Of a stretch of 64,000 nucleotides of DNA, positions 1 through 64,000 are shown one piece after another (position 1 is the stretch's first letter; each line of letters opens with the position of its first letter). The translations under genes and the position numbers were made by a program. The DNA is from Thiomicrorhabdus sediminis (lineage in GTDB: Bacteria > Pseudomonadota > Gammaproteobacteria > Thiomicrospirales > Thiomicrospiraceae): positions 1,317,630-1,381,629 of the forward strand of contig NZ_CP040602.1 of NCBI RefSeq assembly GCF_005885815.1, given 5' to 3'. Below the pieces are notes generated by a model. It saw only the letters and a list, made by a program, of their open reading frames with translations. It was not told the origin of the DNA and did no database searches.

Positions 1-2
1 CT

Positions 3-314
3 ACCGTGATGATCGAAAACGAATCGCAATATGGCACAACCATGCTCGGTACGGTCCGCCTGTATAAAACACGCTTTGCTCATGTCGATTTCGATTTGGA
101 ATTTGACCGTCGCATTCCGGACAAGATCCTCAACCAGTTTCTCGAAAAGCAAAACCTCGCTAACACGATAGTGAGTAACAATATGGACAGTAGCAACGTA
201 CCACAGAACTGGGCGTTTCATTTAAGCGATTCACGAAAAATCAAACCGGGCGAGCTGCACTATATCGACCACCCGCTATTTGGCATTCTGGTGCAAATCA
301 GCACACTGAATTAA
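3..314 (+). CDS. CsiV-family protein, C-terminal part (5' truncated by window edge)
   Basis: The reading frame is already open at the first bases, so this is the last ~104 codons of a longer gene. The end of the protein contains a stretch reading SDSRKIKPGELHYIDHPLFG, the pattern I associate with the C-terminus of CsiV-family peptidoglycan-binding proteins of gammaproteobacteria (gene often next to mfd). The internal GTG/ATG at 6-11 is not a real start because the frame continues upstream. It converges with minC, leaving only 20 bases between the two stop codons. Family assignment rests on this short C-terminal motif and is moderately sure; the envelope role is inferred from the family. Confidence 0.6.
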   Translation, partial: TVMIENESQYGTTMLGTVRLYKTRFAHVDFDLEFDRRIPDKILNQFLEKQNLANTIVSNNMDSSNVPQNWAFHLSDSRKIKPGELHYIDHPLFGILVQISTLN

Positions 315-334
315 ATCAGAGCAGCAATCTGTTA

Positions 335-1246
335 TTAGCTCAATTGATAAGCAAAGGATTCATTTTGCCAGGTAATGGCTACAGATAGACCGCTGTATTT
401 TGCAGGAATATCTTCCTGTAACTGATAAAAGCCGGCAATACTGATCAGTTCCGGCTCGAAACTATAGGCCTTGATACAGACTTCCGCATCAGCCTTTTCT
501 TCATTATTGGCGGCATAGGCTTTACCCATCAAGGCGCCGCCGATATGAATGCTTCCATCCGCAATCACCTCGGCTCCGGCTTCAACATCACCGAGAATCA
601 CCAAATCTCGTCCTTGTGCATAAACCTGCTCACCGGCAACAACGCTTTTGTAGTGAATCAGAGGAGATCTGCTATCAATCGATTCGACAGTGGCCAAGCC
701 TTCGACCTCAGCTGATTCTATCGTCTTGCTAAGGTTTTGTTGCGAATTTAACTGCTCAAGCAGTAGCGCATTTAACGCTTGCGGAGACTCTTCAGCGGGA
801 TCGGACTGCTGCGCATGACAGTGCTCAGAAAACAGTGCCAGCCCGGCATAAGCCGCTTGCTCGGCAAGTCCAAGGTTATGACTTTGCAGACCAATCGGAA
901 GAAAATTATATTGCCTTGATAACTCAACGAGCTGAGCCAGAAACATCGGCTCGATATTTTCATCCTGTAAATCAAGTACACAAGGCACAAAATACAGCGG
1001 CTCCTCACTTGTTGGTTCCGCTTCATCAGGCATAATCGGCAACCCCATGCCTCTGCCGTTTTGACTAACCGACTGCTCACTTACCGCCTGGGCAATCTTG
1101 GCACTGAGCCTTTGCTGGTCGGCACTGTTCCGGTAGGCATCCAATTGCTCTGCAATCGATTTAAGGTCTTTACCTACAACCTGAATAATCGCCAGAGAAA
1201 AGTGGGCTCTATCAATACTAACTTGAACTGAAATGTTATCGGTCAC
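335..1246 (-). CDS. minC: Septum site-determining protein MinC
   Basis: MinC inhibits FtsZ polymerisation and is brought to the cell poles by MinD, keeping division at mid-cell. The C-terminal half (residues ~195-300) has the typical right-handed beta-helix pattern: QVYAQGRDLVILGDVEAGAE followed by VIADGSIHIGGALMGKAYA and an ISIAGFYQL segment. The N-terminal domain (residues ~1-100) is FtsZ-binding-like, and the linker (~110-190) is long and acidic. At 303 residues it is longer than E. coli MinC (about 230), because of that linker. minD and minE would be expected next to it, but no minDE is seen in this window, since the neighbour on the left is the csiV-like gene. The start ATG leads directly into the domain. 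Confidence 0.93.
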   Translation of the reverse strand: MTDNISVQVSIDRAHFSLAIIQVVGKDLKSIAEQLDAYRNSADQQRLSAKIAQAVSEQSVSQNGRGMGLPIMPDEAEPTSEEPLYFVPCVLDLQDENIEPMFLAQLVELSRQYNFLPIGLQSHNLGLAEQAAYAGLALFSEHCHAQQSDPAEESPQALNALLLEQLNSQQNLSKTIESAEVEGLATVESIDSRSPLIHYKSVVAGEQVYAQGRDLVILGDVEAGAEVIADGSIHIGGALMGKAYAANNEEKADAEVCIKAYSFEPELISIAGFYQLQEDIPAKYSGLSVAITWQNESFAYQLS

Positions 1247-1491
1247 CTGATGCCTGATCCATAATAAACAAGAGATTTTGCAGTCTACAAGAGCCCTTCT
1301 AATCCGTCAATATCAAGCTTTAAGCGATCGCGTTTTATTTATATTTTCATTTTTTACCACGATCTCACAAAGACAATATAAAACAGCTAGATAGCTGACA
1401 AGGCGCTGCCAACAGGTTAAAATCATCGCCAGTTTTTCAATCGCAAGCACTCTCCAAAGAGAAAGCCAAACAAAACAAATAGGGTCGTTTC

Positions 1492-2013
1492 ATGTTTCAA
1501 CTAGAAAATATTGATGCCGTTGAATATCGTAAGAAAACACGCCAGGCAACCATTAAAATCATGGCACTGTTTATCGTTATCGGTTTTATTACCGCAACCC
1601 TAGCGGTTGAATGGTTTGGCGCATACTCCAATAACAAATTGGTATTGAACTTTATCGGCGCCTTTATCGGTTTGATGATTACCGCAATGATTGTCAAAAC
1701 GTTTTTTGCCGATAAGGCATGGATGAAAGAAGCCATCTATTCTTGGCGACTAAAACGCCATTTGATGATGATCACCAATAAAATCAGACCGATTCAAGAA
1801 GCCGCTCAACACAACGACAGTAATGCATTGAAAGTGATGCGTTTTTATCATCTCGGGTTACAGCAGATGCATAAGCTTGAAGACAACAATGCCGCCTTGC
1901 TGGATATCAAAGCTGAAATAAAAGAGCTGGAAGACAAAATCAATGAACTGGGCTTAGAGGCGAATCAAGACCACTTCGATCCTAGCTGGATTGAATCCTA
2001 TCACAATCACTAA
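1492..2013 (+). CDS. DUF3087 family membrane protein
   Basis: A 173-residue protein with two hydrophobic segments near the N-terminus (residues ~21-43 and ~52-70), followed by a cytoplasmic helical part with a predicted coiled coil (residues ~130-160, rich in E, K, L and D). The order, two TM helices then a WRLK-containing helix and a FYHLGLQQ helix, matches what I know of DUF3087, a gammaproteobacterial family without known function. The stop codon overlaps the stop of the convergent EAL gene by 4 bases. Identification of the family is fairly sure; no function is claimed. Confidence 0.75.
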   Translation: MFQLENIDAVEYRKKTRQATIKIMALFIVIGFITATLAVEWFGAYSNNKLVLNFIGAFIGLMITAMIVKTFFADKAWMKEAIYSWRLKRHLMMITNKIRPIQEAAQHNDSNALKVMRFYHLGLQQMHKLEDNNAALLDIKAEIKELEDKINELGLEANQDHFDPSWIESYHNH

Positions 2014-3215
2014 ACGGAGATCTGCACCGTTTGTGTGGATTTATCGTGATAGTAGACATCGTAGCAGGCAACATAGCGCTTGCTGTCAGTGGTTTCAATA
2101 ACTCGCGTAACGGTCAGGCAAAGCTCGACATCAATTAACGAACGGTAAGGGCTTGAAACCCAGATCCTACTTGTATTTTCCATCGCCTTGACAAAGTAGC
2201 GACGATTTTTCCAACATAACCCCTTACCCTGCTTTAATACCGTATTTTCCACATCGGCGTTATCAAGCGCATACTCTTCACTGACCTGATAACCTTCTTC
2301 ATCCAGAATGAAAAAGCGTTTTACAAACGACATATTGGAGATCTGCAACATCTCTTGTTCTAAATGAGCTTCATTACTTAATTGGTAAAGCGGCTCAAAC
2401 AGCGCCTCATAACCTTTGCGCTGAATAGTTTCGACAAATTGGCGCTCATCCAGATAAGCTGGATAATGATTGGTGATATCGACCAAGCGGCGTTCACCCT
2501 GAGTGACATGTTCAAAACTGAACTCCGGCTTGGCAAAATAAAAACCTTGCACCAGATCTACCCCGACATCCATCGCTAACAGCGCTTGCTCTTTTGTTTC
2601 AATGCCTTCTAGCAAGGCGATACTGCCTGATTGCTGTATCAATCGCGTTAAATTTCTCAAAATACTTTGGCTGCGCACACTTTTGCTGGCTTCAAGCAAT
2701 ACCTGACGATCCAGCTTTACGATATCCGGCTGCGCCTTCCAGATCCGGTCAACATTGGAGTGACCGGCACCGAAATCGTCTAGTGCAATCATACAACCCA
2801 TTTTACGAATACGATAAATAAGCTCTTCAAATAGCTTTTCGTCCTTAATCTCGTTTTCTACGACTTCAACAACAATATGACGACCATTTACCTTGAGTTT
2901 TTTAACAATCGTATCAAGACACAGGTCTTCCATCTTATCGACCGAATCGAAATCGAGGTTAATAAAAATCCAGATATCATCGGTTTTTAGATCATTCCAG
3001 TTCTGCAGATGAAGCGAGTTGATAGCACGGATAAATTCGGTTTTACTGAGCCCTTCAGGAGCCTGAAGACAGTCATAGACATTAAGCGGTTCTTGAGTAC
3101 TTTTATTGACACCACGAATCAGAGCTTCTACACCGATACAAGCCTGATTGGGAAAACTGTATATTGGTTGAAAAGCTGAAAACAGCTGCTTATCACCAAA
3201 TTCGACAATATTCAT
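2010..3215 (-). CDS. EAL-domain cyclic-di-GMP phosphodiesterase with unclassified C-terminal domain
   Basis: Residues ~10-245 form an EAL domain that should hydrolyse c-di-GMP to pGpG. The motif VEALIRG, an N in FINLDFD, EVVENE, ALDDFGAGHSN, KLDR and LLEGIET are present, so the metal and catalytic residues look intact. Residues ~265-400 form a mixed alpha/beta domain with segments such as FFILDEEGYQVSEE and RIWVSSPYRS that recall PDC/cache or YkuI-C-type sensor folds; I cannot name it. The frame extends upstream to a GTG at 3266, but the ATG at 3215 has an AGGAG just before it and the GTG has no clear Shine-Dalgarno. The gene sits 55-105 bases downstream of a terminator-like leader hairpin, downstream of an ANTAR regulator. 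Confidence 0.88.
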   Translation of the reverse strand: MNIVEFGDKQLFSAFQPIYSFPNQACIGVEALIRGVNKSTQEPLNVYDCLQAPEGLSKTEFIRAINSLHLQNWNDLKTDDIWIFINLDFDSVDKMEDLCLDTIVKKLKVNGRHIVVEVVENEIKDEKLFEELIYRIRKMGCMIALDDFGAGHSNVDRIWKAQPDIVKLDRQVLLEASKSVRSQSILRNLTRLIQQSGSIALLEGIETKEQALLAMDVGVDLVQGFYFAKPEFSFEHVTQGERRLVDITNHYPAYLDERQFVETIQRKGYEALFEPLYQLSNEAHLEQEMLQISNMSFVKRFFILDEEGYQVSEEYALDNADVENTVLKQGKGLCWKNRRYFVKAMENTSRIWVSSPYRSLIDVELCLTVTRVIETTDSKRYVACYDVYYHDKSTQTVQISV

Positions 3216-3312
3216 AAACTCCTCAAATTCACTCAATTTATGGTTGCCAAGCCAGACACTTGACACCGATTACATCAAACAAGTAAATAAACTTACCACC
3301 CAGCAAGACAGC

Positions 3313-3373
3313 AAAAAAAACGCTCATAGTTATCACAATGTATTTTTGTGAACCCTATGAGCGCAACACTCCA
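3313..3373 (-). promoter_or_regulatory. Attenuator-type leader with strong terminator before the EAL gene (putative ANTAR target)
   Basis: On the minus strand, arms CGCTCATAG and CTATGAGCG (3355-3363 and 3321-3329) enclose a second paired segment (TCACAA/TTGTGA). They are followed by T8 (3313-3320), a textbook intrinsic terminator, only 55-105 bases before the EAL start. Just upstream, the block TGGAGTGTTGCGCTCATAG (3355-3373) can pair GAGTG with CGCTC, which would remove the 5' arm of the terminator. A near-identical block precedes the nrtA terminator at 28922-28941. ANTAR proteins work by such antitermination. I could not identify the paired AnnGnn hexaloops described for known ANTAR targets, so the regulator assignment is inference. 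It may also simply terminate the upstream ANTAR gene. Confidence 0.62.
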
Positions 3374-3424
3374 TTAACCAGCAATTTTCACAAACTATTT
3401 AACCATTAAAATACCAACTTATTT

Positions 3425-3453
3425 TTTATATTTAATTTCAACTAGTTAATCAA
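3425..3453 (-). promoter_or_regulatory. Putative sigma-70 promoter for the EAL leader
   Basis: On the minus strand, TTGATT (3448-3453) and TATAAA (3425-3430) are separated by 17 bases. Transcription would start near 3418 and give a leader of about 200 nt before the EAL start codon, containing the terminator hairpin at 3321-3363. Read by eye only; the surrounding DNA is AT-rich, so chance matches are possible. Confidence 0.45.
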
Positions 3454-3533
3454 TTAAAGATAAATAAAATAAACTTTAAAAAGATTACACTAACCACAAA
3501 GGTGCGAATAATGCACCAATAAATTTAACAAAC

Positions 3534-4133
3534 TTACTCCACCCCACCTTGTGCCAACCCGGTCAAAACTCCGCACACCTCATGAGAAACCATAGAGATA
3601 CGCTTACCCTGATCCATCGCCATTTTCCGCAAAGTCTTATAAGCATCATCTTCAGTCATTGATTTTTGCTGCATCAATAACCCCTTGGCCTTTTCGATAA
3701 CCGCCCTCTCGGAGAGCTTATCCTTAACAAGCGCCAACTCCTTTTTTACCGCCAAGCACTCTTTAAAACGCAGCATGGCAACATCGACAATCGGCTTAAT
3801 ACGTTCCGGAGACTTACCATCGACAATATAGGCTGTGACACCTGCCTTGACGGATTTTTCAATTAATCGAGAATCCGGGTCCGCACTGAAACAGACTACC
3901 GGCTTTGGACAGTAATCACGTACTAGAGAAATCTGCTCAAAAAGCTCAAAGGAAGGTTTAGCGACATCAAGAACAATCAAATCGGATTGCTCTCTATCAA
4001 GCTGTTGCAGAAAGTTGCTTGCCACATCACAACTACTGATTGAAGAAGCGCCGGATTGCTTTAACCCATTTTCAAAAATAGCGCTATTAGATAAATCATC
4101 ACTGATTAACAAAACAGAAAAAGGCCGTTTCAT
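3534..4133 (-). CDS. ANTAR-domain response regulator (NasT/AmiR type RNA-binding antiterminator)
   Basis: About 199 residues. An N-terminal receiver-like domain (residues ~4-115, with VLLISDD and LIVLDVAKP) is followed by a short coiled coil. A C-terminal ANTAR domain (~130-190) contains VIEKAKGLLMQQKSMTEDDA, the signature of the RNA-binding three-helix bundle. ANTAR proteins bind nascent leader RNA and prevent termination. The frame opens at 4166, but the ATG at 4133 has an AGGGTG upstream and starts directly at the receiver. This is a paralogue of the NasT encoded at 30234. No NasS-like partner lies beside it, so its input is unknown. The receiver keeps an Asp at the usual place, so phosphorylation is possible. 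A likely target is the leader in front of the downstream EAL gene. Confidence 0.9.
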   Translation of the reverse strand: MKRPFSVLLISDDLSNSAIFENGLKQSGASSISSCDVASNFLQQLDREQSDLIVLDVAKPSFELFEQISLVRDYCPKPVVCFSADPDSRLIEKSVKAGVTAYIVDGKSPERIKPIVDVAMLRFKECLAVKKELALVKDKLSERAVIEKAKGLLMQQKSMTEDDAYKTLRKMAMDQGKRISMVSHEVCGVLTGLAQGGVE

Positions 4134-4308
4134 CGTTTTTTCACCCTTGAAATAGAACAACTTCAAGCAATTAACGAATTCTAGGCCATCAACACAATTT
4201 TATTAATTAACAATAATTTAGATAAAAAAGTCGTTTTCAACAAACGTAAATCAATACACCTTAGCACCAATAAGGACTCTATTCGTACAAAATTAGGGCA
4301 ACACTAGC

Positions 4309-5526
4309 TTAAGGCAATTTTTTGCTGATATCCGCAAGATGAGACTGATACCAACTCACCACTTCTGACTCAGCCAAAGGCTGACTGACCAAATAGCCTT
4401 GACAAATATCGCAACCCAATTCTGCAAGATAACTCCAATCTCGGAAGCTCTCAACCCCTTCAGCAACGACTCTGACCCCAATCTTGCGACACATTCCTAT
4501 TGTGCTTTCAACGGCTGCTTGCAGGTATGGATGATTGGAAACACCTTTCACTAAAGATTGATCAAGTTTCAGTTCGCTAAATGGAATTTGCGTGAGACGG
4601 TTTAAAGAAGACTCGCCAATTCCATAATCATCTAAAGACAACTGAAAACCTGCCAATTTCATATTATTCAAAACCGCCAATGCTTTGGAAATATCCTGAA
4701 TCACCTCGGTCTCGGTGACTTCAAAAGTAATTTGCTTGGCCGTGGCGTTATAGATAGCCATACGTTGTTGAAGTTTTTTAAAGAAATCAACATCATTAAA
4801 GCTTTTAGAAGATAAATTGATGGCGACCTTAGTCTTCAAACCTTGTTCTCGCCATTGTGCCACCAGCCTAGAGGCTTGCTCAACCATATCCAAAGTGACT
4901 TCATCGATCAAATCGTGATATATCAGCGAAGGTACAAAATCGCCCGGGAAAATTTCACCATATTCGGGGTGCTGCCATCGCAACAACGCCTCAAAACCGA
5001 CCAAGCTGTAATCGGAAAAACGGATTTTGGGTTGAAAGGATAGATGAAACTCGCAATGTTCCAAAGCTGCTTGCAGCTCACCCCTTGTGATACGGCTTTT
5101 TTTTAAATGATGTCCGCTACGGATAACATGAATATCTTTACGCTGAAATCGGTGCAAGACATCAAGCAATTCGCTTTCACCGAAAGGTTTGGTAAACGCA
5201 CCCAAGGTGTAAAAACCAGAACTTTCGGCCATCAACTCCACACCTTTAATTAGGCTCAGTTCTCGACCGCTGATGATCACCAAGCCAAATTCACGTTTGT
5301 CTTCTGCGACCGCATTAATAAAGTCGATACCATTCATCACCGGCAACTCAAGGTCGCATAAAACCAAATCGATGATTTGATGGGTATTAACGGCCTGCAA
5401 AGCCTGCATGCCATCTTCGGCAGATAAAATCCGTGGAATGCCAACATGACGACACAACTCCTCAAGCATTAATCGTTGTGACTTGCTGTCTTCTACAATT
5501 AGTACGGTTTGTACGTCATTTATCAT
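4309..5526 (-). CDS. REC-EAL response regulator, c-di-GMP phosphodiesterase (copy 1)
   Basis: 405 residues. The N-terminal receiver (~6-125) has the acidic pair (VEDSKSQR), the phospho-acceptor Asp in LVLCDLELPVMNG and the Lys of TKPF. The C-terminal EAL domain (~150-395) has FEALLRW, AINLSS, FEVTETEV, LDDYGIGESS, KLDQ and VAEGVES, so it should be an active phosphodiesterase controlled by phosphorylation, like RocR/PvrR proteins. It follows a close paralogue with 39 bases between them, so the two are probably co-transcribed and arose by tandem duplication. The DDFG motif reads DDYG here and DDFG in the sister copy. No histidine kinase gene is adjacent. Confidence 0.93.
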   Translation of the reverse strand: MINDVQTVLIVEDSKSQRLMLEELCRHVGIPRILSAEDGMQALQAVNTHQIIDLVLCDLELPVMNGIDFINAVAEDKREFGLVIISGRELSLIKGVELMAESSGFYTLGAFTKPFGESELLDVLHRFQRKDIHVIRSGHHLKKSRITRGELQAALEHCEFHLSFQPKIRFSDYSLVGFEALLRWQHPEYGEIFPGDFVPSLIYHDLIDEVTLDMVEQASRLVAQWREQGLKTKVAINLSSKSFNDVDFFKKLQQRMAIYNATAKQITFEVTETEVIQDISKALAVLNNMKLAGFQLSLDDYGIGESSLNRLTQIPFSELKLDQSLVKGVSNHPYLQAAVESTIGMCRKIGVRVVAEGVESFRDWSYLAELGCDICQGYLVSQPLAESEVVSWYQSHLADISKKLP

Positions 5527-5565
5527 GCTTTAATTCCATTGCTGTAAAGCAAAAAACGGTGCTGT

Positions 5566-6816
5566 TTAGGCTACGGTACTCTGCTCCACTTTTTTTAGCA
5601 TCGTGCTGGCATTAGCGATATTGGTCATGTGAGATTGATGCCATTCAAGCACGGCCTCCTCAGGCATCGGTCGACCGACCAAGAAGCCTTGACAGATATC
5701 ACAACCGTAAGCACACAACCAAGACCAGTCGCGGAACTCCTCAACACCTTCAGCGACAACCTTTATCGACATTTTACGACACATACTGATCATGCTTTCG
5801 ACAGCGGCCTGCAATGACGGTTGCTTGGCGATACCATTGATCAATGAGCGGTCGAGTTTCAGTTCGCTAAACGGGATTTGAGTTAAACGGTTTAGTGACG
5901 ATTCACCGGTGCCAAAATCATCCAACGCCAAATCAAAACCGGATAACTTCAAGTTATTCAAAATGGACAATGCCATTGTCATATCCTTAATGACCTCGGT
6001 TTCTGTGACCTCAAATGACACCTGATTACTCAAAATTCCATATTTATCAATACCTTCACAGATCTTCTTGGCGAAACTGGCGTCGTGGAAACTCCGCGAT
6101 GACAGATTAATGGCGACGTTTGTTTGCAAACCGACTTGATTCCATTTTGCTAAGGATTTTGCCACCGCTTCGACAATCCATAAGGTTACTTCATCGATCA
6201 AATCAAAACGTACCAGCGCTGGCACGAAATCCGCCGGTGAAACCATTCCCCAAACAGGATGATTCCAACGAAGCAGGGCTTCAAAACCGACTAACTTATA
6301 GTCATCAAAACGAATTTTCGGTTGAAAATGTAAACAAAACTCATCTTTGGCGATAGCTTTTTGCAAGTCGCTTTCACTCAAACAATCTTGCTTTGAATTC
6401 CTAGCGCCTGGCTGGATCTTGATGGCACCCGGCTTGAAATCGGCAATCACCGTATCCAGATTCTCTTTTACAAACGGCTTGGCAAAAGCGCCTAAAGTGC
6501 TAATTCCGGCACTTTGAGCCATCAATTCAACGCCTTTGATCAAGTTCAGCTCTCGGCTGCTCATTACCACTAAACCAAATGAGCGTTTATGCTCTGGAAT
6601 GGCATTAATGAAATCGATACCATTCATGACAGGCATTTCCAGATCGCACAAAACGATATCTATATTGTTATGCTGCTCAATCAATTCAAGGGCGTGCTCA
6701 CCATGCTCGGCACACAATATTTTGCTTACACCCGATTCAAGACAAATCATCTCTAAAAAGTCTCGTTGACTTTTACTGTCCTCGATAATAAGGATACAAG
6801 AAACTTCGTTGCTCAC
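5566..6816 (-). CDS. REC-EAL response regulator, c-di-GMP phosphodiesterase (copy 2)
   Basis: 416 residues, the first gene of the REC-EAL pair. The receiver (~8-125) keeps IEDSKSQR, IVLCDLEMPVMNG and AKPF. The EAL domain (~150-400) keeps FEALLRW, AINLSS, FEVTETEV, LDDFGTGESS, KLDR and VAEGVEE. Nearly every motif is shared in sequence and spacing with the gene at 4309, which shows a tandem duplication. The C-terminus is about 11 residues longer than the sister copy. A TATAAT-type promoter lies ~120 bases upstream. The partner kinase is not in the window, unless the histidine kinase at 37003 acts on it in trans, for which there is no direct evidence. Confidence 0.93.
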   Translation of the reverse strand: MSNEVSCILIIEDSKSQRDFLEMICLESGVSKILCAEHGEHALELIEQHNNIDIVLCDLEMPVMNGIDFINAIPEHKRSFGLVVMSSRELNLIKGVELMAQSAGISTLGAFAKPFVKENLDTVIADFKPGAIKIQPGARNSKQDCLSESDLQKAIAKDEFCLHFQPKIRFDDYKLVGFEALLRWNHPVWGMVSPADFVPALVRFDLIDEVTLWIVEAVAKSLAKWNQVGLQTNVAINLSSRSFHDASFAKKICEGIDKYGILSNQVSFEVTETEVIKDMTMALSILNNLKLSGFDLALDDFGTGESSLNRLTQIPFSELKLDRSLINGIAKQPSLQAAVESMISMCRKMSIKVVAEGVEEFRDWSWLCAYGCDICQGFLVGRPMPEEAVLEWHQSHMTNIANASTMLKKVEQSTVA

Positions 6817-6932
6817 AGATACCCCTGTTGTTCTAATGGGTTCGTACTCTTAGCCACTTAATTCACCTGCTAAAATTCCATTCTTAGCGTCATTCTTAAC
6901 TGTCTGACCGATTCACTTTTGATAAAACCTAT

Positions 6933-6963
6933 ATTATACGTACTTTAACCCACCTTGTATCAA
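6933..6963 (-). promoter_or_regulatory. Putative sigma-70 promoter of the REC-EAL pair
   Basis: On the minus strand, a perfect -10 TATAAT (6933-6938) has TTGATA (6958-6963) upstream at a rather long 19-base spacing. It lies ~117 bases upstream of the ATG at 6816. Confidence 0.4.
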
Positions 6964-7373
6964 TTCATTTAATTCAGCTAAATCAATCAACAAAACCTAT
7001 CGAAATAAAGTAACAACATTTGATCACGGTTTTAAATCAAAATAATTAATCCCAATAGATCAGACATTAGTATACAAAGCATGAATCACATAGCTCACGA
7101 CAAGCCCATTAAAACTCCAAAGAGCATGGTAAGAATTTGAGATCGATTATAAAAAACGATTACTTTCAACCTGTTGAAAGCACGGATAACAATAATAAAA
7201 AAACCGGCCTAATAGACCCAAAAACCATCTATACCTGCCTTTTTTCTTGTTTTCTAATAAAAAATAACTCGCTCAGCTCCCAAAAGGGTTGTCCTTTACC
7301 ATGAATAATTGATGGCGACTGAATTGATGATTTCCTTAATGAGGTAAATTTTTGTGAGAATTTGGGGCAACAA
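6964..7373. other. Gene-free AT-rich stretch between REC-EAL promoter and mobA
   Basis: No credible reading frame. It holds a short hairpin (CTTTCAA-CCTG-TTGAAAG, 7163-7180) without a T-run, and a weak AAAGG/CCTTT hairpin near 7283-7297 that could end the mobA operon transcript. I see no convincing terminator for the long nitrate operon here. Confidence 0.5.
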
Positions 7374-8111
7374 CTAAGCTTTGATAGCAAGATCTGCTTG
7401 ATAATTAAGGTTTACAAAAGAATTAATGGCATTACTATCTTTTGCAGAACGATTATTATTAGTGCTTTGGCCAACCGCCTGCAAAGCACATTCACTCGAT
7501 TCCAACCAACCTCTAATTGAACGATGACCTTGCTGTAGGTAATCTCTTAGAGAGCCTACAGCTGTATGCGCCATAGACAGGTTAGCATAATGATCTCTGG
7601 CACCAGCATGCCACACGCCAATTTGTTCAGGTGTTAGCGCAAGCATGGTTTGCAAATAATTTTCCGGCACCAGAGGAGAGTCGACCGGATAAGTAATCCA
7701 TCTTGTGATTTTATTGTGATGAGAACCCAACCAACCTTGTTGATAGGCATTAATCACTGAATCAATACCCGCTAAAGGCCCACAAAAATCGTTATAGATA
7801 TCGGAAATGACCGGCTGACCTAACTGCTCATAGAACCCAATGTTTCGGTTCGCGCTAATGAAAATAGGCAAAACATCCGGAGCGAATCGACCCCCGTTTT
7901 TTTTCTGTTTAGAGTCTGTTCGTCTTAACTGTCTATATTGCTTGCTTAATTGCGCTAACACCTGTTCGATCAAAGTGGTTTGCTGATAGATGCACAAGCC
8001 TTTATCGACACCACCCATTCTTGATCCTTGTCCGCCGGAAAGAATAATAATACCGACTTCGGTTATGTTTGCTGGCATGGCTGCTGTTGCAGTATCGACA
8101 TAACAAGGCAT
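7374..8111 (-). CDS. mobA: Molybdenum cofactor guanylyltransferase MobA
   Basis: MobA transfers GMP from GTP to molybdopterin to make the bis-MGD cofactor used by nitrate reductase. The nucleotide-binding loop LSGGQGSRMGGVDKGL is at residues ~23-38. The segments VISDIYNDFCGPLAGIDSVI and YPVDSPLVP match the MobA active-site pattern. At 245 residues it is somewhat longer than E. coli MobA (~194), with an insertion around residues 60-80. The ATG is 3 bases after the moeA stop, so translation is probably coupled. It is the last gene of the nitrate assimilation operon, supplying the cofactor for NasA encoded upstream. Confidence 0.92.
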   Translation of the reverse strand: MPCYVDTATAAMPANITEVGIIILSGGQGSRMGGVDKGLCIYQQTTLIEQVLAQLSKQYRQLRRTDSKQKKNGGRFAPDVLPIFISANRNIGFYEQLGQPVISDIYNDFCGPLAGIDSVINAYQQGWLGSHHNKITRWITYPVDSPLVPENYLQTMLALTPEQIGVWHAGARDHYANLSMAHTAVGSLRDYLQQGHRSIRGWLESSECALQAVGQSTNNNRSAKDSNAINSFVNLNYQADLAIKA

Positions 8112-8114
8112 GAG

Positions 8115-9344
8115 TTAATATTCCCAATACTCGATGATGTCACCTGCTTGATAAACACAGCCAGGCTTTAAGCGAATAAAACCGCTGGCTTGGGACAATA
8201 TCTGCATACGGCTGGACGAGGTTTGCATAATCGGTTTAATTCCATGTTCGGTTTTAATCGCCTGCAACCAGATGGTTTTATCTGTAGCTTGATTTGGCTG
8301 CGCGATATCCACCTGTAACTTTTCAGGCCGAGATTTTTGACGCCAGGCTGTTTTACCGCTCATTTTCAGCAGGCTTTCGACAACAAACAACTTAAAACTC
8401 ATAAAGGCGGCCAACGGGTTCCCGGGCAAGGCAAATAATAAGGTCTGTTGTTGCCTTGCAAACGAAAACGGTTTGGCCGGTTTCATTGCCAATTTCCAGG
8501 ACCAAGCGTCTTGCAACTCGGCAAACACTTGCTTGATACAGTCTTTATGCCCCATTGAAGCACCACCTAGCGTCAAAATCACATCCGCTTGCGCCATCCA
8601 ACGCTTTAAGCTCTGGCGTATCGCCGACAAATCATCCGTTAAACGTACTATCGCAAGCACCTCAACCGGAAGCTCCTGGCACAGCGCGGCGATTTGATAA
8701 CTATTGGAATCATAGGTCATGCCCTGTTTAGCGACCTCACCGACTTGCAACAACTCATTACCGGAAGCCAAGATCACCAGTCCGATTTTTTTCACCACGA
8801 CGGCGCTATCAACCCCTAAAGAAGCAATCAGGCCAATATCTTTAGCGCCTATTTGATGACCCTTTTGCAACACCACCGAACCTTGCAGTACATCATCCCC
8901 CACCTGCTTGACATGACGTCCCTGCGAAATATGGGTTGGCAAAAGCAGATGTTCGCTTAGCTTATCGGCCTTGATGTGATTTTGACTTTTGATCATGGCT
9001 TGCTCGAAAGGCACAACGGTATCAAACCCCTCGGGCAGGCAGGCTCCGGTCATAATTCTTAAGGCCTTGTCGGTCTTAACCGGCTTTGTCTGATCTCCGG
9101 CATAAATGGTATCAACAATCTCAAACGACTCTTGTCGATTATCAAAACGGAAGGCAAAGCCATCCATCGCACTTTGTGCACTGGACGGTATATTGATGGG
9201 GGCGATAATATCCTCGGCGAGCACTCGACCCACCAAATCATGCAAGTAAACCGATTCTGTTGCTTTAAGCGCTGTAACCTGGCAAAGCACAAAGTCATGC
9301 ACCGCTTGATAATCACTTAGAAAATGAGGATTTTTTTGTAACAT
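8115..9344 (-). CDS. moeA: Molybdopterin molybdenumtransferase MoeA
   Basis: MoeA inserts molybdate into adenylylated molybdopterin. The 409 residues have the MoeA layout: an N-terminal segment with HDLVGRVLAEDI and SAMDGFAF (residues ~33-65), the MoCF-binding domain with LASGNELL and TLGGASMGHKDCIKQVF (~210-275), FALPGNPLAAFMSFKLF (~305-322), and a C-terminal beta-barrel domain. It sits between the ybiB-like gene (30-base gap) and mobA (3-base gap). Its presence in the operon fits cofactor supply for the nitrate reductase. It could also serve other molybdoenzymes elsewhere in the genome. Confidence 0.95.
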   Translation of the reverse strand: MLQKNPHFLSDYQAVHDFVLCQVTALKATESVYLHDLVGRVLAEDIIAPINIPSSAQSAMDGFAFRFDNRQESFEIVDTIYAGDQTKPVKTDKALRIMTGACLPEGFDTVVPFEQAMIKSQNHIKADKLSEHLLLPTHISQGRHVKQVGDDVLQGSVVLQKGHQIGAKDIGLIASLGVDSAVVVKKIGLVILASGNELLQVGEVAKQGMTYDSNSYQIAALCQELPVEVLAIVRLTDDLSAIRQSLKRWMAQADVILTLGGASMGHKDCIKQVFAELQDAWSWKLAMKPAKPFSFARQQQTLLFALPGNPLAAFMSFKLFVVESLLKMSGKTAWRQKSRPEKLQVDIAQPNQATDKTIWLQAIKTEHGIKPIMQTSSSRMQILSQASGFIRLKPGCVYQAGDIIEYWEY

Positions 9345-9374
9345 AAATCGCCTCCAGCTGAATCGGGAACGGTG

Positions 9375-10385
9375 TTATAAATTGCGCTGCTGCCAATATA
9401 GCGTCGCTTCGGCCAAAGCCGCTTCGATGGACAGATGCTTGATTAACATTAAGGCACTCGCGGCACTGGCAATGACGGCTGATACACCGTAATCATCTTC
9501 AACCGCGCCATCCCACAGATGAACAATATGTGAAGTGTGCCATTCCTGCGGACGTCTTTGGCGTTCGCTAATCGCTTTAAAGGCGACTTTTTCAATCTCA
9601 CTGTTAGCGGGATTATCTGTTGGCTTGGTGAAATCCGAAAAAAACAAATTACTTAAGGCGTCCGGCCGGATTTCCGCTTCACCACCTTCTCCCTTAAACA
9701 CCATATTACGATCAATACCGGCGGTCGCCGCGGCACAATGATGTAGGTTTTCAACCCCCTTATGAAAAATACCCTGCACAGCACAGCGCGCATTCAATGG
9801 GTTCAATAGCTTTACTACTGTATTAAAAACCGTTCTCACGCCGAGTTCCTCTTTAAGGTGTAACAGTGCCTTGAATTCCTCGCCAAATACAGATAACGGC
9901 AGATACACCAATTCACCTTGCGCTATGCGTTGTTTGGCATCCTCTCGGCTGGTCGCGATATAACCGCCTAAACTTTCGATAAAAGCTTGCGAATAGTGGC
10001 GATTGGCAAACTGCCCTTCATCACCATGCAGGCAAATCTTAAAACCGTTTTGCACCAGCAGCTTTATCGCCAACAGGTAATACGGTGGATAACGCCATTT
10101 GCCAGCATAAGATGACCAATCAAGATCAATTAGTCCCGTTTTCGCGCTGTCAGTGTCGATACCTAGGGCGTTACGCGCCCCTTTTACAAAACCAATCAAT
10201 TCTGCCGGAGTCTCCCCATTGGCACGCATCAGCAGTAAGAAGGCTCCCAACTGTTTATCGGTGACCTTGCCTGCAAGCACCATAGCCAATGCTTGCTCGG
10301 CCTCTTCCGTGGTCAAAGCTCGGCGACTTTTAGGCCCCTTACCCAAAATACGCAAATACTCACTAAATGGATGGTCTTGACTCAT
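9375..10385 (-). CDS. YbiB/TrpD2-like glycosyltransferase-family protein
   Basis: 336 residues with the fold pattern of the anthranilate phosphoribosyltransferase family. The N-terminal helical domain has ALTTEEAEQALAMVLAGKV and LGAFLLLMRANGETPAELIG, and the alpha/beta domain continues with KICLHGDEGQ and VRTVFNTVVKLLNPLNA. The second subfamily (TrpD2, E. coli YbiB) lacks the anthranilate-site residues and is reported to bind nucleic acids; the absence here of a canonical GTGGD motif supports that grouping. Only 8 bases separate it from cysG. Homologues are often found in nitrate/nitrite assimilation clusters, but the role there is not known to me. No biosynthetic role in tryptophan synthesis is likely, since no trp genes are near. 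Confidence 0.85.
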   Translation of the reverse strand: MSQDHPFSEYLRILGKGPKSRRALTTEEAEQALAMVLAGKVTDKQLGAFLLLMRANGETPAELIGFVKGARNALGIDTDSAKTGLIDLDWSSYAGKWRYPPYYLLAIKLLVQNGFKICLHGDEGQFANRHYSQAFIESLGGYIATSREDAKQRIAQGELVYLPLSVFGEEFKALLHLKEELGVRTVFNTVVKLLNPLNARCAVQGIFHKGVENLHHCAAATAGIDRNMVFKGEGGEAEIRPDALSNLFFSDFTKPTDNPANSEIEKVAFKAISERQRRPQEWHTSHIVHLWDGAVEDDYGVSAVIASAASALMLIKHLSIEAALAEATLYWQQRNL

Positions 10386-10393
10386 ACTCGTTC

Positions 10394-11860
10394 CTAAACA
10401 GCGATCTTATGATCAGATTGCGCCACTTGTTCAAACTTGAATGGAACAATACCCTGTTGTTTGGCCGACAGAATTCGCTCACGAACCTTAATCACCTCGC
10501 CGACAACCAATAATGCCGGCGGTTTGATACGGTTTTGATTAATGGTTTCGGTTAATTTACCTAAGCTGGTCACGGTGACTTTCTGATCAATTCGAGTCCC
10601 TTTTTCAATAATCGCCGCCGGCGTATCGGCAGTCATGCCATGGGCGATCAAACCGGCTTGAATTTTCGGCGCATTTTTGATTCCCATATAAAACACCATC
10701 GTATCGCCCGAGCTTGCCAGACGGGCATAGTCAATCGCCGCAGCCCCTTCTTGCTGGTGTCCGGTTACCAAAGCTACCGACTGTGAAAACTCGCGATGTG
10801 TCAAAGGAAAATCGGCATAAGCCGCACAACCTGCGGCTGCGGTAATCCCCGGAACAACCTGATAATCGATACCGGCACTCGCCAACACCTCGACTTCTTC
10901 ACCACCGCGACCGAAAATATAAGGATCCCCACCTTTAAGACGAGCGACTTTTTTACCCTGTTTCGCATAATCCACCAACAACTGACAAATTTCTTCCTGC
11001 GGCAACGCATGATGCTTGGATTTTTTACCGACATAAACACGCTCCGCTTCACGGCGCGCCAAATCAACAATTTCATCCGAAACCAGGCGATCATATAACA
11101 CCACATCCGCTTGCTGTAACAAACGTTGTGCTTTGAATGTCATCAACTCGGGATCCCCTGGCCCCGCTCCGATAATATAAACCTCTCCATCCGGCATTTG
11201 CTCAAATTGGCCGGCGTTTTCGAGCTGTTTTTCCAGCATAGCTTGCGCTTCTTGTGCCTTGCCATGAACCGCCTTATCAATAAACACGCTATCTAATAAC
11301 TTTTCCCAAAACGCCTTGCGTCCGTCCAATGACTGAATCGCGTCTTTCACCTTATCGCGGTATTGCCCAACCAGATCGGTCAATTTGGCGAAACCATGCG
11401 GAATCATCGCTTCGAGTCTGGCCTTCATGACTCGAGCCAATACCGGCGAACGCCCTCCGGTGGAAATCGCAATGGTCATGGGTGAACGATCGACAATCGC
11501 CGGCAGAATAAAGTCGCAATATTCGGTTTGATCGGCGACATTGACTGGAATATCATGTTTTTGGCAAAACTCATAAGCGGCAAGGTTGACCGCTTGCTCG
11601 TCAGTTGCCGAAATCACCAGTTTAGGTAATGCCTGAACAAAATTCTGCTGCACGATAGCGGCGCTGAATTCGGCTCGAACCCAATCGATTTTGCCCTGTG
11701 CTAAAAAGCGCTGCATCTCCGCTTTCAGCTCTGGTGCGATAACACTCACCCTGGCACCGGATTGTATAAACAGATCGGCTTTTCGGGCAGCCACTACACC
11801 GCCACCGACAATCAGGCATGGCTGGTCTTTAATATTCATGAAAATCGGTAAATAGTCCAT
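10394..11860 (-). CDS. cysG: Siroheme synthase CysG (trifunctional)
   Basis: 488 residues. The N-terminal part (~1-210) is the precorrin-2 dehydrogenase/sirohydrochlorin ferrochelatase with the NAD-binding loop VGGGVVAARKADLF and the GGRSPVLARVMK segment that holds the regulatory Ser in E. coli CysG. The C-terminal part (~225-475) is uroporphyrinogen-III C-methyltransferase with GAGPGDPELMTFKA, VGKKSKHH, RLKGGDPYIFGRGGEE and VPGITAAAG. Together they make siroheme from uroporphyrinogen III. Siroheme is the prosthetic group of NirB encoded upstream in the same operon, which explains its position between nasA and the ybiB-like gene. Confidence 0.97.
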   Translation of the reverse strand: MDYLPIFMNIKDQPCLIVGGGVVAARKADLFIQSGARVSVIAPELKAEMQRFLAQGKIDWVRAEFSAAIVQQNFVQALPKLVISATDEQAVNLAAYEFCQKHDIPVNVADQTEYCDFILPAIVDRSPMTIAISTGGRSPVLARVMKARLEAMIPHGFAKLTDLVGQYRDKVKDAIQSLDGRKAFWEKLLDSVFIDKAVHGKAQEAQAMLEKQLENAGQFEQMPDGEVYIIGAGPGDPELMTFKAQRLLQQADVVLYDRLVSDEIVDLARREAERVYVGKKSKHHALPQEEICQLLVDYAKQGKKVARLKGGDPYIFGRGGEEVEVLASAGIDYQVVPGITAAAGCAAYADFPLTHREFSQSVALVTGHQQEGAAAIDYARLASSGDTMVFYMGIKNAPKIQAGLIAHGMTADTPAAIIEKGTRIDQKVTVTSLGKLTETINQNRIKPPALLVVGEVIKVRERILSAKQQGIVPFKFEQVAQSDHKIAV

Positions 11861-11891
11861 AACAGAGCTCCTCAGTGCTTCTTAATGGTTC

Positions 11892-14714
11892 TTAATCGAC
11901 TAGCTCGACGGCTTGCGTTAAAATCTCTTTCAATTCCGGTAAACAACTTCCGCAGTTGGTTCCCGCCTTCAAAGCGGCACCGATATCTTCTGCCGATAAC
12001 AGTTTTTCGCTCTGAATCGCTTCGACAATGGTATTGATGCCGACACCAAAACAAGAACAAACGATCTTGCCGACATCCTTGGCGCCGCTTTGTTTACCGG
12101 CCAATAGGCAACGACGCTCACTATCACTTAAATCGCTGAGTTCGAACAACCCTGCCAGCCAGTCACGATTGATACCGGCAAACAGTTGATTGCTGCCTGT
12201 TGTCGGCTGCTGCGCACAAACAAATATCAGTTGCTCAACGGCACCGTTTTGCACACAAGCCAAACGGCTCTGCTGCTGGCTGTTGTCTTCATATTCCAGC
12301 CAACTGCAATCACTCTGCTGCTCAGTGGTTAGTATGCTTTGCCAGTCAGCCAACTGATAAGCTAGCGCTTGGTCACAAGACAGTTCATAGCGATAAAAAC
12401 CTCTGCCCTTAACCTTGACCCAATAAAAATCAGTCGTTTGCGTGCTAAGCTTTTGATTGCTTAACTGTTGCTTTTTTAACAAGGCTTTTTTCAAACCTTG
12501 CATATCCAGCTCGGTACGGCTGAAAATCAGCGCTTGCCAGCGGCTCACAAAAGGCTCGATTTTGACCACGGCGTGTTTTGATTCCGGCTGACCGGATAAG
12601 GCATCGACATTGGCGGCAACCAACGCATCGACCCTGGCATCGCTGGCATACTGTGCGGTCCAATGCATTGGTGCAAACACCTCACCTTTGCGTTGGCCAT
12701 CACTGATATCGACACGGCCGATAAACTTCCCTAAATCATTGCTAGCCTTGACCAAACCACCCTGCTCACAACCCAAACGTTCAGCATCATCAGGATGCAT
12801 CGAAAGATAAGGCTGATCACGGTGAGCCATCAAACGAGCGGTTTTAGCGGTACGGGTCATGGTGTGCCATTGATCGCGAATTCGACCGGTATTCAACACA
12901 AACGGAAACGAATCGCTCACCACACTTAAAGGCGCTTGCGGTTTTATGGCAATAAACTGGGCCTTACGGTTGGCGGTAAAAAACTGAGCATCACTAAACA
13001 ATCTTTTGCTGCCGATCGGTTTGTTATGCGCATCACGTTCAATGACCGGCCACTGGATAGGCTTTAACGCCCTATATTCACTTTCAGACATATCAATCAA
13101 CGCCGACAGATTAAAATCCCGCAGCTGCTCATCTTCCGCCATACCGTTTTCAAAAGCCGATAGCTGTGCGTGTTCATTAAAAATCTGCGCTGTATTGGCA
13201 TAGTCAAACGCTTGCTGATACCCCATGCGTTTAGCGACTTCACAAATCATCCACCAGTCAGCGCGTGCATTTTTCGGGCCTTGCATAAACTGACGTTGAA
13301 TAGAGATGGTTCGATCCGAGTTGGTCACCGAACCTGTGGTTTCCCCCCAGGTCAAAGCCGGCAATAAAATATCACCAACATCGGTGGTATCGGTATGCTG
13401 CATACAATCGGAAACCACGACGGTGTCACACAATTGCAGCGCTCTTCTTACCGCATCGGCATCCGGCATCGAAACCACCGGGTTGGTATTCATAATCCAG
13501 ATAGCCTTGATTCTTCCATCGGCCACCGCTTTAAACATATCGACCGCTTTCAAGCCTTCTGATTGCGCCATATTTTGCGCTTGCCAAAAACGCGCAACAC
13601 GATCGATATTCTCCGGCTTGCTAAAATCCATATGAGCCGCCAACTGATTAGCCAAACCGCCCACCTCTCGACCGCCCATCGCATTCGGCTGACCGGTGAT
13701 GGAAAAAGGCCCACACCCCGGTTTACCCAAGGTTGCGGTTGCCAAATGACAGTTGATAATCGCATTCGATTTGTCCACCCCGCTGGAGGATTGATTAACC
13801 CCCTGCGAATAAAGCGTGACCATTTTTTCAGTGCGCATGACCCACTGATAGAATTGTGCTAACTCTTCTTGCTGAAGATCGCACTGCGCGGCAACCGATG
13901 ACAGATCACCCTGCAGTTGCCGTGCGATTGCCAGTGCTTCGCCAAAACCTTCGGTATGCTGTTCGATAAAGCTCTGATCAACCGCTTGATTATTGGCTAA
14001 ATAAGCCAAAAGACCGTTAAATAACACCGCATCGGTACCGGGCTTTAACGGCAGATGCAAATCGGCGATATCACAGGTGGCCGTCTTTCTTGGATCAACC
14101 ACCACCACTTTCATATTCGGGTTGGCTTTTTTCGCCGCCGCAATCCGTTGATAAACGATCGGATGCGCCCAAGCCGCATTGGAACCGACTAGCGTGATCA
14201 ACTCGGCCTGTTCTAGATCTTCATAACTGCATGGCACACTGTCCGCGCCAAAAGCGCGTTTGTAACCGACTACGGCCGATGCCATACACAAACGCGAATT
14301 GGTATCGATATTGGCACTACCGAGAAACCCTTTAATCAGCTTGTTGGCGACATAATAGTCTTCTGTCAGCAGTTGTCCCGACACATAAAACGCGACACTC
14401 TGCGGGCCATGTTCGGCAATTACTTTTTGAAAACGGCTCGCTACCTCATTTAAAGCCGTTGACCAATCAACTTCCTGACCATTGATTTGCGGAGCCAACA
14501 TACGCCCTTCAAAATTAACGGTTTCCCCCGCAGATGATCCCTTTACACACAAACGACCCAAATTGGCTGGATGCTGCTTATCGCCAATCAGTTGTACCTG
14601 ATAATCTGCTAAAGCATCTGCCGGCGCGCTCTTTGACGGAACACTCACCTGCATACCACAGCCAACACCGCAATAAGGACAGGTCGTTAGTACTGTTTGG
14701 TTTTGTTGTGTCAT
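11892..14714 (-). CDS. nasA: Assimilatory nitrate reductase catalytic subunit NasA
   Basis: 940 residues. The N-terminus has the [4Fe-4S] motif CPYCGVGC (residues ~12-19) with the fourth Cys in LCVKGSSAG. The bis-MGD molybdopterin domains follow, with NTNPVVSMPDAD, LPALTWGETTGSVTNSDR and the C-terminal dinucleotide-binding barrel. The last ~60 residues are a BFD-like [2Fe-2S] domain (CSCFGVG and NCGSCLPE), as in Klebsiella-type NasA. No Tat signal is seen, so the enzyme is cytoplasmic and assimilatory. It reduces nitrate to nitrite, which NirBD takes to ammonium. Electrons probably come from the flavoprotein encoded at 17744 or a ferredoxin. It lies 68 bases after nirD and 31 bases before cysG. 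Confidence 0.97.
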   Translation of the reverse strand: MTQQNQTVLTTCPYCGVGCGMQVSVPSKSAPADALADYQVQLIGDKQHPANLGRLCVKGSSAGETVNFEGRMLAPQINGQEVDWSTALNEVASRFQKVIAEHGPQSVAFYVSGQLLTEDYYVANKLIKGFLGSANIDTNSRLCMASAVVGYKRAFGADSVPCSYEDLEQAELITLVGSNAAWAHPIVYQRIAAAKKANPNMKVVVVDPRKTATCDIADLHLPLKPGTDAVLFNGLLAYLANNQAVDQSFIEQHTEGFGEALAIARQLQGDLSSVAAQCDLQQEELAQFYQWVMRTEKMVTLYSQGVNQSSSGVDKSNAIINCHLATATLGKPGCGPFSITGQPNAMGGREVGGLANQLAAHMDFSKPENIDRVARFWQAQNMAQSEGLKAVDMFKAVADGRIKAIWIMNTNPVVSMPDADAVRRALQLCDTVVVSDCMQHTDTTDVGDILLPALTWGETTGSVTNSDRTISIQRQFMQGPKNARADWWMICEVAKRMGYQQAFDYANTAQIFNEHAQLSAFENGMAEDEQLRDFNLSALIDMSESEYRALKPIQWPVIERDAHNKPIGSKRLFSDAQFFTANRKAQFIAIKPQAPLSVVSDSFPFVLNTGRIRDQWHTMTRTAKTARLMAHRDQPYLSMHPDDAERLGCEQGGLVKASNDLGKFIGRVDISDGQRKGEVFAPMHWTAQYASDARVDALVAANVDALSGQPESKHAVVKIEPFVSRWQALIFSRTELDMQGLKKALLKKQQLSNQKLSTQTTDFYWVKVKGRGFYRYELSCDQALAYQLADWQSILTTEQQSDCSWLEYEDNSQQQSRLACVQNGAVEQLIFVCAQQPTTGSNQLFAGINRDWLAGLFELSDLSDSERRCLLAGKQSGAKDVGKIVCSCFGVGINTIVEAIQSEKLLSAEDIGAALKAGTNCGSCLPELKEILTQAVELVD

Positions 14715-14782
14715 CCGTTTCTCTTTCTTAATTCTTTGCTAACTTATTCTTGATCTGCTTTTAACCTGCTCAATAATCGATG

Positions 14783-15106
14783 TTATGGCATTTTCACCCA
14801 GACAGCGCTGTCTTCGATTTTGCTCTCGTAGGTTGGAATCTGCACGCCTTCAATATCCATACACTCACCGGTTTGCAGGTTGTAATGTTGTTTTTGCAGG
14901 GGGGACGCCACCATCAATTGACCTTTCAAATCGCCGATCATGCCGCGTGACATCACATAGGCTTGACCAATCGGATCAAAATTATTCAATGCGAACACTT
15001 CATCACCGATATAAAACAATGCCACCTGAACATTGTTGACCAACGCGGCTACGCCGGAGTCCTTGATTAAGTCGTCTAGATTACAGACCTTGATAAAATC
15101 GCTCAT
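14783..15106 (-). CDS. nirD: Nitrite reductase (NADH) small subunit NirD
   Basis: 107 residues with a Rieske-type beta-sandwich pattern: IKVCNLDDL, ALVNNVQVALFYIGDEVFAL, the DPIGQA segment and SPLQKQHYNLQTGECMDIEG. The Cys and His that bind a Rieske cluster are replaced, which is normal for bacterial NirD; the protein is a structural partner of NirB. It follows nirB by 73 bases and precedes nasA in the same operon. Length matches E. coli NirD (108). Confidence 0.95.
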   Translation of the reverse strand: MSDFIKVCNLDDLIKDSGVAALVNNVQVALFYIGDEVFALNNFDPIGQAYVMSRGMIGDLKGQLMVASPLQKQHYNLQTGECMDIEGVQIPTYESKIEDSAVWVKMP

Positions 15107-15179
15107 TTTTGTATTCCTATTTCTCGTTCTTTAAGGTTGGCTGTGCTGTTTGGAGGCTACTCCAAACAGCCATTGAGGT

Positions 15180-17747
15180 TTAAGCGATCTGCTTAATCTC
15201 TACCGCAATACCGGCCAGTTTTTCATCTTCGGTAGCCGGTCTGATTTGACCTCGCTGAGTGACAAACATCTGCTGCGCGGGCTCATCCACATTGACAAAC
15301 GACTTGAAACGCTGGCTAAACTCAGGCGACTCAATCGCTTTTTGCCAATCGCACTGATAACCGTCATGCAACGCTTGCATCTGACGTTCCAGCTCTTCCC
15401 CCAAACCTAATGAGTCATCAATTACCACTTGTTTGACATAGTCGATACCGCCTTCCATGTTTTCCACCCAGGAAGCGGTACGCTGCAGGCGGTCACCGGT
15501 TTTGATATAAAACATCAGGAAACGGTCGATATACTTGAATAAGGTGTCACGATCCAAATCACTGGCAAACAGATCCGCATGACGCGGCTTCATGCCACCG
15601 TTACCGCAAACATAAAGGTTCCAACCGTTTTCGGTGGCAATCACACCGACATCTTTGGCCTGTGCTTCGGCACATTCACGAGTACAACCGGAAACCCCCA
15701 TTTTCACCTTGTGCGGCGTGCGCAACCCTTTGTAGCGATTCTCGATATCGATCGCCAAGGTGGTGGAATCATCAACACCAAAACGACACCAGGTTGAACC
15801 GACACAGGATTTAACGGTACGCAGTGCTTTGGCATAGGCCTGACCGGATTCGAAACCGGCGCCAATCAACTCTTCCCAAATAGCAGGCAAATCATTCATC
15901 TGCGCCCCAAACAGGACGATACGCTGACCACCGTTGACCTTGGTATAAAGACGGTATTTTTGTGCCACCTGACCGAGCACGACTAGTTTTTCAGGGGTAA
16001 TCTCACCGCCCGGCACACGCGGAATCACCGAGTAGGTTCCATCTTTTTGCATATTGCCCAAATAGTTATCGTTGGTGTCCTGCAACGGAATCTTGTCTTT
16101 TTCCAAAGCGTAACTGTTCCACACCGATGAAAAGATATTACCGGTGGTCTGCTTGCAGACTTCACAACCATGACCCTTACCGTGTTTTGCCAATAGCTCG
16201 TCAAAAGTCTTGATCTCTTCCATTTTGATAATGTTGTAAAGGTCCTGACGTGAATAAGCGAAGTGCTCACATAGGTCGGTATTGACTTCGACACCACGCT
16301 TTTCAAGCTCTCTATTTAATACATTGGTGACCAACTGTACACAGCCACCGCAACCGGTACCGGCTTCGGTTGTCGCTTTGATATCGGCCATGGTGCAACA
16401 ACCGCCTTCAACCGCATTGATGACATCCCCTTTGGAAACGTCATAACAAGAACAAAGCTGCGCGGTTTCCGGCAAGGCATCCGGGCCAAACAAGCTCGAT
16501 GCGGAACCGTCACGGTTAGGCAAAATCAACATATCCGGATGCTCCGGCAATTCCATATCGTTAAGCATCAACTGCAACAAGTTACCGAAATCTTCCGCGT
16601 CTCCGACCAGAACCGCACCTAATAGCTTCTTGCCATCCGCAGAGACAACAATCTTTTTATAGACTTCCTCAGGCCCGTTTTCATAAACATAAGACAAGGC
16701 GTTTTCATCATTACCATGCGGATCACCAATGGAGGCGACATCGACCCCCATCAATTTCAATTTGGTACTCATATCCGCACCTTCAAAACTGGCAGGTTCG
16801 GCGTTCAATTGATTGACAACGGCCTGTGCCATCGCATAACCCGGTGCCACCAGACCGTAAATCATGCCATCATGCAGCGCGCATTCACCAATCGCGAAGA
16901 CATCTTCAACAGAGGTTTTGCACTGGTTGTCGATCACAATCCCACCGCGTGGACCGATTTCCATACCGGATTGAGCCGCCAAATCGTCACGCGCACGAAT
17001 CCCGGCGGAGAAAAGTACAATATCGGTTTCCAGCGATTCACCGTCGGCAAACACCATCTTGTTTAAACTGTTCTCGCCATCAACGATTTCGGTAGTCGCT
17101 TTTGAAGTGTGTACCGTGACCCCCAGGTTCTCAATCTTGCGCTTTAACAGTGCGGCCCCTCCTTCATCAAGTTGAACCGGCATCAATCTTGGTGCGAATT
17201 CGACCACATGGGTTTCCAAGCCCAAATCTTTCAGAGCCTTGGCGGCTTCAAGCCCTAGCAGACCACCACCGACAACTACACCCACGCGACCGTTTTGTGC
17301 AGCCGCCTTGATCGCTTCAAGATCTTCGATGGTGCGATACACCAAACAACCTTCACGCTCATTACCGGTGATTGGCGGTACAAATGGATAAGAACCGGTC
17401 GCCATAATCAATCGGTCATACTCGATGGTGACACCGTTTTCCGAAGTCACCGTCTTCGCGGTACTATCAATCGCTACCGCCTTGTCGTTCATATAGATAT
17501 TGACACCGTTTTGCTCATAAAAGCCCGGTTTCACCAATGAAAGATCTTCCGCCGTTTTACCGGAAAAGTACGAGGATAGATAAACACGGTCATAAGCCAC
17601 GCGAGGTTCTTCACAGAAAGTGTGCACTTCAAAGTTTGCATAACCTTCGCTATTGACCAGTTTTTCGATAAAGTTATGACCCACCATACCGTTGCCGATA
17701 ACAACAATTTTCTGTTTGTTCAGGCCATTTTCAGTTTGCGTATTCAT
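15180..17747 (-). CDS. nirB: Nitrite reductase (NAD(P)H) large subunit NirB
   Basis: 855 residues. The FAD/NAD(P)H-binding region (~12-410) has VIGNGMVGHNFIEKL and VVGGGLLGLEAAKALKDLG. A BFD-like [2Fe-2S] domain (CSCYDVSKGD and AGTGCGGC, ~430-475) and a second Cys pair HGCEVCKQTTGN (~525) follow. The siroheme/[4Fe-4S] half carries SCVGSTWCRFG and SGCTRECAEAQ, the four cluster cysteines. It reduces nitrite to ammonium with six electrons from NADH in the cytoplasm. The ATG overlaps the stop of the upstream flavoprotein gene in an ATGA, so the two are translationally coupled. Siroheme comes from CysG of the same operon. Confidence 0.97.
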   Translation of the reverse strand: MNTQTENGLNKQKIVVIGNGMVGHNFIEKLVNSEGYANFEVHTFCEEPRVAYDRVYLSSYFSGKTAEDLSLVKPGFYEQNGVNIYMNDKAVAIDSTAKTVTSENGVTIEYDRLIMATGSYPFVPPITGNEREGCLVYRTIEDLEAIKAAAQNGRVGVVVGGGLLGLEAAKALKDLGLETHVVEFAPRLMPVQLDEGGAALLKRKIENLGVTVHTSKATTEIVDGENSLNKMVFADGESLETDIVLFSAGIRARDDLAAQSGMEIGPRGGIVIDNQCKTSVEDVFAIGECALHDGMIYGLVAPGYAMAQAVVNQLNAEPASFEGADMSTKLKLMGVDVASIGDPHGNDENALSYVYENGPEEVYKKIVVSADGKKLLGAVLVGDAEDFGNLLQLMLNDMELPEHPDMLILPNRDGSASSLFGPDALPETAQLCSCYDVSKGDVINAVEGGCCTMADIKATTEAGTGCGGCVQLVTNVLNRELEKRGVEVNTDLCEHFAYSRQDLYNIIKMEEIKTFDELLAKHGKGHGCEVCKQTTGNIFSSVWNSYALEKDKIPLQDTNDNYLGNMQKDGTYSVIPRVPGGEITPEKLVVLGQVAQKYRLYTKVNGGQRIVLFGAQMNDLPAIWEELIGAGFESGQAYAKALRTVKSCVGSTWCRFGVDDSTTLAIDIENRYKGLRTPHKVKMGVSGCTRECAEAQAKDVGVIATENGWNLYVCGNGGMKPRHADLFASDLDRDTLFKYIDRFLMFYIKTGDRLQRTASWVENMEGGIDYVKQVVIDDSLGLGEELERQMQALHDGYQCDWQKAIESPEFSQRFKSFVNVDEPAQQMFVTQRGQIRPATEDEKLAGIAVEIKQIA

Positions 17748-18985
17748 GCGACTCTTTCCTTCTGCTTATTCTTTTGCTCGGTTGACGGCGCGAAACCATC
17801 ACCAAAAATTAATGTATCTCGATAGGCCGTCATATCGTTTTGTGCGACCAAGTTATCAAATATCCAATTCGAACCGGTGACGTCGCCAAACATCACCACG
17901 CCTTGTATACGGTTGTCTTTTAAAACAATCTTGCGATAAATATTCTGTTGAAGGTCTTTAAAGACCAGAGATTCCGACTCTTCGGAATCGTTGAAGTCGC
18001 CTGCGGAAAACAGGCTGATGCCGGTAACTTTGAGTTTGGTAGAAATAAAGCTTCCCTGATAAACCGATTCACTGCCCGCCAAGTGTTCGGCTAACACCTG
18101 AGCCTGTTCATAAAGCGGTGCAACCAAGCCATAAAGCATACCTCGGTGCTCAACACACTCACCTAAGGCATAAATATTTTGTTCTGAGGTCTGTAGCTGA
18201 TCATTAACCAAAATGCCACGATTAACATCCAGACCGATTTTCTCGCCGATGGTTGCGTTCGGACGAATACCGACCGCCATCACCACCAAGTCGGTTTTCA
18301 AAACTCGGCCGTCGGCCATCTTCACCGCTTCAACCTGATCCTCGCCAACAATCTCAACGGTTTCCGCATTCATCGCAAACCTCATCCCTTGCTTGGTCAA
18401 GGATTCCTGCAATAAGGAACCTGAGATAGCATCCATCTGCATATTCATCAAGACATCGCCGCGATGCACGACAGTAACGTCCATGCCACGTTTGAGCAGG
18501 CCGTTAGCCGCTTCAAGTCCTAAAAGCCCACCGCCGATGACGACCGCTTTTTTATTCTGTAAGGAACTGTTAATCATCAGTTCGACATCACGAATATCAC
18601 GGAAAGCAACCACACCCGGTAGATCTTTACCCGGCACAGGTAGAATGAAGGGAGAAGAACCGGTCGCGATTACCAGCTTGTCATAGCTGTAATTTGCACC
18701 TAGATCGGTGGTAACGGTTTTATTGATTTTGTCGACAGCAACAATTGTTGTGCTGGAATGCAGATGAATATCACGCTTTTCGAACCAGTCATGGTCATGC
18801 GTCATAATGTCAGGAAGAACTTTCTCTCCTGCTAGCACAGGAGAAAGCATAATACGGTTGTAACCACCGTTGGGTTCCTTATTAAAAACCCTAATATCGA
18901 ATTGTTCGGGAGCCTCGTCAAGCAAGCGCTCTATAAAACGCGCTCCGACCATTCCAGAACCGATGACTATAAGTTTTTGCTTCAT
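17744..18985 (-). CDS. FAD/NAD(P)H-dependent oxidoreductase, NirB N-terminal paralogue (NasB-like)
   Basis: 413 residues aligning with only the flavoprotein part of NirB. It has FAD loop VIGSGMVGARFIERL, central NAD loop VIGGGLLGLEAANGL, the ATGSSPFILPVPG segment and the second FAD motif IYALGECVEHRG. It stops before the BFD and siroheme domains. It is the first gene of the nitrate operon and overlaps nirB by 4 bases. The likely role is to pass electrons from NAD(P)H to NasA, as NasB/NasC flavoproteins do; the alternative is an accessory reductase for NirB. The strong likeness to the N-terminus of NirB encoded next door suggests an old duplication. Confidence 0.87.
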   Translation of the reverse strand: MKQKLIVIGSGMVGARFIERLLDEAPEQFDIRVFNKEPNGGYNRIMLSPVLAGEKVLPDIMTHDHDWFEKRDIHLHSSTTIVAVDKINKTVTTDLGANYSYDKLVIATGSSPFILPVPGKDLPGVVAFRDIRDVELMINSSLQNKKAVVIGGGLLGLEAANGLLKRGMDVTVVHRGDVLMNMQMDAISGSLLQESLTKQGMRFAMNAETVEIVGEDQVEAVKMADGRVLKTDLVVMAVGIRPNATIGEKIGLDVNRGILVNDQLQTSEQNIYALGECVEHRGMLYGLVAPLYEQAQVLAEHLAGSESVYQGSFISTKLKVTGISLFSAGDFNDSEESESLVFKDLQQNIYRKIVLKDNRIQGVVMFGDVTGSNWIFDNLVAQNDMTAYRDTLIFGDGFAPSTEQKNKQKERVA

Positions 18986-19004
18986 TGCAACCCTTTATCA
19001 AAGT

Positions 19005-19028
19005 CCCGGAAAAACAATTATTGCCGGG
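19005..19028 (-). other. Leader hairpin before the nitrate operon
   Basis: CCCGG and CCGGG arms enclose an inner CAAT/ATTG pair in the ~95-nt leader between the sigma-54 promoter and the ATG at 18985. No T-run follows, so it is not a terminator. It ends about 20 bases before the start codon and might affect translation or mRNA stability. Confidence 0.35.
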
Positions 19029-19088
19029 CACAGTTATTCACTAATGCGATCCGACAACAGATCATTTAACTCAATTTTAATCACCAAT

Positions 19089-19105
19089 TAGCATCCTGTG
19101 TGCCA
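19089..19105 (-). promoter_or_regulatory. Sigma-54 promoter of the nitrate/nitrite operon
   Basis: On the minus strand the bases read TGGCACACAGGATGCTA. This is a TGGCAC-N5-ATGC match to the sigma-54 consensus TGGCAC-N5-TTGC, with GG (-24) and GC (-12) at the exact required spacing. Transcription would start near 19080, ~95 bases before the flavoprotein ATG. This fits nitrogen-limitation control through NtrC. Two TCGCACCAATT repeats ~85-120 bases upstream may be activator sites. Confidence 0.78.
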
Positions 19106-19189
19106 ACACACATAACCCAATGTTTTAATAGCATATATCTAAAAAAACCGCGCAAAAGGCTTGATTCAAGCCGCACAACAAAAGCAGTT

Positions 19190-19222
19190 TCGCACCAATT
19201 CAAATAAAAAGTCGCACCAATT
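19190..19222. repeat. Direct repeat TCGCACCAATT x2, candidate activator half-sites
   Basis: TCGCACCAATT occurs at 19190-19200 and 19212-19222, 22 bases apart (two helical turns), between the divergent nitrate operon and the NarK-type gene. GCACCA is the half-site of the NtrC consensus (TGCACC-N5-GGTGCA). Full palindromes are not present, so NtrC binding is a guess. Confidence 0.4.
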
Positions 19223-19386
19223 TAATTCAAAATATCCGCTACAGTGATGAACGACTTTTATTCAAGGTTGAAAAAACTCCTTATCTCTTTGATTTCGTTT
19301 CTTTTAAAGAAACATGGTGTTCGAATTTGCTTGTTCGGGGGTCATAACACTGATGTTATTCAGATATACATACAACGAGGTTTTTC

Positions 19387-20862
19387 ATGTCTATCGACCA
19401 TTCCAAATTCAACCTGCTGTCTTTCAGCGGTAACACCCGCATCCTGCATTTAACCTGGCTTGCGTTCTTTATGTCCTTTGTCGTTTGGCTAGGACTGGGG
19501 CCGATGATGCCTTTTATTCAAGAGGCACTACAACTTAGCTCACAACAGGCAAAAGTTCTGCTTATTCTTAATGTGGCCATGACCATTCCGGCGCGCATTA
19601 TTGTCGGTATACTGGTCGATAAATATGGCCCTAAAATCATGTATTCGGCGATTTTAATTCTTGGCGGCGCCATCAGCATTGCCTTTGCCTGGGCGCAAAC
19701 CTATGAAGAACTTGCCTTATTGCGTTTCTTGTCAGGCTTTATCGGTGCCGGCTTTGTGGTGGGTATCCGCATGATTTCAGAATGGTTCCCGGCCAAACAG
19801 ACCGGTATCGCTCAAGGTATCTATGGTGGTTGGGGCAACTTCGGTTCAGCCGGCGCGGCAATGACCTTGCCATTTATCGCTTCTTATTTTGGCACCGATG
19901 AAGGCTGGCGCATCGCCATCACCCTTGCCAGCTTCGTAGCGATTGCCTACGGGGTTATCTATTTCTTTAGTGTATCCGACACGCCAAAAGGTTCGACTTA
20001 CTTCAAGCCGAAAAAAACCGGTGCCATGGAAGTCACCTCCAAAGCAGATCTAGCACTTTATATTATTATGAATATCCCGTTATATCTTGCTCTTGGAGTT
20101 TTGACCTGGAAACTTTCTCCGCAAAATATGGGCTTAATTACCAGCGAAAGCACCTATGCAATCTATGTGATTCTGGGAGCAACCTATGCTTTTCAGATCA
20201 GCAAGATTTGGCAGATTAACAAGCACATCTTTAAAGAACCGGTTCCGCCGTTACATAGTTATAAATTCAAACAGGTGGCGATTCTGGACTGGGCCTATCT
20301 AGTCACTTTCGGAACCGAGCTGGCGGTAGTTTCCATGCTTGCCATGTTTTATGTATCCTGGTTTGAATTGCCAAAAATCACCGCCGCTTTATTAGCCGGC
20401 ATCTACCCTTTCATTAATCTGGTCGCACGTCCAGGCGGCGGCTGGATCAGTGATCGCTTTGGCCGACGTCGTACCCTATTGGTGATTTTTGCCGGAATTA
20501 CCGCAAGCTTTTTATTCCTTGGCAATGTCGATAAGAGCTGGTCGGTCGAATTGGTGGTGGCCATTACCATTATTGCCGGAATTTTCTCTAAGGCAGGCTC
20601 TGGTGCGGTCTATGCCATGGTGCCGTTAATCCAGCGCCGCATGACCGGGCAAATCGCCGGTATGGCCGGGGCTTACGGTAATGTCGGGGCGGTTCTGTTC
20701 TTAACCGTAAACAGCCTGGTCGATTACGATATGTTCTTTATGGTTATCGGTGTGGTTTCGGCTGCGGTGTTGACAATGATTGTCTTCTTCCTTGAAGAGC
20801 CGGAAGGCCAAATGACCGAAGTGTTACCGGACGGAACGGTACAATTGATTGATGTTAAATAA
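19387..20862 (+). CDS. narK: NarK-type nitrate/nitrite MFS transporter (NNP family)
   Basis: 491 residues with about 12 hydrophobic segments. The NNP-family signatures are visible: IRMISEWFPAKQTGIAQGIYG followed by GWGNFGSAGAA in TM5, and a second Gly-rich nitrate signature AGMAGAYGNVGAVLF in TM11. An MFS A-motif occurs as DKYGPK and DRFGRRR. It is transcribed away from the nir-nas operon, so it should import nitrate (and/or exchange nitrite) for assimilation. The start ATG follows a GAGG (CAACGAGGTTTTTC). A hairpin ATAACA-CTGA-TGTTAT lies 30-50 bases upstream of the start. Whether it should be called NarK, NasA-type permease or NrtP depends on phylogeny. Confidence 0.92.
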   Translation: MSIDHSKFNLLSFSGNTRILHLTWLAFFMSFVVWLGLGPMMPFIQEALQLSSQQAKVLLILNVAMTIPARIIVGILVDKYGPKIMYSAILILGGAISIAFAWAQTYEELALLRFLSGFIGAGFVVGIRMISEWFPAKQTGIAQGIYGGWGNFGSAGAAMTLPFIASYFGTDEGWRIAITLASFVAIAYGVIYFFSVSDTPKGSTYFKPKKTGAMEVTSKADLALYIIMNIPLYLALGVLTWKLSPQNMGLITSESTYAIYVILGATYAFQISKIWQINKHIFKEPVPPLHSYKFKQVAILDWAYLVTFGTELAVVSMLAMFYVSWFELPKITAALLAGIYPFINLVARPGGGWISDRFGRRRTLLVIFAGITASFLFLGNVDKSWSVELVVAITIIAGIFSKAGSGAVYAMVPLIQRRMTGQIAGMAGAYGNVGAVLFLTVNSLVDYDMFFMVIGVVSAAVLTMIVFFLEEPEGQMTEVLPDGTVQLIDVK

Positions 20863-20898
20863 CTCGATTAACCGGCAAAATTAGCTTAAAACCCAGAG

Positions 20899-20923
20899 AA
20901 AGCCAGTTTATACTGGCTTTTTT
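20899..20923 (+). terminator. Intrinsic terminator after the NarK-type gene
   Basis: AAAGCCAGT-TTAT-ACTGGCTTT followed by TTT; 9-bp perfect stem, 37 bases after the stop codon. Confidence 0.85.
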
Positions 20924-20960
20924 GCTATGGGGCAGTATCGTTTAAAGGATCACACCGTAG

Positions 20961-22673
20961 ATGACAAAACAGTTGAAAATCGATATCGGCCACTATAGTT
21001 CGGCCGGCATAAAAGCTGAAAACCAAGACTCTGTAAACTACTGCATTCCAACTGGTTCCACACTTGAAAGCAAAGGCATTGTCAGTGTTCTTGCCGATGG
21101 CGTCAGCAGCAGTGAAGCGGCCAAACAAGCCAGTGATACAGCGGTGAAAAGCTTTATCCATGACTTCTACTCTACTCCGGAAACCTGGAGCACCAAAAAG
21201 TCCTGTCAGCAAGTCATCAGCGCCATCAATTCCTGGCTCTACAAACAAGGCAGCACTCACGCAACCGAGCTCAGAGGCTGGGTCACGACCTTTGACGCGG
21301 TTATCTTTAAGTCAACCACCGCCTACCTGGTGCATGTTGGCGATTCCAGAATTTACCGCTTACGCGATGGTGACCTCAGTCTACTGAGCAAAGACCACAC
21401 CACCTGGATAAACAGCGATCGCAGCTATCTAAGCCGCGCTTTAGGTATCGATTCGATACTGCAGATCGATTTCAAACAACTCGAATTACAGCCGGGAGAT
21501 ATCTTTTTACAAACTTCCGATGGTGTCCATGACTTTATCAGCGATGCCGAAATCAGCGCTATTCTCGGCTCAACACACACGGCACAAGATAAATCGCAGC
21601 GCCTGGTGGAAAGAGCCATCGCCAATCAATCTGACGACAACCTAAGTGCGCAGGTCTCTGAGGTGATACAATTGCCGAGCGCTACCAAACAAGAAGTTTA
21701 TGAAAAGCTCAGCGAACTGCCGTTTCCACCTGAACTGCAACCGGGGATGAAAATCGATGGTTATGAAATCCTGCAAGAATTAAGCCTTTCGCCTCGCAGC
21801 CAGATTTATCTCGCCAGAGATATGGAAAATGACCAGGAACTGGTGTTAAAGACCCCTTCGAGCAATTACAGTGATGACCCTTGGTATCTTGACGGCTTTG
21901 TGCGTGAAGAATGGATTGGTCAACGCCTTACTCATCCGGGTTTAATGAAGACCTATAAATCACACAAGAGCAAACAGTTTCTCTATTTCACTACGGAATA
22001 TATCAAAGGCCAGACCCTACGCCAATGGATTAGTGAAAACCCTACCCCTGATATCAGCACGGTTCGCGATCTGATCTCACAATTAAGCAGTGCCTTGCGA
22101 GCAATGCATCGCCAAGATGTTATTCACCAAGATTTAAAGCCGGAAAACATTATGATCACCCCCGAAGGCCGCATTAAGATTATCGACTTCGGCGCAGTAC
22201 ATGCGGCCGGACTGGCCGAATTGGCAAGTGTATTACAACGCCAGCACCCTGAAGGCACACTGAACTATACCGCACCGGAATACCTTATGGGCGAACCGGG
22301 CAGCAAACGTTCGGATATTTTCTCTCTAGGCGTTATCTGCTATGAAATGTTCTGCGGGGCTTTGCCTTATGAAGAAAAAAAGGTCAATAAATTTCAGCTG
22401 AAAAGCTATCAGCATATGCGCTATATCCCCATACAAAAGCGGCGCAAAGAACTGCCATTATGGCTTGATCAGGTATTAAAAACAGCCTGTGCCGCCAATC
22501 CCGTCAAACGCTATAGTCTGCTCTCGGAATTTATTCACCAATTAAAGACCCCGCAAGACGTGAAGGTACAACAAGACTTTGAACCACTATTACAAAAAAA
22601 CCCGGTTCTGGTCTGGCAGCTGATCTCGCTCAGTTTATTGCTTACCCTGATTGCCAGTTTCTATTTTCGCTAA
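20961..22673 (+). CDS. PPM phosphatase - Ser/Thr protein kinase fusion protein
   Basis: 570 residues. Residues ~1-240 are a PP2C-type phosphatase with AGIKAENQDSV, VLADGVSSSE, LVHVGDSRIYRL, TSDGVHDF and SDDNLSAQV, all metal-binding Asp positions present. Residues ~265-520 are a Hanks-type kinase: LVLKT (Lys), HQDLKPENIM (catalytic loop with HQD for HRD), IIDFGA (DFG) and a GTLNYTAPEYLMG activation segment. A single TM helix sits at the very C-terminus (~548-567), so both domains should face the cytoplasm. It lies ~100 bases after the nitrate transporter gene. Such fusions recur next to narK-like genes in gammaproteobacteria, which suggests post-translational control of nitrate assimilation; the substrate is not known. 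Confidence 0.92.
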   Translation: MTKQLKIDIGHYSSAGIKAENQDSVNYCIPTGSTLESKGIVSVLADGVSSSEAAKQASDTAVKSFIHDFYSTPETWSTKKSCQQVISAINSWLYKQGSTHATELRGWVTTFDAVIFKSTTAYLVHVGDSRIYRLRDGDLSLLSKDHTTWINSDRSYLSRALGIDSILQIDFKQLELQPGDIFLQTSDGVHDFISDAEISAILGSTHTAQDKSQRLVERAIANQSDDNLSAQVSEVIQLPSATKQEVYEKLSELPFPPELQPGMKIDGYEILQELSLSPRSQIYLARDMENDQELVLKTPSSNYSDDPWYLDGFVREEWIGQRLTHPGLMKTYKSHKSKQFLYFTTEYIKGQTLRQWISENPTPDISTVRDLISQLSSALRAMHRQDVIHQDLKPENIMITPEGRIKIIDFGAVHAAGLAELASVLQRQHPEGTLNYTAPEYLMGEPGSKRSDIFSLGVICYEMFCGALPYEEKKVNKFQLKSYQHMRYIPIQKRRKELPLWLDQVLKTACAANPVKRYSLLSEFIHQLKTPQDVKVQQDFEPLLQKNPVLVWQLISLSLLLTLIASFYFR

Positions 22674-22675
22674 TC

Positions 22676-22704
22676 AAAAAGCCTGATTACATATCAGGCC
22701 TTTT
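22676..22704. terminator. Bidirectional intrinsic terminator between kinase/phosphatase gene and MCP gene
   Basis: AAAAAGCCTGAT-TACAT-ATCAGGCCTTTT; the stem is flanked by A-run and T-run, and the two genes converge on it. Confidence 0.85.
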
Positions 22705-22734
22705 CGCAAATGACGCGATTGAGTCCGCTTGGTA

Positions 22735-25353
22735 TTAACCGACTAACAGCAGCGGTTCTTCGATGCCATCAAGTAAATGCTCGTTCAACTTTAATAAAGC
22801 TTCATCCAGACGCAGAATCAAATCGACAAACTCATCCAGAACAAGGTCTTTCTGCTTTAATAAGCCGATACTTTTAGAATCGCCGGACGCCATTAAATTA
22901 AAGGCTTTTTCTACCGTTTCATGCACCTGTATATGCAAGCCGCACACTTGACTATAAACTTGATCTTGTTCAATCTCCGGACAGGCCTGCTTTAATTGCT
23001 GCAAAAACAGACCTAACTGACTCTTTTGCGGATAAATGGCTTGCGCCATATCCAGATCGGTTGCAATACCGTTCAAATAGGTTTGCACACTACTGCGCCA
23101 AACTCTCAGGTTCTGGCGGATATCAGACATTTTAAAGCCCAGATGATTAGCTCTTTGATCAATTAATTCCTTAGCCTTGAGCTCATCGATAATAAACTTA
23201 TCGGTCTGGTCGCCAAGCAGTTGCGCCTGCTCTCGTAAAGAATCCGCCGCCGCGCTGGATGCCTTGACCAATAGGGTATTACTTTGGATATTACTATCTA
23301 TCTTGGCGACCGCATTGGCAACCTCGGTAACCGAATGTTGCTGCTGTTCAATCGAACCTAACACCTTATCCATCGCCTGACCAATATTCTGCACCCGTTC
23401 TCCGACCGCATCAAAAGCCACTTGGGTTTCATGCACCTTGGTCACCCCTTGCTGAACCTTGTCTACCGAGGCTTCGATCAATTTACGGATATCATGCGAC
23501 GCATCGGCCGATTTCTGAGCCAAAGAACGCACCTCCGAGGCGACCACGGCAAAACCACGACCATGCTCACCGGCTCGCGCCGCTTCAACCGCCGCATTCA
23601 ATGCCAATAAGTTGGTTTGAAAAGCGATACCGTCAATCAAACTGATGATATTGGCTATTTTTTCCGATGTCTGCTCAATCTCTTCAATGGTGGCAATGGT
23701 TTCGTTCAGAGTCTGCTTGGCGCGCTGGCTTTCGGTTTCCGCCTGCTGTGTGGACTCGGTCACCTTGACCAGTTCTTGGGTGTTTTCGCGTTGCATCTGG
23801 CTCATATTCTGCATCGAAGCATTGACCTGCTCTAAAGTCGCTGCCGCCTGCTGCGTACGCACCGAAAGATCTTGCGAAGCATTAACCGATTCCTGCGCAG
23901 CCAAATTAACCTGTTCACCAGCGTGTTTGATATACAAGATAATCGAACTCAAATTATCCAAAGAGACATTGGTGGCAACCTTCATCGCAGCCAATGAACC
24001 CTGCAAATTTTTATCGACTCGACCACGGATATCCCCCACGGCTAACTGCGTCATGACAAAGACCATATTCTCAATGATCATATTCAACTCAGCTAGTAGC
24101 GAATTGATATTGTTGGAGGTATCCAGATAAAAGCCCGATAATCCCTGGGTATCGATACTTAAATCGGTATGGCCGCTTGAAGCCATTTCCAAGGTTAATT
24201 TTAAGTTACGTTCAATACTACGCTGCTGGGTCAAATCCGACCACTCGATCACCGAACCGATAGCTTCACCATCAACCCCGATAACCGGAATCACATTCAA
24301 ACTTAACTTCAGCCCTGAAACATTCAATTCACTTTGTTTGCTTTGCGATAAATCGGCAAAAAATTCATCCTCACAAATTTTGCCAACAGATTGTCCCACC
24401 ATGTTATTCACATCACCGCTAAAAGCAGAACTCTTCTGTTGAAAAACCGACTTTTTATCCTTAAAGAAACGCTGCATATTATCATTTAAATAAAGGATAT
24501 TCCGGTAACGGTCAACCAGCATGATATTAGTGGAAGCGCTATCCAAAGCGGACTTCAATCGCATAGAACTATTGAGTTTCTGTTGCGAGTCATCATAGAT
24601 CGCCCCCAATTGCACCTGCATCATCTTCACCGCGGAAACCAGCTTGCTCAAGGAGTGATTGCCATAAAAATTGACCTGCCCGCTAAAGTCGCCTTCACGC
24701 ATCTTATCGATCAGCAACTTGGCTTTACCCAGTCGGTTGAAAACATACCTTTTTCCCGCCATCGCATAAAACAGAAAACCTACCGATATCAATGCCACCG
24801 ACCATACCGGCAAGCTGATCAAACCGGCTTGTATAGCCGTTGCCAAAGTGCCAATAAAAGCAATCATTAGCAACATAAGGTTAATCGGGTGATAGCGGTT
24901 AAACAAACAAAGCTTATCCAATACACCGACTGTATAACCACTTTTGAGGGACTTGCTATTTTGCTTCAATTCACTATAAAGCCGTTCGGCCGATTCAATC
25001 TGCTCAGGTTGCAATGCGCTGCGCACCGATAGATAACCGATGACCTTGGAAGATTCAATCAGCGGGGTCATATTGTCCTGCACCCAATAAAAACTACCGT
25101 CCTGACAACGGTATTTGATCGGTTGCACCCAGGGACGGCCGCTTTTTAATGTTGACCACATGTCATCAATCACCATGGGTGGCACATCCTCATGCAGCAG
25201 CTCATGATGTTCACGTCCCAGCAATTGTGATTTTTGATAACCGCTCGCTAAACAAAAAGCCTCGTTTAGCTCAAAAATCTTTCCGTCCAAGTCGGTCTTG
25301 GAAACCATAGCGCCTAAATGACCGACATTTTTACCCAACTTCTCGTTTTGCAT
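22735..25353 (-). CDS. Methyl-accepting chemotaxis protein with PAS domains (Aer-like)
   Basis: 872 residues. An N-terminal PAS (~15-120, with [14 protein letters not shown]-like pattern and [10 protein letters not shown]) precedes two closely spaced TM helices (~157-200). A HAMP-like region, a second PAS (~265-385) and another linker follow. The signalling domain (~475-735) has the conserved hairpin tip [20 protein letters not shown]. There is no periplasmic domain, so it should sense something cytoplasmic or the redox state. A ~130-residue C-terminal extension has W, Cys and HxxxH positions that recall a CZB zinc domain, but the first His is missing. It sits between nrtC and the phosphatase-kinase gene, so a nitrate or energy-taxis role is possible but unproven. 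Confidence 0.92.
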
Positions 25354-25410
25354 AGCATTCCTTTACACATGCACTGCCGTGAATTCACGAATTAGATTAT
25401 TGACAAACAC

Positions 25411-25434
25411 AAATGGCGAGCCCTGCTCGCCATT
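25411..25434 (-). terminator. Hairpin after nrtC, probable operon terminator
   Basis: A perfect 10-bp stem AAATGGCGAG/CTCGCCATTT with a short loop lies 46-69 bases past the nrtC stop, followed on the minus strand by a T-rich but interrupted tail. It is also in the 5' region of the MCP gene. Confidence 0.65.
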
Positions 25435-25479
25435 TGGTCCCTCTTCGGTTCAAAAACCGTTGTAAGCGCAAAGCTTTTC

Positions 25480-26274
25480 TTAATGCTCCACCTTGCGTTG
25501 CTTTTCATACAAGAAACGTAGCACTTCAGAGCGATAATGGTTGTAGGTAGGGTCATCGGCCAAGGCCAAACGATCACGCGGGTGAGGTAAATCAACCTTT
25601 AGAATCTCACCGATTGTCGCCGCCGGACCATTCGTCATCATCACAATTCGATCGGACAGCAACACCGCTTCGTCAACATCGTGGGTAATCATAATGACGG
25701 TGTTATTCAAATCCTTTTGAATCTCCATCAATGAATCCTGCAAATGCGCTCGGGTTAAGGCATCCAGAGCACCAAACGGCTCGTCCATCAGCATGATTTT
25801 TGGCTGCATCGACAAGGCGCGGGCAATCCCGACTCGCTGCTTCATTCCGCCGGAGATTTCATCCGGGCGCTTGTGCATGGCATGATCCATATGCACCAAC
25901 TTCAAATTATGTTCGATCCAATCCTTTTTCTCGGCCGGGCTTTTCGTGTTTTTAAACACCTGATCCACCGCCAGCTCGACATTTTCATAAGCCGAAAGCC
26001 AAGGTAAAAGTGAATGGTTCTGGAAAACCACCGCTCTTTCCGGTCCCGGTGAATTCACTTCACGACCATCCAGCAAAACCCCGCCTTCGGAGGCCTCATA
26101 AAGACCGGCAACAATATTCAGTACCGTTGACTTACCGCAACCTGAATGACCGATCAGCGAGATGAACTCACCTTGTTCAATCTTTAAATTGATATCTCTA
26201 AGCGCTCTAAAAGGCCCTTTCGGTGTTGGAAACTCAATCCCAACATCCGTTAACTCTAAATGTACTTCTGACAT
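25480..26274 (-). CDS. nrtC: Nitrate ABC transporter ATP-binding protein (NrtC/NrtD type)
   Basis: 264 residues, a single ABC ATPase. It has Walker A GHSGCGKST (~42-50), Q-loop (VVFQNHSLLPWL), signature ISGGMKQRVGIARAL, Walker B IMLMDEPFGALD and the switch His in ITHDVDEA. It lacks the substrate-binding-like domain that cyanobacterial NrtC carries at its C-terminus, so it is of the NrtD/NasD length. It powers nitrate uptake with NrtA and NrtB, and is the last gene of nrtABC, 23 bases after nrtB. Members of this family also transport cyanate, taurine or bicarbonate; the adjacent NrtA and NasST settle on nitrate. Confidence 0.93.
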   Translation of the reverse strand: MSEVHLELTDVGIEFPTPKGPFRALRDINLKIEQGEFISLIGHSGCGKSTVLNIVAGLYEASEGGVLLDGREVNSPGPERAVVFQNHSLLPWLSAYENVELAVDQVFKNTKSPAEKKDWIEHNLKLVHMDHAMHKRPDEISGGMKQRVGIARALSMQPKIMLMDEPFGALDALTRAHLQDSLMEIQKDLNNTVIMITHDVDEAVLLSDRIVMMTNGPAATIGEILKVDLPHPRDRLALADDPTYNHYRSEVLRFLYEKQRKVEH

Positions 26275-26297
26275 GTCTAATTCTCCTCAATCTTGCT

Positions 26298-27305
26298 TTA
26301 GCGGATATCCGCCGACTTATCCCATGAAACCGCTTTTTGAAGCACTAACATGCCGCGATCTAAGAAGAACCCCACAATACCGATAACAATTACGGCCGCC
26401 ATAATGCGTCCCAGAGAATCCGAACTGCCATTTTGGAACTCATCCCACACAAACTTACCTAAACCAGGATTCTGAGCCAACATTTCCGCGGCGATCAATA
26501 CCATCCAGGCAATACCCAAAGAGATACGCAGACCAGTGAACATCATCGGAATCGAGCATGGCAAAACAATCTTGCGAACATGTGTCCACCAGCTTAGGCT
26601 CAATACCTGACTGACGTTTTTCAAGTCTTGGGTAACGGTCGCGACACCGGCAGCCGTGTTAATAATGGTTGGCCACAAACAGCACAGCAACACGGTAAAC
26701 ATTGAGTTCAAGAACGCCTTATCAAACATCGGATCGTCGGTGACATACATCGCAGAAACCACCATGGTTACCAAAGGCAGCCATGCCAAAGGTGAGACCG
26801 GTTTAAATACCTGAATCAAAGGGTTTACTGCGGCATAGGCGTTGCTGCTCAGGCCGATAACAATACCGATTGGAATCGCGATAATCGACGCTAGAATGAA
26901 ACCACTCATGACCGTAATCAAACTGCGACCGATCTGGTCAAAAAATGTTGGCGGCCCAGTGTATTCACGTACACGTGGTTCATAATCCGGATCTTTAGCC
27001 ACGCGTGCCGCATTTCGCTCTTCCTGACGCTGATAAAACTCTTGTTCTTTTAGAGCCTCGGCGTCTGCCTCTTCACTTAAGGCTTGGAACTGCTCATAAG
27101 TTTGAACCGGTCCAGGAAATTGCCCTAGAGAGGTCTGAATATTTGATGCGGCACCCTGCCACAACAATAAGAAAATTAGGATACCGGCCAAAGGCAGGCC
27201 GACCATTTTGACAATGGTATTGATCTGACCTTTACGGTCTTCACCAATGATCAATTTATAGAAGGGCTCAATAATTGCCCACTTTAAAGGGTTCATAAAC
27301 TTCAC
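26298..27305 (-). CDS. nrtB: Nitrate ABC transporter permease NrtB
   Basis: 335 residues with an N-terminal TM helix (~32-50), a long hydrophilic loop with a repeated charged stretch (~65-115), and then the BPD-type permease core (~135-325). The EAA-like loop GIAWMVLIAAEMLAQNPGLG is the contact site for the ATPase. The hydrophilic insertion after TM1 is typical for NrtB. It forms the membrane channel for nitrate supplied by NrtA. The gap to nrtA (64 bases) contains a hairpin. Confidence 0.94.
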   Translation of the reverse strand: MKFMNPLKWAIIEPFYKLIIGEDRKGQINTIVKMVGLPLAGILIFLLLWQGAASNIQTSLGQFPGPVQTYEQFQALSEEADAEALKEQEFYQRQEERNAARVAKDPDYEPRVREYTGPPTFFDQIGRSLITVMSGFILASIIAIPIGIVIGLSSNAYAAVNPLIQVFKPVSPLAWLPLVTMVVSAMYVTDDPMFDKAFLNSMFTVLLCCLWPTIINTAAGVATVTQDLKNVSQVLSLSWWTHVRKIVLPCSIPMMFTGLRISLGIAWMVLIAAEMLAQNPGLGKFVWDEFQNGSSDSLGRIMAAVIVIGIVGFFLDRGMLVLQKAVSWDKSADIR

Positions 27306-27336
27306 CTTTAATCGTTACGAAGATTTGTTTAAAAGA

Positions 27337-27356
27337 CCTGCCTCAGATAAGGCAGG
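27337..27356 (-). other. Intra-operon hairpin between nrtA and nrtB
   Basis: CCTGCC-N8-GGCAGG, with extra flanking pairs, directly after the nrtA stop and followed by TCTTTT on the minus strand. Such hairpins commonly stabilise the upstream mRNA or partly terminate, giving more binding protein than permease; that is inference here. Confidence 0.55.
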
Positions 27357-27369
27357 CGTTGAGTCAAAA

Positions 27370-28773
27370 TTAAAGCTTTGTTTCACCTTTTAAACCGATC
27401 TTCATGCTATCGATATACTCATTTGGTTTTGAGCCGTCATAAGGGATGCCATCCATAAAGTCATCCTGGACACCACGGTAACCATCGGTGTTATAAACTT
27501 CGGCAAAGTCTTCTTTCTTGAAAACACCGTCAGCAACCAACTCAGCCACGGCTTTTTTATAAATATCCGGACGGTATACTTTCGCTGCCATATCCTTATA
27601 CCAAGCATCTGGTTTATGTTCTGAGATCTGCCCCCAACGACGCATCTGAGTCATATACCAAATGGCATCCGAGTAATATGGATAGGTTGCGTTATAACGG
27701 AAGAACACATTGAAATCAGGCTCAGAACGCTTGTCGCCTTTTTCATACTCAAAGGTACCGGTCATAGAGTTGGCGATAACCTTGTAGTCGGCCCCTACAT
27801 AGTTAGGTTGCGACAAGATCTTTACCGCTTCCGGACGGTTTTTGTTGTTTTCAGCATCCAACCAATGCGCGGCACGGATCATCGCTTTAACAATGCGGAT
27901 AGTGGTGTTTGGATACTTTTCATAGAAGTCTTCTCTTAGACCGAAGACTTTTTCCGGATTGTTTTTCTGGATGGAGTTATCAGAGATAACCGGTACACCG
28001 ATACCTTTGAATACCGCTTGCTGGTTCCAAGGCTCACCAACACAATATCCTTCGATTGTGCCCGCTTCCATAGTTGCCGGCATCTGTGGCGGAGGCGTTA
28101 CCGACAGCAGGACATCCGCATCCAAAGTACCGGAGCTATCACCTTTATGAGGCGCATAGTACCCCGGATTCAGACCACCAGCTGCCAACCAATAACGTAA
28201 TTCATAGTTGTGGGTTGATACCGGGAAAACCATCCCCATTTTGAACGGCTTACCCGCATCTTTGTAAGACTCGACTACCGGCTTTAACGCCGCAGCGCTG
28301 ATCGGATGTTTCGGTTTATCACCATCCATCTCAACATGAGATTTCATCGCTTCCCAAGTTTTATTGGAGACGGTAATGGCGTTACCGTTTAAATCCATTG
28401 AAATTGGTGTAATAACATCGGCCTTGGTACCGTAACCGATAGTTGCCGCGATTGGCTGTCCCGCCAACATATGCGCACCATCAAGCTGCCCATCGATAAC
28501 TCGATCCAACAAAACCTTCCAGTTGGCCTGCGCTTCTAACTGAACATATAATCCTTCGTCTTCGAAATAACCTTTTTCATAGGCGACAGCCAAAGGTGCC
28601 ATATCGGTCAGTTTGATAAAACCGAATTTCAAGTCTTCTTTTTCCGGATACCCCAGCTTATCGGCGGCATTTGCAAGGGGGGCATATTGTGCAATAGACA
28701 AAGATATCGCCGTGGCAACAGCCGCAGCCGTTTTCTTAAGAAATGATCTTCTCGCTATAGTGTTAGGCTTCAT
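27370..28773 (-). CDS. nrtA: Nitrate ABC transporter substrate-binding protein NrtA
   Basis: 467 residues. The N-terminus has a twin-arginine signal peptide: [20 protein letters not shown] with a hydrophobic core and probable cleavage after PLANA. The mature part matches NrtA/NasF, with [22 protein letters not shown], the [15 protein letters not shown] segment, [20 protein letters not shown] and [10 protein letters not shown]. It binds nitrate in the periplasm. Translation starts at an ATG preceded by AAAGGAAA. Transcription must pass the attenuator at 28879-28941, ~105 bases upstream. Its paralogue without a signal peptide (NasS) is encoded immediately upstream. Confidence 0.96.
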
Positions 28774-28878
28774 GGTATTTTCCTTTTACATAACTAATGG
28801 ATTCTGGTTTGATTAGACGCCTTTGCCTATACACAACACTCTTTGTTGAGTTAATCGAGCCTATGGAGTTAAAAAATC

Positions 28879-28941
28879 AAAAAAAAACGCCCGCAGCACC
28901 CATGGTTTTGCAACCAAGGCACTACGAGCGTCCACACTCCA
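28879..28941 (-). promoter_or_regulatory. Attenuator in the nrtA leader (putative NasT/ANTAR target)
   Basis: On the minus strand a long imperfect stem runs from CGCTCGTAG (28922-28930) to GCTGCGGGCG (28888-28897) with a TGGTT-GCAA-AACCA tip and a run of nine T, so transcription should stop before nrtA. Directly upstream TGGAGTGTGGACGCTCGTAG (28922-28941) allows GAGTG to pair with CGCTC, freeing the terminator. The same block occurs before the EAL gene (3355-3373). It lies between nasS and nrtA. NasT-type proteins relieve such terminators in other bacteria when nitrate is sensed by NasS. The AnnGnn hexaloops reported for known sites were not found by eye. Confidence 0.72.
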
Positions 28942-28956
28942 ATAAAACTTTGCTAT

Positions 28957-28985
28957 ATACTAAGGATAAATCGTACCAATAACAA
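28957..28985 (-). promoter_or_regulatory. Putative sigma-70 promoter of nrtABC
   Basis: On the minus strand, TTGTTA (28980-28985) and TAGTAT (28957-28962) are spaced by 17 bases. A transcript starting near 28950 would begin just before the attenuator. No sigma-54 site with correct GG/GC spacing was found here. Confidence 0.45.
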
Positions 28986-29066
28986 TTATTACTTTTATTT
29001 CATAAAGTTAACACAATTAAAAAACTTTATTTAAACACCAACAAACCATAAAAATGCAAACAACGC

Positions 29067-30227
29067 CTATTTTTGCACCAAAATAAAACTATCTTCGCCC
29101 ATTTCTATCTCATCAAGCATCCATGGTACGGCATGCACGCCCTCTTGCTTATAATTCACACTGGGCAATTTCACCCCGTGATTTTGCAAAACCTGGCGAT
29201 AAAAATCCGTTAAATAAACAGACTCGGCCAACTGCTTAATATCCACCTCATCACCAATCTGTTTCCAGCGCTGCATTTGCGACAATATCCACTGTGCATG
29301 CGATTGCCACGGAAAGTTTGCCTGATACTTAAACGGCAAAGAGAAATTCGGAATCTTACGACAACTTGAACAGCTTGGATTGCACACCTCACCATTAATG
29401 GCATTATTAATCGATTCATGCGGCGCGCAGACATACTCCTCCGCAGCCAGATAATCACTTAATAACTGATGGTTTTCGCTTTTATCTATCCACTCACTGG
29501 CCCGATATAAAGCAACAATCATCTTTTCATGAATATCACTATGCGCATCCGCCCAATCCTTTCTGAGCGCCAACACCTTTTCCGGAGCATTGTTCCAAAT
29601 CTCATAACCGGTAATCAAAGTTACCCCCACCTGCTCTTTTACGGCGTGAGTATTCCATGGTTCTCCGACACAATAGGCATCAATCAAATCTTCTTGCAAT
29701 GCTTTCACCATACTCGGAGGCGGCACAACGGTAATATGCACATCTTTGTCCGGATCAATACCGGCTTCGGACAACCAATAACGCAACAGATAATTATGCA
29801 TCGAAAAAGGAAACACCACCGCAAACCTTAAAGGCGGCTGACCATTCTGCTTACGTGACTCTATTACCTTTTTAAGCACTGCAGCACTTTTTTCCGGCTT
29901 TAACACCAATTGAGATTCATACTCGCTCATCTGTCCATAAAGCGCATTTGAAACACTGACCGCATTACCATTTAAACCGAATGAATAAGCGGTGACCAAC
30001 GGTTTTTTAACCCCACCAATACCCAAGGTTGATGCCATCAACATCGGCGCCAACATATGCGCCGCATCGTATTGGCCAAACACCAACTTATCGCGGATAT
30101 TCGACCAAGATACTTCACGGTGCAAAACCACATCCAAACCTTGCTCGGCAAAAAAACCCTGCTCCTTGGCAACAATCAAAGGCGCGCAATCGTTTAATGG
30201 TATAAAACCAATATTTATTTTCTGCAT
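29067..30227 (-). CDS. nasS: Nitrate sensor NasS (NrtA-like, cytoplasmic)
   Basis: 386 residues, closely similar to NrtA across the binding domain. It has INIGFIPLNDCAPLIVAKEQ, FGQYDAAHMLAPML, PPPSMVKALQEDLIDAYCVG and GEPWNTHAV, but no signal peptide, so it stays in the cytoplasm. In known systems NasS holds NasT inactive and releases it when nitrate binds. The gene is 6 bases after nasT and upstream of the nrtA attenuator, the expected arrangement. A cluster of three Cys near residues ~277-286 (CNPSCSSC) is visible. Alternative: a cytosolic CynR-like binding protein; the ANTAR partner makes NasS by far the best call. Confidence 0.93.
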   Translation of the reverse strand: MQKINIGFIPLNDCAPLIVAKEQGFFAEQGLDVVLHREVSWSNIRDKLVFGQYDAAHMLAPMLMASTLGIGGVKKPLVTAYSFGLNGNAVSVSNALYGQMSEYESQLVLKPEKSAAVLKKVIESRKQNGQPPLRFAVVFPFSMHNYLLRYWLSEAGIDPDKDVHITVVPPPSMVKALQEDLIDAYCVGEPWNTHAVKEQVGVTLITGYEIWNNAPEKVLALRKDWADAHSDIHEKMIVALYRASEWIDKSENHQLLSDYLAAEEYVCAPHESINNAINGEVCNPSCSSCRKIPNFSLPFKYQANFPWQSHAQWILSQMQRWKQIGDEVDIKQLAESVYLTDFYRQVLQNHGVKLPSVNYKQEGVHAVPWMLDEIEMGEDSFILVQK

Positions 30228-30233
30228 CTCTTT

Positions 30234-30821
30234 CTACTCCAGCACGCTGATAATTGTTTCGGCCACTTCATATAGCTTCTGATTACTGTCCATTGACCTT
30301 TTACGGATCGCTTCAAACGCCTCTTGCTCGCTAACACCTTTTTGCTGCATCAATAAACGCTTGGCCTTATCTATCAACTTGTTCTGCTCCAATTCGGACT
30401 TGGTTTTGATCAACTCGGTCTTTAATGCCTGATACTCTCGAAATCGAGCAATGGCGACATTCATAATGGATTTGACGCGCTTCATATCAACGCCCTTCAC
30501 CACATAACCACTGACTCCTGAACGGATCGCCTCATTGATCACATTCTCATCATCGGCATCGGCAAACATCACAACAGGCATCGGGTTATGCTCACTTAAC
30601 AGATACATGCTTTCCAAAATATCTCGATCCGGCGACTCGGTATCGACAACAATCATATCCGGCATACAAGCAGCCACCCGAGCTAATAACCCTGGACCTG
30701 GTTCAACGCGATCAATCACCTCATAACCATGATCAAGCAACGCCTGAGATAGAATAGCGGCACGCCCGGCATCCTTATCCACCAGCATCACCTTAATCAT
30801 TTCATGCTTTAATTTACTCAT
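30234..30821 (-). CDS. nasT: Nitrate-responsive antiterminator NasT (ANTAR)
   Basis: About 195 residues. A receiver-like domain (~10-120; VMLVDKDAG, MIVVDTESPDRD) is followed by a coiled coil and an ANTAR domain (~140-190; LIDKAKRLLMQQKGVSEQEA). It should bind leader RNA and prevent termination once NasS has released it. The frame can be read from a TTG at 30830 and the next ATG is at 30821; neither has a good Shine-Dalgarno, and a further ATG at 30800 starts at the domain, so the start is uncertain by ~10 codons. It is co-transcribed with nasS (6-base gap) and is a paralogue of the ANTAR protein at 3534. Confidence 0.92.
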   Translation of the reverse strand: MSKLKHEMIKVMLVDKDAGRAAILSQALLDHGYEVIDRVEPGPGLLARVAACMPDMIVVDTESPDRDILESMYLLSEHNPMPVVMFADADDENVINEAIRSGVSGYVVKGVDMKRVKSIMNVAIARFREYQALKTELIKTKSELEQNKLIDKAKRLLMQQKGVSEQEAFEAIRKRSMDSNQKLYEVAETIISVLE

Positions 30822-30830
30822 TAGCGCCAA

Positions 30831-31162
30831 ACACCACAGAACAAAAACAATTCATAGACAACCTATTTTAAACAACGATATTGAGCGTAAATTAACCACT
30901 ACAACCAGCCATTAATTAAGCTTAATTTAATTTACAAAAGAAAGAAACGCACCAAGTTATCAATTGCGCAAACAAAACAAGACATTATTCATAAAGGTGC
31001 CTGGCAGCGCCTTTAAAAGCAAATAAAACCGACAGGCATTTGCCGCAAAAAGAGACATTAAACGCGCAAAACAGGAGCAATCAGAAAAGAGAATCGAATA
31101 GCTATAAATAGAGGTAACATACTGAAAAGCAAGTTTTTTCAGATAAAAGAGATATTCAAAAA
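30831..31162. other. nasT upstream region without a supported gene
   Basis: AT-rich DNA upstream of nasT with a GCACCAA motif at 30949-30955 (same motif as near the other nitrate promoters). A 92-codon open frame overlaps this stretch, but it runs through a tRNA-derived remnant and has no family features, so I do not call it a gene. Confidence 0.5.
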
Positions 31163-31194
31163 GAATGGTGCCCAGGGCCTGAAATCGAAACGCC
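31163..31194 (-). repeat. Decayed tRNA-Leu 3'-end remnant (possible old attachment site)
   Basis: On the minus strand this reads as an eroded T-arm (GTTTCGATTTC) followed by GGCCCTGGGCACCATTC. The last 17 bases are identical to those at the repeat at 36565-36581, and 15 of them to the tRNA-Leu(UAA) end at 52509-52523. No tRNA 5' half is present. It is best explained as a displaced attachment site from an earlier integration at the same tRNA. Confidence 0.6.
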
Positions 31195-31232
31195 CAATCC
31201 ACGGTAGTTTCAGCGCTTTTGAAGCCTTCTAG

Positions 31233-31247
31233 GTACACTTTGTGTAC
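31233..31247. repeat. Short perfect palindrome GTACAC-TTT-GTGTAC
   Basis: Isolated inverted repeat in the non-coding stretch between the tRNA remnant and the arsR-rhodanese gene. The remaining DNA to 31456 is AT-rich and shows nothing else recognisable. A binding site is possible, function unknown. Confidence 0.3.
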
Positions 31248-31456
31248 ACTAAAAACCTACTTTTTTCGCTGCTCTTTTAAGAACTCTCTTATCAATTATA
31301 TACAGAATTCCATTCCTGAAAATTACATCTTCGACTGTCTAGTTAATTAGTGGCGATTTGGCAATAAAATAATTAAGTAACTAAACCTTAATTGTTTTAA
31401 CTCTAATATTTGAACTCAACTGCTTGATTCAAAGAAAAAAGACACGGTTATTATAA

Positions 31457-32110
31457 TTATTGCACCTCTTGTGCTTGCCACTCAGGATAACCTTCATTCA
31501 AACGTTTCGCTTCATACCCTTTTGCTCGAAGAGCTTCAACAGCCTCATGAGACCACATACAATAAGGTCCACGACAGTAAATGATTACTGGTTTCTGGTT
31601 ATTAAGTTTTCCAAGGCTTTTTGGCAATTCATCAATAGGTATATTAATGGCGCTGGGAAGATGACCTGCTGAAAACTCATCTTGTGGACGCACATCAAGC
31701 AATGTGAAAGACTCATCATTGAGTTGCATTTTCTTTAAAGCTTGTAACGAAATCGGCTCTAGTGGCGTATTTGGCTTGATGTGTTCGGCTAACAATGATT
31801 GCATTTCTTCAAGCTGGGTTTCAGCAACTTCTCGAAGACTTACAATTAAGCGAAACACAGAGTCGTCACTTAAGGCGTAAATGATGCGTAGACCTTCACG
31901 ACGGTTTTTTACCAAACCAGCCTGCTTGAGATTCTGTAAATGCTTTGAAACATTGGCGACACTCAGCCCCAGTTTTTGATGGAGAGTATCTACATCGCAC
32001 TCTCCCTGTGTAAGAATATCCAGAATCATCAGACGATTAGCTTGACCCAAGGATTTACTCACCTGTGCAAGTTGCTCAAATAAATTGCGTTTAAGTGGTT
32101 GAGATGACAT
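31457..32110 (-). CDS. ArsR-family regulator fused to a rhodanese domain
   Basis: 217 residues. The N-terminal winged helix (~10-100) is ArsR type: MILDILTQGECDVDTLHQKL, VSKHLQNLKQAGLVKNRREG. The C-terminal rhodanese (~115-215) has LLDVRPQDEFSAGHLPSAIN and the active-site loop YCRGPYCMWS, with a Cys able to carry a persulfide. A second Cys in the loop could allow di- or trisulfide formation. This suggests a repressor that senses reactive sulfur, though it might also respond to metalloids. It should autoregulate through inverted repeats just upstream (32123-32153) and perhaps act on the divergent promoter at 34.8-35.0 kb. Confidence 0.9.
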   Translation of the reverse strand: MSSQPLKRNLFEQLAQVSKSLGQANRLMILDILTQGECDVDTLHQKLGLSVANVSKHLQNLKQAGLVKNRREGLRIIYALSDDSVFRLIVSLREVAETQLEEMQSLLAEHIKPNTPLEPISLQALKKMQLNDESFTLLDVRPQDEFSAGHLPSAINIPIDELPKSLGKLNNQKPVIIYCRGPYCMWSHEAVEALRAKGYEAKRLNEGYPEWQAQEVQ

Positions 32111-32122
32111 TGTTCAAAATTC

Positions 32123-32153
32123 TTCTATAAATAGAAAATTCATTCTATATGAA
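32123..32153 (-). promoter_or_regulatory. Two AT-rich inverted repeats at the arsR-rhodanese promoter
   Basis: TTCTAT-AA-ATAGAA (32123-32136) and TTCAT-N5-ATGAA (32139-32153) lie 13-43 bases upstream of the ATG, a typical place for ArsR autorepression. Their sequence differs from the ATTCAAC/GTTGAAT operators near the MFS gene. Confidence 0.5.
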
Positions 32154-32213
32154 AAAAAGACAGTTACATCATCTAAATGATGATGTGTAATGCCTGATTG
32201 CTGTGAGTCGAAT

Positions 32214-32789
32214 CTATTTAGTTGCAATGACCGCAAAGTGCCACGGACAGCTATCACTAATGTCTGGGTTTCGAACCAGATTGAATCCAGCTTTCTGACA
32301 CCACTGATTCACAGTTTCAGGAGTTGGTCGTAACGCTAAATCCGGTCCACGGGGCGTTTCAATATCGCTACGCCAATGAATAATCAGAAGATGTCCTCCT
32401 GACTCTAAGATGTCATAAACATGGCTTAATAAACGCTGAGGATCGCCAAAGTGTAACAAGTTAAATGCCGTTACCAAACTAAGCGAACCAGAATCCATTC
32501 CAGCCCCCTCAGATAACACATCCTTACAATGAATCTGCAATCTATCTGGAATGAAATCATTAAACCGCGCTTTCAAATCTGAACATGCTTTAGGCTCAAT
32601 ATCATAGGCATGGATTTTTCCTTTAACCGATGACATTAAGGCCTTGGTGAAAGTTCCATAACCCACACCGAATTCAGCCGCATCCCCAGCCAGAGGTGCA
32701 TCTGGCAGAAATGTTTGCATCAGTCCGGTAGGGTCAAAAAAGCTTTCCCATACCTCTTGTTCTGGCATGTCGCTTTGTGGAACTTTCAT
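32214..32789 (-). CDS. Class I SAM-dependent methyltransferase
   Basis: 191 residues. The SAM-binding motif I AEFGVGYGTFTKAL (~38-51), the acidic motif II end AYDIEPKAC, and motif IV VTAFNLLHFGDP are visible, followed by LLIIHWRSD. The substrate cannot be read from the sequence. It lies between the ArsR-rhodanese gene and the YeeE transporter gene in the same direction (39-base gap to the latter), so a link to sulfur or thiol metabolism, or to metalloid methylation, is conceivable. It lacks the cysteine set of ArsM arsenite methyltransferases. Confidence 0.85.
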   Translation of the reverse strand: MKVPQSDMPEQEVWESFFDPTGLMQTFLPDAPLAGDAAEFGVGYGTFTKALMSSVKGKIHAYDIEPKACSDLKARFNDFIPDRLQIHCKDVLSEGAGMDSGSLSLVTAFNLLHFGDPQRLLSHVYDILESGGHLLIIHWRSDIETPRGPDLALRPTPETVNQWCQKAGFNLVRNPDISDSCPWHFAVIATK

Positions 32790-32828
32790 TTACTAGCAAC
32801 CCATTGAGTTAAATTGCGGCAATTAACG

Positions 32829-33950
32829 TTATTGCCAACGTGACTCTAAACGAATACCTGTATAAGCGCCAGCGAGGATTGATACTAAGGCGACAAATGA
32901 CCCTAAAGCAAGCGTCGCAGCGCCGGAAAGACCATGACCGATTGAGCACCCCATTGCCAATACGGCGCCAAATCCAACTAATAAAGCACCAAGACTTGAG
33001 ATGATGAAATCTTTGCCGGATGAAAACCCTTCCAATTTAAAACTTCCTTGAAGTACTGAGCTGATAGCCGAGCCAATGACCATGCCTAATACAGCCAGTA
33101 CGCCAAAACTTACCAACGCCCAATGAGGTTCAGATAGCCAGTAAACCACATCGCCCATCGGAGCGGCAAACGTAAATGATTGAGTGCCTAGTCCAGCTGG
33201 AGGAATATCCATAAAAGATGCCTCACCTTGAACATATTCAGCATAAGAACCACCTGTAAGACTGTATCCGGCAGTAATGACTCCACCAATAATCAAAGCC
33301 GTTGCGATTGGCTTAACCTGTTTAAATGTAGAGGATTTCAGCAACCAGAAGAACACGCCAAGGCCGATTACTACGCCCAGAATCCAACGCAATGTAGCTG
33401 AGTACTCACTTTTACCGCTGATGATGCTGGCAAGATCTTGTGCACCGCTTTGTTCAAAAGTTACGCTCAACGGAGATACGATTGGCAAAATCCAATTTGC
33501 ATAAAAGTCCGTGCGTGTCATCAAGTAGGCCATCAGAGACATCAATGCGACCAGCCATACGGCTTTAAAGCTCCCTTGTCCAACGCGTACAAGGTTACGC
33601 ATCCCGCATCCAGCCGCTAAAACCATCCCGAAGCCGAAAATGAACCCGCCAATGATATAGCGTCCCCAACTAAATTCAGCGCTACGATACGGAGGCATCG
33701 TCTGTGAAAGATCTACCCAGCCGGCGCCCTCAACAATCGATGTGAAAATCATGGCCGCTGCTATTGCGCCGAAATAAGTTCCTAAACGGGCAAATTGTTT
33801 TTGACTCATCCAATCACGCATACCACCGACAGGACAAAACGCACTGCGTTGAGCGGTAAACCCGAAGATTACTGCTAATGCCAATATACCAATGTAATAA
33901 GGCCAGAATGCCGTTAATAATTCCATATTTGTTTTCCTCGGTGCATCCAA
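32829..33950 (-). CDS. YeeE/YedE-family (TsuA-like) sulfur transporter
   Basis: 373 residues with about 9-10 hydrophobic segments. Three conserved Cys motifs of the family are present: FCPVGGMRDWM (~37), AAGCGMRNLVRVGQG (~113) and AMGCSIGHGLSG (~333). In TsuA, such cysteines line the path for thiosulfate. The length is that of a fused two-half protein. Substrate is probably thiosulfate or another sulfane-sulfur compound. It sits 56 bases after the metallo-beta-lactamase-fold gene; this pair with an ArsR regulator resembles the bigR-type sulfide detoxification operons. Confidence 0.9.
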   Translation of the reverse strand: MDAPRKTNMELLTAFWPYYIGILALAVIFGFTAQRSAFCPVGGMRDWMSQKQFARLGTYFGAIAAAMIFTSIVEGAGWVDLSQTMPPYRSAEFSWGRYIIGGFIFGFGMVLAAGCGMRNLVRVGQGSFKAVWLVALMSLMAYLMTRTDFYANWILPIVSPLSVTFEQSGAQDLASIISGKSEYSATLRWILGVVIGLGVFFWLLKSSTFKQVKPIATALIIGGVITAGYSLTGGSYAEYVQGEASFMDIPPAGLGTQSFTFAAPMGDVVYWLSEPHWALVSFGVLAVLGMVIGSAISSVLQGSFKLEGFSSGKDFIISSLGALLVGFGAVLAMGCSIGHGLSGAATLALGSFVALVSILAGAYTGIRLESRWQ

Positions 33951-34006
33951 TAAATCTCGCTTATGAGACTCAAGGATGTCTATTACTTTTTATTTCTTAT
34001 TAAAGG

Positions 34007-34750
34007 TTATGATTTTTGGCTAGGGTTAAGATTGAAGGCCACAATGCCTTTCATCGCGTCCGGCTCTGGTAGAACTGTTCCCGCGACCTGTTTTACAAAC
34101 GCTTCACGGTCCAGCTTTAGCGTAGCGTTGTAACGTTTTTCAAAACCAAGGGTAGACATAGGTTTCCCGCTGATGCCTGCACCGCATACACTGCCTGCTT
34201 GAGCCCCTGGCAGAATTTCCATGGTGTCCGACAGAGGCAGGATACGTCCGTGAATAGAGTCGTATAGCTTATTGGCCATTTCCTCTTCTCTTCCGTGAAG
34301 ATCCGGACGCCCGACACTGCCTACAAACAATGTGTGGCCCGTTACCAGAAACCAAGGCTCGTCTGCTCGGGAACGGTCTGTCACCATTAATATAATGCTG
34401 TCATCCGTATGTCCCGGTGTATACATGACTTCTACTTCTACATTTCCAGCTTTCACGATTTGACGGTCATCCAGTGGCATAAAATCGCACTGTGCAGGAG
34501 AATCTTTGTGCAAGGCGTATTGCCCACCACTTCTTTGTGCTAACTCATAGCCTCCAGAATAGTGATCTGCATGAACATGTGTATCGATAACGTAGGCTAT
34601 TTTGATGCCCTTTTTCTCCGCCACATCCAAATACAAATCAATTTCATCTTGATGAACATCTACAGCAATGCCTAAACCTTGGCCAACACAACCTAACAGA
34701 TAAGACAAAGAACCCGGTTCTGATGCCGGCGTATGCTGAAATAAAAACAT
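34007..34750 (-). CDS. Metallo-beta-lactamase-fold protein (ETHE1/Blh-like persulfide dioxygenase or glyoxalase II type)
   Basis: 247 residues. The metal motif THVHADHYSGG (HxHxDH) is at ~57-67, a second His in YTPGHTDDS (~115) and an Asp in RPDLHG. This is the ETHE1/Blh/glyoxalase II group. Being first in an operon with a YeeE transporter and ArsR-rhodanese regulator, it most likely oxidises persulfides (GSSH to sulfite). The usual rhodanese partner is here on the regulator. The last ~50 residues (PMSTLGFEKRYNATLKLDRE) match ETHE1-like proteins with a DUF-type tail. Transcription is divergent from the MFS gene, with three operators in between. Confidence 0.87.
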   Translation of the reverse strand: MFLFQHTPASEPGSLSYLLGCVGQGLGIAVDVHQDEIDLYLDVAEKKGIKIAYVIDTHVHADHYSGGYELAQRSGGQYALHKDSPAQCDFMPLDDRQIVKAGNVEVEVMYTPGHTDDSIILMVTDRSRADEPWFLVTGHTLFVGSVGRPDLHGREEEMANKLYDSIHGRILPLSDTMEILPGAQAGSVCGAGISGKPMSTLGFEKRYNATLKLDREAFVKQVAGTVLPEPDAMKGIVAFNLNPSQKS

Positions 34751-34822
34751 GAGTATATTCCTCTATGACTTCCAAAAGTTCTAAATGCATGTTGAATGCA
34801 CACTGCTTAGTTAAGCACCAAT

Positions 34823-34991
34823 ATTCAACCATTTAGTTGAATATAAGCCACTATACCCACCTTCAATTCTTTATTCAACCAAATGGTTGAATAAAGTTTT
34901 TTATGCTTCATCAATTCTTTTAGGGGAAAAAAGATCCACCTGGTTTGCTTTATTTAGCCAGAGCCCGTACCATTCAACCAATCAGTTGAAT
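34823..34991. promoter_or_regulatory. Three near-identical palindromic operators (ATTCAAC-N6-GTTGAAT)
   Basis: Twenty-base sites at 34823-34842, 34873-34892 and 34972-34991 share ATTCAACC at the left and GTTGAAT at the right, with only the centre varying (ATTTA, AAATG, AATCA regions). They lie between the divergent MBL-fold and MFS genes; the third is 23 bases before the MFS ATG. The design is that of ArsR-family repressor binding sites. The ArsR-rhodanese protein of the same cluster is the obvious candidate, but its own promoter carries a different repeat. Confidence 0.75.
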
Positions 34992-35014
34992 TATATTTTT
35001 CTCAGGAGCAACAC

Positions 35015-36280
35015 ATGTCTCTCACTTCAAACATCGAACACGGCATCCATGTCAACCTACAGCAAATCATTCAGCAGTTGATACAAGTGTTCCTAGTTGG
35101 CCTAACCATTGGAATGACCCGTACCGTTTTGCCGGGATTGGCAGAAAGTGAGTTTGGACTCGCAGCACAAGCTTTTATGAGTTTGGCTTTATTTGTCTTG
35201 ATCTTTGGACTTGTTAAAGCCATTATGAATTTACTGGCCGGTCATCTTAGTGACCGTTTTGGTCGTCGCCGTTTATTGATTGCAGGTTGGCTTCTAGCTA
35301 TACCGGTCCCACTTCTAATCTTCTACGCTCAATCGTGGGCATGGATATTGTGGGCTATGGTTTTTCTGGGCCTTAACCAAGGTTTGTGTTGGTCAATGTC
35401 TCTTAACAGCAAACTGGATTTGGCAAAAGCAAGCCAGAAAGGTTTGATCAACGGATTTAACGAATTCTCAGGTTACGCAGCAGTAGGTATTGCTGGCTGG
35501 ATTACTGCCTATTTGGCGGAACAGTATGGTGCTCGCGAGGCGTTACTCGGATTTGGGTTAGTTGTCATCGGTCTTGGGTTATTTCTAGCATTATGGAAAG
35601 TAATCGATACCCACCCATGGTCAAAATTGCATCAAGAAGTTCACCGAGAGGCATTGGCAGCTAAAGGCGAAACCGTCAGTAATGAGCCGGTTTCACTGAA
35701 AAGTATGATGATTTATGCCACATTCAAGCAAAAAGAGCTGATGGCCCTCAATCAGGCAGGGCTTGTAGAGAAATTCATTGATGCACTGGTATGGGTTTTT
35801 ATGCCGGTATTCTTAATGAGTCAAGCTCAAACTCTAATTCAAGCCAGCGCAATTATCGCTATTTATGGTGTGGTATGGGGTGCATCACAGTTGATTACCG
35901 GACCTCTATCCGATAAATGGGGGCGCCGTGGATTAATCGTAGGAGGCTTTTGGCTTTGCGGAATCAGTAGCCTCTTATTTGTCTGGGTTGAAAGCGTTTG
36001 GGCATGGTCATTATTGGCGGCTGTAATGGGCTTTGGAATGGCTATGCTCTACCCAACACTGGGAGCAGCTGTTGCAGATGTTAGCGAACCTAAATGGCGA
36101 GCCAGTATTTTGGGAATTTATCGTTTTTGGCGTGATTTTGGTTACGCAGCAGGAGCTTTACTAATGGGAGTATTGGCGTTCTATACTGAATCGGTTGTTT
36201 GGCCTTTCTATTTCGTAGGTGTGATGATGTTGTTATCAGGCCTATGGGTCCAATTGGCTTTAAAACCTTATAAAGCATAA
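35015..36280 (+). CDS. MFS transporter (exporter-like)
   Basis: 421 residues with about 12 TM helices. The A-motif GHLSDRFGRRRLLIAG (~75-90) and its C-half copy GPLSDKWGRRGLIVGG are present, the pattern of drug/proton antiporter-type MFS proteins. Substrate cannot be inferred. The ATG is preceded by CAGGAGCAACAC. Control by the three palindromic operators in the promoter, and divergence from the sulfide-type operon, suggest it exports or imports a compound sensed by an ArsR regulator (sulfur, metalloid or thiol conjugate). Confidence 0.88.
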   Translation: MSLTSNIEHGIHVNLQQIIQQLIQVFLVGLTIGMTRTVLPGLAESEFGLAAQAFMSLALFVLIFGLVKAIMNLLAGHLSDRFGRRRLLIAGWLLAIPVPLLIFYAQSWAWILWAMVFLGLNQGLCWSMSLNSKLDLAKASQKGLINGFNEFSGYAAVGIAGWITAYLAEQYGAREALLGFGLVVIGLGLFLALWKVIDTHPWSKLHQEVHREALAAKGETVSNEPVSLKSMMIYATFKQKELMALNQAGLVEKFIDALVWVFMPVFLMSQAQTLIQASAIIAIYGVVWGASQLITGPLSDKWGRRGLIVGGFWLCGISSLLFVWVESVWAWSLLAAVMGFGMAMLYPTLGAAVADVSEPKWRASILGIYRFWRDFGYAAGALLMGVLAFYTESVVWPFYFVGVMMLLSGLWVQLALKPYKA

Positions 36281-36334
36281 CAGTTCGCCGTTTAAGGTCG
36301 ATAGAGCTTTTCATAAAATAATTTTAATCCCGCC

Positions 36335-36371
36335 AAAAAAGCCTTGTTTATTTTAGATAAGGCTTTTTTTC
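36335..36371 (+). terminator. Intrinsic terminator after the MFS gene
   Basis: AAAAAAGCCTT and AAGGCTTTTTTT arms around a ~13-base loop, 55 bases after the stop. Confidence 0.85.
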
Positions 36372-36566
36372 TTTCGTAAAATTTAAAAGTCATTCAAATT
36401 TAATAACGCAGGGAAAATGATTGGGGTTCCGGAATAAGGAACCAGAAAATTCTAAAAGGGAGATATAAACAATCAGAAAAGGGATGTATACAGAGTTGAT
36501 TCAACACTTTATAAGAAAAATAAAGGTCAATAAAAACAATAACTTACACAACAAGAAAAACTAGGA

Positions 36567-36623
36567 ATGGTGCCCAGGGCCGGAGTCGAACCGGCACAGT
36601 GTTTCCACCGGGGGATTTTAAGT
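36567..36623. repeat. Left attachment repeat (57 bp, copy of the tRNA-Leu 3' part)
   Basis: Identical to 52509-52565. Identity ends at the anticodon loop (AGT followed by TATGCG here and CCCCTG in the tRNA). It is the displaced original end of the tRNA gene or the incoming copy from the element. Confidence 0.93.
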
Positions 36624-36722
36624 TATGCGTAAACAGAGGTTGAAGTAACTTCTAGAATCTGCATTTTATCTCTGTGTATCTTGTAATACAAGGATTACCA
36701 AGGGATTTAGACTCTAAAAAAA

Positions 36723-36815
36723 TGCATTCCAGGTGCATGTTGTATAATCGATAAATGCATTCCTGCCAACAAAAAATCAATAACTTAGATAGTTAAATGC
36801 ATTCAAAGTGCATTT
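36723..36815. repeat. TGCATTC repeats near the left end (candidate integrase/excisionase arm sites)
   Basis: TGCATTC occurs at 36723, 36756 and 36798, with further TGCAT(G/T) 11 bases after the first and third (36734 and 36809). The unit TGCATTC-N4-TGCATTT recurs at the other end beside the integrase (52409-52427). Direct repeats one helical turn apart near both ends look like arm-type binding sites. The rest of 36624-37002 shows no gene. Confidence 0.5.
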
Positions 36816-37002
36816 CTTTTTGAAGAATCGCCGAGCAAATAAGACCGAATCCATCTCCATCAAAGCCGCTCAAATACATTGAGAAAATATAATGAACACA
36901 GCTATTGCCAATCATCTTATGGAATAGAAGGTATTTTTGCCTTTAGCAGTCTCGATTTAGGAGTTAATTAATCAGTCTTATTCATAAATCATCGAATCGG
37001 TT

Positions 37003-39564
37003 TTAGAGCTTGTTTAAGTAAACCTTAATAATTTCGTCTAATCGTTCAAGATCTTCTTGGGAAATATATTGTATCGGAAAACTATATTGCTCAATCTGAG
37101 TGACTAGTTGATTTCGTTCGGACAAGCTAGCGTCAATAAGCACCAAGGCTGGATTGAACTTGTGCATTTGATCTAAGCCATTTTGCGCAGTTGGTGCAAT
37201 TTTAAGCTCGACAGACTCCAATTCAGCACTAGCTCGCACTAATGCATTCATAACAGTCAAGTCATGACCGATATAAAGAATTTTAAAACTAGCTGATGCT
37301 GAAGTGGTTTCTTTTAAGGCTGGAGCAACCGCAACCTTTGAAATCGGAAAATACAAACTAAAAGTTGAACCTTGACCATAGGTGCTTTCAACCTCAATGA
37401 TGCCTTTCATCTTTTCGACTAATTCTTTAGTAATACTTAGGCCAATCCCGGTACCTTGTATGTTCGAACTTTCATATCCAAGACGATTAAAGGGTTCAAA
37501 AAGCTTATCAATATCTTCCTTTCTAATGCCAACACCTGTATCAGTGATTATCATCTTCCAATAAGGCACCCCGGATACCTCAACCTTCTCACAAGATAGT
37601 ATTACCTCGCCATTATCACGATTGTATTTAACCGCATTAGACAGAATGTTGAGCAACACCTGTTTGCACTTCAATCGGTCTGTTTCAATCAGGACGTCTT
37701 GCGCCATAGGCTTAACGATTATTTGAATTCCCTTTTGCTTTGCTTGGGTTTCTGTAAGCTTAACCACCTCTGAAACTAAATCTTTAACACCCAATAACTC
37801 AAAATTAAACTCAACCCGCCCGCTTTCAATCTTAGCAAAATCCAAAATATCATTAATCAATGCAAGCAAGTGCTTACCGCTTTTTAAGATAGTTTGAACC
37901 TCATCAAGCGGTTCGTCCTCTAACGGCTCTAGCTCCAGTAGCTGCGCATAGCCAATGATAGCGTTCAGAGGTGTACGCAACTCATGACTCATTGAGGCCA
38001 AAAATTCTGACTTAGCCTGGTTCGCTTGTTTTGCTACTTGCGCCTCTTTTTCAGCCTGTAAGAGAGCTCGTTCAAGCCCTTCTCTTAATTCAACAATCAG
38101 AGTAATGTCTTCTCGAATGGACATGTACTCTTGAATCTCATTTTTGCAATCCAGCATTGGGATAATGTGGGACATAACATAGTATGACGATCCATCTTTT
38201 CGTCGATTTCGGATTTCTCCCTGCCAGATTTTTTTAGACTGAATCGTCGCCCACATTTCCTTGAAAACCGCTCTATCCATTTCAGGGTGGCGTACAATGC
38301 TGTGAGGCTGGCCAATTAGTTCTTGCCTTGAATACCCACTAATTGTGCAAAAATTATCATTAACATCCGTAATCGTGCCATACCTATCGGCACGCGAAAT
38401 AATCAGCGTTTTATCAATCGCTATCTTTTGGTACTTCAAATCAAAAATGAGTTGATCCGTTTTCAAAAGCATCTGATTAAACAAATCAGTTACAACCCCG
38501 ATTTCATCATCTCGTCTAACCTGAACTTGCTTATCATAACGCTCGGTATTAATAATATCTTTTAGTGCCTGCGTGAGATGGCGCATCGGTTTCAGCACCG
38601 ACTCTCTTAGCAAACCTAGCTGCAATAATCCGCCTGCAATCACGATGAGAATTGCCAATAAAAGAACAACTCCTACCTGCAAAGTTTGAATCCATGCCTG
38701 ATTTGAAATCTGGTCTTGAGGAACCATGATTAGATGAAATGCCGCAATATTGTCTTCAGCGTCAAATATTGGGTGAGCCTGATAATACCAACCATCACGT
38801 AGCTTCAAACTACCTGAACTTAAGTCTTTAGAATTGAATGTCCAGTCACTAAATTGTCTGTCCTTTGAAAAATATGGCGCTCGATCCACAACAAATCTTG
38901 AGGTTAAATATCCATCACTGTCTCGCAATCTTTCAAAGACATAATATTCCAGCCCATCATTTTTAAATTCTTCAACAATTTGCTTGAGTCCTTGTGAAAC
39001 CGTCATGAAACCCACTAGCTCTTCAGAATTATCTATAGCAAAAACTGGTTGGCTATTAATGATTCGATAAACATTTGCAAATCCACCTTGTCCAATCTGT
39101 GTGAAAGTGCGCGATGTATCAGCCATCGATTTTCGGATTAACGGATGTTTACTTACGTCTTGCCCGTAACTTTCTGGGTCATAGTCTTTATAAAGAGAAC
39201 GTCCATCGAAGGTGATTGCATGAAAAGCATAATTAATAAAACCAGTCCAGTAAGCAAACTGCTCACGAAGCCGACCCATTTCATTAATTAATGATTGTCT
39301 ATCTTCATAAATTAAGGCCTGGCGAACAATTGAGTTATTGGCTAATACCAACGTAGCCGCATGAAGAATTTTGGCTTTTTTATCAACACGCTCTTCGAGA
39401 AGTAATGCTTGTTTAGTAAAGTGTTGTTTCTTGACTTTTTCTAGATTGTAGTTATGAATGAAAAGCAGTGAAACCAGACTCAAAAGAATCAAAAGACCAA
39501 TGCTGACTATAAACAACTTAACATTGAGTTTTAGCAGGCTTGATGATGTATCTAGATTACGCAT
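37003..39564 (-). CDS. Membrane histidine kinase: cache - HAMP - PAS - HisKA - HATPase - degenerate receiver
   Basis: 853 residues. TM1 (~16-36) and TM2 (~300-322) flank a ~260-residue periplasmic domain of cache type. A HAMP (~325-378), a PAS (~385-490; GYSRQELIGQPHSIVRHPEM), HisKA with SHELRTPLNAIIG (~530) and HATPase with N-box ILSNAVKYN and GTGIGLSI follow. The last ~95 residues resemble a receiver (LVLIDASL) but the acidic pair near its start is absent, so phosphotransfer there is doubtful. It is 15 bases downstream of the REC-HD-GYP gene, which is its likely partner. It is cargo of the island; the ligand is unknown. Confidence 0.9.
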   Translation of the reverse strand: MRNLDTSSSLLKLNVKLFIVSIGLLILLSLVSLLFIHNYNLEKVKKQHFTKQALLLEERVDKKAKILHAATLVLANNSIVRQALIYEDRQSLINEMGRLREQFAYWTGFINYAFHAITFDGRSLYKDYDPESYGQDVSKHPLIRKSMADTSRTFTQIGQGGFANVYRIINSQPVFAIDNSEELVGFMTVSQGLKQIVEEFKNDGLEYYVFERLRDSDGYLTSRFVVDRAPYFSKDRQFSDWTFNSKDLSSGSLKLRDGWYYQAHPIFDAEDNIAAFHLIMVPQDQISNQAWIQTLQVGVVLLLAILIVIAGGLLQLGLLRESVLKPMRHLTQALKDIINTERYDKQVQVRRDDEIGVVTDLFNQMLLKTDQLIFDLKYQKIAIDKTLIISRADRYGTITDVNDNFCTISGYSRQELIGQPHSIVRHPEMDRAVFKEMWATIQSKKIWQGEIRNRRKDGSSYYVMSHIIPMLDCKNEIQEYMSIREDITLIVELREGLERALLQAEKEAQVAKQANQAKSEFLASMSHELRTPLNAIIGYAQLLELEPLEDEPLDEVQTILKSGKHLLALINDILDFAKIESGRVEFNFELLGVKDLVSEVVKLTETQAKQKGIQIIVKPMAQDVLIETDRLKCKQVLLNILSNAVKYNRDNGEVILSCEKVEVSGVPYWKMIITDTGVGIRKEDIDKLFEPFNRLGYESSNIQGTGIGLSITKELVEKMKGIIEVESTYGQGSTFSLYFPISKVAVAPALKETTSASASFKILYIGHDLTVMNALVRASAELESVELKIAPTAQNGLDQMHKFNPALVLIDASLSERNQLVTQIEQYSFPIQYISQEDLERLDEIIKVYLNKL

Positions 39565-39579
39565 CTTCTAAATACCAAT

Positions 39580-40644
39580 CTAATCGACAAACTGTGTAGC
39601 AATCGCTTCAACTTTTGGAAAGACTTTAAGAAAAGCCTCAACGACATCTGGATCAAAATGCTCTCCCTTCTGTTGAAGAATTAATTCTAATGCCGATTTA
39701 GTCGACCAGGCCTTTTTGTATGGTCTTTCCGAAGTCAGAGCATCAAACACATCTGCCAGCCCTACAATACGACCACACAATGGAATTTCTTGACCTTTCA
39801 ACCCATGTGGATAACCTGTTCCGTTGAATTTCTCATGATGCGTCAAAGCAATCTGATAAGCCATTTTTAGCATAGGTGAATCACTTTCTGAAAGAATTTC
39901 AGCACCAATTTTGACGTGGCCTTTCATCAGGATGAACTCCTCATCCGTGAGTTTTCCTGGTTTAAGCAAAATAGTATCGGATACGCCAATTTTTCCAACG
40001 TCATGCATAGGTGAAGCGACTTTTATCAATTGACAGTACTCTCGATCCTGGCCGAGTTCTTCTGCAATTGCCTCAGCTATTAAACTGACTCGCTTTACAT
40101 GATTTCCTGTTTCATTATCTCGATACTCAGCGGCCCGTCCTAAACGGTAGATTATTTCAAGTTTTGCTTTTTCAAGCATTGCAGTCCGTTCTCGAACCTT
40201 CTGATCTAAAATATCGTTTTCAGATTTCAACAAGCGTTTGGCATGATGATTTTCAAGGTGAATTGAAACTCGTTTAAGCAGTTCAATTCTATTGAAGGGC
40301 TTAGTAATATAATCGCTAGCTCCGCCTTCCAGAGCTTTAACTCTACTTTCCTCGTCGACTTGAGCAGTAAGCATAATCACCGGTGGCAGAGTATCTGAAT
40401 CGAGCATTTGTTGCATCAAAGCTAGTACGGCAAAACCATCCATTAATGGCATATTGATATCAAGCAACACTAAATCGAACGATTGTTCTTCGAAGAGCTT
40501 TATCAAATCTAATGGTTGCTTAATGCACGTAATATTATGGTAATCAAGACTATGTAAAGTTGCCTCTATTACATTAAGGTTTACCTGATTATCATCTACA
40601 ACTAAAATTTTGGATGACTTCAAATCGGATACCTTTACTTCCAT
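39580..40644 (-). CDS. REC - HD-GYP response regulator, c-di-GMP phosphodiesterase
   Basis: 354 residues. The receiver (~10-125) has VVDDNQVN, the phospho-acceptor Asp in LVLLDINMPLMDG and Lys in TKPFNR. A coiled coil (~130-170) leads into an HD-GYP domain (~175-345) with NHVKRVS, MHDVGKIG, LTHHEKFNGTGYPHGL and LADVFDALT. This class degrades c-di-GMP to GMP, typically as output of a two-component pair. It lies directly before the histidine kinase gene and after motB in the same direction. The 137-base gap to motB could hold its own promoter. Confidence 0.93.
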   Translation of the reverse strand: MEVKVSDLKSSKILVVDDNQVNLNVIEATLHSLDYHNITCIKQPLDLIKLFEEQSFDLVLLDINMPLMDGFAVLALMQQMLDSDTLPPVIMLTAQVDEESRVKALEGGASDYITKPFNRIELLKRVSIHLENHHAKRLLKSENDILDQKVRERTAMLEKAKLEIIYRLGRAAEYRDNETGNHVKRVSLIAEAIAEELGQDREYCQLIKVASPMHDVGKIGVSDTILLKPGKLTDEEFILMKGHVKIGAEILSESDSPMLKMAYQIALTHHEKFNGTGYPHGLKGQEIPLCGRIVGLADVFDALTSERPYKKAWSTKSALELILQQKGEHFDPDVVEAFLKVFPKVEAIATQFVD

Positions 40645-40781
40645 TCACCTCTCCATGTAACCTAAATACACAATAAAAGCCATGCTTTACAAATGTCAAA
40701 TAATATCTACAAAATTTACATGGTTCAAATTCCAATAAAAACAATTCTTAAAGACATCTAGCAGATTTAATGCTGATTAGA

Positions 40782-41522
40782 TTAAAAATCTTTTTTAATG
40801 ATAATTTCAACTCTCCTGTTGATCTGTTGATTCAATTCGATTGGTAGGCCTTTTGAGTCTCTATTAGGACGTTTAGGTTTGGTATCAGCGTAACCTACCG
40901 CTTTGAGTTTTGATGAATCAACGCCTCTGTCGATAAAGACTTTTAAAACTGAAATTGCACGGCTAGCAGAAAGCTCCCAATTCGATGGGAATTGTTGGGT
41001 ATGGATAGGAATATCGTCCGAATGCCCTTCTATTTCAACTTTAAAGTTATCTAAAGGAAATGTTTTGACTTGATCAGCAATGTCAGAAATCATATCCAAT
41101 GAAGACTTACCTAAGTTACTTGAACCGCTAGGAAAAAGCAGCTCACTTGGCAAATCAATTTTAAGAGAATTTTCTTCTTTTCTTAGCGAGCCAATAACAT
41201 TAATATCATTTTTTTCAAAAACGATTTTTAATTTTGAATATAAGTCTTGTAAAGGAGATTTGTAATCGTCCTTTTCCAGCAATTGTTCATTAATTGCTTG
41301 ACTAATATTCTCAAACTTCTCTTGGCTTACATTCGATACTGACAAAATCAAAACAAAAAAAGCCAGTAATAAAGTGACTGCATCTGCATAAGTAATCAAC
41401 CAATCATCACTCTCTTCGACAAGTTTCTTTTTCTCAAAACTCGACAACGTAATGAACTTTTCTTCTGGATCAATCTTATTTGCCTGTTTATTTTGAAAAG
41501 CGACTGTGGATTTATCTGTCAT
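40782..41522 (-). CDS. motB: MotB-like flagellar stator protein (OmpA/MotB domain)
   Basis: 246 residues. A positively charged cytoplasmic N-terminus is followed by one TM helix (~44-62), TYADAVTLLLAFFVLILS, whose Asp is at the position of the ion-conducting Asp32 of E. coli MotB. A plug/linker and an OmpA-like peptidoglycan-binding domain (~135-240; VEIEGHSDDIPI, SNWELSASRAISVLK, NRRVEI) complete it. With MotA it forms the ion-driven stator that turns the flagellum. It overlaps the motA stop by 4 bases. No other flagellar genes are in the window, so it probably acts on flagella encoded elsewhere. Confidence 0.9.
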   Translation of the reverse strand: MTDKSTVAFQNKQANKIDPEEKFITLSSFEKKKLVEESDDWLITYADAVTLLLAFFVLILSVSNVSQEKFENISQAINEQLLEKDDYKSPLQDLYSKLKIVFEKNDINVIGSLRKEENSLKIDLPSELLFPSGSSNLGKSSLDMISDIADQVKTFPLDNFKVEIEGHSDDIPIHTQQFPSNWELSASRAISVLKVFIDRGVDSSKLKAVGYADTKPKRPNRDSKGLPIELNQQINRRVEIIIKKDF

Positions 41523-42313
41523 CGTTTTGTTCTACTGAATTGATACTTGGGTTCGATGTAGGCATTCATAGCATCCTCAATAACAAAAGGAGATGCTCCC
41601 TCAGATAACAAAGTTAAGCCTTCAATTAAAATTTGGTTTCTGTAAAATTCGAGATCCTGTTTTTGTTCAACTTTTCTTGCTGCTGGTTTAAGAACAATTT
41701 GTGCCAATAAAACACCATATAAAGTTGTTAGCAACGCAATAGCTAAACCAGACCCCATCTGCGAGTAATCGCCTTCCATGTGGTTTAACATTATTATTAG
41801 ACCAACAAGCGTTCCAACCATGCCAAAAGCTGGTGCCGCCGAGGCCATTGTAAGTAAAACTTTTGCTTGAACCATATTGCGTTCATATATGTATTGTTGT
41901 TGGTGAAGCATCAAACTTTTCAGTTTATTTCCACTATATCCGTTCACTAAATAAGTATAGGACTGCTTTAAAAAGTTAAGTTCCCCACTGGGAATAGAAA
42001 TTGCCTGTTCCAACTTAATTACGCCTTCCTGCCTAGCAATTTGCGACCAGTCTATTAAAGTACCAACATCTTTGTAAAAAGTAACAGGGTTTACTTTAGA
42101 AGCAACCAAGGCATAACCAATTTCTTTTATTGCTAATAAAACATTTCTTCCTTCGTAAGAGATCATTGCCGAAGCCAATGTCCCCCCAACAACCATCAAA
42201 AAACTCGATAGACTGAAAAACATTAATAAATTGTTAGTGTTAAGAATGATGGCCGAGATGAAAAGGAATACACCTAATAAAAAGCCAAGAAGCGCTGATA
42301 CGGATATATGCAT
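41519..42313 (-). CDS. motA: MotA-like flagellar stator protein
   Basis: 264 residues with four hydrophobic segments (~7-25, ~32-50, ~148-170, ~183-205). Features shared with MotA/PomA are VVGGTLASAMIS after TM2, the long cytoplasmic loop, and APAFGMVGTLVGLIIML in TM3, which packs around the MotB helix. The ATG at 42313 is preferred over the GTG one codon earlier because of an AAGAGA seven bases upstream. PomA-like length and the GTL motif point to the flagellar rather than ExbB/TolQ group. It is the first gene of the minus-strand cargo operon motA-motB-HD-GYP-kinase. Confidence 0.9.
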   Translation of the reverse strand: MHISVSALLGFLLGVFLFISAIILNTNNLLMFFSLSSFLMVVGGTLASAMISYEGRNVLLAIKEIGYALVASKVNPVTFYKDVGTLIDWSQIARQEGVIKLEQAISIPSGELNFLKQSYTYLVNGYSGNKLKSLMLHQQQYIYERNMVQAKVLLTMASAAPAFGMVGTLVGLIIMLNHMEGDYSQMGSGLAIALLTTLYGVLLAQIVLKPAARKVEQKQDLEFYRNQILIEGLTLLSEGASPFVIEDAMNAYIEPKYQFSRTKR

Positions 42314-42316
42314 CAC

Positions 42317-42734
42317 AAAATCTCTTAATTTACATTTTACAGATATTTAACCTCATCAATTAAAGGCTAAACATATATTAACAGGCTATCAGTGTTTTAC
42401 TTATTGTGAAATTTATTGTGATACTTAATTTTTGTTTTTTTAAAAAAATCTAATTGATTTTAATAATGTCATAAAACTGTAACCTTGCAGTTATTACACT
42501 TCATCCTGTACAACCATTAACCACATTTGTATAATTATATCGTTTATATTGTACAACTTTGAATAAACATTCAGTTATGTAACATTGAAATTGTTATCTG
42601 GCCTAAAAGCTATATACTTAGTGAAATAAACAAGAAATCTAATAAATCGCGCAAAGCTTTTATGTCAAATTTCAATTTTGAATATTGTTAAACTTTGATG
42701 TGATTTAGTTCCTTTAACGAAAGGACATATAAAT
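42317..42734. other. AT-rich divergent promoter region between motA and the PhnD-GGDEF-EAL gene
   Basis: Very AT-rich, with no gene and no clear terminator. Several -10-like hexamers are present on both strands but none stands out with a matching -35; no flagellar sigma-28 site was recognised. Confidence 0.4.
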
Positions 42735-45569
42735 ATGCTAAAAGAATGTGGTCACTTTTTATCTATCTCCCTTAGACAAGTACTTTATGTAACATCTTTC
42801 AATAATCGAAATTCGTTATTATCAATTTTCTTAATCATTGGTTTTGCATTTCCCGCGCATGCAACCGTACCTTCAACACCAGTTACAGAGGTTAAAATAG
42901 GCATCCTGTCATACAAAGATAAAAACGTTGATGAAAAGCGTTGGCAGCCATTAATTACTTATTTGAATAACAGAATTCCCGACCATCATTTCGAAATGTA
43001 TATAGGTAATTATGAAGAGTTAGAGAATCAAATTCGATTTGCTTCTGTTGATTTTGTGTTGACTCAGCCTGCTCACTTTGTTGAATTAGCGCATACTTAT
43101 GATTTAACTACGCCTTTATTAACTCTTGCAAACAAGCAGGCAAATAAAAGTTATACACAGTTTGCAGGTGTTATTTTTACTTCTGCGGAAAGGCCAGACA
43201 TCAATACATTAGAAGATATCCTTAATAAGCGAATTGCTACGTGGAGCTTAAAGTCTTTTGGTGGCTTTCAGATGCAGGCACAAGAACTTATTAAAAATGG
43301 ACTTATAGATTCCACAGACAATTTAAAAATGATTGAAACCGGCGCGCCTCAAAAAAGTGTTGTGTTTCATGTTTTAGATAACAAGGTTGATGTTGGTTTT
43401 GTTCGCTCAGGAGTAATTGAGAACTTGATAAAACAAGGTCTTATCTCGAAAAATCAACTCAAAATCATCAACCAGAAAACAGATGATCACATGTCCTTAA
43501 TTCATAGTACTGAACTGTATGCCGAATGGCCTCTTTTTGCGTTTTTATCAACCGATAAAAAACTAATCAAAAAAGTCATCTTGGAGCTCATGAAAATTAC
43601 ACCAGAAAGTGATGTGGCTAAAACTATTAATGCTTCGGGTTTTGAGGTCGCAGAAGACTATAACAATATTGAAGAAGTCATGAGATCTATGAGAGTAGGA
43701 CCCTTTGAAACTTTAGATAATGTGACCGCTAAGGATATTTGGCAGCACTGGAAAGGCTATATCACTATTTTACTAGCATTTCTTTTATTATCTTTTGTGA
43801 TGATTTCTCTTTATTTATTTCGTCAAAACCAAGTAATTCATTTAGGCAATCGACAATTAAAATCTAATAATTTGCAACTTAAAAAACTCAATCTTGCAAT
43901 TGAACAAAGCCCCGTTCGAATCACCATCACAAACTTGGAGGGCCAAATTGAATATGTGAACAATGCGGTTCTAAAACAGTCGGGCTACACCTTAAACGAA
44001 CTGTATATGAAAAACCCGAGAATGTTAGCTTATGGAGAAACGCCTGTTGAGGTCTATGAAAATCTCTGGAAAACTCTTCTGCAAGGAGAAATTTGGAATG
44101 GAGAGATTGTTAATGCTCATAAAAATGGTCAACGACAAGTTCTAGAAAGCACTATTGCTCCCATAGTTGAAAAGAATCAAACAATCGGCTTTTTAAGCAT
44201 TCAACGAGATATTACCAAAGAGAAAGAGAGCCAGAAAAAAATCTATCACTTATCCAATTTCGATAATTTAACTGGGCTACCAAATGCCAACCAATTTGAA
44301 CGCTATATAGCTGATGCAATCGCCGATAACCTGTCTTTGAACTCGATTCAGAAAAAAAATAACAATACTAGCTTTTTATTCCTTATTAACATCGACCGTT
44401 TCAAGGATATAAATGATGCAGTTGGAAAGCATCAAGGTGACCTATTTTTAAAGCAGTTTGCTCATATAATTCAAGATTCATTGCCAAAAGAGAGCATTCT
44501 CTCAAGGTTAAATGGGGATGAATTTGGCGTATTGCTTCCAATAGCAATATCACGAAACACCTATGAGCATGCCTATCAACAAGGGCAAGTTTTATTAGAG
44601 CATTTAAAAAAGCCAATTTCTTTTAATAAAAAAGAATTGATGGTAAATGTGAGTATAGGTATTGCTGATATTCTGGATGCCCATGTTGATGGCGTTGATG
44701 ATGTATTGAAAAATGTAAATACCGCCTTACACTTCGCCAAAGCAAACGGTGGAAATCAAGTACAGATTTATGAGAAGTCTCTTCAAACAAAAGCCATCGA
44801 AACCTTTGAAATCGAGCAAGAATTGAAGAGCGCATTGAAACGCGAGCAATTCAAAGTCTATTATCAACCTCAAGTAGACCAGTCTGGCAAGGTTATGGGG
44901 GCTGAGGCGCTGTTGAGATGGTTTCACCCAGAAAAAGGATACATTCCTCCAGACGTATTTATTCCGATGGCTGAGCAAAACGATTTAATCATTGAAATAG
45001 GATCCTGGCTTTTAGACACGACAATTAAAGAGATGGCATTAGCCATCCAAGAAGGTAACAGCTATGAGTTATCAGTTAACATAAGCCCTCGCCAGATTGT
45101 ACAAAAGGACTTTGTTGAAAAAGTTCTTTCTATACTGAAAAAATATAATGTCCCTGCAAATAAACTTACCTTAGAAATTACTGAGGGTATCTTTTTAAAG
45201 AACATTCATGATATTAGAAATGTAATGCATCAATTATCAGAAAAAGGTTTAAAGTTCTCTATTGATGATTTTGGAACTGGATATTCCTCTCTTTCTTACA
45301 TTAAATCATTGTCTATTCATGAGTTAAAAGTTGATCGAGTTTTTGTACAAAATATCACAACAGATCCTGACGACGTTATGCTAGTAGAAACGATGCTTGC
45401 GATTGCAAATCATATGCATTACAAGGTGGTAATTGAAGGAATTGAAACTGAAGATCAAGTTAACTTCTTTAATAAATATGAAGGACTCATATTTCAGGGC
45501 TACTTGTATTGTAAGCCATGCTGTTTCAATGATTTTATTGACTATCTTGGTAAACAAAAAAGAGACTAA
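42735..45569 (+). CDS. PhnD-type periplasmic sensor - PAS - GGDEF - EAL protein
   Basis: 944 residues. A signal/anchor (~28-44, ending PAHA) is followed by a phosphonate/phosphite-binding-like domain (~50-310), a TM helix (~345-364), PAS (~385-495), GGDEF (~505-675) and EAL (~690-930). The GGDEF signature reads RLNGDEFG, with Asn for the first Gly and no RxxD inhibitory site nearby, so cyclase activity is uncertain. The EAL part keeps GAEALLRW, SVNISP, LEITEG, IDDFGTGYSS, KVDR and VIEGIET, so hydrolysis is likely. It is the only plus-strand gene in the island. The ligand may be a phosphorus oxyanion or a small organic compound, since PhnD-like sensors are diverse. Confidence 0.9.
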   Translation: MLKECGHFLSISLRQVLYVTSFNNRNSLLSIFLIIGFAFPAHATVPSTPVTEVKIGILSYKDKNVDEKRWQPLITYLNNRIPDHHFEMYIGNYEELENQIRFASVDFVLTQPAHFVELAHTYDLTTPLLTLANKQANKSYTQFAGVIFTSAERPDINTLEDILNKRIATWSLKSFGGFQMQAQELIKNGLIDSTDNLKMIETGAPQKSVVFHVLDNKVDVGFVRSGVIENLIKQGLISKNQLKIINQKTDDHMSLIHSTELYAEWPLFAFLSTDKKLIKKVILELMKITPESDVAKTINASGFEVAEDYNNIEEVMRSMRVGPFETLDNVTAKDIWQHWKGYITILLAFLLLSFVMISLYLFRQNQVIHLGNRQLKSNNLQLKKLNLAIEQSPVRITITNLEGQIEYVNNAVLKQSGYTLNELYMKNPRMLAYGETPVEVYENLWKTLLQGEIWNGEIVNAHKNGQRQVLESTIAPIVEKNQTIGFLSIQRDITKEKESQKKIYHLSNFDNLTGLPNANQFERYIADAIADNLSLNSIQKKNNNTSFLFLINIDRFKDINDAVGKHQGDLFLKQFAHIIQDSLPKESILSRLNGDEFGVLLPIAISRNTYEHAYQQGQVLLEHLKKPISFNKKELMVNVSIGIADILDAHVDGVDDVLKNVNTALHFAKANGGNQVQIYEKSLQTKAIETFEIEQELKSALKREQFKVYYQPQVDQSGKVMGAEALLRWFHPEKGYIPPDVFIPMAEQNDLIIEIGSWLLDTTIKEMALAIQEGNSYELSVNISPRQIVQKDFVEKVLSILKKYNVPANKLTLEITEGIFLKNIHDIRNVMHQLSEKGLKFSIDDFGTGYSSLSYIKSLSIHELKVDRVFVQNITTDPDDVMLVETMLAIANHMHYKVVIEGIETEDQVNFFNKYEGLIFQGYLYCKPCCFNDFIDYLGKQKRD

Positions 45570-45677
45570 TATTTCCAATAAGGCTATGTATTAAACAAGA
45601 GCTAATTTCATCTTCATCAGTGGTGAAAATACATAAAGATTACAGGGAGGGGATGACATGGGAACCTTGGCCTTCAA

Positions 45678-45710
45678 GGGAGGGGGTGCGGATATAACCC
45701 CTTCCCTTTT
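45678..45710 (+). terminator. Probable terminator downstream of the GGDEF-EAL gene
   Basis: GGGAGGGGGT (45678-45687) pairs with ACCCCTTCCC (45697-45706) with few mismatches and is followed by TTTT. It lies ~110 bases past the stop; a preceding CCTTG/CAAGG hairpin abuts it. Confidence 0.65.
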
Positions 45711-45735
45711 CACAAACGCTATTTTCTCAAAAGTT

Positions 45736-45757
45736 TGTTGACATAACTGTGTCAACA
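45736..45757. repeat. Perfect 8-bp inverted repeat TGTTGACA-N6-TGTCAACA
   Basis: An operator-like palindrome in a ~470-base stretch (45711-46186) that otherwise shows no gene; a third TGTCA follows 4 bases later. It sits between the end of the cargo and the replication module of the island. Confidence 0.5.
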
Positions 45758-46186
45758 TAGTGTCATGAAGTTTTCACTAATGTTTTAATCAGCATGAAAT
45801 AACTAGTCAGCACTTAGTCATAAAAAGAAAACTTTAAAACACTAAATACGGGTTAATTGGTAAGGCCTGAATTTTTTAGCCACTCTTGGTCTTAAAAGCC
45901 TCTAGGTGCTGCATTAGATGGTAGAGAAGAATATGAAATAGTTTCTTATTTTATAGGGTTCAAGTAATAAACATTCGAAACATATAAGCTTTTACTCAGT
46001 TGGAGGTTTGATTTTTTGTGATTGAACTCTGATAGAAAAAGAGTGACTCACAAAAACAGTTTTTTTTGCTGTTTCTAAGCAATAATTTCTCTGCATAGTG
46101 CTTAATACCATAGGGTTGAGTATATTCAATTAAGAGGGCCAATTTTGTTCTCAATTAATTGGTCGGGTACAGGGTACATCAGCCAG

Positions 46187-46603
46187 TTACTTATAGGCTT
46201 TTTGCACCATTGCATAGCGCTCACCACCGGTGGCTTTGGCAAATATTGAGCGCTGGTGAGCCCAAAAACTGGGGGTTTTTTGGGGTGATTTTCTGTCTTT
46301 TACACGCTTCTGACCACGCAGTTCACCTATGAAACCCGCTTTTTTTAATTCGTCTGTCATCAAGACATCACTGACTTCCGAGTGGCCTCGATTCTCCAAA
46401 GCGGATTTAACTTCCTCAAGACGGAAGAAGTCTTGGTTGAACGGGAAGTGACTATTTTGAATCATTTCACGCAGTGTTTGCCGGCACTCTGGTCTAGATT
46501 CACAACTAATCTCTGGTGCGGCCTTAGCTGCCTCTGCGCTCACTTTTTCTACGTAACCTTGAATGTATTCACGCATCACATCCCGCGTCGTATTATTTTC
46601 CAT
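46187..46603 (-). CDS. Hypothetical protein of the island
   Basis: 138 residues, hydrophilic, no signal or TM segment. The N-terminal half is acidic and helical (MREYIQGYVEKVSAEAAKAA), with two Cys (~34, ~40), and the C-terminus is basic (KDRKSPQKTP, then RSIFAKATGGERYAMVQKAYK). I do not recognise a family. It lies 125 bases after the primase gene in the same direction, with a 14-bp inverted repeat in the gap, and is probably the last gene of the replication module. A DNA-binding or regulatory role would be only a guess. Confidence 0.6.
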   Translation of the reverse strand: MENNTTRDVMREYIQGYVEKVSAEAAKAAPEISCESRPECRQTLREMIQNSHFPFNQDFFRLEEVKSALENRGHSEVSDVLMTDELKKAGFIGELRGQKRVKDRKSPQKTPSFWAHQRSIFAKATGGERYAMVQKAYK

Positions 46604-46660
46604 GGTTGTGCCTTTGGCTATTTAAACGCCTAATTTGTTGAAAACCTTAAGAGTTGCTAT

Positions 46661-46708
46661 CTACAAAACCTACAGAACTATAAAATTGAAGTTTTGTAGG
46701 TTTTGTAG
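46661..46708. repeat. 14-bp perfect inverted repeat with tandem TTTTGTAGG
   Basis: CTACAAAACCTACA (46661-46674) and TGTAGGTTTTGTAG (46695-46708) are exact reverse complements around a 20-base AT-rich centre; the right arm includes two tandem TTTTGTAGG units. It lies just after the primase gene. It could be a terminator, but no T-run follows in either direction, so a replication or regulator site is also possible. Confidence 0.55.
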
Positions 46709-46728
46709 GGCGTTACTTGGTAAACATC

Positions 46729-49395
46729 TTAATTTTTTAGCGCCGTATTCCATTGGTAGATTTCGGATGGTCTACCGCCTGTCATGTGCGTTTTAATCTG
46801 CTCGATTAAATAACCATGCTCTACCAAAACAGACAGCGCTGCTTTCACTTCTGTGGTGGTTTTTAACCCTGCCCAGCCTTTCTGTGCAATTTCACGCGGT
46901 TTGAATGGATTACCTAACTTTTCACGATTTTCTAAAACTTTCTGAGCGGCTAGGATATCGTTATCGACTGCACCGGCATAGATACGATTCATGTGTGACT
47001 GAAGATATTCGCACCAACGCACGGCTTTATTAGTGGCCACAACTCCGACAGATTTAGCTTCTGGGTTGTCTGCCAACTCTAGAAGTAATGCAATACTGGG
47101 TAACAGGCTTCTGTATTTAGCTAGATGCGACTCGAGAGCCGGATGAATGTCCTTCACTCTAATGGTGAGTTCTAACTGTTCACGCCATGAATTGAAAACT
47201 TGTTGTGCTTGTTGGTCAAAACGTAAACCAATTACACTACCTTCTTCATCTCGTCGCTCTGGTAAAGTGACTAGCCGTTTAAACAGTTCAAATGCCTTTT
47301 CTTTGGCTACCTTATCTGGATAACGATCCACGTTTACCCACTCTTTGCAGTCATCCGGGTAGACGGCTAGTTGGAAGCGTTGAATGAATCCATCGTTGCC
47401 CGTGCCATTGTTGATTGATTGAGCTATGTGCGGAGCTAATACGCTGGGCTGAATGCCGCCAATAATGGATAAGGTGGTGCTTTCAATCTTAAGTGTGCCA
47501 CGTCCTACGCGATCGTAAATATAGAACCCCGATCCATTGAAGCATTCCAAATAGAATGCACGATCATTTGCCTTATCTTCCCGATCTAATCCACGGATCC
47601 AACCAGCAAGTTCATCACGCAGTAGAATCACGCCATTAGGATTCTCATTTAGCTTGATACCCAAAGCTTCTACTGTTGCATCATTTACAATATAACGCTT
47701 CTCTGTTGGCGTGCTGTTACTCTCGGCTTCAAGAACCAGTCGGTAGTTGTTTTTGGCGACTTCCATCTTGAGCGGATCGGATGATTTAGCGGCTTTTTTA
47801 ATTGCATCCTCAGCCACTTTCTTTTCGGCTTCCAGAGCAATATTATCCACTTCATGATCCACCAGAATTTGCTGGTATTCTTCTTCAGCCAACTTGGCTA
47901 ATCTATGAATAGGCTTCATTACCTCACTCAGCGCGGGTGTCTTCATAATAGAAGGTCTACCGATCATCGCCCCCCAAAGGTTAGGAATTACGAGCCAATC
48001 ATCGAATTGTTTTGGATAGATACCAACTTTACGGCCTATTAGCCCGGCTATTGCCACCATTGCTCCGACCGCTAAGAAGTCTGCTGGGCATTGCATTCGC
48101 GCTTGGATATCTTTTAACCAAGGCTCTAGGCTTGAAGGTAACAGATCAAATTCAAAAGGTCGCACATCCGGCAGATCCACTACCAACGGAATAATGACAG
48201 GCTCTTGCTCTAGTTCATTGCTGGAAATGCTAGACGCATTCAGAGTTTGAAACTTACTTTTAATCTCTTCAGCACTCAGTCCAACTTCAATATCCAACAA
48301 ATAACGGTCATTCCAATCACTACCAATCTCATCTTCTGCAAATACGGGAATGACTAGCTCGCCAACAACTGCTTGTGCTGCTCGGGTTGCAGCTTTTACC
48401 CCGGGGTTCTCTGTTCTTGGATTTCCGTTCTCATCAATTCGGTCGTTATCGGCTGCAATGATTATGTTTAAGCTGGAATAGTTCTCTCGAAATGCTTTGG
48501 CTACATGAATAAGGTTTCCAGCATCAAACGCACAGATAACTGTGCAATTGTTGGCATAGTGCTCTGCAATGGTTGCCCCTGTAGCGAAACCCTCACAAAT
48601 GATGATAGGCGCATCTTCTATTTGTTGAATAATGTAATAGCCACCCGACTTTTTACCGCCTTTAGTGAATCGTTTATCGCCATTGCGATAGATGAGTTGC
48701 AAGCTCTGAAATTTGCCGATAAACGGTGATTGTGTACCCGTTATGGGAATAATCAACGTACCGTTAGCATCAACCTTTACTCCATGAGGTTTTACCTGCT
48801 TATTCATCAGATAAGAATGGTTCTCTGGTGCTGGCTTTGCGCTTTCGAAAATACTCTGGGCTTCTTCACTAGCAATCAGATGCTGTTCTGCCTTTTCCTT
48901 GGCTTTCTGTTCTGAAATCACGGCATTATAAGCCTGACGTACTTTTGCTTCTGCTTCTAGCTGTGCAATTTCTTCAGGAGTCTTAGGCAATGGAGTCCAA
49001 CCGGATTCGAATGCCTTTTTTACCAGTGTGGCAATCGTTATCCCTCCGCCGCGGTTCATGCTATTCCACATAGCATCAAAGTCATCTGGGTCATAACTTG
49101 TACTTCTGCGACTCCATGCTTCGAAGGGCTCTCTGCCAAATTCACTGAACTCATCATATACAGCCATTGCCAACTTTACCCAATCATCTCGCGACAAGTC
49201 TGCATTAGGCTCTATCTTGATGAGCATCTGTGAAACATCCTGAAGTCCTATATGACGATCTTCACCAATAAACATTAAATCGGCCAACCTGTTCGGTGAA
49301 TTTCTCAAGTGTGGCGTCATTTCTCCCAATCCATCTGAAATGTTAAACGGTATCCCAAAAACATTATCTTCCAAAGGTTTAACTAAACTAACCAT
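46729..49395 (-). CDS. Primase/helicase-like replication protein (PriCT - Toprim - DUF3987)
   Basis: 888 residues. A PriCT-2-like N-terminal part (~50-140; LSRDDWVKLAMAVYDEF, NRGGGITIATLVKKAF) comes first. A Toprim domain (~265-360; IIICEGFATGATIAEHY, IIAADND) and a large DUF3987-type ATPase-like region (~420-870) follow, with GRPSIMKTPA in the position of a Walker A and LLRDELAGWI as a Walker B-like acidic motif. Such proteins start replication of phages, plasmids and satellite islands. ATG 49410 exists in frame, but 49395 has GGAG nine bases upstream and is preferred. It overlaps the GNAT-like gene by 8 bases, so the two are probably coupled. Confidence 0.85.
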   Translation of the reverse strand: MVSLVKPLEDNVFGIPFNISDGLGEMTPHLRNSPNRLADLMFIGEDRHIGLQDVSQMLIKIEPNADLSRDDWVKLAMAVYDEFSEFGREPFEAWSRRSTSYDPDDFDAMWNSMNRGGGITIATLVKKAFESGWTPLPKTPEEIAQLEAEAKVRQAYNAVISEQKAKEKAEQHLIASEEAQSIFESAKPAPENHSYLMNKQVKPHGVKVDANGTLIIPITGTQSPFIGKFQSLQLIYRNGDKRFTKGGKKSGGYYIIQQIEDAPIIICEGFATGATIAEHYANNCTVICAFDAGNLIHVAKAFRENYSSLNIIIAADNDRIDENGNPRTENPGVKAATRAAQAVVGELVIPVFAEDEIGSDWNDRYLLDIEVGLSAEEIKSKFQTLNASSISSNELEQEPVIIPLVVDLPDVRPFEFDLLPSSLEPWLKDIQARMQCPADFLAVGAMVAIAGLIGRKVGIYPKQFDDWLVIPNLWGAMIGRPSIMKTPALSEVMKPIHRLAKLAEEEYQQILVDHEVDNIALEAEKKVAEDAIKKAAKSSDPLKMEVAKNNYRLVLEAESNSTPTEKRYIVNDATVEALGIKLNENPNGVILLRDELAGWIRGLDREDKANDRAFYLECFNGSGFYIYDRVGRGTLKIESTTLSIIGGIQPSVLAPHIAQSINNGTGNDGFIQRFQLAVYPDDCKEWVNVDRYPDKVAKEKAFELFKRLVTLPERRDEEGSVIGLRFDQQAQQVFNSWREQLELTIRVKDIHPALESHLAKYRSLLPSIALLLELADNPEAKSVGVVATNKAVRWCEYLQSHMNRIYAGAVDNDILAAQKVLENREKLGNPFKPREIAQKGWAGLKTTTEVKAALSVLVEHGYLIEQIKTHMTGGRPSEIYQWNTALKN

Positions 49396-49948
49396 GGGAA
49401 AGCACTCCATAGATTTTATTAACCAACACCTCTGGAAGTCGAATAACGCCTATCTTGCTGCCTTCAGGTTCAAAATTGGTGAAAACAGGGCTATGTCCCG
49501 GAGTATAACCGACAGAGTAAAAACCCTCTCGTTTGCTAAAATAGCCACTAAGTTCAGAACTAACCAAGACAAACTCAAATTCATCCCCTAATTCGTTAAG
49601 CAAGGAGCTCATGACTCCCTGCATTCTGTATGACTCGAATGTATAGATAAAGTCAATAAACACGCGTTTTTTGTCTATATGAGTAAAGAAAACAAACCCG
49701 GCAAGCTTGGCGTCTTTATCAAACGTGAAACAGATTCGACTAATGCCACGCGCATAAGACTCATTTAGATGTTTAACGACAAGGTCAATCACCTTTTGTC
49801 TAATACTTTCAGATAACATTAGAGGACATAAGAAAGGTTCAAACTCTGCCTCATGCCAAAGCATGGCTTCTGCGGTTTTTTCTAAAACACTGGTTAGCAT
49901 ATGGTCTGTTAACTTATAGATTGCTTGATCTTTTTCGCTTATTGACAT
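49388..49948 (-). CDS. GNAT-like acetyltransferase-fold protein of the island
   Basis: 186 residues. The middle and C-terminal parts look like a GNAT fold: AGFVFFTHIDKKRVFIDFIY (beta 4), then a helix with YRMQGVMSSLLNEL in place of motif A, and VSSELSGYFSKREGFYSVG like the C-terminal FYxxxGF element. The acetyl-CoA loop is only partly conserved, so activity is uncertain. It overlaps the primase start by 8 bases and is read first, so it belongs to the replication module rather than the cargo. I know of no role for such a gene in satellites; modification of a host protein or an anti-phage function is conceivable. Confidence 0.55.
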   Translation of the reverse strand: MSISEKDQAIYKLTDHMLTSVLEKTAEAMLWHEAEFEPFLCPLMLSESIRQKVIDLVVKHLNESYARGISRICFTFDKDAKLAGFVFFTHIDKKRVFIDFIYTFESYRMQGVMSSLLNELGDEFEFVLVSSELSGYFSKREGFYSVGYTPGHSPVFTNFEPEGSKIGVIRLPEVLVNKIYGVLSHG

Positions 49949-49967
49949 GATGAATATCCTTGTTTTT

Positions 49968-49981
49968 GCATTTGAAAATGC
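49968..49981. promoter_or_regulatory. Small palindrome GCATTT-GA-AAATGC upstream of the GNAT-like gene
   Basis: Perfect 6-bp arms, 20 bases before the ATG at 49948. It contains the same TGCATT core as the repeats at the island ends, so one DNA-binding protein might act at all of them. Confidence 0.4.
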
Positions 49982-50035
49982 ATTTATTCTCTAAAACCTC
50001 TTAGATACATGGTTTGCCTAGGGATTAATCATCCT

Positions 50036-50239
50036 TTAGTGCTCCATATACCATTCAAAGAACTTTTCAGGATTGATTAGGCGAGATTTGCCACGAGATT
50101 TGAATACAGCACCTAACTCAATCAGTTCAGCTTGGTTACGATCAATTGTGACTTTTATAGAATTCGGTTTGATTCCCAGTTTGGGTGCGTATTGTTCAGC
50201 GAACTCTTTAATGGGTTTGAGACTTTCGATGTTTGGCAT
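50036..50239 (-). CDS. Small putative DNA-binding protein (AlpA/excisionase-like)
   Basis: 67 residues starting at ATG 50239, which has a strong AAAGGAGG; the frame extends 7 codons further but the SD decides the start. The pattern is a small helix-turn-helix/winged-helix protein: FAEQYAPKLGIKPNSIKVTI, then LGAVFKSRGKSRLINPEKFFEWY, similar to the ending of phage regulators that write 'R-x-x-RINPxxFxxW'. Its place between the integrase and the primase is where satellites and P4-like islands carry alpA or xis. Function is inferred from size and place only. Confidence 0.6.
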   Translation of the reverse strand: MPNIESLKPIKEFAEQYAPKLGIKPNSIKVTIDRNQAELIELGAVFKSRGKSRLINPEKFFEWYMEH

Positions 50240-50319
50240 GGTGCCTCCTTTATTTTTCAAAACGCTCTTAGTTGTTTGAAGTAGCGAGTTGATTAAAAAG
50301 GAGTTTTGAAGGTGTGTCT

Positions 50320-50406
50320 AAAACCACTAAGAACTATTTTCCAGTGGTTTTGTAGAAGATTTCTAATGGTTTTTAGCGGTTTTTTAGTGGTTTTCAGTGG
50401 TTGAAA
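50320..50406. repeat. Iteron-like cluster of AGTGGTTTT repeats
   Basis: Six variants of (T/C)AGTGGTTTT in ~87 bases: an inverted copy at 50320-50330, then 50342, 50364 (AATGGTTTTT), 50374 (AGCGGTTTTTT), 50385 and 50395. The inverted first copy and the second form a 9-bp hairpin (AAAACCACT/AGTGGTTTT). The cluster lies between the two small regulator genes. It looks like a replication origin or a repressor/excisionase operator. Confidence 0.6.
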
Positions 50407-50416
50407 ACTTTTTAAT

Positions 50417-51175
50417 TTATTCCATCAAACCTCTTTCTTTTGCTTTATCTAATCGTTTTTTAATTGCTTGACCAGACATCTTAAGCCTATCACCAACTTC
50501 ATCACGAACTGAAGTAATACCCCAATTAGGATTTTCATTTTTCACATCATTGAACAGATTCACAGTCTTATTAAGCTCCTCATCTGATAGCTTTTTCTTT
50601 TCGTTTACCTTGTCTAAGTTGCAGGGGCTTTTGCGTATTGGTTGTTCAATAAACTGTGGTTCACAATCAAACCTATCAGTTCGCTTTTTAAGGCGCTTTA
50701 AGTCAGTACCTTTAATAAAAACCTCATCTGAACTTCGAATATCTGAGGCAGATATAACCTCTAAATACTCTAAAGTGTATTCACCATCAAAATAGCGATT
50801 AGGTCGAAGAAATCCTACACCCTCTTGCTTAGCCGTAATCTCAATGCTTTGATCTTCAAGATTGGCACGAACTTCTACCGCGACTTTATCTAATTCTTTG
50901 GCCCCTGTAAGACTCCATAGATCTGGAATTTGATTAACGCGACCATGAGTATCCTCAACATCTACCAAACGAGCAGCTACAGCCTCTGAAACGTCATAAC
51001 CACCTTGGACGAAAAATTCAATATTGGATTCTCTAAGGCTAGCTATTGTTTCCTTAATAGGTATGCCCCATCGACTTGAAAGAGTTAATAGTGAGGTTCG
51101 GTCATTGATTAGATAACGATTATCAGCTCTAGGGTCTTCTGAGTTCAGTGTTTGAGAGGTATTATTCTTAGACAT
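50417..51175 (-). CDS. Putative regulator of the island with two HTH-like segments
   Basis: 252 residues from the ATG at 51175, chosen because AAGGA lies 6 bases upstream; the frame extends to 51226. The N-terminal part (SLLTLSSRWGIPIKETIASL) and the C-terminal part (NWGITSVRDEVGDRLKMSGQ and AIKKRLDKAKERG) both look like helix-turn-helix segments, the latter with a basic end. The middle holds no motif I recognise. It is 26 bases after the integrase start region in the same direction and may be an excisionase/repressor-type protein. I do not recognise a named family. Confidence 0.6.
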   Translation of the reverse strand: MSKNNTSQTLNSEDPRADNRYLINDRTSLLTLSSRWGIPIKETIASLRESNIEFFVQGGYDVSEAVAARLVDVEDTHGRVNQIPDLWSLTGAKELDKVAVEVRANLEDQSIEITAKQEGVGFLRPNRYFDGEYTLEYLEVISASDIRSSDEVFIKGTDLKRLKKRTDRFDCEPQFIEQPIRKSPCNLDKVNEKKKLSDEELNKTVNLFNDVKNENPNWGITSVRDEVGDRLKMSGQAIKKRLDKAKERGLME

Positions 51176-51252
51176 TTCAGATCCTTCGTTACATTTAGCT
51201 AAATGCTTAGCAGCCTGTAAGTGCATGTTGATACCAACAGACTTTATCCAAT

Positions 51253-52371
51253 TTACATGACTTGTTTTAAAAAATCGGTATTTCGTTGAGTTACTGTCTC
51301 TTTAATATCAAGTGCGTGAGCATAACGGTTCGTCATTAATAAGCTCTTGTGATTCAAAGTAGCACGAATATCTTCAAGACTAAACCCTTCAGCCAGCATT
51401 GTGCTAGCGGTTGTATGTCTCAAATCGTGAACACGCAATCCAACAGGCATATTGGATTCAATCTTTGCTTGATGCCATAGATGATCCCATTCTAGCATCG
51501 GCTTTCTTGGATTTGTTCGGTGTTGAAATACCCACTTAGAAAGCGGCTGGCTTACCTTCCATTCTTTCAGAAGTTTCAAGGCATGAGCCGGTAGCTTGAT
51601 TGCATGATCGGTTTTATTTTTTGTCTTTAAGAGATAAATAACCCCTGAATCAAAATCTATGTTCTCCCATCGAAGACAACTAATCTCATTTCGTCTGGCA
51701 CCAGTTAGCAGAAGAAGGTAGACCAGCGGAAACAAGCCTTTCCATCGGCTGTTTTTACAGGCATTCAGTAAATCGACCTGTTGTTCTTTCGTCAGGAATA
51801 GCATTCTGCCCTGGCTATCTTTAGCCCTTGGAACATCTTTGGTTGGATTCACTAATTGATATTGCTTAAATTCTCGCTGTCTTGCAAGCCATTTAAACAA
51901 ACTAGAAAAAGCCGCTTGATAACGGTTACGTGTGGGATCTTTAAACTGACGCTCGTCTTGAATACGGTCAAGCTCGATTTCGAAAGCCAATCGGGAGATT
52001 TCATTAATTGGGACATTATGTAGTTTGGTGAATTGTTGTAACTGGCGAACATATTTGGGAGCGCTATCCAGTTCGCATTGATTGCCATAGATGACAATAC
52101 ATTCTTGCAATGTTGGTGTTGAGTCGCGTTTTCTTCGCAGATTGATTTCATCAATGATGACTTGAGCGGCTTTGGCTTTGCGAGTTGGGTTGCCATTGTT
52201 ATCAGTCGCGCCCAAATACGACAAATCATCTAACCATTCTTCAGCTTCGGCTAGAGTATCAAAACGCTGTGAATAGCGAATACCGTTATATTGTCTTTGG
52301 GCATTAAAACGGGTGGAATTTTTAGTTTTTACAGGTGTGATAGTGCCGGAACGGCTTTTCGAAATTAGCAT
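51253..52371 (-). CDS. int: Tyrosine recombinase / phage-type integrase
   Basis: About 372 residues. An N-terminal arm-binding domain (~10-60; RFNAQRQYNGIRYSQRF), a SAM-like core-binding domain (~90-185) and the catalytic domain (~195-372) are in order. The active-site residues are visible: Arg in LTGARRNEIS, Lys in TKNKTDHAIKL, HDLRHT (His and Arg), His in LNHKSLLMT and the Tyr in NRYAHA. The frame extends to an ATG at 52413 inside the TGCATT repeat, but ATG 52371 has AGAGGA eight bases upstream. It lies next to its attachment site in tRNA-Leu and should integrate and excise the island. Confidence 0.95.
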   Translation of the reverse strand: MLISKSRSGTITPVKTKNSTRFNAQRQYNGIRYSQRFDTLAEAEEWLDDLSYLGATDNNGNPTRKAKAAQVIIDEINLRRKRDSTPTLQECIVIYGNQCELDSAPKYVRQLQQFTKLHNVPINEISRLAFEIELDRIQDERQFKDPTRNRYQAAFSSLFKWLARQREFKQYQLVNPTKDVPRAKDSQGRMLFLTKEQQVDLLNACKNSRWKGLFPLVYLLLLTGARRNEISCLRWENIDFDSGVIYLLKTKNKTDHAIKLPAHALKLLKEWKVSQPLSKWVFQHRTNPRKPMLEWDHLWHQAKIESNMPVGLRVHDLRHTTASTMLAEGFSLEDIRATLNHKSLLMTNRYAHALDIKETVTQRNTDFLKQVM

Positions 52372-52408
52372 TTTTCTAATCCTCTTACGAGGTGTCAGAA
52401 AATCAAAA

Positions 52409-52427
52409 TGCATTCCTATTGCATTTC
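52409..52427. repeat. TGCATTC-N4-TGCATTT repeat at the integrase end
   Basis: TGCATTCC at 52409 and TGCATTTC at 52420, 11 bases apart, the same unit as at 36798-36815 near the other end. It is flanked by a larger inverted repeat (GTGTCA..AAATC / GATTTTGACAC, ~52392-52441). Candidate integrase arm site or autoregulatory operator. Confidence 0.5.
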
Positions 52428-52508
52428 ATCGATTTTGACACGTCAGATAGTTGAAAACGAATGCTACTTCAAACAACTAAAAACGCTTTTAAAATCAACA
52501 AATTAAAG

Positions 52509-52565
52509 ATGGTGCCCAGGGCCGGAGTCGAACCGGCACAGTGTTTCCACCGGGGGATTTTAAGT
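52509..52565. repeat. Right attachment repeat (57 bp, inside tRNA-Leu)
   Basis: Identical to 36567-36623; covers the tRNA-Leu(UAA) gene from the anticodon loop to the encoded CCA end plus one base. Confidence 0.93.
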
Positions 52566-52596
52566 CCCCTGCGTCTACCAATTTCGCCACCTGGGC
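52510..52596 (-). tRNA. leuZ: tRNA-Leu (UAA)
   Basis: An 87-base class II tRNA with encoded CCA. The acceptor GCCCAGG pairs with CCTGGGC, the D-arm has AAATTGGTAGAC, the anticodon loop CTTAAAA gives UAA, a long variable arm CGGTGGAAACACTG is present and the T-arm reads GGTTCGAGTCC. Third in a Gly-Cys-Leu set after pgsA, as glyW-cysT-leuZ in E. coli. It is the integration target of the island; its 3' part is now supplied by the repeat. Confidence 0.97.
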
Positions 52597-52657
52597 ATAG
52601 TGTCCAGTAAATGATTTACTGAGTAGATTATCCTGAAAGGAATCAAGATAAATAAAA

Positions 52658-52731
52658 TGGAGGCGCGACCCGGAGTCGAACCGAGGTCCACGGATTTGCA
52701 ATCCGCTGCATAGCCACTCTGCCATCGCGCC
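52658..52731 (-). tRNA. cysT: tRNA-Cys (GCA)
   Basis: 74 bases with encoded CCA. The acceptor GGCGCGA pairs with TCGCGCC, the anticodon loop is TTGCAAA (GCA) and the T-arm reads GGTTCGACTCC. Middle gene of the Gly-Cys-Leu cluster. Confidence 0.97.
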
Positions 52732-52734
52732 ATT

Positions 52735-52809
52735 TGGAGCGGGAAACGAGGATCGAACTCGCGACCCCAACCTTGGCAAGGTTGTGCTCTACCGCTGAGC
52801 TATTCCCGC
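52735..52809 (-). tRNA. glyW: tRNA-Gly (GCC)
   Basis: 75 bases with encoded CCA. The acceptor GCGGGAA pairs with TTCCCGC, the D-arm has TAGCTCAGCGGTAGAGC, the anticodon loop is TTGCCAA (GCC) and the T-arm reads GAGTTCGATCC. Only three bases separate it from the tRNA-Cys gene, so the two are co-transcribed. Confidence 0.97.
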
Positions 52810-52931
52810 TTGATGGGGCGTATTATAGGTTCTCCCCCATAAAGGTCAAGAATTTTTTCTGAAAAAACTGAAAAACACTTAACCTGAATAAACACCGTTA
52901 AACCAAGCCCTAAAGCCGGGTTTAACTAAGT

Positions 52932-53504
52932 CTATGATTCTGTTGAGCGAATGATCTCAGGCAGCGCCGCCTTGGTATATTGCACCCAAGTAATCAAAGT
53001 TAGCATCGCGGCAAAATAGAGCATTGGGAAACCAAGCTCACCCCAGTTAACCCCCCATAACTCACCACCATATAACAACCAAGTTAAGGCCGCTAATTGC
53101 GAAGCGGTTTTGATTTTACCGAGTTTCGATACCGCCACCACTTCACGGGCATTGTTTTCCGCCATCCATTCACGTAAAGCGGAAATACCGATCTCGCGCA
53201 TCATAATCACCACGGCTGATAATATGACCAGCAGATTATCGTGATATTCGGCCGCCACCACTATCAATGCGGCGGCAACAATTAGCTTATCGGCAACCGG
53301 ATCCAAAAAGGCACCGAGTTTACTGTCAGAACCGAGTTTGCGCGCCAGATAGCCATCAAACCAATCGGTGATAGCGGCAATCATAAAGGCTAAACCGGCC
53401 CAAAAACGAGCGTCTTCAATCGGTGCGTAATAACAGATTAGAAAAACAGGAATCAGGATGACACGACTCCATGTCATCATCATAGGAATGGATTTTATCG
53501 TCAT
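52932..53504 (-). CDS. pgsA: CDP-diacylglycerol--glycerol-3-phosphate phosphatidyltransferase PgsA
   Basis: 190 residues, four to five TM helices. The CDP-alcohol phosphotransferase motif is present as DGYLARKLGSDSKLGAFLDP followed by VADK, with the metal-binding Asp residues in place. It makes phosphatidylglycerol phosphate, the first committed step to PG and cardiolipin, in the inner membrane. It lies after uvrC and before the tRNA cluster, the classical uvrC-pgsA-glyW-cysT-leuZ order. Length matches E. coli PgsA (182). Confidence 0.96.
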   Translation of the reverse strand: MTIKSIPMMMTWSRVILIPVFLICYYAPIEDARFWAGLAFMIAAITDWFDGYLARKLGSDSKLGAFLDPVADKLIVAAALIVVAAEYHDNLLVILSAVVIMMREIGISALREWMAENNAREVVAVSKLGKIKTASQLAALTWLLYGGELWGVNWGELGFPMLYFAAMLTLITWVQYTKAALPEIIRSTES

Positions 53505-53637
53505 AAGGTTTCTTTAATGATTGGACTGCAAGAGTGCTTTGAATTAATTAAATGCAATATACCATACTTGCGATTATGCCATTTAAGGCTTTATCGCTTT
53601 AACGGCTATTTTAATCGAATTTGGCAAAAATCCTGTC

Positions 53638-55524
53638 TTAAAGGCCACCGTGGAAGAAATCATAGATGCGTTGAGCCTTATCCAAACTGATGCCCTTTAC
53701 TTTTTGCAACTCGGCGATTGATGCTTGTTTGACTTCATTCAAACCGCCAAAGTGCAGTAACAACTGTTTGCGTGTTTTGGGACCAATACCCTCGATCGCT
53801 TCCAAGGAAGATTGCGTTTGTGCTTTACCTCGCTTGGCTCGGTGCGAAGTAATAGCGAAACGGTGCGCTTCGTCGCGAATGTAGTTGATCAGATGTAAAG
53901 CCATATCATCGGCTTCCAGATCAATACCTTCTAGATTATAAGGAGTGTAGAGGATTTCCAAACCGGCTTTACGCCCTTCTCCTTTTGCCACCGAAACCAA
54001 CGGAATATGCTCTAGCTGCAGGCTTTTTAAAACTTCTATCGCTTGCGATAACTGCCCCTTACCGCCATCGACAACAATCAGATCAGGCAAGCTGGCATTT
54101 TCATTTTTCAGGCGACTGTAACGACGGCTTAACGCTTGGTGCATGGCGGCATAATCATCACCAGGCTGGATACCGTCTATATTGAACTTACGATAAGCCT
54201 GAGTATTTGGCACCCCTTCCTGGAACACGACACAACTGGCAACCGTTTGCTGGCCTTGCGTATGACTGATGTCGAAACACTCCATATGGTTAGGTGCTTG
54301 TGCCAAAGCCAGCACCTCCTGCAAAGCCTGGACACGTTCAACCTGACTGGCTTTTTGTGTCATATGTTGCTTCAAACCGGAATTGGCATTGGTCTCGGCC
54401 AGCGTAATCAAACCTTTTGCTGTCTGGTTATTGGCCGTTTTCAAATTAACCGCGCCATTACGCTGCTGCTTTAACCAAGTTTGCAGCACTTCTTTGTCTT
54501 GCAGATTTACAGGCAACAAGACCTCAGCTGGAACCGGGTGCAATTGATAATGCTGGGTAATAAAGGCACTGAGAATTTCATCGCTGTCACTGGTTTCATT
54601 GAGTTTGGGATAAAAATGCTCGCTACCCCACAAATTACCGCCGCGATACATCATCAAACAGACACACACCTGCGCTGATTGTTCAGCCAAGGCAATGACG
54701 TCCATATCCTTGGAACCTGGCTGGTTAATCAAATGCTGTGATTGAATCGCCCTTAAGGCCGCAATCTGATCACGGTAGCGCGCCGCCTGCTCAAACTCCA
54801 ATTCCATTGAGGCGGTTTCCATTTTCTGTCCTAAATCTTCAATAACCGAAAAACTCTCTCCACGCAAAAAACCCAAAGTATGTTCGACATCTTCACCATA
54901 CTCCTGCTTGGTCACCAGACCTTCAACGCAGGGACCTGAACAACGTTTAATCTGATATTGCAAACAGGGACGCGAACGATGATTAAAAACGCTTTCGGCA
55001 CACTGGCGGACCGGAAAGATTTTTTGCAGCGCATGCAGGGTTTGATGAACCGCTTGGGCATTGGGAAAAGGTCCGAAATAATCACCGTTACGACGCTTGG
55101 CACCGCGATGATAACTTAAAGACGGAAAGGTTTTATCGGTTGAAACGAAAATATAAGGATAGGACTTATCATCCCTAAAAAGTATATTATACTTAGGCTT
55201 ATGACGCTTTATTAAGGTATTTTCCAGTATAAACGCTTCACTATCGGTATCGGTGACCGTCACCTCAATACGCGCAATTTGCGGCACCATCTTGGCCGTC
55301 TTGATATCGTCATGCTGTTTTTTAAAATAACTGGAAACACGACGCTTGAGGTTTTTCGCCTTACCGACATAGATGATTTTGTCGGCACTATTAATCATAC
55401 GGTAAACACCCGGACGCTCGGTCAACTGCTTCAAAAACGCATCGATATCAAAGTCTATATTTTCAGACTTGCTTGAAGGTTCAGCCTTGTTTTCGGAGTC
55501 GTTTCGGTTATTATCTGCGTTCAT
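53638..55524 (-). CDS. uvrC: Excinuclease ABC subunit C, UvrC
   Basis: 628 residues. The GIY-YIG nuclease (~35-115; PGVYRMINSADKIIYVGKAK) makes the 3' incision. A UVR (UvrB-binding) motif lies at ~225-260, the RNase H-like endonuclease half at ~400-560 (ECFDISHTQGQQTVAS, LIVVDGGKGQ) makes the 5' incision, and a C-terminal helix-hairpin-helix pair (~580-628; IEGIGPKTRKQLLLHFGG) binds DNA. An extra ~25-residue acidic/polar N-terminus precedes the usual start. A Cys-rich segment CLQYQIKRCSGPC fits the Fe-S cluster reported for UvrC. It is followed by pgsA after 133 bases. Confidence 0.97.
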   Translation of the reverse strand: MNADNNRNDSENKAEPSSKSENIDFDIDAFLKQLTERPGVYRMINSADKIIYVGKAKNLKRRVSSYFKKQHDDIKTAKMVPQIARIEVTVTDTDSEAFILENTLIKRHKPKYNILFRDDKSYPYIFVSTDKTFPSLSYHRGAKRRNGDYFGPFPNAQAVHQTLHALQKIFPVRQCAESVFNHRSRPCLQYQIKRCSGPCVEGLVTKQEYGEDVEHTLGFLRGESFSVIEDLGQKMETASMELEFEQAARYRDQIAALRAIQSQHLINQPGSKDMDVIALAEQSAQVCVCLMMYRGGNLWGSEHFYPKLNETSDSDEILSAFITQHYQLHPVPAEVLLPVNLQDKEVLQTWLKQQRNGAVNLKTANNQTAKGLITLAETNANSGLKQHMTQKASQVERVQALQEVLALAQAPNHMECFDISHTQGQQTVASCVVFQEGVPNTQAYRKFNIDGIQPGDDYAAMHQALSRRYSRLKNENASLPDLIVVDGGKGQLSQAIEVLKSLQLEHIPLVSVAKGEGRKAGLEILYTPYNLEGIDLEADDMALHLINYIRDEAHRFAITSHRAKRGKAQTQSSLEAIEGIGPKTRKQLLLHFGGLNEVKQASIAELQKVKGISLDKAQRIYDFFHGGL

Positions 55525-55645
55525 ATCGTGATAAGGTGTTTTTAATAGTTTCTAAAGCGCCTATAACGCTTTTGACTGAAAATTCAGTCCAGACGGTTTA
55601 CTATCGAAGAACCGTCATTATAAAGGATTAAGCAAAGGATTATGC

Positions 55646-56599
55646 ATGGATAATGAACCGCAAAACTCTCAACACGGCTTTGAAAGACTCGCGCTTGCTG
55701 TCGAATCTCTGGTTAAACAAGAACGCTGGAGCCGCCGCTTTGCCAATATTCTAAAACTGGCGGTTGCTGCCTATATCGTGTTTTTTATCTATATTGCCAT
55801 TGATAATATTCAAGACGGTAAAGAAATGGATGCTCTTCATCAAGGTCAGGAGCATGCCGCAGTCATCAAACTGAATGGCGCGATTATGCCTAACAGCAAG
55901 GTCAGCGCCGAGGCGATTAACCCGCTATTGCGCAAAGCCTTCAGTAATGAAAACAGCAAAGCGGTCATTATCCTTGCTAATTCGCCAGGCGGCAGCCCGG
56001 TGCAGTCGGCCTTGATTAACGATGAAATCGAACGCTTAAAAGCCAAATACAATAAACCGGCCTATGTCGTTGTCGAAGACATGTGTGCATCGGGTTGTTA
56101 TTACATCGCCGTGGCCGCCGATGATATTTATGCCAATATCGGTTCTATCGTCGGCTCGATCGGAGTTCGCATGGATACTTTCGGTTTTACCGGACTAATG
56201 GATAAACTCGGTATCGAAAACCGCTCGATGCATGCCGGTGATCACAAAGCCTTTATTGACCCGTTTGGCGAAAAGGACGAAGCCGGCCGTAATTTCTTCA
56301 AAGAACGTGTCTTGGAACGCACTCACCAACAGTTTATCGCTGCGGTGCGTAAAGGTCGTGGTGAGCGCATTAAAGAAAACGACAACACCTATACCGGTTT
56401 GGTCTGGCTTGGTGATGAAGCGGTTGAAAACGGCATGATTGACGGTATTGGAGACTTGGGCTCGGTGGCTCGCGACATTGTCGGAACCGAAAAGGTGCGT
56501 TATTACGAGGTGGATAAATCACTGCTTGAAGAGTTGATGGGAGATTTCGGCGCCGAAGCGAGCAGCAAACTCGCGCTACTGTTATCGACGCTGAAATAA
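55646..56599 (+). CDS. S49-family peptidase (SohB/SppA-like)
   Basis: 317 residues. An N-terminal TM helix (~36-53) anchors a ClpP-fold protease domain. SPGGSPVQSALINDEI forms the oxyanion region, DMCASGCYYIAVAADDIYAN holds the nucleophile Ser, and the Lys of the Ser/Lys dyad is in GDHKAFIDPFG. It is a short single-domain member. It should degrade signal peptides or membrane protein fragments on the periplasmic side. The gene is divergent from uvrC and has an AAAGGA before its ATG; a terminator follows. Confidence 0.92.
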   Translation: MDNEPQNSQHGFERLALAVESLVKQERWSRRFANILKLAVAAYIVFFIYIAIDNIQDGKEMDALHQGQEHAAVIKLNGAIMPNSKVSAEAINPLLRKAFSNENSKAVIILANSPGGSPVQSALINDEIERLKAKYNKPAYVVVEDMCASGCYYIAVAADDIYANIGSIVGSIGVRMDTFGFTGLMDKLGIENRSMHAGDHKAFIDPFGEKDEAGRNFFKERVLERTHQQFIAAVRKGRGERIKENDNTYTGLVWLGDEAVENGMIDGIGDLGSVARDIVGTEKVRYYEVDKSLLEELMGDFGAEASSKLALLLSTLK

Positions 56600-56622
56600 C
56601 CGCGATCCGTTAACTCCATTTA

Positions 56623-56659
56623 ATCCCTCCTCTCAAACTCTTGATTGGAGGGATTTTTA
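56623..56659 (+). terminator. Intrinsic terminator after the S49 peptidase gene
   Basis: ATCCCTCC and GGAGGGAT arms around a 16-base loop, followed by TTTTAT; 24 bases after the stop. Confidence 0.8.
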
Positions 56660-56714
56660 TTTACAGAAAGATTTTTATTTATGAAGGCAATCACTTCTGA
56701 TCAAGCAAAGCCCC

Positions 56715-59303
56715 TTATTGCTCATCAAGCAAATCCAACACGCCCAACTCTATATAGCTTTGCAGCGTTAACTGACCATAAGCAAGACCATTATCCTTTT
56801 GGAATTCCTTGAGTGCGTTCAAGGTATTAATTCCCCAGATGCCATCAACCACAACGTAATCCAGTGGCGGTAAAGGCTTAAGGTATCCCTTATTGAGTAA
56901 CGCTTGCTGTAACGGCTTGATCATTGCGCGTGAACGGCTCATTTTACATAGCGTGGCACGCATCTGCTTTTGATCTTCACTGTACAAAGGCTGACCATTT
57001 TCCAGCATAGGGATTTGCGCTCGGGCACCGCAGCGCCAAATTTGAGCACCCTTGATATATCCGGCCAATACCGGCTTACTGCTGCTAGGCACACCTGAGA
57101 TAAAATCAAAATTATCTCCCTGCACACGCTGCAATCGCATCAGCACTGCGGTTGGTTGCTGATTATCCACCTTGATAGGCTTGGCAACACTGGGTTCATT
57201 GACATGATTTGCCGCAACGTCTATCTCGCCCGACTCTTCGGGCGCTATAGCGTGATTGTTGCTGACCAACATCTCACTGTTATCAATTTCTTCGGAAATG
57301 TCGCTTTGCTCAGATTGCAGCTCTGTAGCAACAACCGATTCGGTTTGTGCCAAATTCTGTTCATGCTGACGTGTTCTACCGATATCAGCGGCAAACACGC
57401 CGATATGCTCAAGAGACTGGATGGTCAACTGACCAAATACCAAGCCGTTATCGGCCTGATACTGTTTTAATGCCTGCAGGGTCGAACTGCCCCAAATACC
57501 GTCAACCACTTCGGCTTTGGTCAATCCCTTTTCTTCTGCAACCGTTTTTAAATAGCCTTGTTCATATAAGCGATATTGCAGATCGGTCATTGTTGCCAGA
57601 TCTCGACTCGACTTACACAAAGTGGCACTTAGCTGCTTTTCTTCACGACTATAATCCCAATGCCCGTCTTTGTACTGAGGCACCAAAGCATTCGCGGCGC
57701 AACGATAATAATCGACCCCGCCAACCTTGCGATACATGGCCCTTTTGCGGTTATCTACCACAAAATTAGTCACCGCAGGCCAAGGAACAGTATCGTTAGG
57801 CATCAACCGCTCTGTGTCATTAATATTCTCTTCTGCAGTGCTTTGCTCGTTTTCAATCCCTATTGCGGAGTCGTTTATTTCTGCCGTTTCAGCGGCGCTA
57901 TCAGTCGGCGCACCGTTAACGGATTCATTGCCTGCGGATTCTTCTGCTAGCACCTCAATTTGACCATTTCCGGCAGTCGATTGCTCTTCGGCAACTTGAT
58001 TTTGTTCGATATTGCCTAGGGTGTTTCGTGCCAGATTAGCCAGCAAACTGGTTGGCTCTATACGCTCACTAGGCGCTTCGAACACCCCCAGGTTTTCCAG
58101 CGATTGAATCGTTAATTGGCCAAACACCAAGCCGTTATCGACCTGATAAGCCTTCAAGGCCTCCAGAGTGGTGTCCCCCCAAATCCCATCAACCACCTGC
58201 TCTTTGGTTAATTGACGTGATTCAGCCACCTCTTGTAAATAACCCAGTTGATATAGTCGTTGTTGCAGGTCGCTAATAACCTTTTTATTACGACTGGCTT
58301 TACACAAGGTCGCACTAAGTTGTTTTTGCGCAGCGGAATAATCCCATTTACCCGCTTTTAAATCGGCGACAAAAGCATTGGCGGCACAACGATAATAATC
58401 AACTCCGTCCACGTTTCTATAGAACACACTATCGCGGTTATCGACGACAAAATTGGTGACCATCGGTAAATTCGGCGTATCTGCGCTTTGCGATGATGCC
58501 GCTTCGGCAATCATCAATTTACGCTCGGCTTCCCGTCGGTCTTGTTCAGCTTGCTCTTGAGCCTGCTGTTTTTCTTTTAAACGCTGCGCTTTGAGCTGCA
58601 ACTGCTTTTCCAATTCGGTCGGCGGTGCGATCTCACTAACACCCAATAAAGCGAAGCTTTCATTGCTGGCCGGAAACAATCCCATGTGTTCGAGCGATTC
58701 AATCGTTAGCTGTCCATACAACAAACCGTGATACTTTTGATACTCTTTTAGCGCCTCCAGCGAAGCCTCCCCCCAGACCCCATCAACCAGCTGGGGCTGA
58801 CTCAAGTTCGCGGAAAACAGATAACCCATATCGAACAACTTTTGCTGCACTTTTTTGATTAGCGCTTTACTACGACTTTGCGCACAAAGCGTGGCACTAA
58901 GCTCGGTGGTGTCTTTATGGTAATACCATTTTCCGGCCGAATCGGCCATTGGTTTCTGTGCCGGAGCGGCACAACGGTAATAAGAGAGACCATCCTGATT
59001 ACGGTAAAAAACCGCGGCATTACTGCTCGGTTTAATACGAATGGTGTCGCGCGTATCCAAGAGCGCTTGTTTTTCGATTTGACGTGCTTTTATCTGGTTG
59101 AATAAGGCACTTTTTTCCTGCTGTTTGGCTAGCTGTTGCTGAATACGCTCACGCTCTTCCGCCTTGGCTTTTTCAATCATCAAGGCAACTTCGGACTCAC
59201 TTAATGCCTTATCGCCGCTTTTATCGGTTGTTGCGCAGCCCACCAGTAAAAAACTGGCAAACCCAGCGCTGTATAAAGCCAGCTTTAATCGAGTAAGTTT
59301 CAT
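56715..59303 (-). CDS. Large lipoprotein with four peptidoglycan-binding repeats
   Basis: 862 residues. A lipoprotein signal (lipobox LLVGC, Cys ~23) is followed by a charged coiled coil (~35-80). Four repeat units lie at roughly 95-210, 290-405, 520-640 and 760-860. Each unit begins with a short (F/M)YR...DYYRCAA block, continues with LSATLC(K)xSR, and ends in a PG_binding_1 module (VVDGIWGxxTLxALKxYQ, GQLTIQSLExLGVF). Two Cys per unit could form a disulfide. The linkers are acidic and low in complexity. It is probably tethered to the outer membrane and holds the cell wall; I do not know a named family with this architecture. No operon partner is evident. Confidence 0.8.
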   Translation of the reverse strand: MKLTRLKLALYSAGFASFLLVGCATTDKSGDKALSESEVALMIEKAKAEERERIQQQLAKQQEKSALFNQIKARQIEKQALLDTRDTIRIKPSSNAAVFYRNQDGLSYYRCAAPAQKPMADSAGKWYYHKDTTELSATLCAQSRSKALIKKVQQKLFDMGYLFSANLSQPQLVDGVWGEASLEALKEYQKYHGLLYGQLTIESLEHMGLFPASNESFALLGVSEIAPPTELEKQLQLKAQRLKEKQQAQEQAEQDRREAERKLMIAEAASSQSADTPNLPMVTNFVVDNRDSVFYRNVDGVDYYRCAANAFVADLKAGKWDYSAAQKQLSATLCKASRNKKVISDLQQRLYQLGYLQEVAESRQLTKEQVVDGIWGDTTLEALKAYQVDNGLVFGQLTIQSLENLGVFEAPSERIEPTSLLANLARNTLGNIEQNQVAEEQSTAGNGQIEVLAEESAGNESVNGAPTDSAAETAEINDSAIGIENEQSTAEENINDTERLMPNDTVPWPAVTNFVVDNRKRAMYRKVGGVDYYRCAANALVPQYKDGHWDYSREEKQLSATLCKSSRDLATMTDLQYRLYEQGYLKTVAEEKGLTKAEVVDGIWGSSTLQALKQYQADNGLVFGQLTIQSLEHIGVFAADIGRTRQHEQNLAQTESVVATELQSEQSDISEEIDNSEMLVSNNHAIAPEESGEIDVAANHVNEPSVAKPIKVDNQQPTAVLMRLQRVQGDNFDFISGVPSSSKPVLAGYIKGAQIWRCGARAQIPMLENGQPLYSEDQKQMRATLCKMSRSRAMIKPLQQALLNKGYLKPLPPLDYVVVDGIWGINTLNALKEFQKDNGLAYGQLTLQSYIELGVLDLLDEQ

Positions 59304-59465
59304 TCACCATCCTTAACTGCTGACGAAGCTCGTCAAATTCATAAAGAATCCTATTTTAACGTTTTTACTGAAGCTTGGGCATGGCTTTGCGTTTATCCAT
59401 TATTTATTCATATTTGCAAAGCACAAAGGCACGCATATTGCCCAAAGAAAAAAATCAGCCAATAA

Positions 59466-59499
59466 AAAAGCCGATAATCCTGATGGATTATCGGCTTTT
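59466..59499. terminator. Bidirectional intrinsic terminator downstream of acnB
   Basis: AAAAGCCGATAATCC-TGAT-GGATTATCGGCTTTT; a perfect stem of about 15 bp with A/T runs on both sides, 40 bases past the acnB stop. Confidence 0.9.
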
Positions 59500-59538
59500 G
59501 GATTCCAGTAAACTGGAGTCGATTAAAGCGAAACCAAC

Positions 59539-62112
59539 TTAAGCGACGGCAACACCGATTTCAGCTAAAGTTTTTGGTGATTCAACTTCATAGTCTGCCA
59601 TTTCATCAAACTGCAGGTAACGGTAAACATCATCCGCCATGGTATCCAGCATGGCTACGTTTTCCATATACTCGGCTACGGTAGGGATACGCCCCATAGC
59701 CGCGCAAACCGCTGCCAGCTCGGCAGAACCAAGGAATACATTGGCGCCGTTACCTAAACGGTTCGGGAAGTTACGTGTTGATGTCGAGAATACGGTCGCG
59801 CCATCGGCAACTCGCGCCTGGTTACCCATACATAATGAACAACCCGGCATTTCGGTACGCGCACCAACCTTACCGTAAGTGCTGTAGTAACCCTCTTCGA
59901 TCAACTGACGCTCATCCATTTTGGTCGGCGGTGCGATCCATAGACGTGTCGGTACACTCCCCATGCTCTCCAAGACTTTACCGGCGGCACGGTAGTGACC
60001 GATATTGGTCATACAAGAACCGATAAAGACTTCATCGATCTTAGTATCCACCACTTCAGACATCAGCTTGACATCATCCGGATCGTTTGGACATGCGACA
60101 ATCGGCTCTTTGATTTCATTCAAATCGATTTCAATCACTTCAGCGTACTGCGCATCTGCATCGGCCTCTAGAAGCTCCGGGTTATCGATCCATTTCTGCA
60201 TCTCGTCACGACGACGAAGCAGAGTACGAGCATCCTGGTAACCGTTTTCAACCATCCAGTCGATCAATGCCATGTTCGACTTCAGATATTCGATAATCGG
60301 CTCTGCACCCAGTTTGACCACACACCCGTTGGCTGAACGCTCGGCAGACGCATCCGACAATTCAAATGCCTGCTCTACTTTCAAGTGTTCTAGACCTTCA
60401 ATCTCAAGAACACGACCGTTGAAACAGTTGATCTTACCTTTCTTTTCAACCGTCAAAAGACCATTCTGAATCGCCGCATAAGGAATCGCATTGACCAAGT
60501 CACGCAAAGTGATACCCGGCTGCATCTTACCTTTGAAACGAACCAATACAGATTCCGGCATATTCAACGGCATAACACCCAAAGCGGCACCGAATGCCAC
60601 CAAGCCAGAACCCGCCGGGAACGAAATACCGATTGGGAAACGGGTATGCGAATCACCACCTGTACCGACAGTATCAGGCAATAATAGACGGTTCAACCAA
60701 GAGTGGATAACCCCGTCACCCGGACGCAATGCCACACCACCACGGCTAGTCATGAAATCAGGCAAAGTGTGCTGCAATTTGATATCTACCGGCTTTGGAT
60801 AAGCCGCAGTATGACAGAAAGATTGCATGACCAAATCTGAAGAGAAACCAAGACAGGCCAGCTCTTTCATTTCATCACGCGTCATCGCACCGGTCGTATC
60901 CTGTGATCCAACCGTCGTCATGTGCGGTTCACAGAACATACCAGGACGCACACCTTCGATACCACAAGCCTTACCGACCATTTTCTGCGCTAAGGTATAA
61001 CCGTGATCGGCTTGTGATTTATCCTGAGGACGAATGAACTCATCAGATGGAGACAGGTCCAGAACACGACGCGCCTTATCTGTCAAACCGCGACCGATAA
61101 TTAACGGTACACGACCACCGGCACGAACCTCATCCGGCATGGTATCAGGCGCCAATTCAAAGGTAGAGATGGTCTCGCCCGCTTCATTAGTAACCTTACC
61201 TTCATATGGATGGATCGTCACCACATCCCCCATATTCATTGAAGAAACATCACACTCGATGGGTAAGGAACCTGAGTCTTCAGCGGTATTGAAGAAAATC
61301 GGCGCAATCTTACCGCCTAATACCACACCACCTTGGCGCTTGTTCGGTACATAAGGAATATCATCACCAAACCACCACATAACCGAGTTCATTGCCGATT
61401 TACGTGAAGAACCGGTACCGACAACATCACCCACATAAGCCACCGGATGACCTTTGGCTTTAAGCTCGTCGATAATTCCCGGTACATCGTCCATACGCGC
61501 CGCCAACATTTCTTTTGCGTGCAAAGGGATATCCGGGCGCGACCATGCGGCTGTCGCCGGGGATAGGTCATCGGTATTGGTTTCGCCGTCAACTTTAAAC
61601 ACAGTTACCGTAATGGTTTCCGGCATTTTCGGTTTGGCTTTGAACCACTCGGCGTTCGCCCAAGATTCTAGAACCTGTTTCGCATAAGCGTTATTGGCCG
61701 CTTTTTCAGCCACATCGTGGAATGCTTCATACACCAATAGCGTTTTAGAAAGCGCTTTTACCGCTTCTTCAGCAACCGCCGGGTTTGTGCTATCCAACAA
61801 AGAGATTAGCGGCTGAACGTTATAACCCCCCAACATTGTTCCTAGCAAAAATGTCGCTTTTACCGGAGAGATCAAATCGACCGCTGTATTGCCATTAGCC
61901 ACATCGGCCAAGAAACTCGCCTTAACATAAGATGCTTCGTCAACACCAGGCGGCACACGGTTGGTTAACAGGTCTAATACGAACTCTTCTTCACCTGCTG
62001 GTGGATTTTTAATCAGTTCCACCAATTGCGCTGTCTGTTCAGCATCCAATGGTAAAGCCGGAATACCTTCAGCTTCGCGTTCTGCCACATGGCTGCGATA
62101 TGCATCTAACAT
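59539..62112 (-). CDS. acnB: Aconitate hydratase B, AcnB
   Basis: 857 residues, the length of E. coli AcnB (865). A HEAT-like N-terminal domain (~1-155) precedes the swivel domain and the catalytic [4Fe-4S] domains. Visible signatures are [49 protein letters not shown] and the cluster pair [13 protein letters not shown] with a third Cys in [12 protein letters not shown]. It interconverts citrate and isocitrate in the TCA cycle. The gene is divergent from purB and has its own terminator; it appears monocistronic. Confidence 0.98.
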
Positions 62113-62190
62113 AGTAAGACGTCTCCTAAATAATAGAAAAATATGCGCGCTATTTTACCACACTCAACTTTCAAGTCGCAGCCAATATAG

Positions 62191-63753
<1,563 letters not shown>

Positions 63754-63877
63754 TTCTTTAAAGTGAACCTTTAGCGCGCTGTTATCTGCGTTGAGCAACG
63801 GTCACGTATGACTTATACGCTCCCTTTTGCTCGCCTTGATACCAGCGCACCAAAGAACCACCTCGAATTTATCTGTG

Positions 63878-63914
63878 AAAACCACCGACTGCATTTGCTT
63901 TCGGTGGTTTTTTA
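63878..63914 (+). terminator. Intrinsic terminator after purB
   Basis: AAAACCACCGA and TCGGTGGTTTT arms around an 11-12-base loop, followed by T's. Confidence 0.85.
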
Positions 63915-63955
63915 TTACAATATTCTCACCTTAATTTCGTGCCACGGGGCTAATA

Positions 63956-64000
63956 ATGATTCAGTTCAATAATATCGACCTACAGACTTTTTTTAATGAT
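63956..64000 (+). CDS. Start of a further gene, cut by the window end
   Basis: ATG with a GGGG six bases upstream opens a frame of 15 codons (MIQFNNIDLQTFFND) that runs off the window. Too short to identify; position after purB and the opening residues would allow a RoxA/YcfD-like cupin hydroxylase, but this is a guess. Confidence 0.4.
   Translation, partial: MIQFNNIDLQTFFND

Follow-up and report, generated by a model that had tools for sequence, protein, structure and literature searches.

The closest described counterparts of the locus reported here are the NasS-NasT antitermination systems of Paracoccus, Bradyrhizobium, Azotobacter, and Pseudomonas. In Paracoccus, nasT-nasS immediately precedes a leader whose hairpins are presumed terminators, and the nitrate genes follow; NasT is reported to bind that leader, and its release from NasS to depend on nitrate (PMC5424462, PMC3795266). 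In Bradyrhizobium, NasT hairpins precede several nitrogen genes (PMC6759348). The nasF and eut ANTAR leaders, for which NasR and EutV are the cognate proteins, carry two hairpins (P1 and P2), whose six-base loops have A at position 1 (A1) and G at position 4 (G4), and P1 is reported to be essential (PMC3369931, PMC3369936, PMC8934654). The wording "single hexaloop" was found together with ANTAR in PMC8934654 alone among the papers searched. No paper linking ANTAR antitermination leaders to EAL genes was found among those searched, and EAL, GGDEF, c-di-GMP, and chemotaxis go unmentioned in the main text of a paper on actinobacterial ANTAR RNAs (PMC8164766). A lowering of c-di-GMP through nitrate sensing has been published, but by a different route (PMC5524735).

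The window, that is, the whole stretch of DNA analyzed here, comprises 64,000 nt of the forward strand of Thiomicrorhabdus sediminis (GCF_005885815.1, NZ_CP040602.1, positions 1,317,630-1,381,629), a sulfur bacterium whose genome of 2,373,486 bases is a single contig. It resembles the NasS-NasT systems in having nasT-nasS, a leader with hairpins, and nitrate genes, with an ANTAR gene and an NMT1-like sensor gene upstream of the latter (Table 1). In contrast to those systems, there is a single upstream hairpin, a sigma54-like site is close to it, and control probably extends to an EAL gene and a receptor gene. A Pfam ANTAR search of the whole genome returned two genes only, one upstream of each of the two leaders considered below. 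The first-pass annotation had put an ANTAR gene beside each leader; both leaders do lie downstream of one, but nasS sits between nasT and the nrtA leader. The second ANTAR gene, a NasT paralogue adjoining the EAL gene, is labeled ANTE in this study. The stretch from 7.4 to 30.8 kb of the window can be read as a single nitrate cluster with molybdenum cofactor genes, cysG, nasA, nirD, nirB, narK, nrtABC, nasS, nasT, and a few others, most of them named by reading; therefore, ANTE and the EAL gene are at its edge. The distance of 25 kb that had been given between the two loci is about right, with the refinement that both belong to one cluster of nitrate-assimilation genes and are close to its opposite ends. 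A match of 132 bits to PF00563 was obtained for the EAL protein. Two adjacent response regulator-EAL genes are also located beside ANTE (4309-6816, minus strand; the second by reading only), which makes three EAL genes around ANTE.

Table 1. Positions of the leader elements, promoter-like sites, and genes in the window.
Feature	Position	Strand	Remarks
nrtA leader antiterminator hairpin P2, GAGT[GTGGAC]GCTC	28926..28939	-	six-base loop, G1, G4; fits relatives' GAGY[NNNGNN]GCTC
nrtA leader intrinsic terminator	28879..28933	-	5' arm overlaps the 3' arm of P2 and the end of its loop
EAL leader antiterminator hairpin, GAGT[GTTGC]GCTC	3359..3371	-	five-base loop; G at positions 1 and 4
EAL leader intrinsic terminator	3313..3364	-	overlaps hairpin
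sigma54-like site, nrtA leader	28959..28982	-	about 26 bases from hairpin; GG-N10-CC, poor -12 part; rank 7 of 127,954; score reached by 34 of 5000 shuffles
sigma54-like site, EAL leader	3397..3420	-	GG-N10-GT, about 31 bases from hairpin; rank 15 of 127,954; score reached by 127 of 5000 shuffles
sigma54-like site before ANTE	4169..4192	-	GG-N10-GT; rank 2 of 127,954
sigma54-like site before nirB operon	19086-19109	-	rank 6; no attenuator found there
nrtA, nitrate ABC transporter substrate-binding protein	27370..28773	-	name by context
nrtB	26298-27305		
nrtC, nitrate ABC transporter ATP-binding protein	25480..26274	-	TIGR01184 above cut-off
chemoreceptor (PAS and MCPsignal)	22735..25353	-	directly behind nrtC; genome's best match to receptor following EAL in G022
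nasS-like nitrate sensor (NMT1_2)	29067..30227	-	name by context
nasT-like ANTAR response regulator	30234..30830	-	name by context
EAL-domain gene, c-di-GMP phosphodiesterase family	2010..3215	-	probable ATG at 3215 behind GAGGAG
ANTE, second ANTAR response regulator	3534..4133	-	NasT paralogue next to EAL

The near-repeat that had drawn attention to these leaders was reproduced: the minus-strand blocks at 28922-28941 (before nrtA) and 3355-3373 (before EAL) are identical in 17 of 20 columns, with one gap. As had also been noted, the 3' half of each block is the 5' arm of a strong terminator, with about −32 kcal/mol for nrtA and −20 to −22 kcal/mol for EAL, and GAGTG can pair with CGCTC via one G-U pair (−5.5 and −4.4 kcal/mol, respectively, for the hairpin alone). 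A post hoc pattern, GGAGTGTNN{0,2}CGCTCNTAG, matched exactly twice in the window, at the two blocks, and never in 100 dinucleotide shuffles. The looser GGAGTG-N2-6-CGCTC gave three matches in the genome (both blocks and one inside a long open frame) and two in a backward-read control; therefore, the short core by itself is not rare. An alternative fold of this kind is possible without protein, and GAGTG/CGCTC might be an RNA-only switch that responds to some other ligand or to pausing of the polymerase. However, the hairpin (−4 to −6 kcal/mol) is far weaker than the terminator (−20 to −32 kcal/mol) and therefore needs help, and six-base G4 loops and ANTAR neighbors point to a protein. We regard a protein-free switch as very improbable.

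In both leaders, the 3' arm of the hairpin serves as the 5' arm of the terminator, and the nrtA leader has a six-base loop with G4 (GTGGAC). These are the features reported for P2 in NasR-nasF and EutV-eut (PMC3369931, PMC3369936, PMC8934654). The differences are that P1 is absent here, that position 1 is A or G, and that the loop of the EAL leader has five bases. The EAL leader thus departs from the six-base A1/G4 pattern in loop length and at position 1, where both window loops carry G instead of A. When the window was scanned strictly for terminators bearing a G4 loop of six bases, only the nrtA leader was returned. When the hairpins were folded alone, RNAfold closed G1-C6 in nrtA, leaving a four-base loop, and closed the EAL loop to three bases.

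Relatives were picked by their ANTAR genes. The search covered 62 family genomes, including that of the window, and gave an ANTAR match in 41; 52 stretches around these ANTAR genes were mapped against eight window proteins. In 17 aligned relatives, the block before nrtA aligns with GAGY[NNNGNN]GCTC overlapping a terminator, and the 3' arm is again the terminator's 5' arm. Loop position 1 is A in 28, G in 19, and T in one of 48 tabulated elements (window nrtA included), in which G4 is partly a result of selection because the search patterns demanded it. No five-base loop occurs among the 48 other tabulated elements, which were partly chosen by the six-base pattern. The four-pair stem of P2 is well conserved in pairing: in 23 distinct hairpins, 98.9% of the cells are paired, compared with at most 56.5% in slid versions, and seven cells are changed on both sides, for example from GAGT/GCTC to GGAC/GTCC. 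Three of five measures (paired share, both-side changes, and covariation score) are above all 500 shuffles, and the other two are within them (pairs with both-side changes, reached in 74 of 500; pair types, reached in 500 of 500). The element of G031 (L074) has three pairs only. A search of Rfam at the gathering threshold gave three tRNAs and no match to either leader. Given the alignment and the compensatory changes, the nrtA leader is very probably a NasT-type ANTAR attenuator. The antiterminator choice that had been proposed for both leaders thus has direct family evidence at nrtA, with an ANTAR-type hairpin overlapping the terminator.

The consensus of sigma54 promoters is GG-N10-GC at −24/−12. 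The motif found upstream in the family, TTGG-N10-[GT][CT], resembles such promoters, and the promoters of both window leaders are predicted to be of this type. The rank of a site in the window is no proof of a promoter by itself, because the top-ranked site lies inside a coding frame. The motif was trained on 32 elements with the GG site chosen 18-41 bases from the hairpin; therefore, the spacing in these elements is partly by construction. With 15-99 bases allowed, the best site is 20-30 bases before the hairpin in 35 of 37 GAGY-type elements (window nrtA included), some of whose loci are close relatives of one another; the exceptions are L122 (54 bases) and L123 (37 bases). In the five GAGY-type elements outside the training set (L061, L068, L083, L089, and window nrtA), the site is at 22-26 bases. 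Among the leaders of the GGAC or GGAT type, the six other than the dual-hexaloop leaders described below have a site 36-87 bases up, without P1 next to P2.

None of the 37 GAGY-type elements has a P1 hexaloop between the promoter site and P2. A hexaloop lies 41-45 bases upstream in three of them, beyond the predicted promoter, and the rest have none within 60 bases. In the window nrtA leader, no A1/G4 or G1/G4 hexaloop with at least four pairs is present in the 60 bases upstream. The dual-hexaloop nrtA leaders of the same bacterial family (L051, L085, L086, and L100) have the same overlap of P2 with the terminator before nrtA. They differ in that a P1 hexaloop (A1, G4) stands beside P2 and the promoter-like site is 44-54 rather than 20-30 bases up. 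Past the nrtA terminator of the window, at 28814-28846 (minus strand), the sequence could form two further hairpins, acaa[AGAGTG]ttgt and taggc[AAAGGC]gtcta, each with A1 and G4 in a loop of six bases, and a similarly placed hairpin with a conserved GTCT arm is found in L056, L057, L066, and L070. The downstream hairpins in the window are a possible second ANTAR site. Scanning beyond the terminator was possible in 29 nrtA leaders (four of 33 rows offered no T-run as a start); six of these, including one weak case, had a downstream hexaloop that could replace P1, and thus it is not general as a substitute for P1.

The EAL leader was assessed with two covariance models that contain no window sequence. 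R1 was built from the nrtA leaders of 17 relatives, and R2 from 37 matches in the relatives' loci, some of which are one place held in two loci. In the genome of the window, R1 gave two matches up to E 10, one of 50.5 bits (E 6.2e-5) at the nrtA leader and one of 29.2 bits (E 0.24) at the EAL leader. R2 likewise ranked the nrtA leader first (49.4 bits, E 1.5e-5) and the EAL leader second (30.8 bits, E 0.044), about 10 bits above the next match (20.1 bits, E 4.4), which was followed by one of 18.3 bits (E 9.5). Scoring was confined in these searches to the best 150 out of 700 or 930 first-look candidates, and the E-values are rough. No further leader, for example before nirB or narK, had an E-value below 4 with either model among the 150 scored candidates. 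The score of the EAL leader alone is no proof, because of these limits and because a match in G047 with E 0.007 looks false. That match (L172) has no matching hairpin, and the frame downstream of it resembles an unrelated housekeeping gene. The rank, the strand, and the place between an ANTAR gene and its neighbor add to the score.

These data bear on an alternative in which the nrtA leader is a genuine NasT attenuator, whereas the EAL hairpin acts as an ordinary terminator at the end of the ANTE transcript and resembles the nrtA block by chance. The five-base loop and model E-values of 0.044-0.24 per genome agree with that explanation, as does the finding that other ANTE-EAL gaps have different terminators or none. 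On the other hand, the EAL leader is second best in 2.37 Mb, 10 bits above the next candidate, and on the right strand; it lies between one of only two ANTAR genes and its neighbor; and its promoter-like site is near the usual spacing (31 versus 20-30 bases). We therefore judge an ordinary terminator to be unlikely. In our preferred reading, the EAL leader is probably a derived, working member of the ANTAR-attenuator group; it stands second in the genome by models free of window sequence, even though its loop is one base short and both window loops lack A1.

A close relative of the EAL protein (E below 1e-120) is encoded in 16 of the 62 genomes, the window's being the sixteenth, and the gene follows ANTE in 12 of those 16. 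The first-pass annotation had named a lack of conservation of the shared block in orthologous loci as a refuting outcome, and at EAL the block was indeed not conserved. All 12 relatives with the ANTE-EAL gene pair lack it in the gap between the two genes, both with default filters and with the filters off, although the same model under default filters does find the EAL copy of the window. The notion of an EAL element conserved across ANTE-EAL loci was accordingly rejected. Four of these 12 gaps hold another terminator, as judged by eye. The nitrate genes and the EAL gene are joined in other ways. In G061, the EAL gene is right behind nrtC and is followed by the receptor gene; in G022, it is behind nrtC and one open frame of about 300 codons, again followed by the receptor gene. 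In both genomes, nrtABC, EAL, and the receptor gene are co-directional, and the EAL gene of G022 is split between two frames. In G012, the receptor gene follows EAL, and ANTE was not seen beside EAL. In all, the receptor gene follows EAL in eight of 16 genomes (five ANTE-EAL genomes, G061, G022, and G012), and ANTE precedes nasT-nasS-nrtA in six genomes. When the G022 receptor was used as the query, the chemoreceptor behind nrtC in the window scored 964 bits and the next best protein of its genome 368. A long, strong hairpin without a T-run is present in the nrtC-chemoreceptor gap (25410-25436, minus strand) and might limit read-through.

Leaders of this type are found before other genes of the family. 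R1 had matches in 20 of the 62 genomes (E up to 0.05) and R2 in 21 of the same 62 at 44 places (E up to 0.01), both counts including the window genome, whose EAL copy is not among the matches at these thresholds. Because an order-wide R2 search gave the same 62 genomes, the sampling is that of the family only. Four of the 44 places were left out of inspection (G029:C11:203897, G030:C1:1719580, G013:C9:49797, and G008:C1:1627872). Matches precede a formate/nitrite transporter (L124-L127 and L131), nirD-nasA or nasA (L122, L123, L129, L130, L132, L159, and L161), a NarK-type transporter (L128; 308 bits against a cut-off of 312), a probable siroheme synthase (L133), and a flavoprotein reductase (L160). 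Of these genes, the ones at L127, L128, L133, L160, and, as L162, L123 were checked by family scans; the other gene names were read from translations.

In G007, G008, and G013, R1 matches of 53.8, 43.1, and 44.7 bits, respectively, precede a receptor-like gene adjoining nasT, with the hairpin GAGT[AAAGAC]GCTC. The product of this gene is 49-51% identical to the window receptor over the available stretch, and the one that was scanned shows the PAS part only. The receptor gene of G031 has a weak match before it, with GAC[AGAGAC]GTC (20-21 bits, E 0.1-0.4). An R1 or R2 match is also present before nasT itself in G007, G008, and G013 (L056, L057, and L066), which could mean self-control of the regulator. 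The proposed regulon of nitrate uptake and c-di-GMP turnover therefore stands in part: relatives again connect nitrate ANTAR leaders with EAL or receptor genes, in other arrangements, but the EAL element itself is missing from the 12 orthologous loci.

The ANTAR proteins were compared with the RNA contacts of EutV. ANTE keeps R142, K149, E160, Y164, R168, and M172 of EutV in all 24 sequences compared, a set restricted to matches longer than 150 residues, and R142, K149, E160, and Y164 are the G4-contacting residues of EutV (PMC8934654). ANTE lacks K143 (A or G there) and R175 (G there); R175 is one of three residues whose joint change abolished EutV binding (PMC8934654). The window NasT keeps K143, K147, K149, E160, R168, and M172 and differs with N142, F164, D173, N175, and K177 (EutV numbering). 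In six relatives' loci (L061, L068, L083, L089, L090, and L091), NasT has His at Tyr164 and a residue other than Arg at Arg168, while the ANTE sequences keep both residues. Four of these six (L061, L068, L083, and L089) are from G022, G061, G041, and G034, in which the nrtA leader has the hairpin without a long T-run.

The contact residues also bear on the possibility that the EAL leader is of ANTAR descent but has decayed, the lost loop base having abolished binding and left a constitutive terminator. Its loop, GTTG-C, resembles GTTGAA, GTTGAT, or GTTGAG of relatives minus one base, and Met172 has been proposed to keep smaller loops from binding to EutV (PMC8934654). However, the terminator and the hairpin both still have intact stems, although decay need not have spared them, and the neighboring ANTE keeps most RNA contacts. 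Decay is thus quite unlikely in our view, and a functional derived member remains the preferred reading.

Overall, we consider it probable, with considerable reservation, that the two leaders work as ANTAR antitermination switches within a single nitrate regulon. This is because of the relatives' leaders, the P2 stem changes, the rank with R1 and R2, the ANTAR gene upstream of each leader, the nrtA-type promoter site at EAL, the leaders before nitrate genes and before receptor genes, the co-directional nrtABC, EAL, and receptor genes of G061 and G022, and the contact residues of ANTE. The reading is weakened by the five-base loop of EAL, its weak E-values, its absence from all 12 orthologous gaps, G1, the lack of P1, the missing long T-runs at the nrtA leader hairpins of G022 and G061, the split EAL gene of G022, and the lack of K143 and R175 in ANTE. 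In the proposed mechanism, the nascent leader would fold by default into the terminator, and transcription would stop before the gene. Nitrate would free NasT from NasS, as is known in Paracoccus. An ANTAR protein would then grip the GAGT-loop-GCTC hairpin by G4 and hold back the 5' arm of the terminator, and RNA polymerase would read on into nrtABC or, if the EAL leader does switch, into EAL. The leader would be compact, consisting of a sigma54-like promoter, a single hairpin, and a terminator, without an upstream P1. The EAL copy would be a derived member read by NasT, by ANTE, or by both; the sequence cannot tell which of the two proteins reads which leader.

The 37 one-hairpin GAGY-type leaders would lend themselves to testing whether ANTAR antitermination can work with one hexaloop, which would conflict with reports that nasF and eut require both P1 and P2. 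The two similar switches hint at cell behavior tied to nitrate supply, as the EAL enzyme is expected to break down a signaling molecule. A broader and tentative possibility, which we think doubtful, is that a nitrate-released ANTAR system in the Thiomicrorhabdus/Hydrogenovibrio relatives runs a compact, single-hairpin, sigma54-type regulon over nitrate uptake and reduction, a c-di-GMP phosphodiesterase, and its partner chemoreceptor, wired differently in each species; in the window, ANTE would read the five-base-loop variant before the phosphodiesterase gene. If this is true, RNA antitermination would place both c-di-GMP turnover and chemoreception under the control of nitrate supply.
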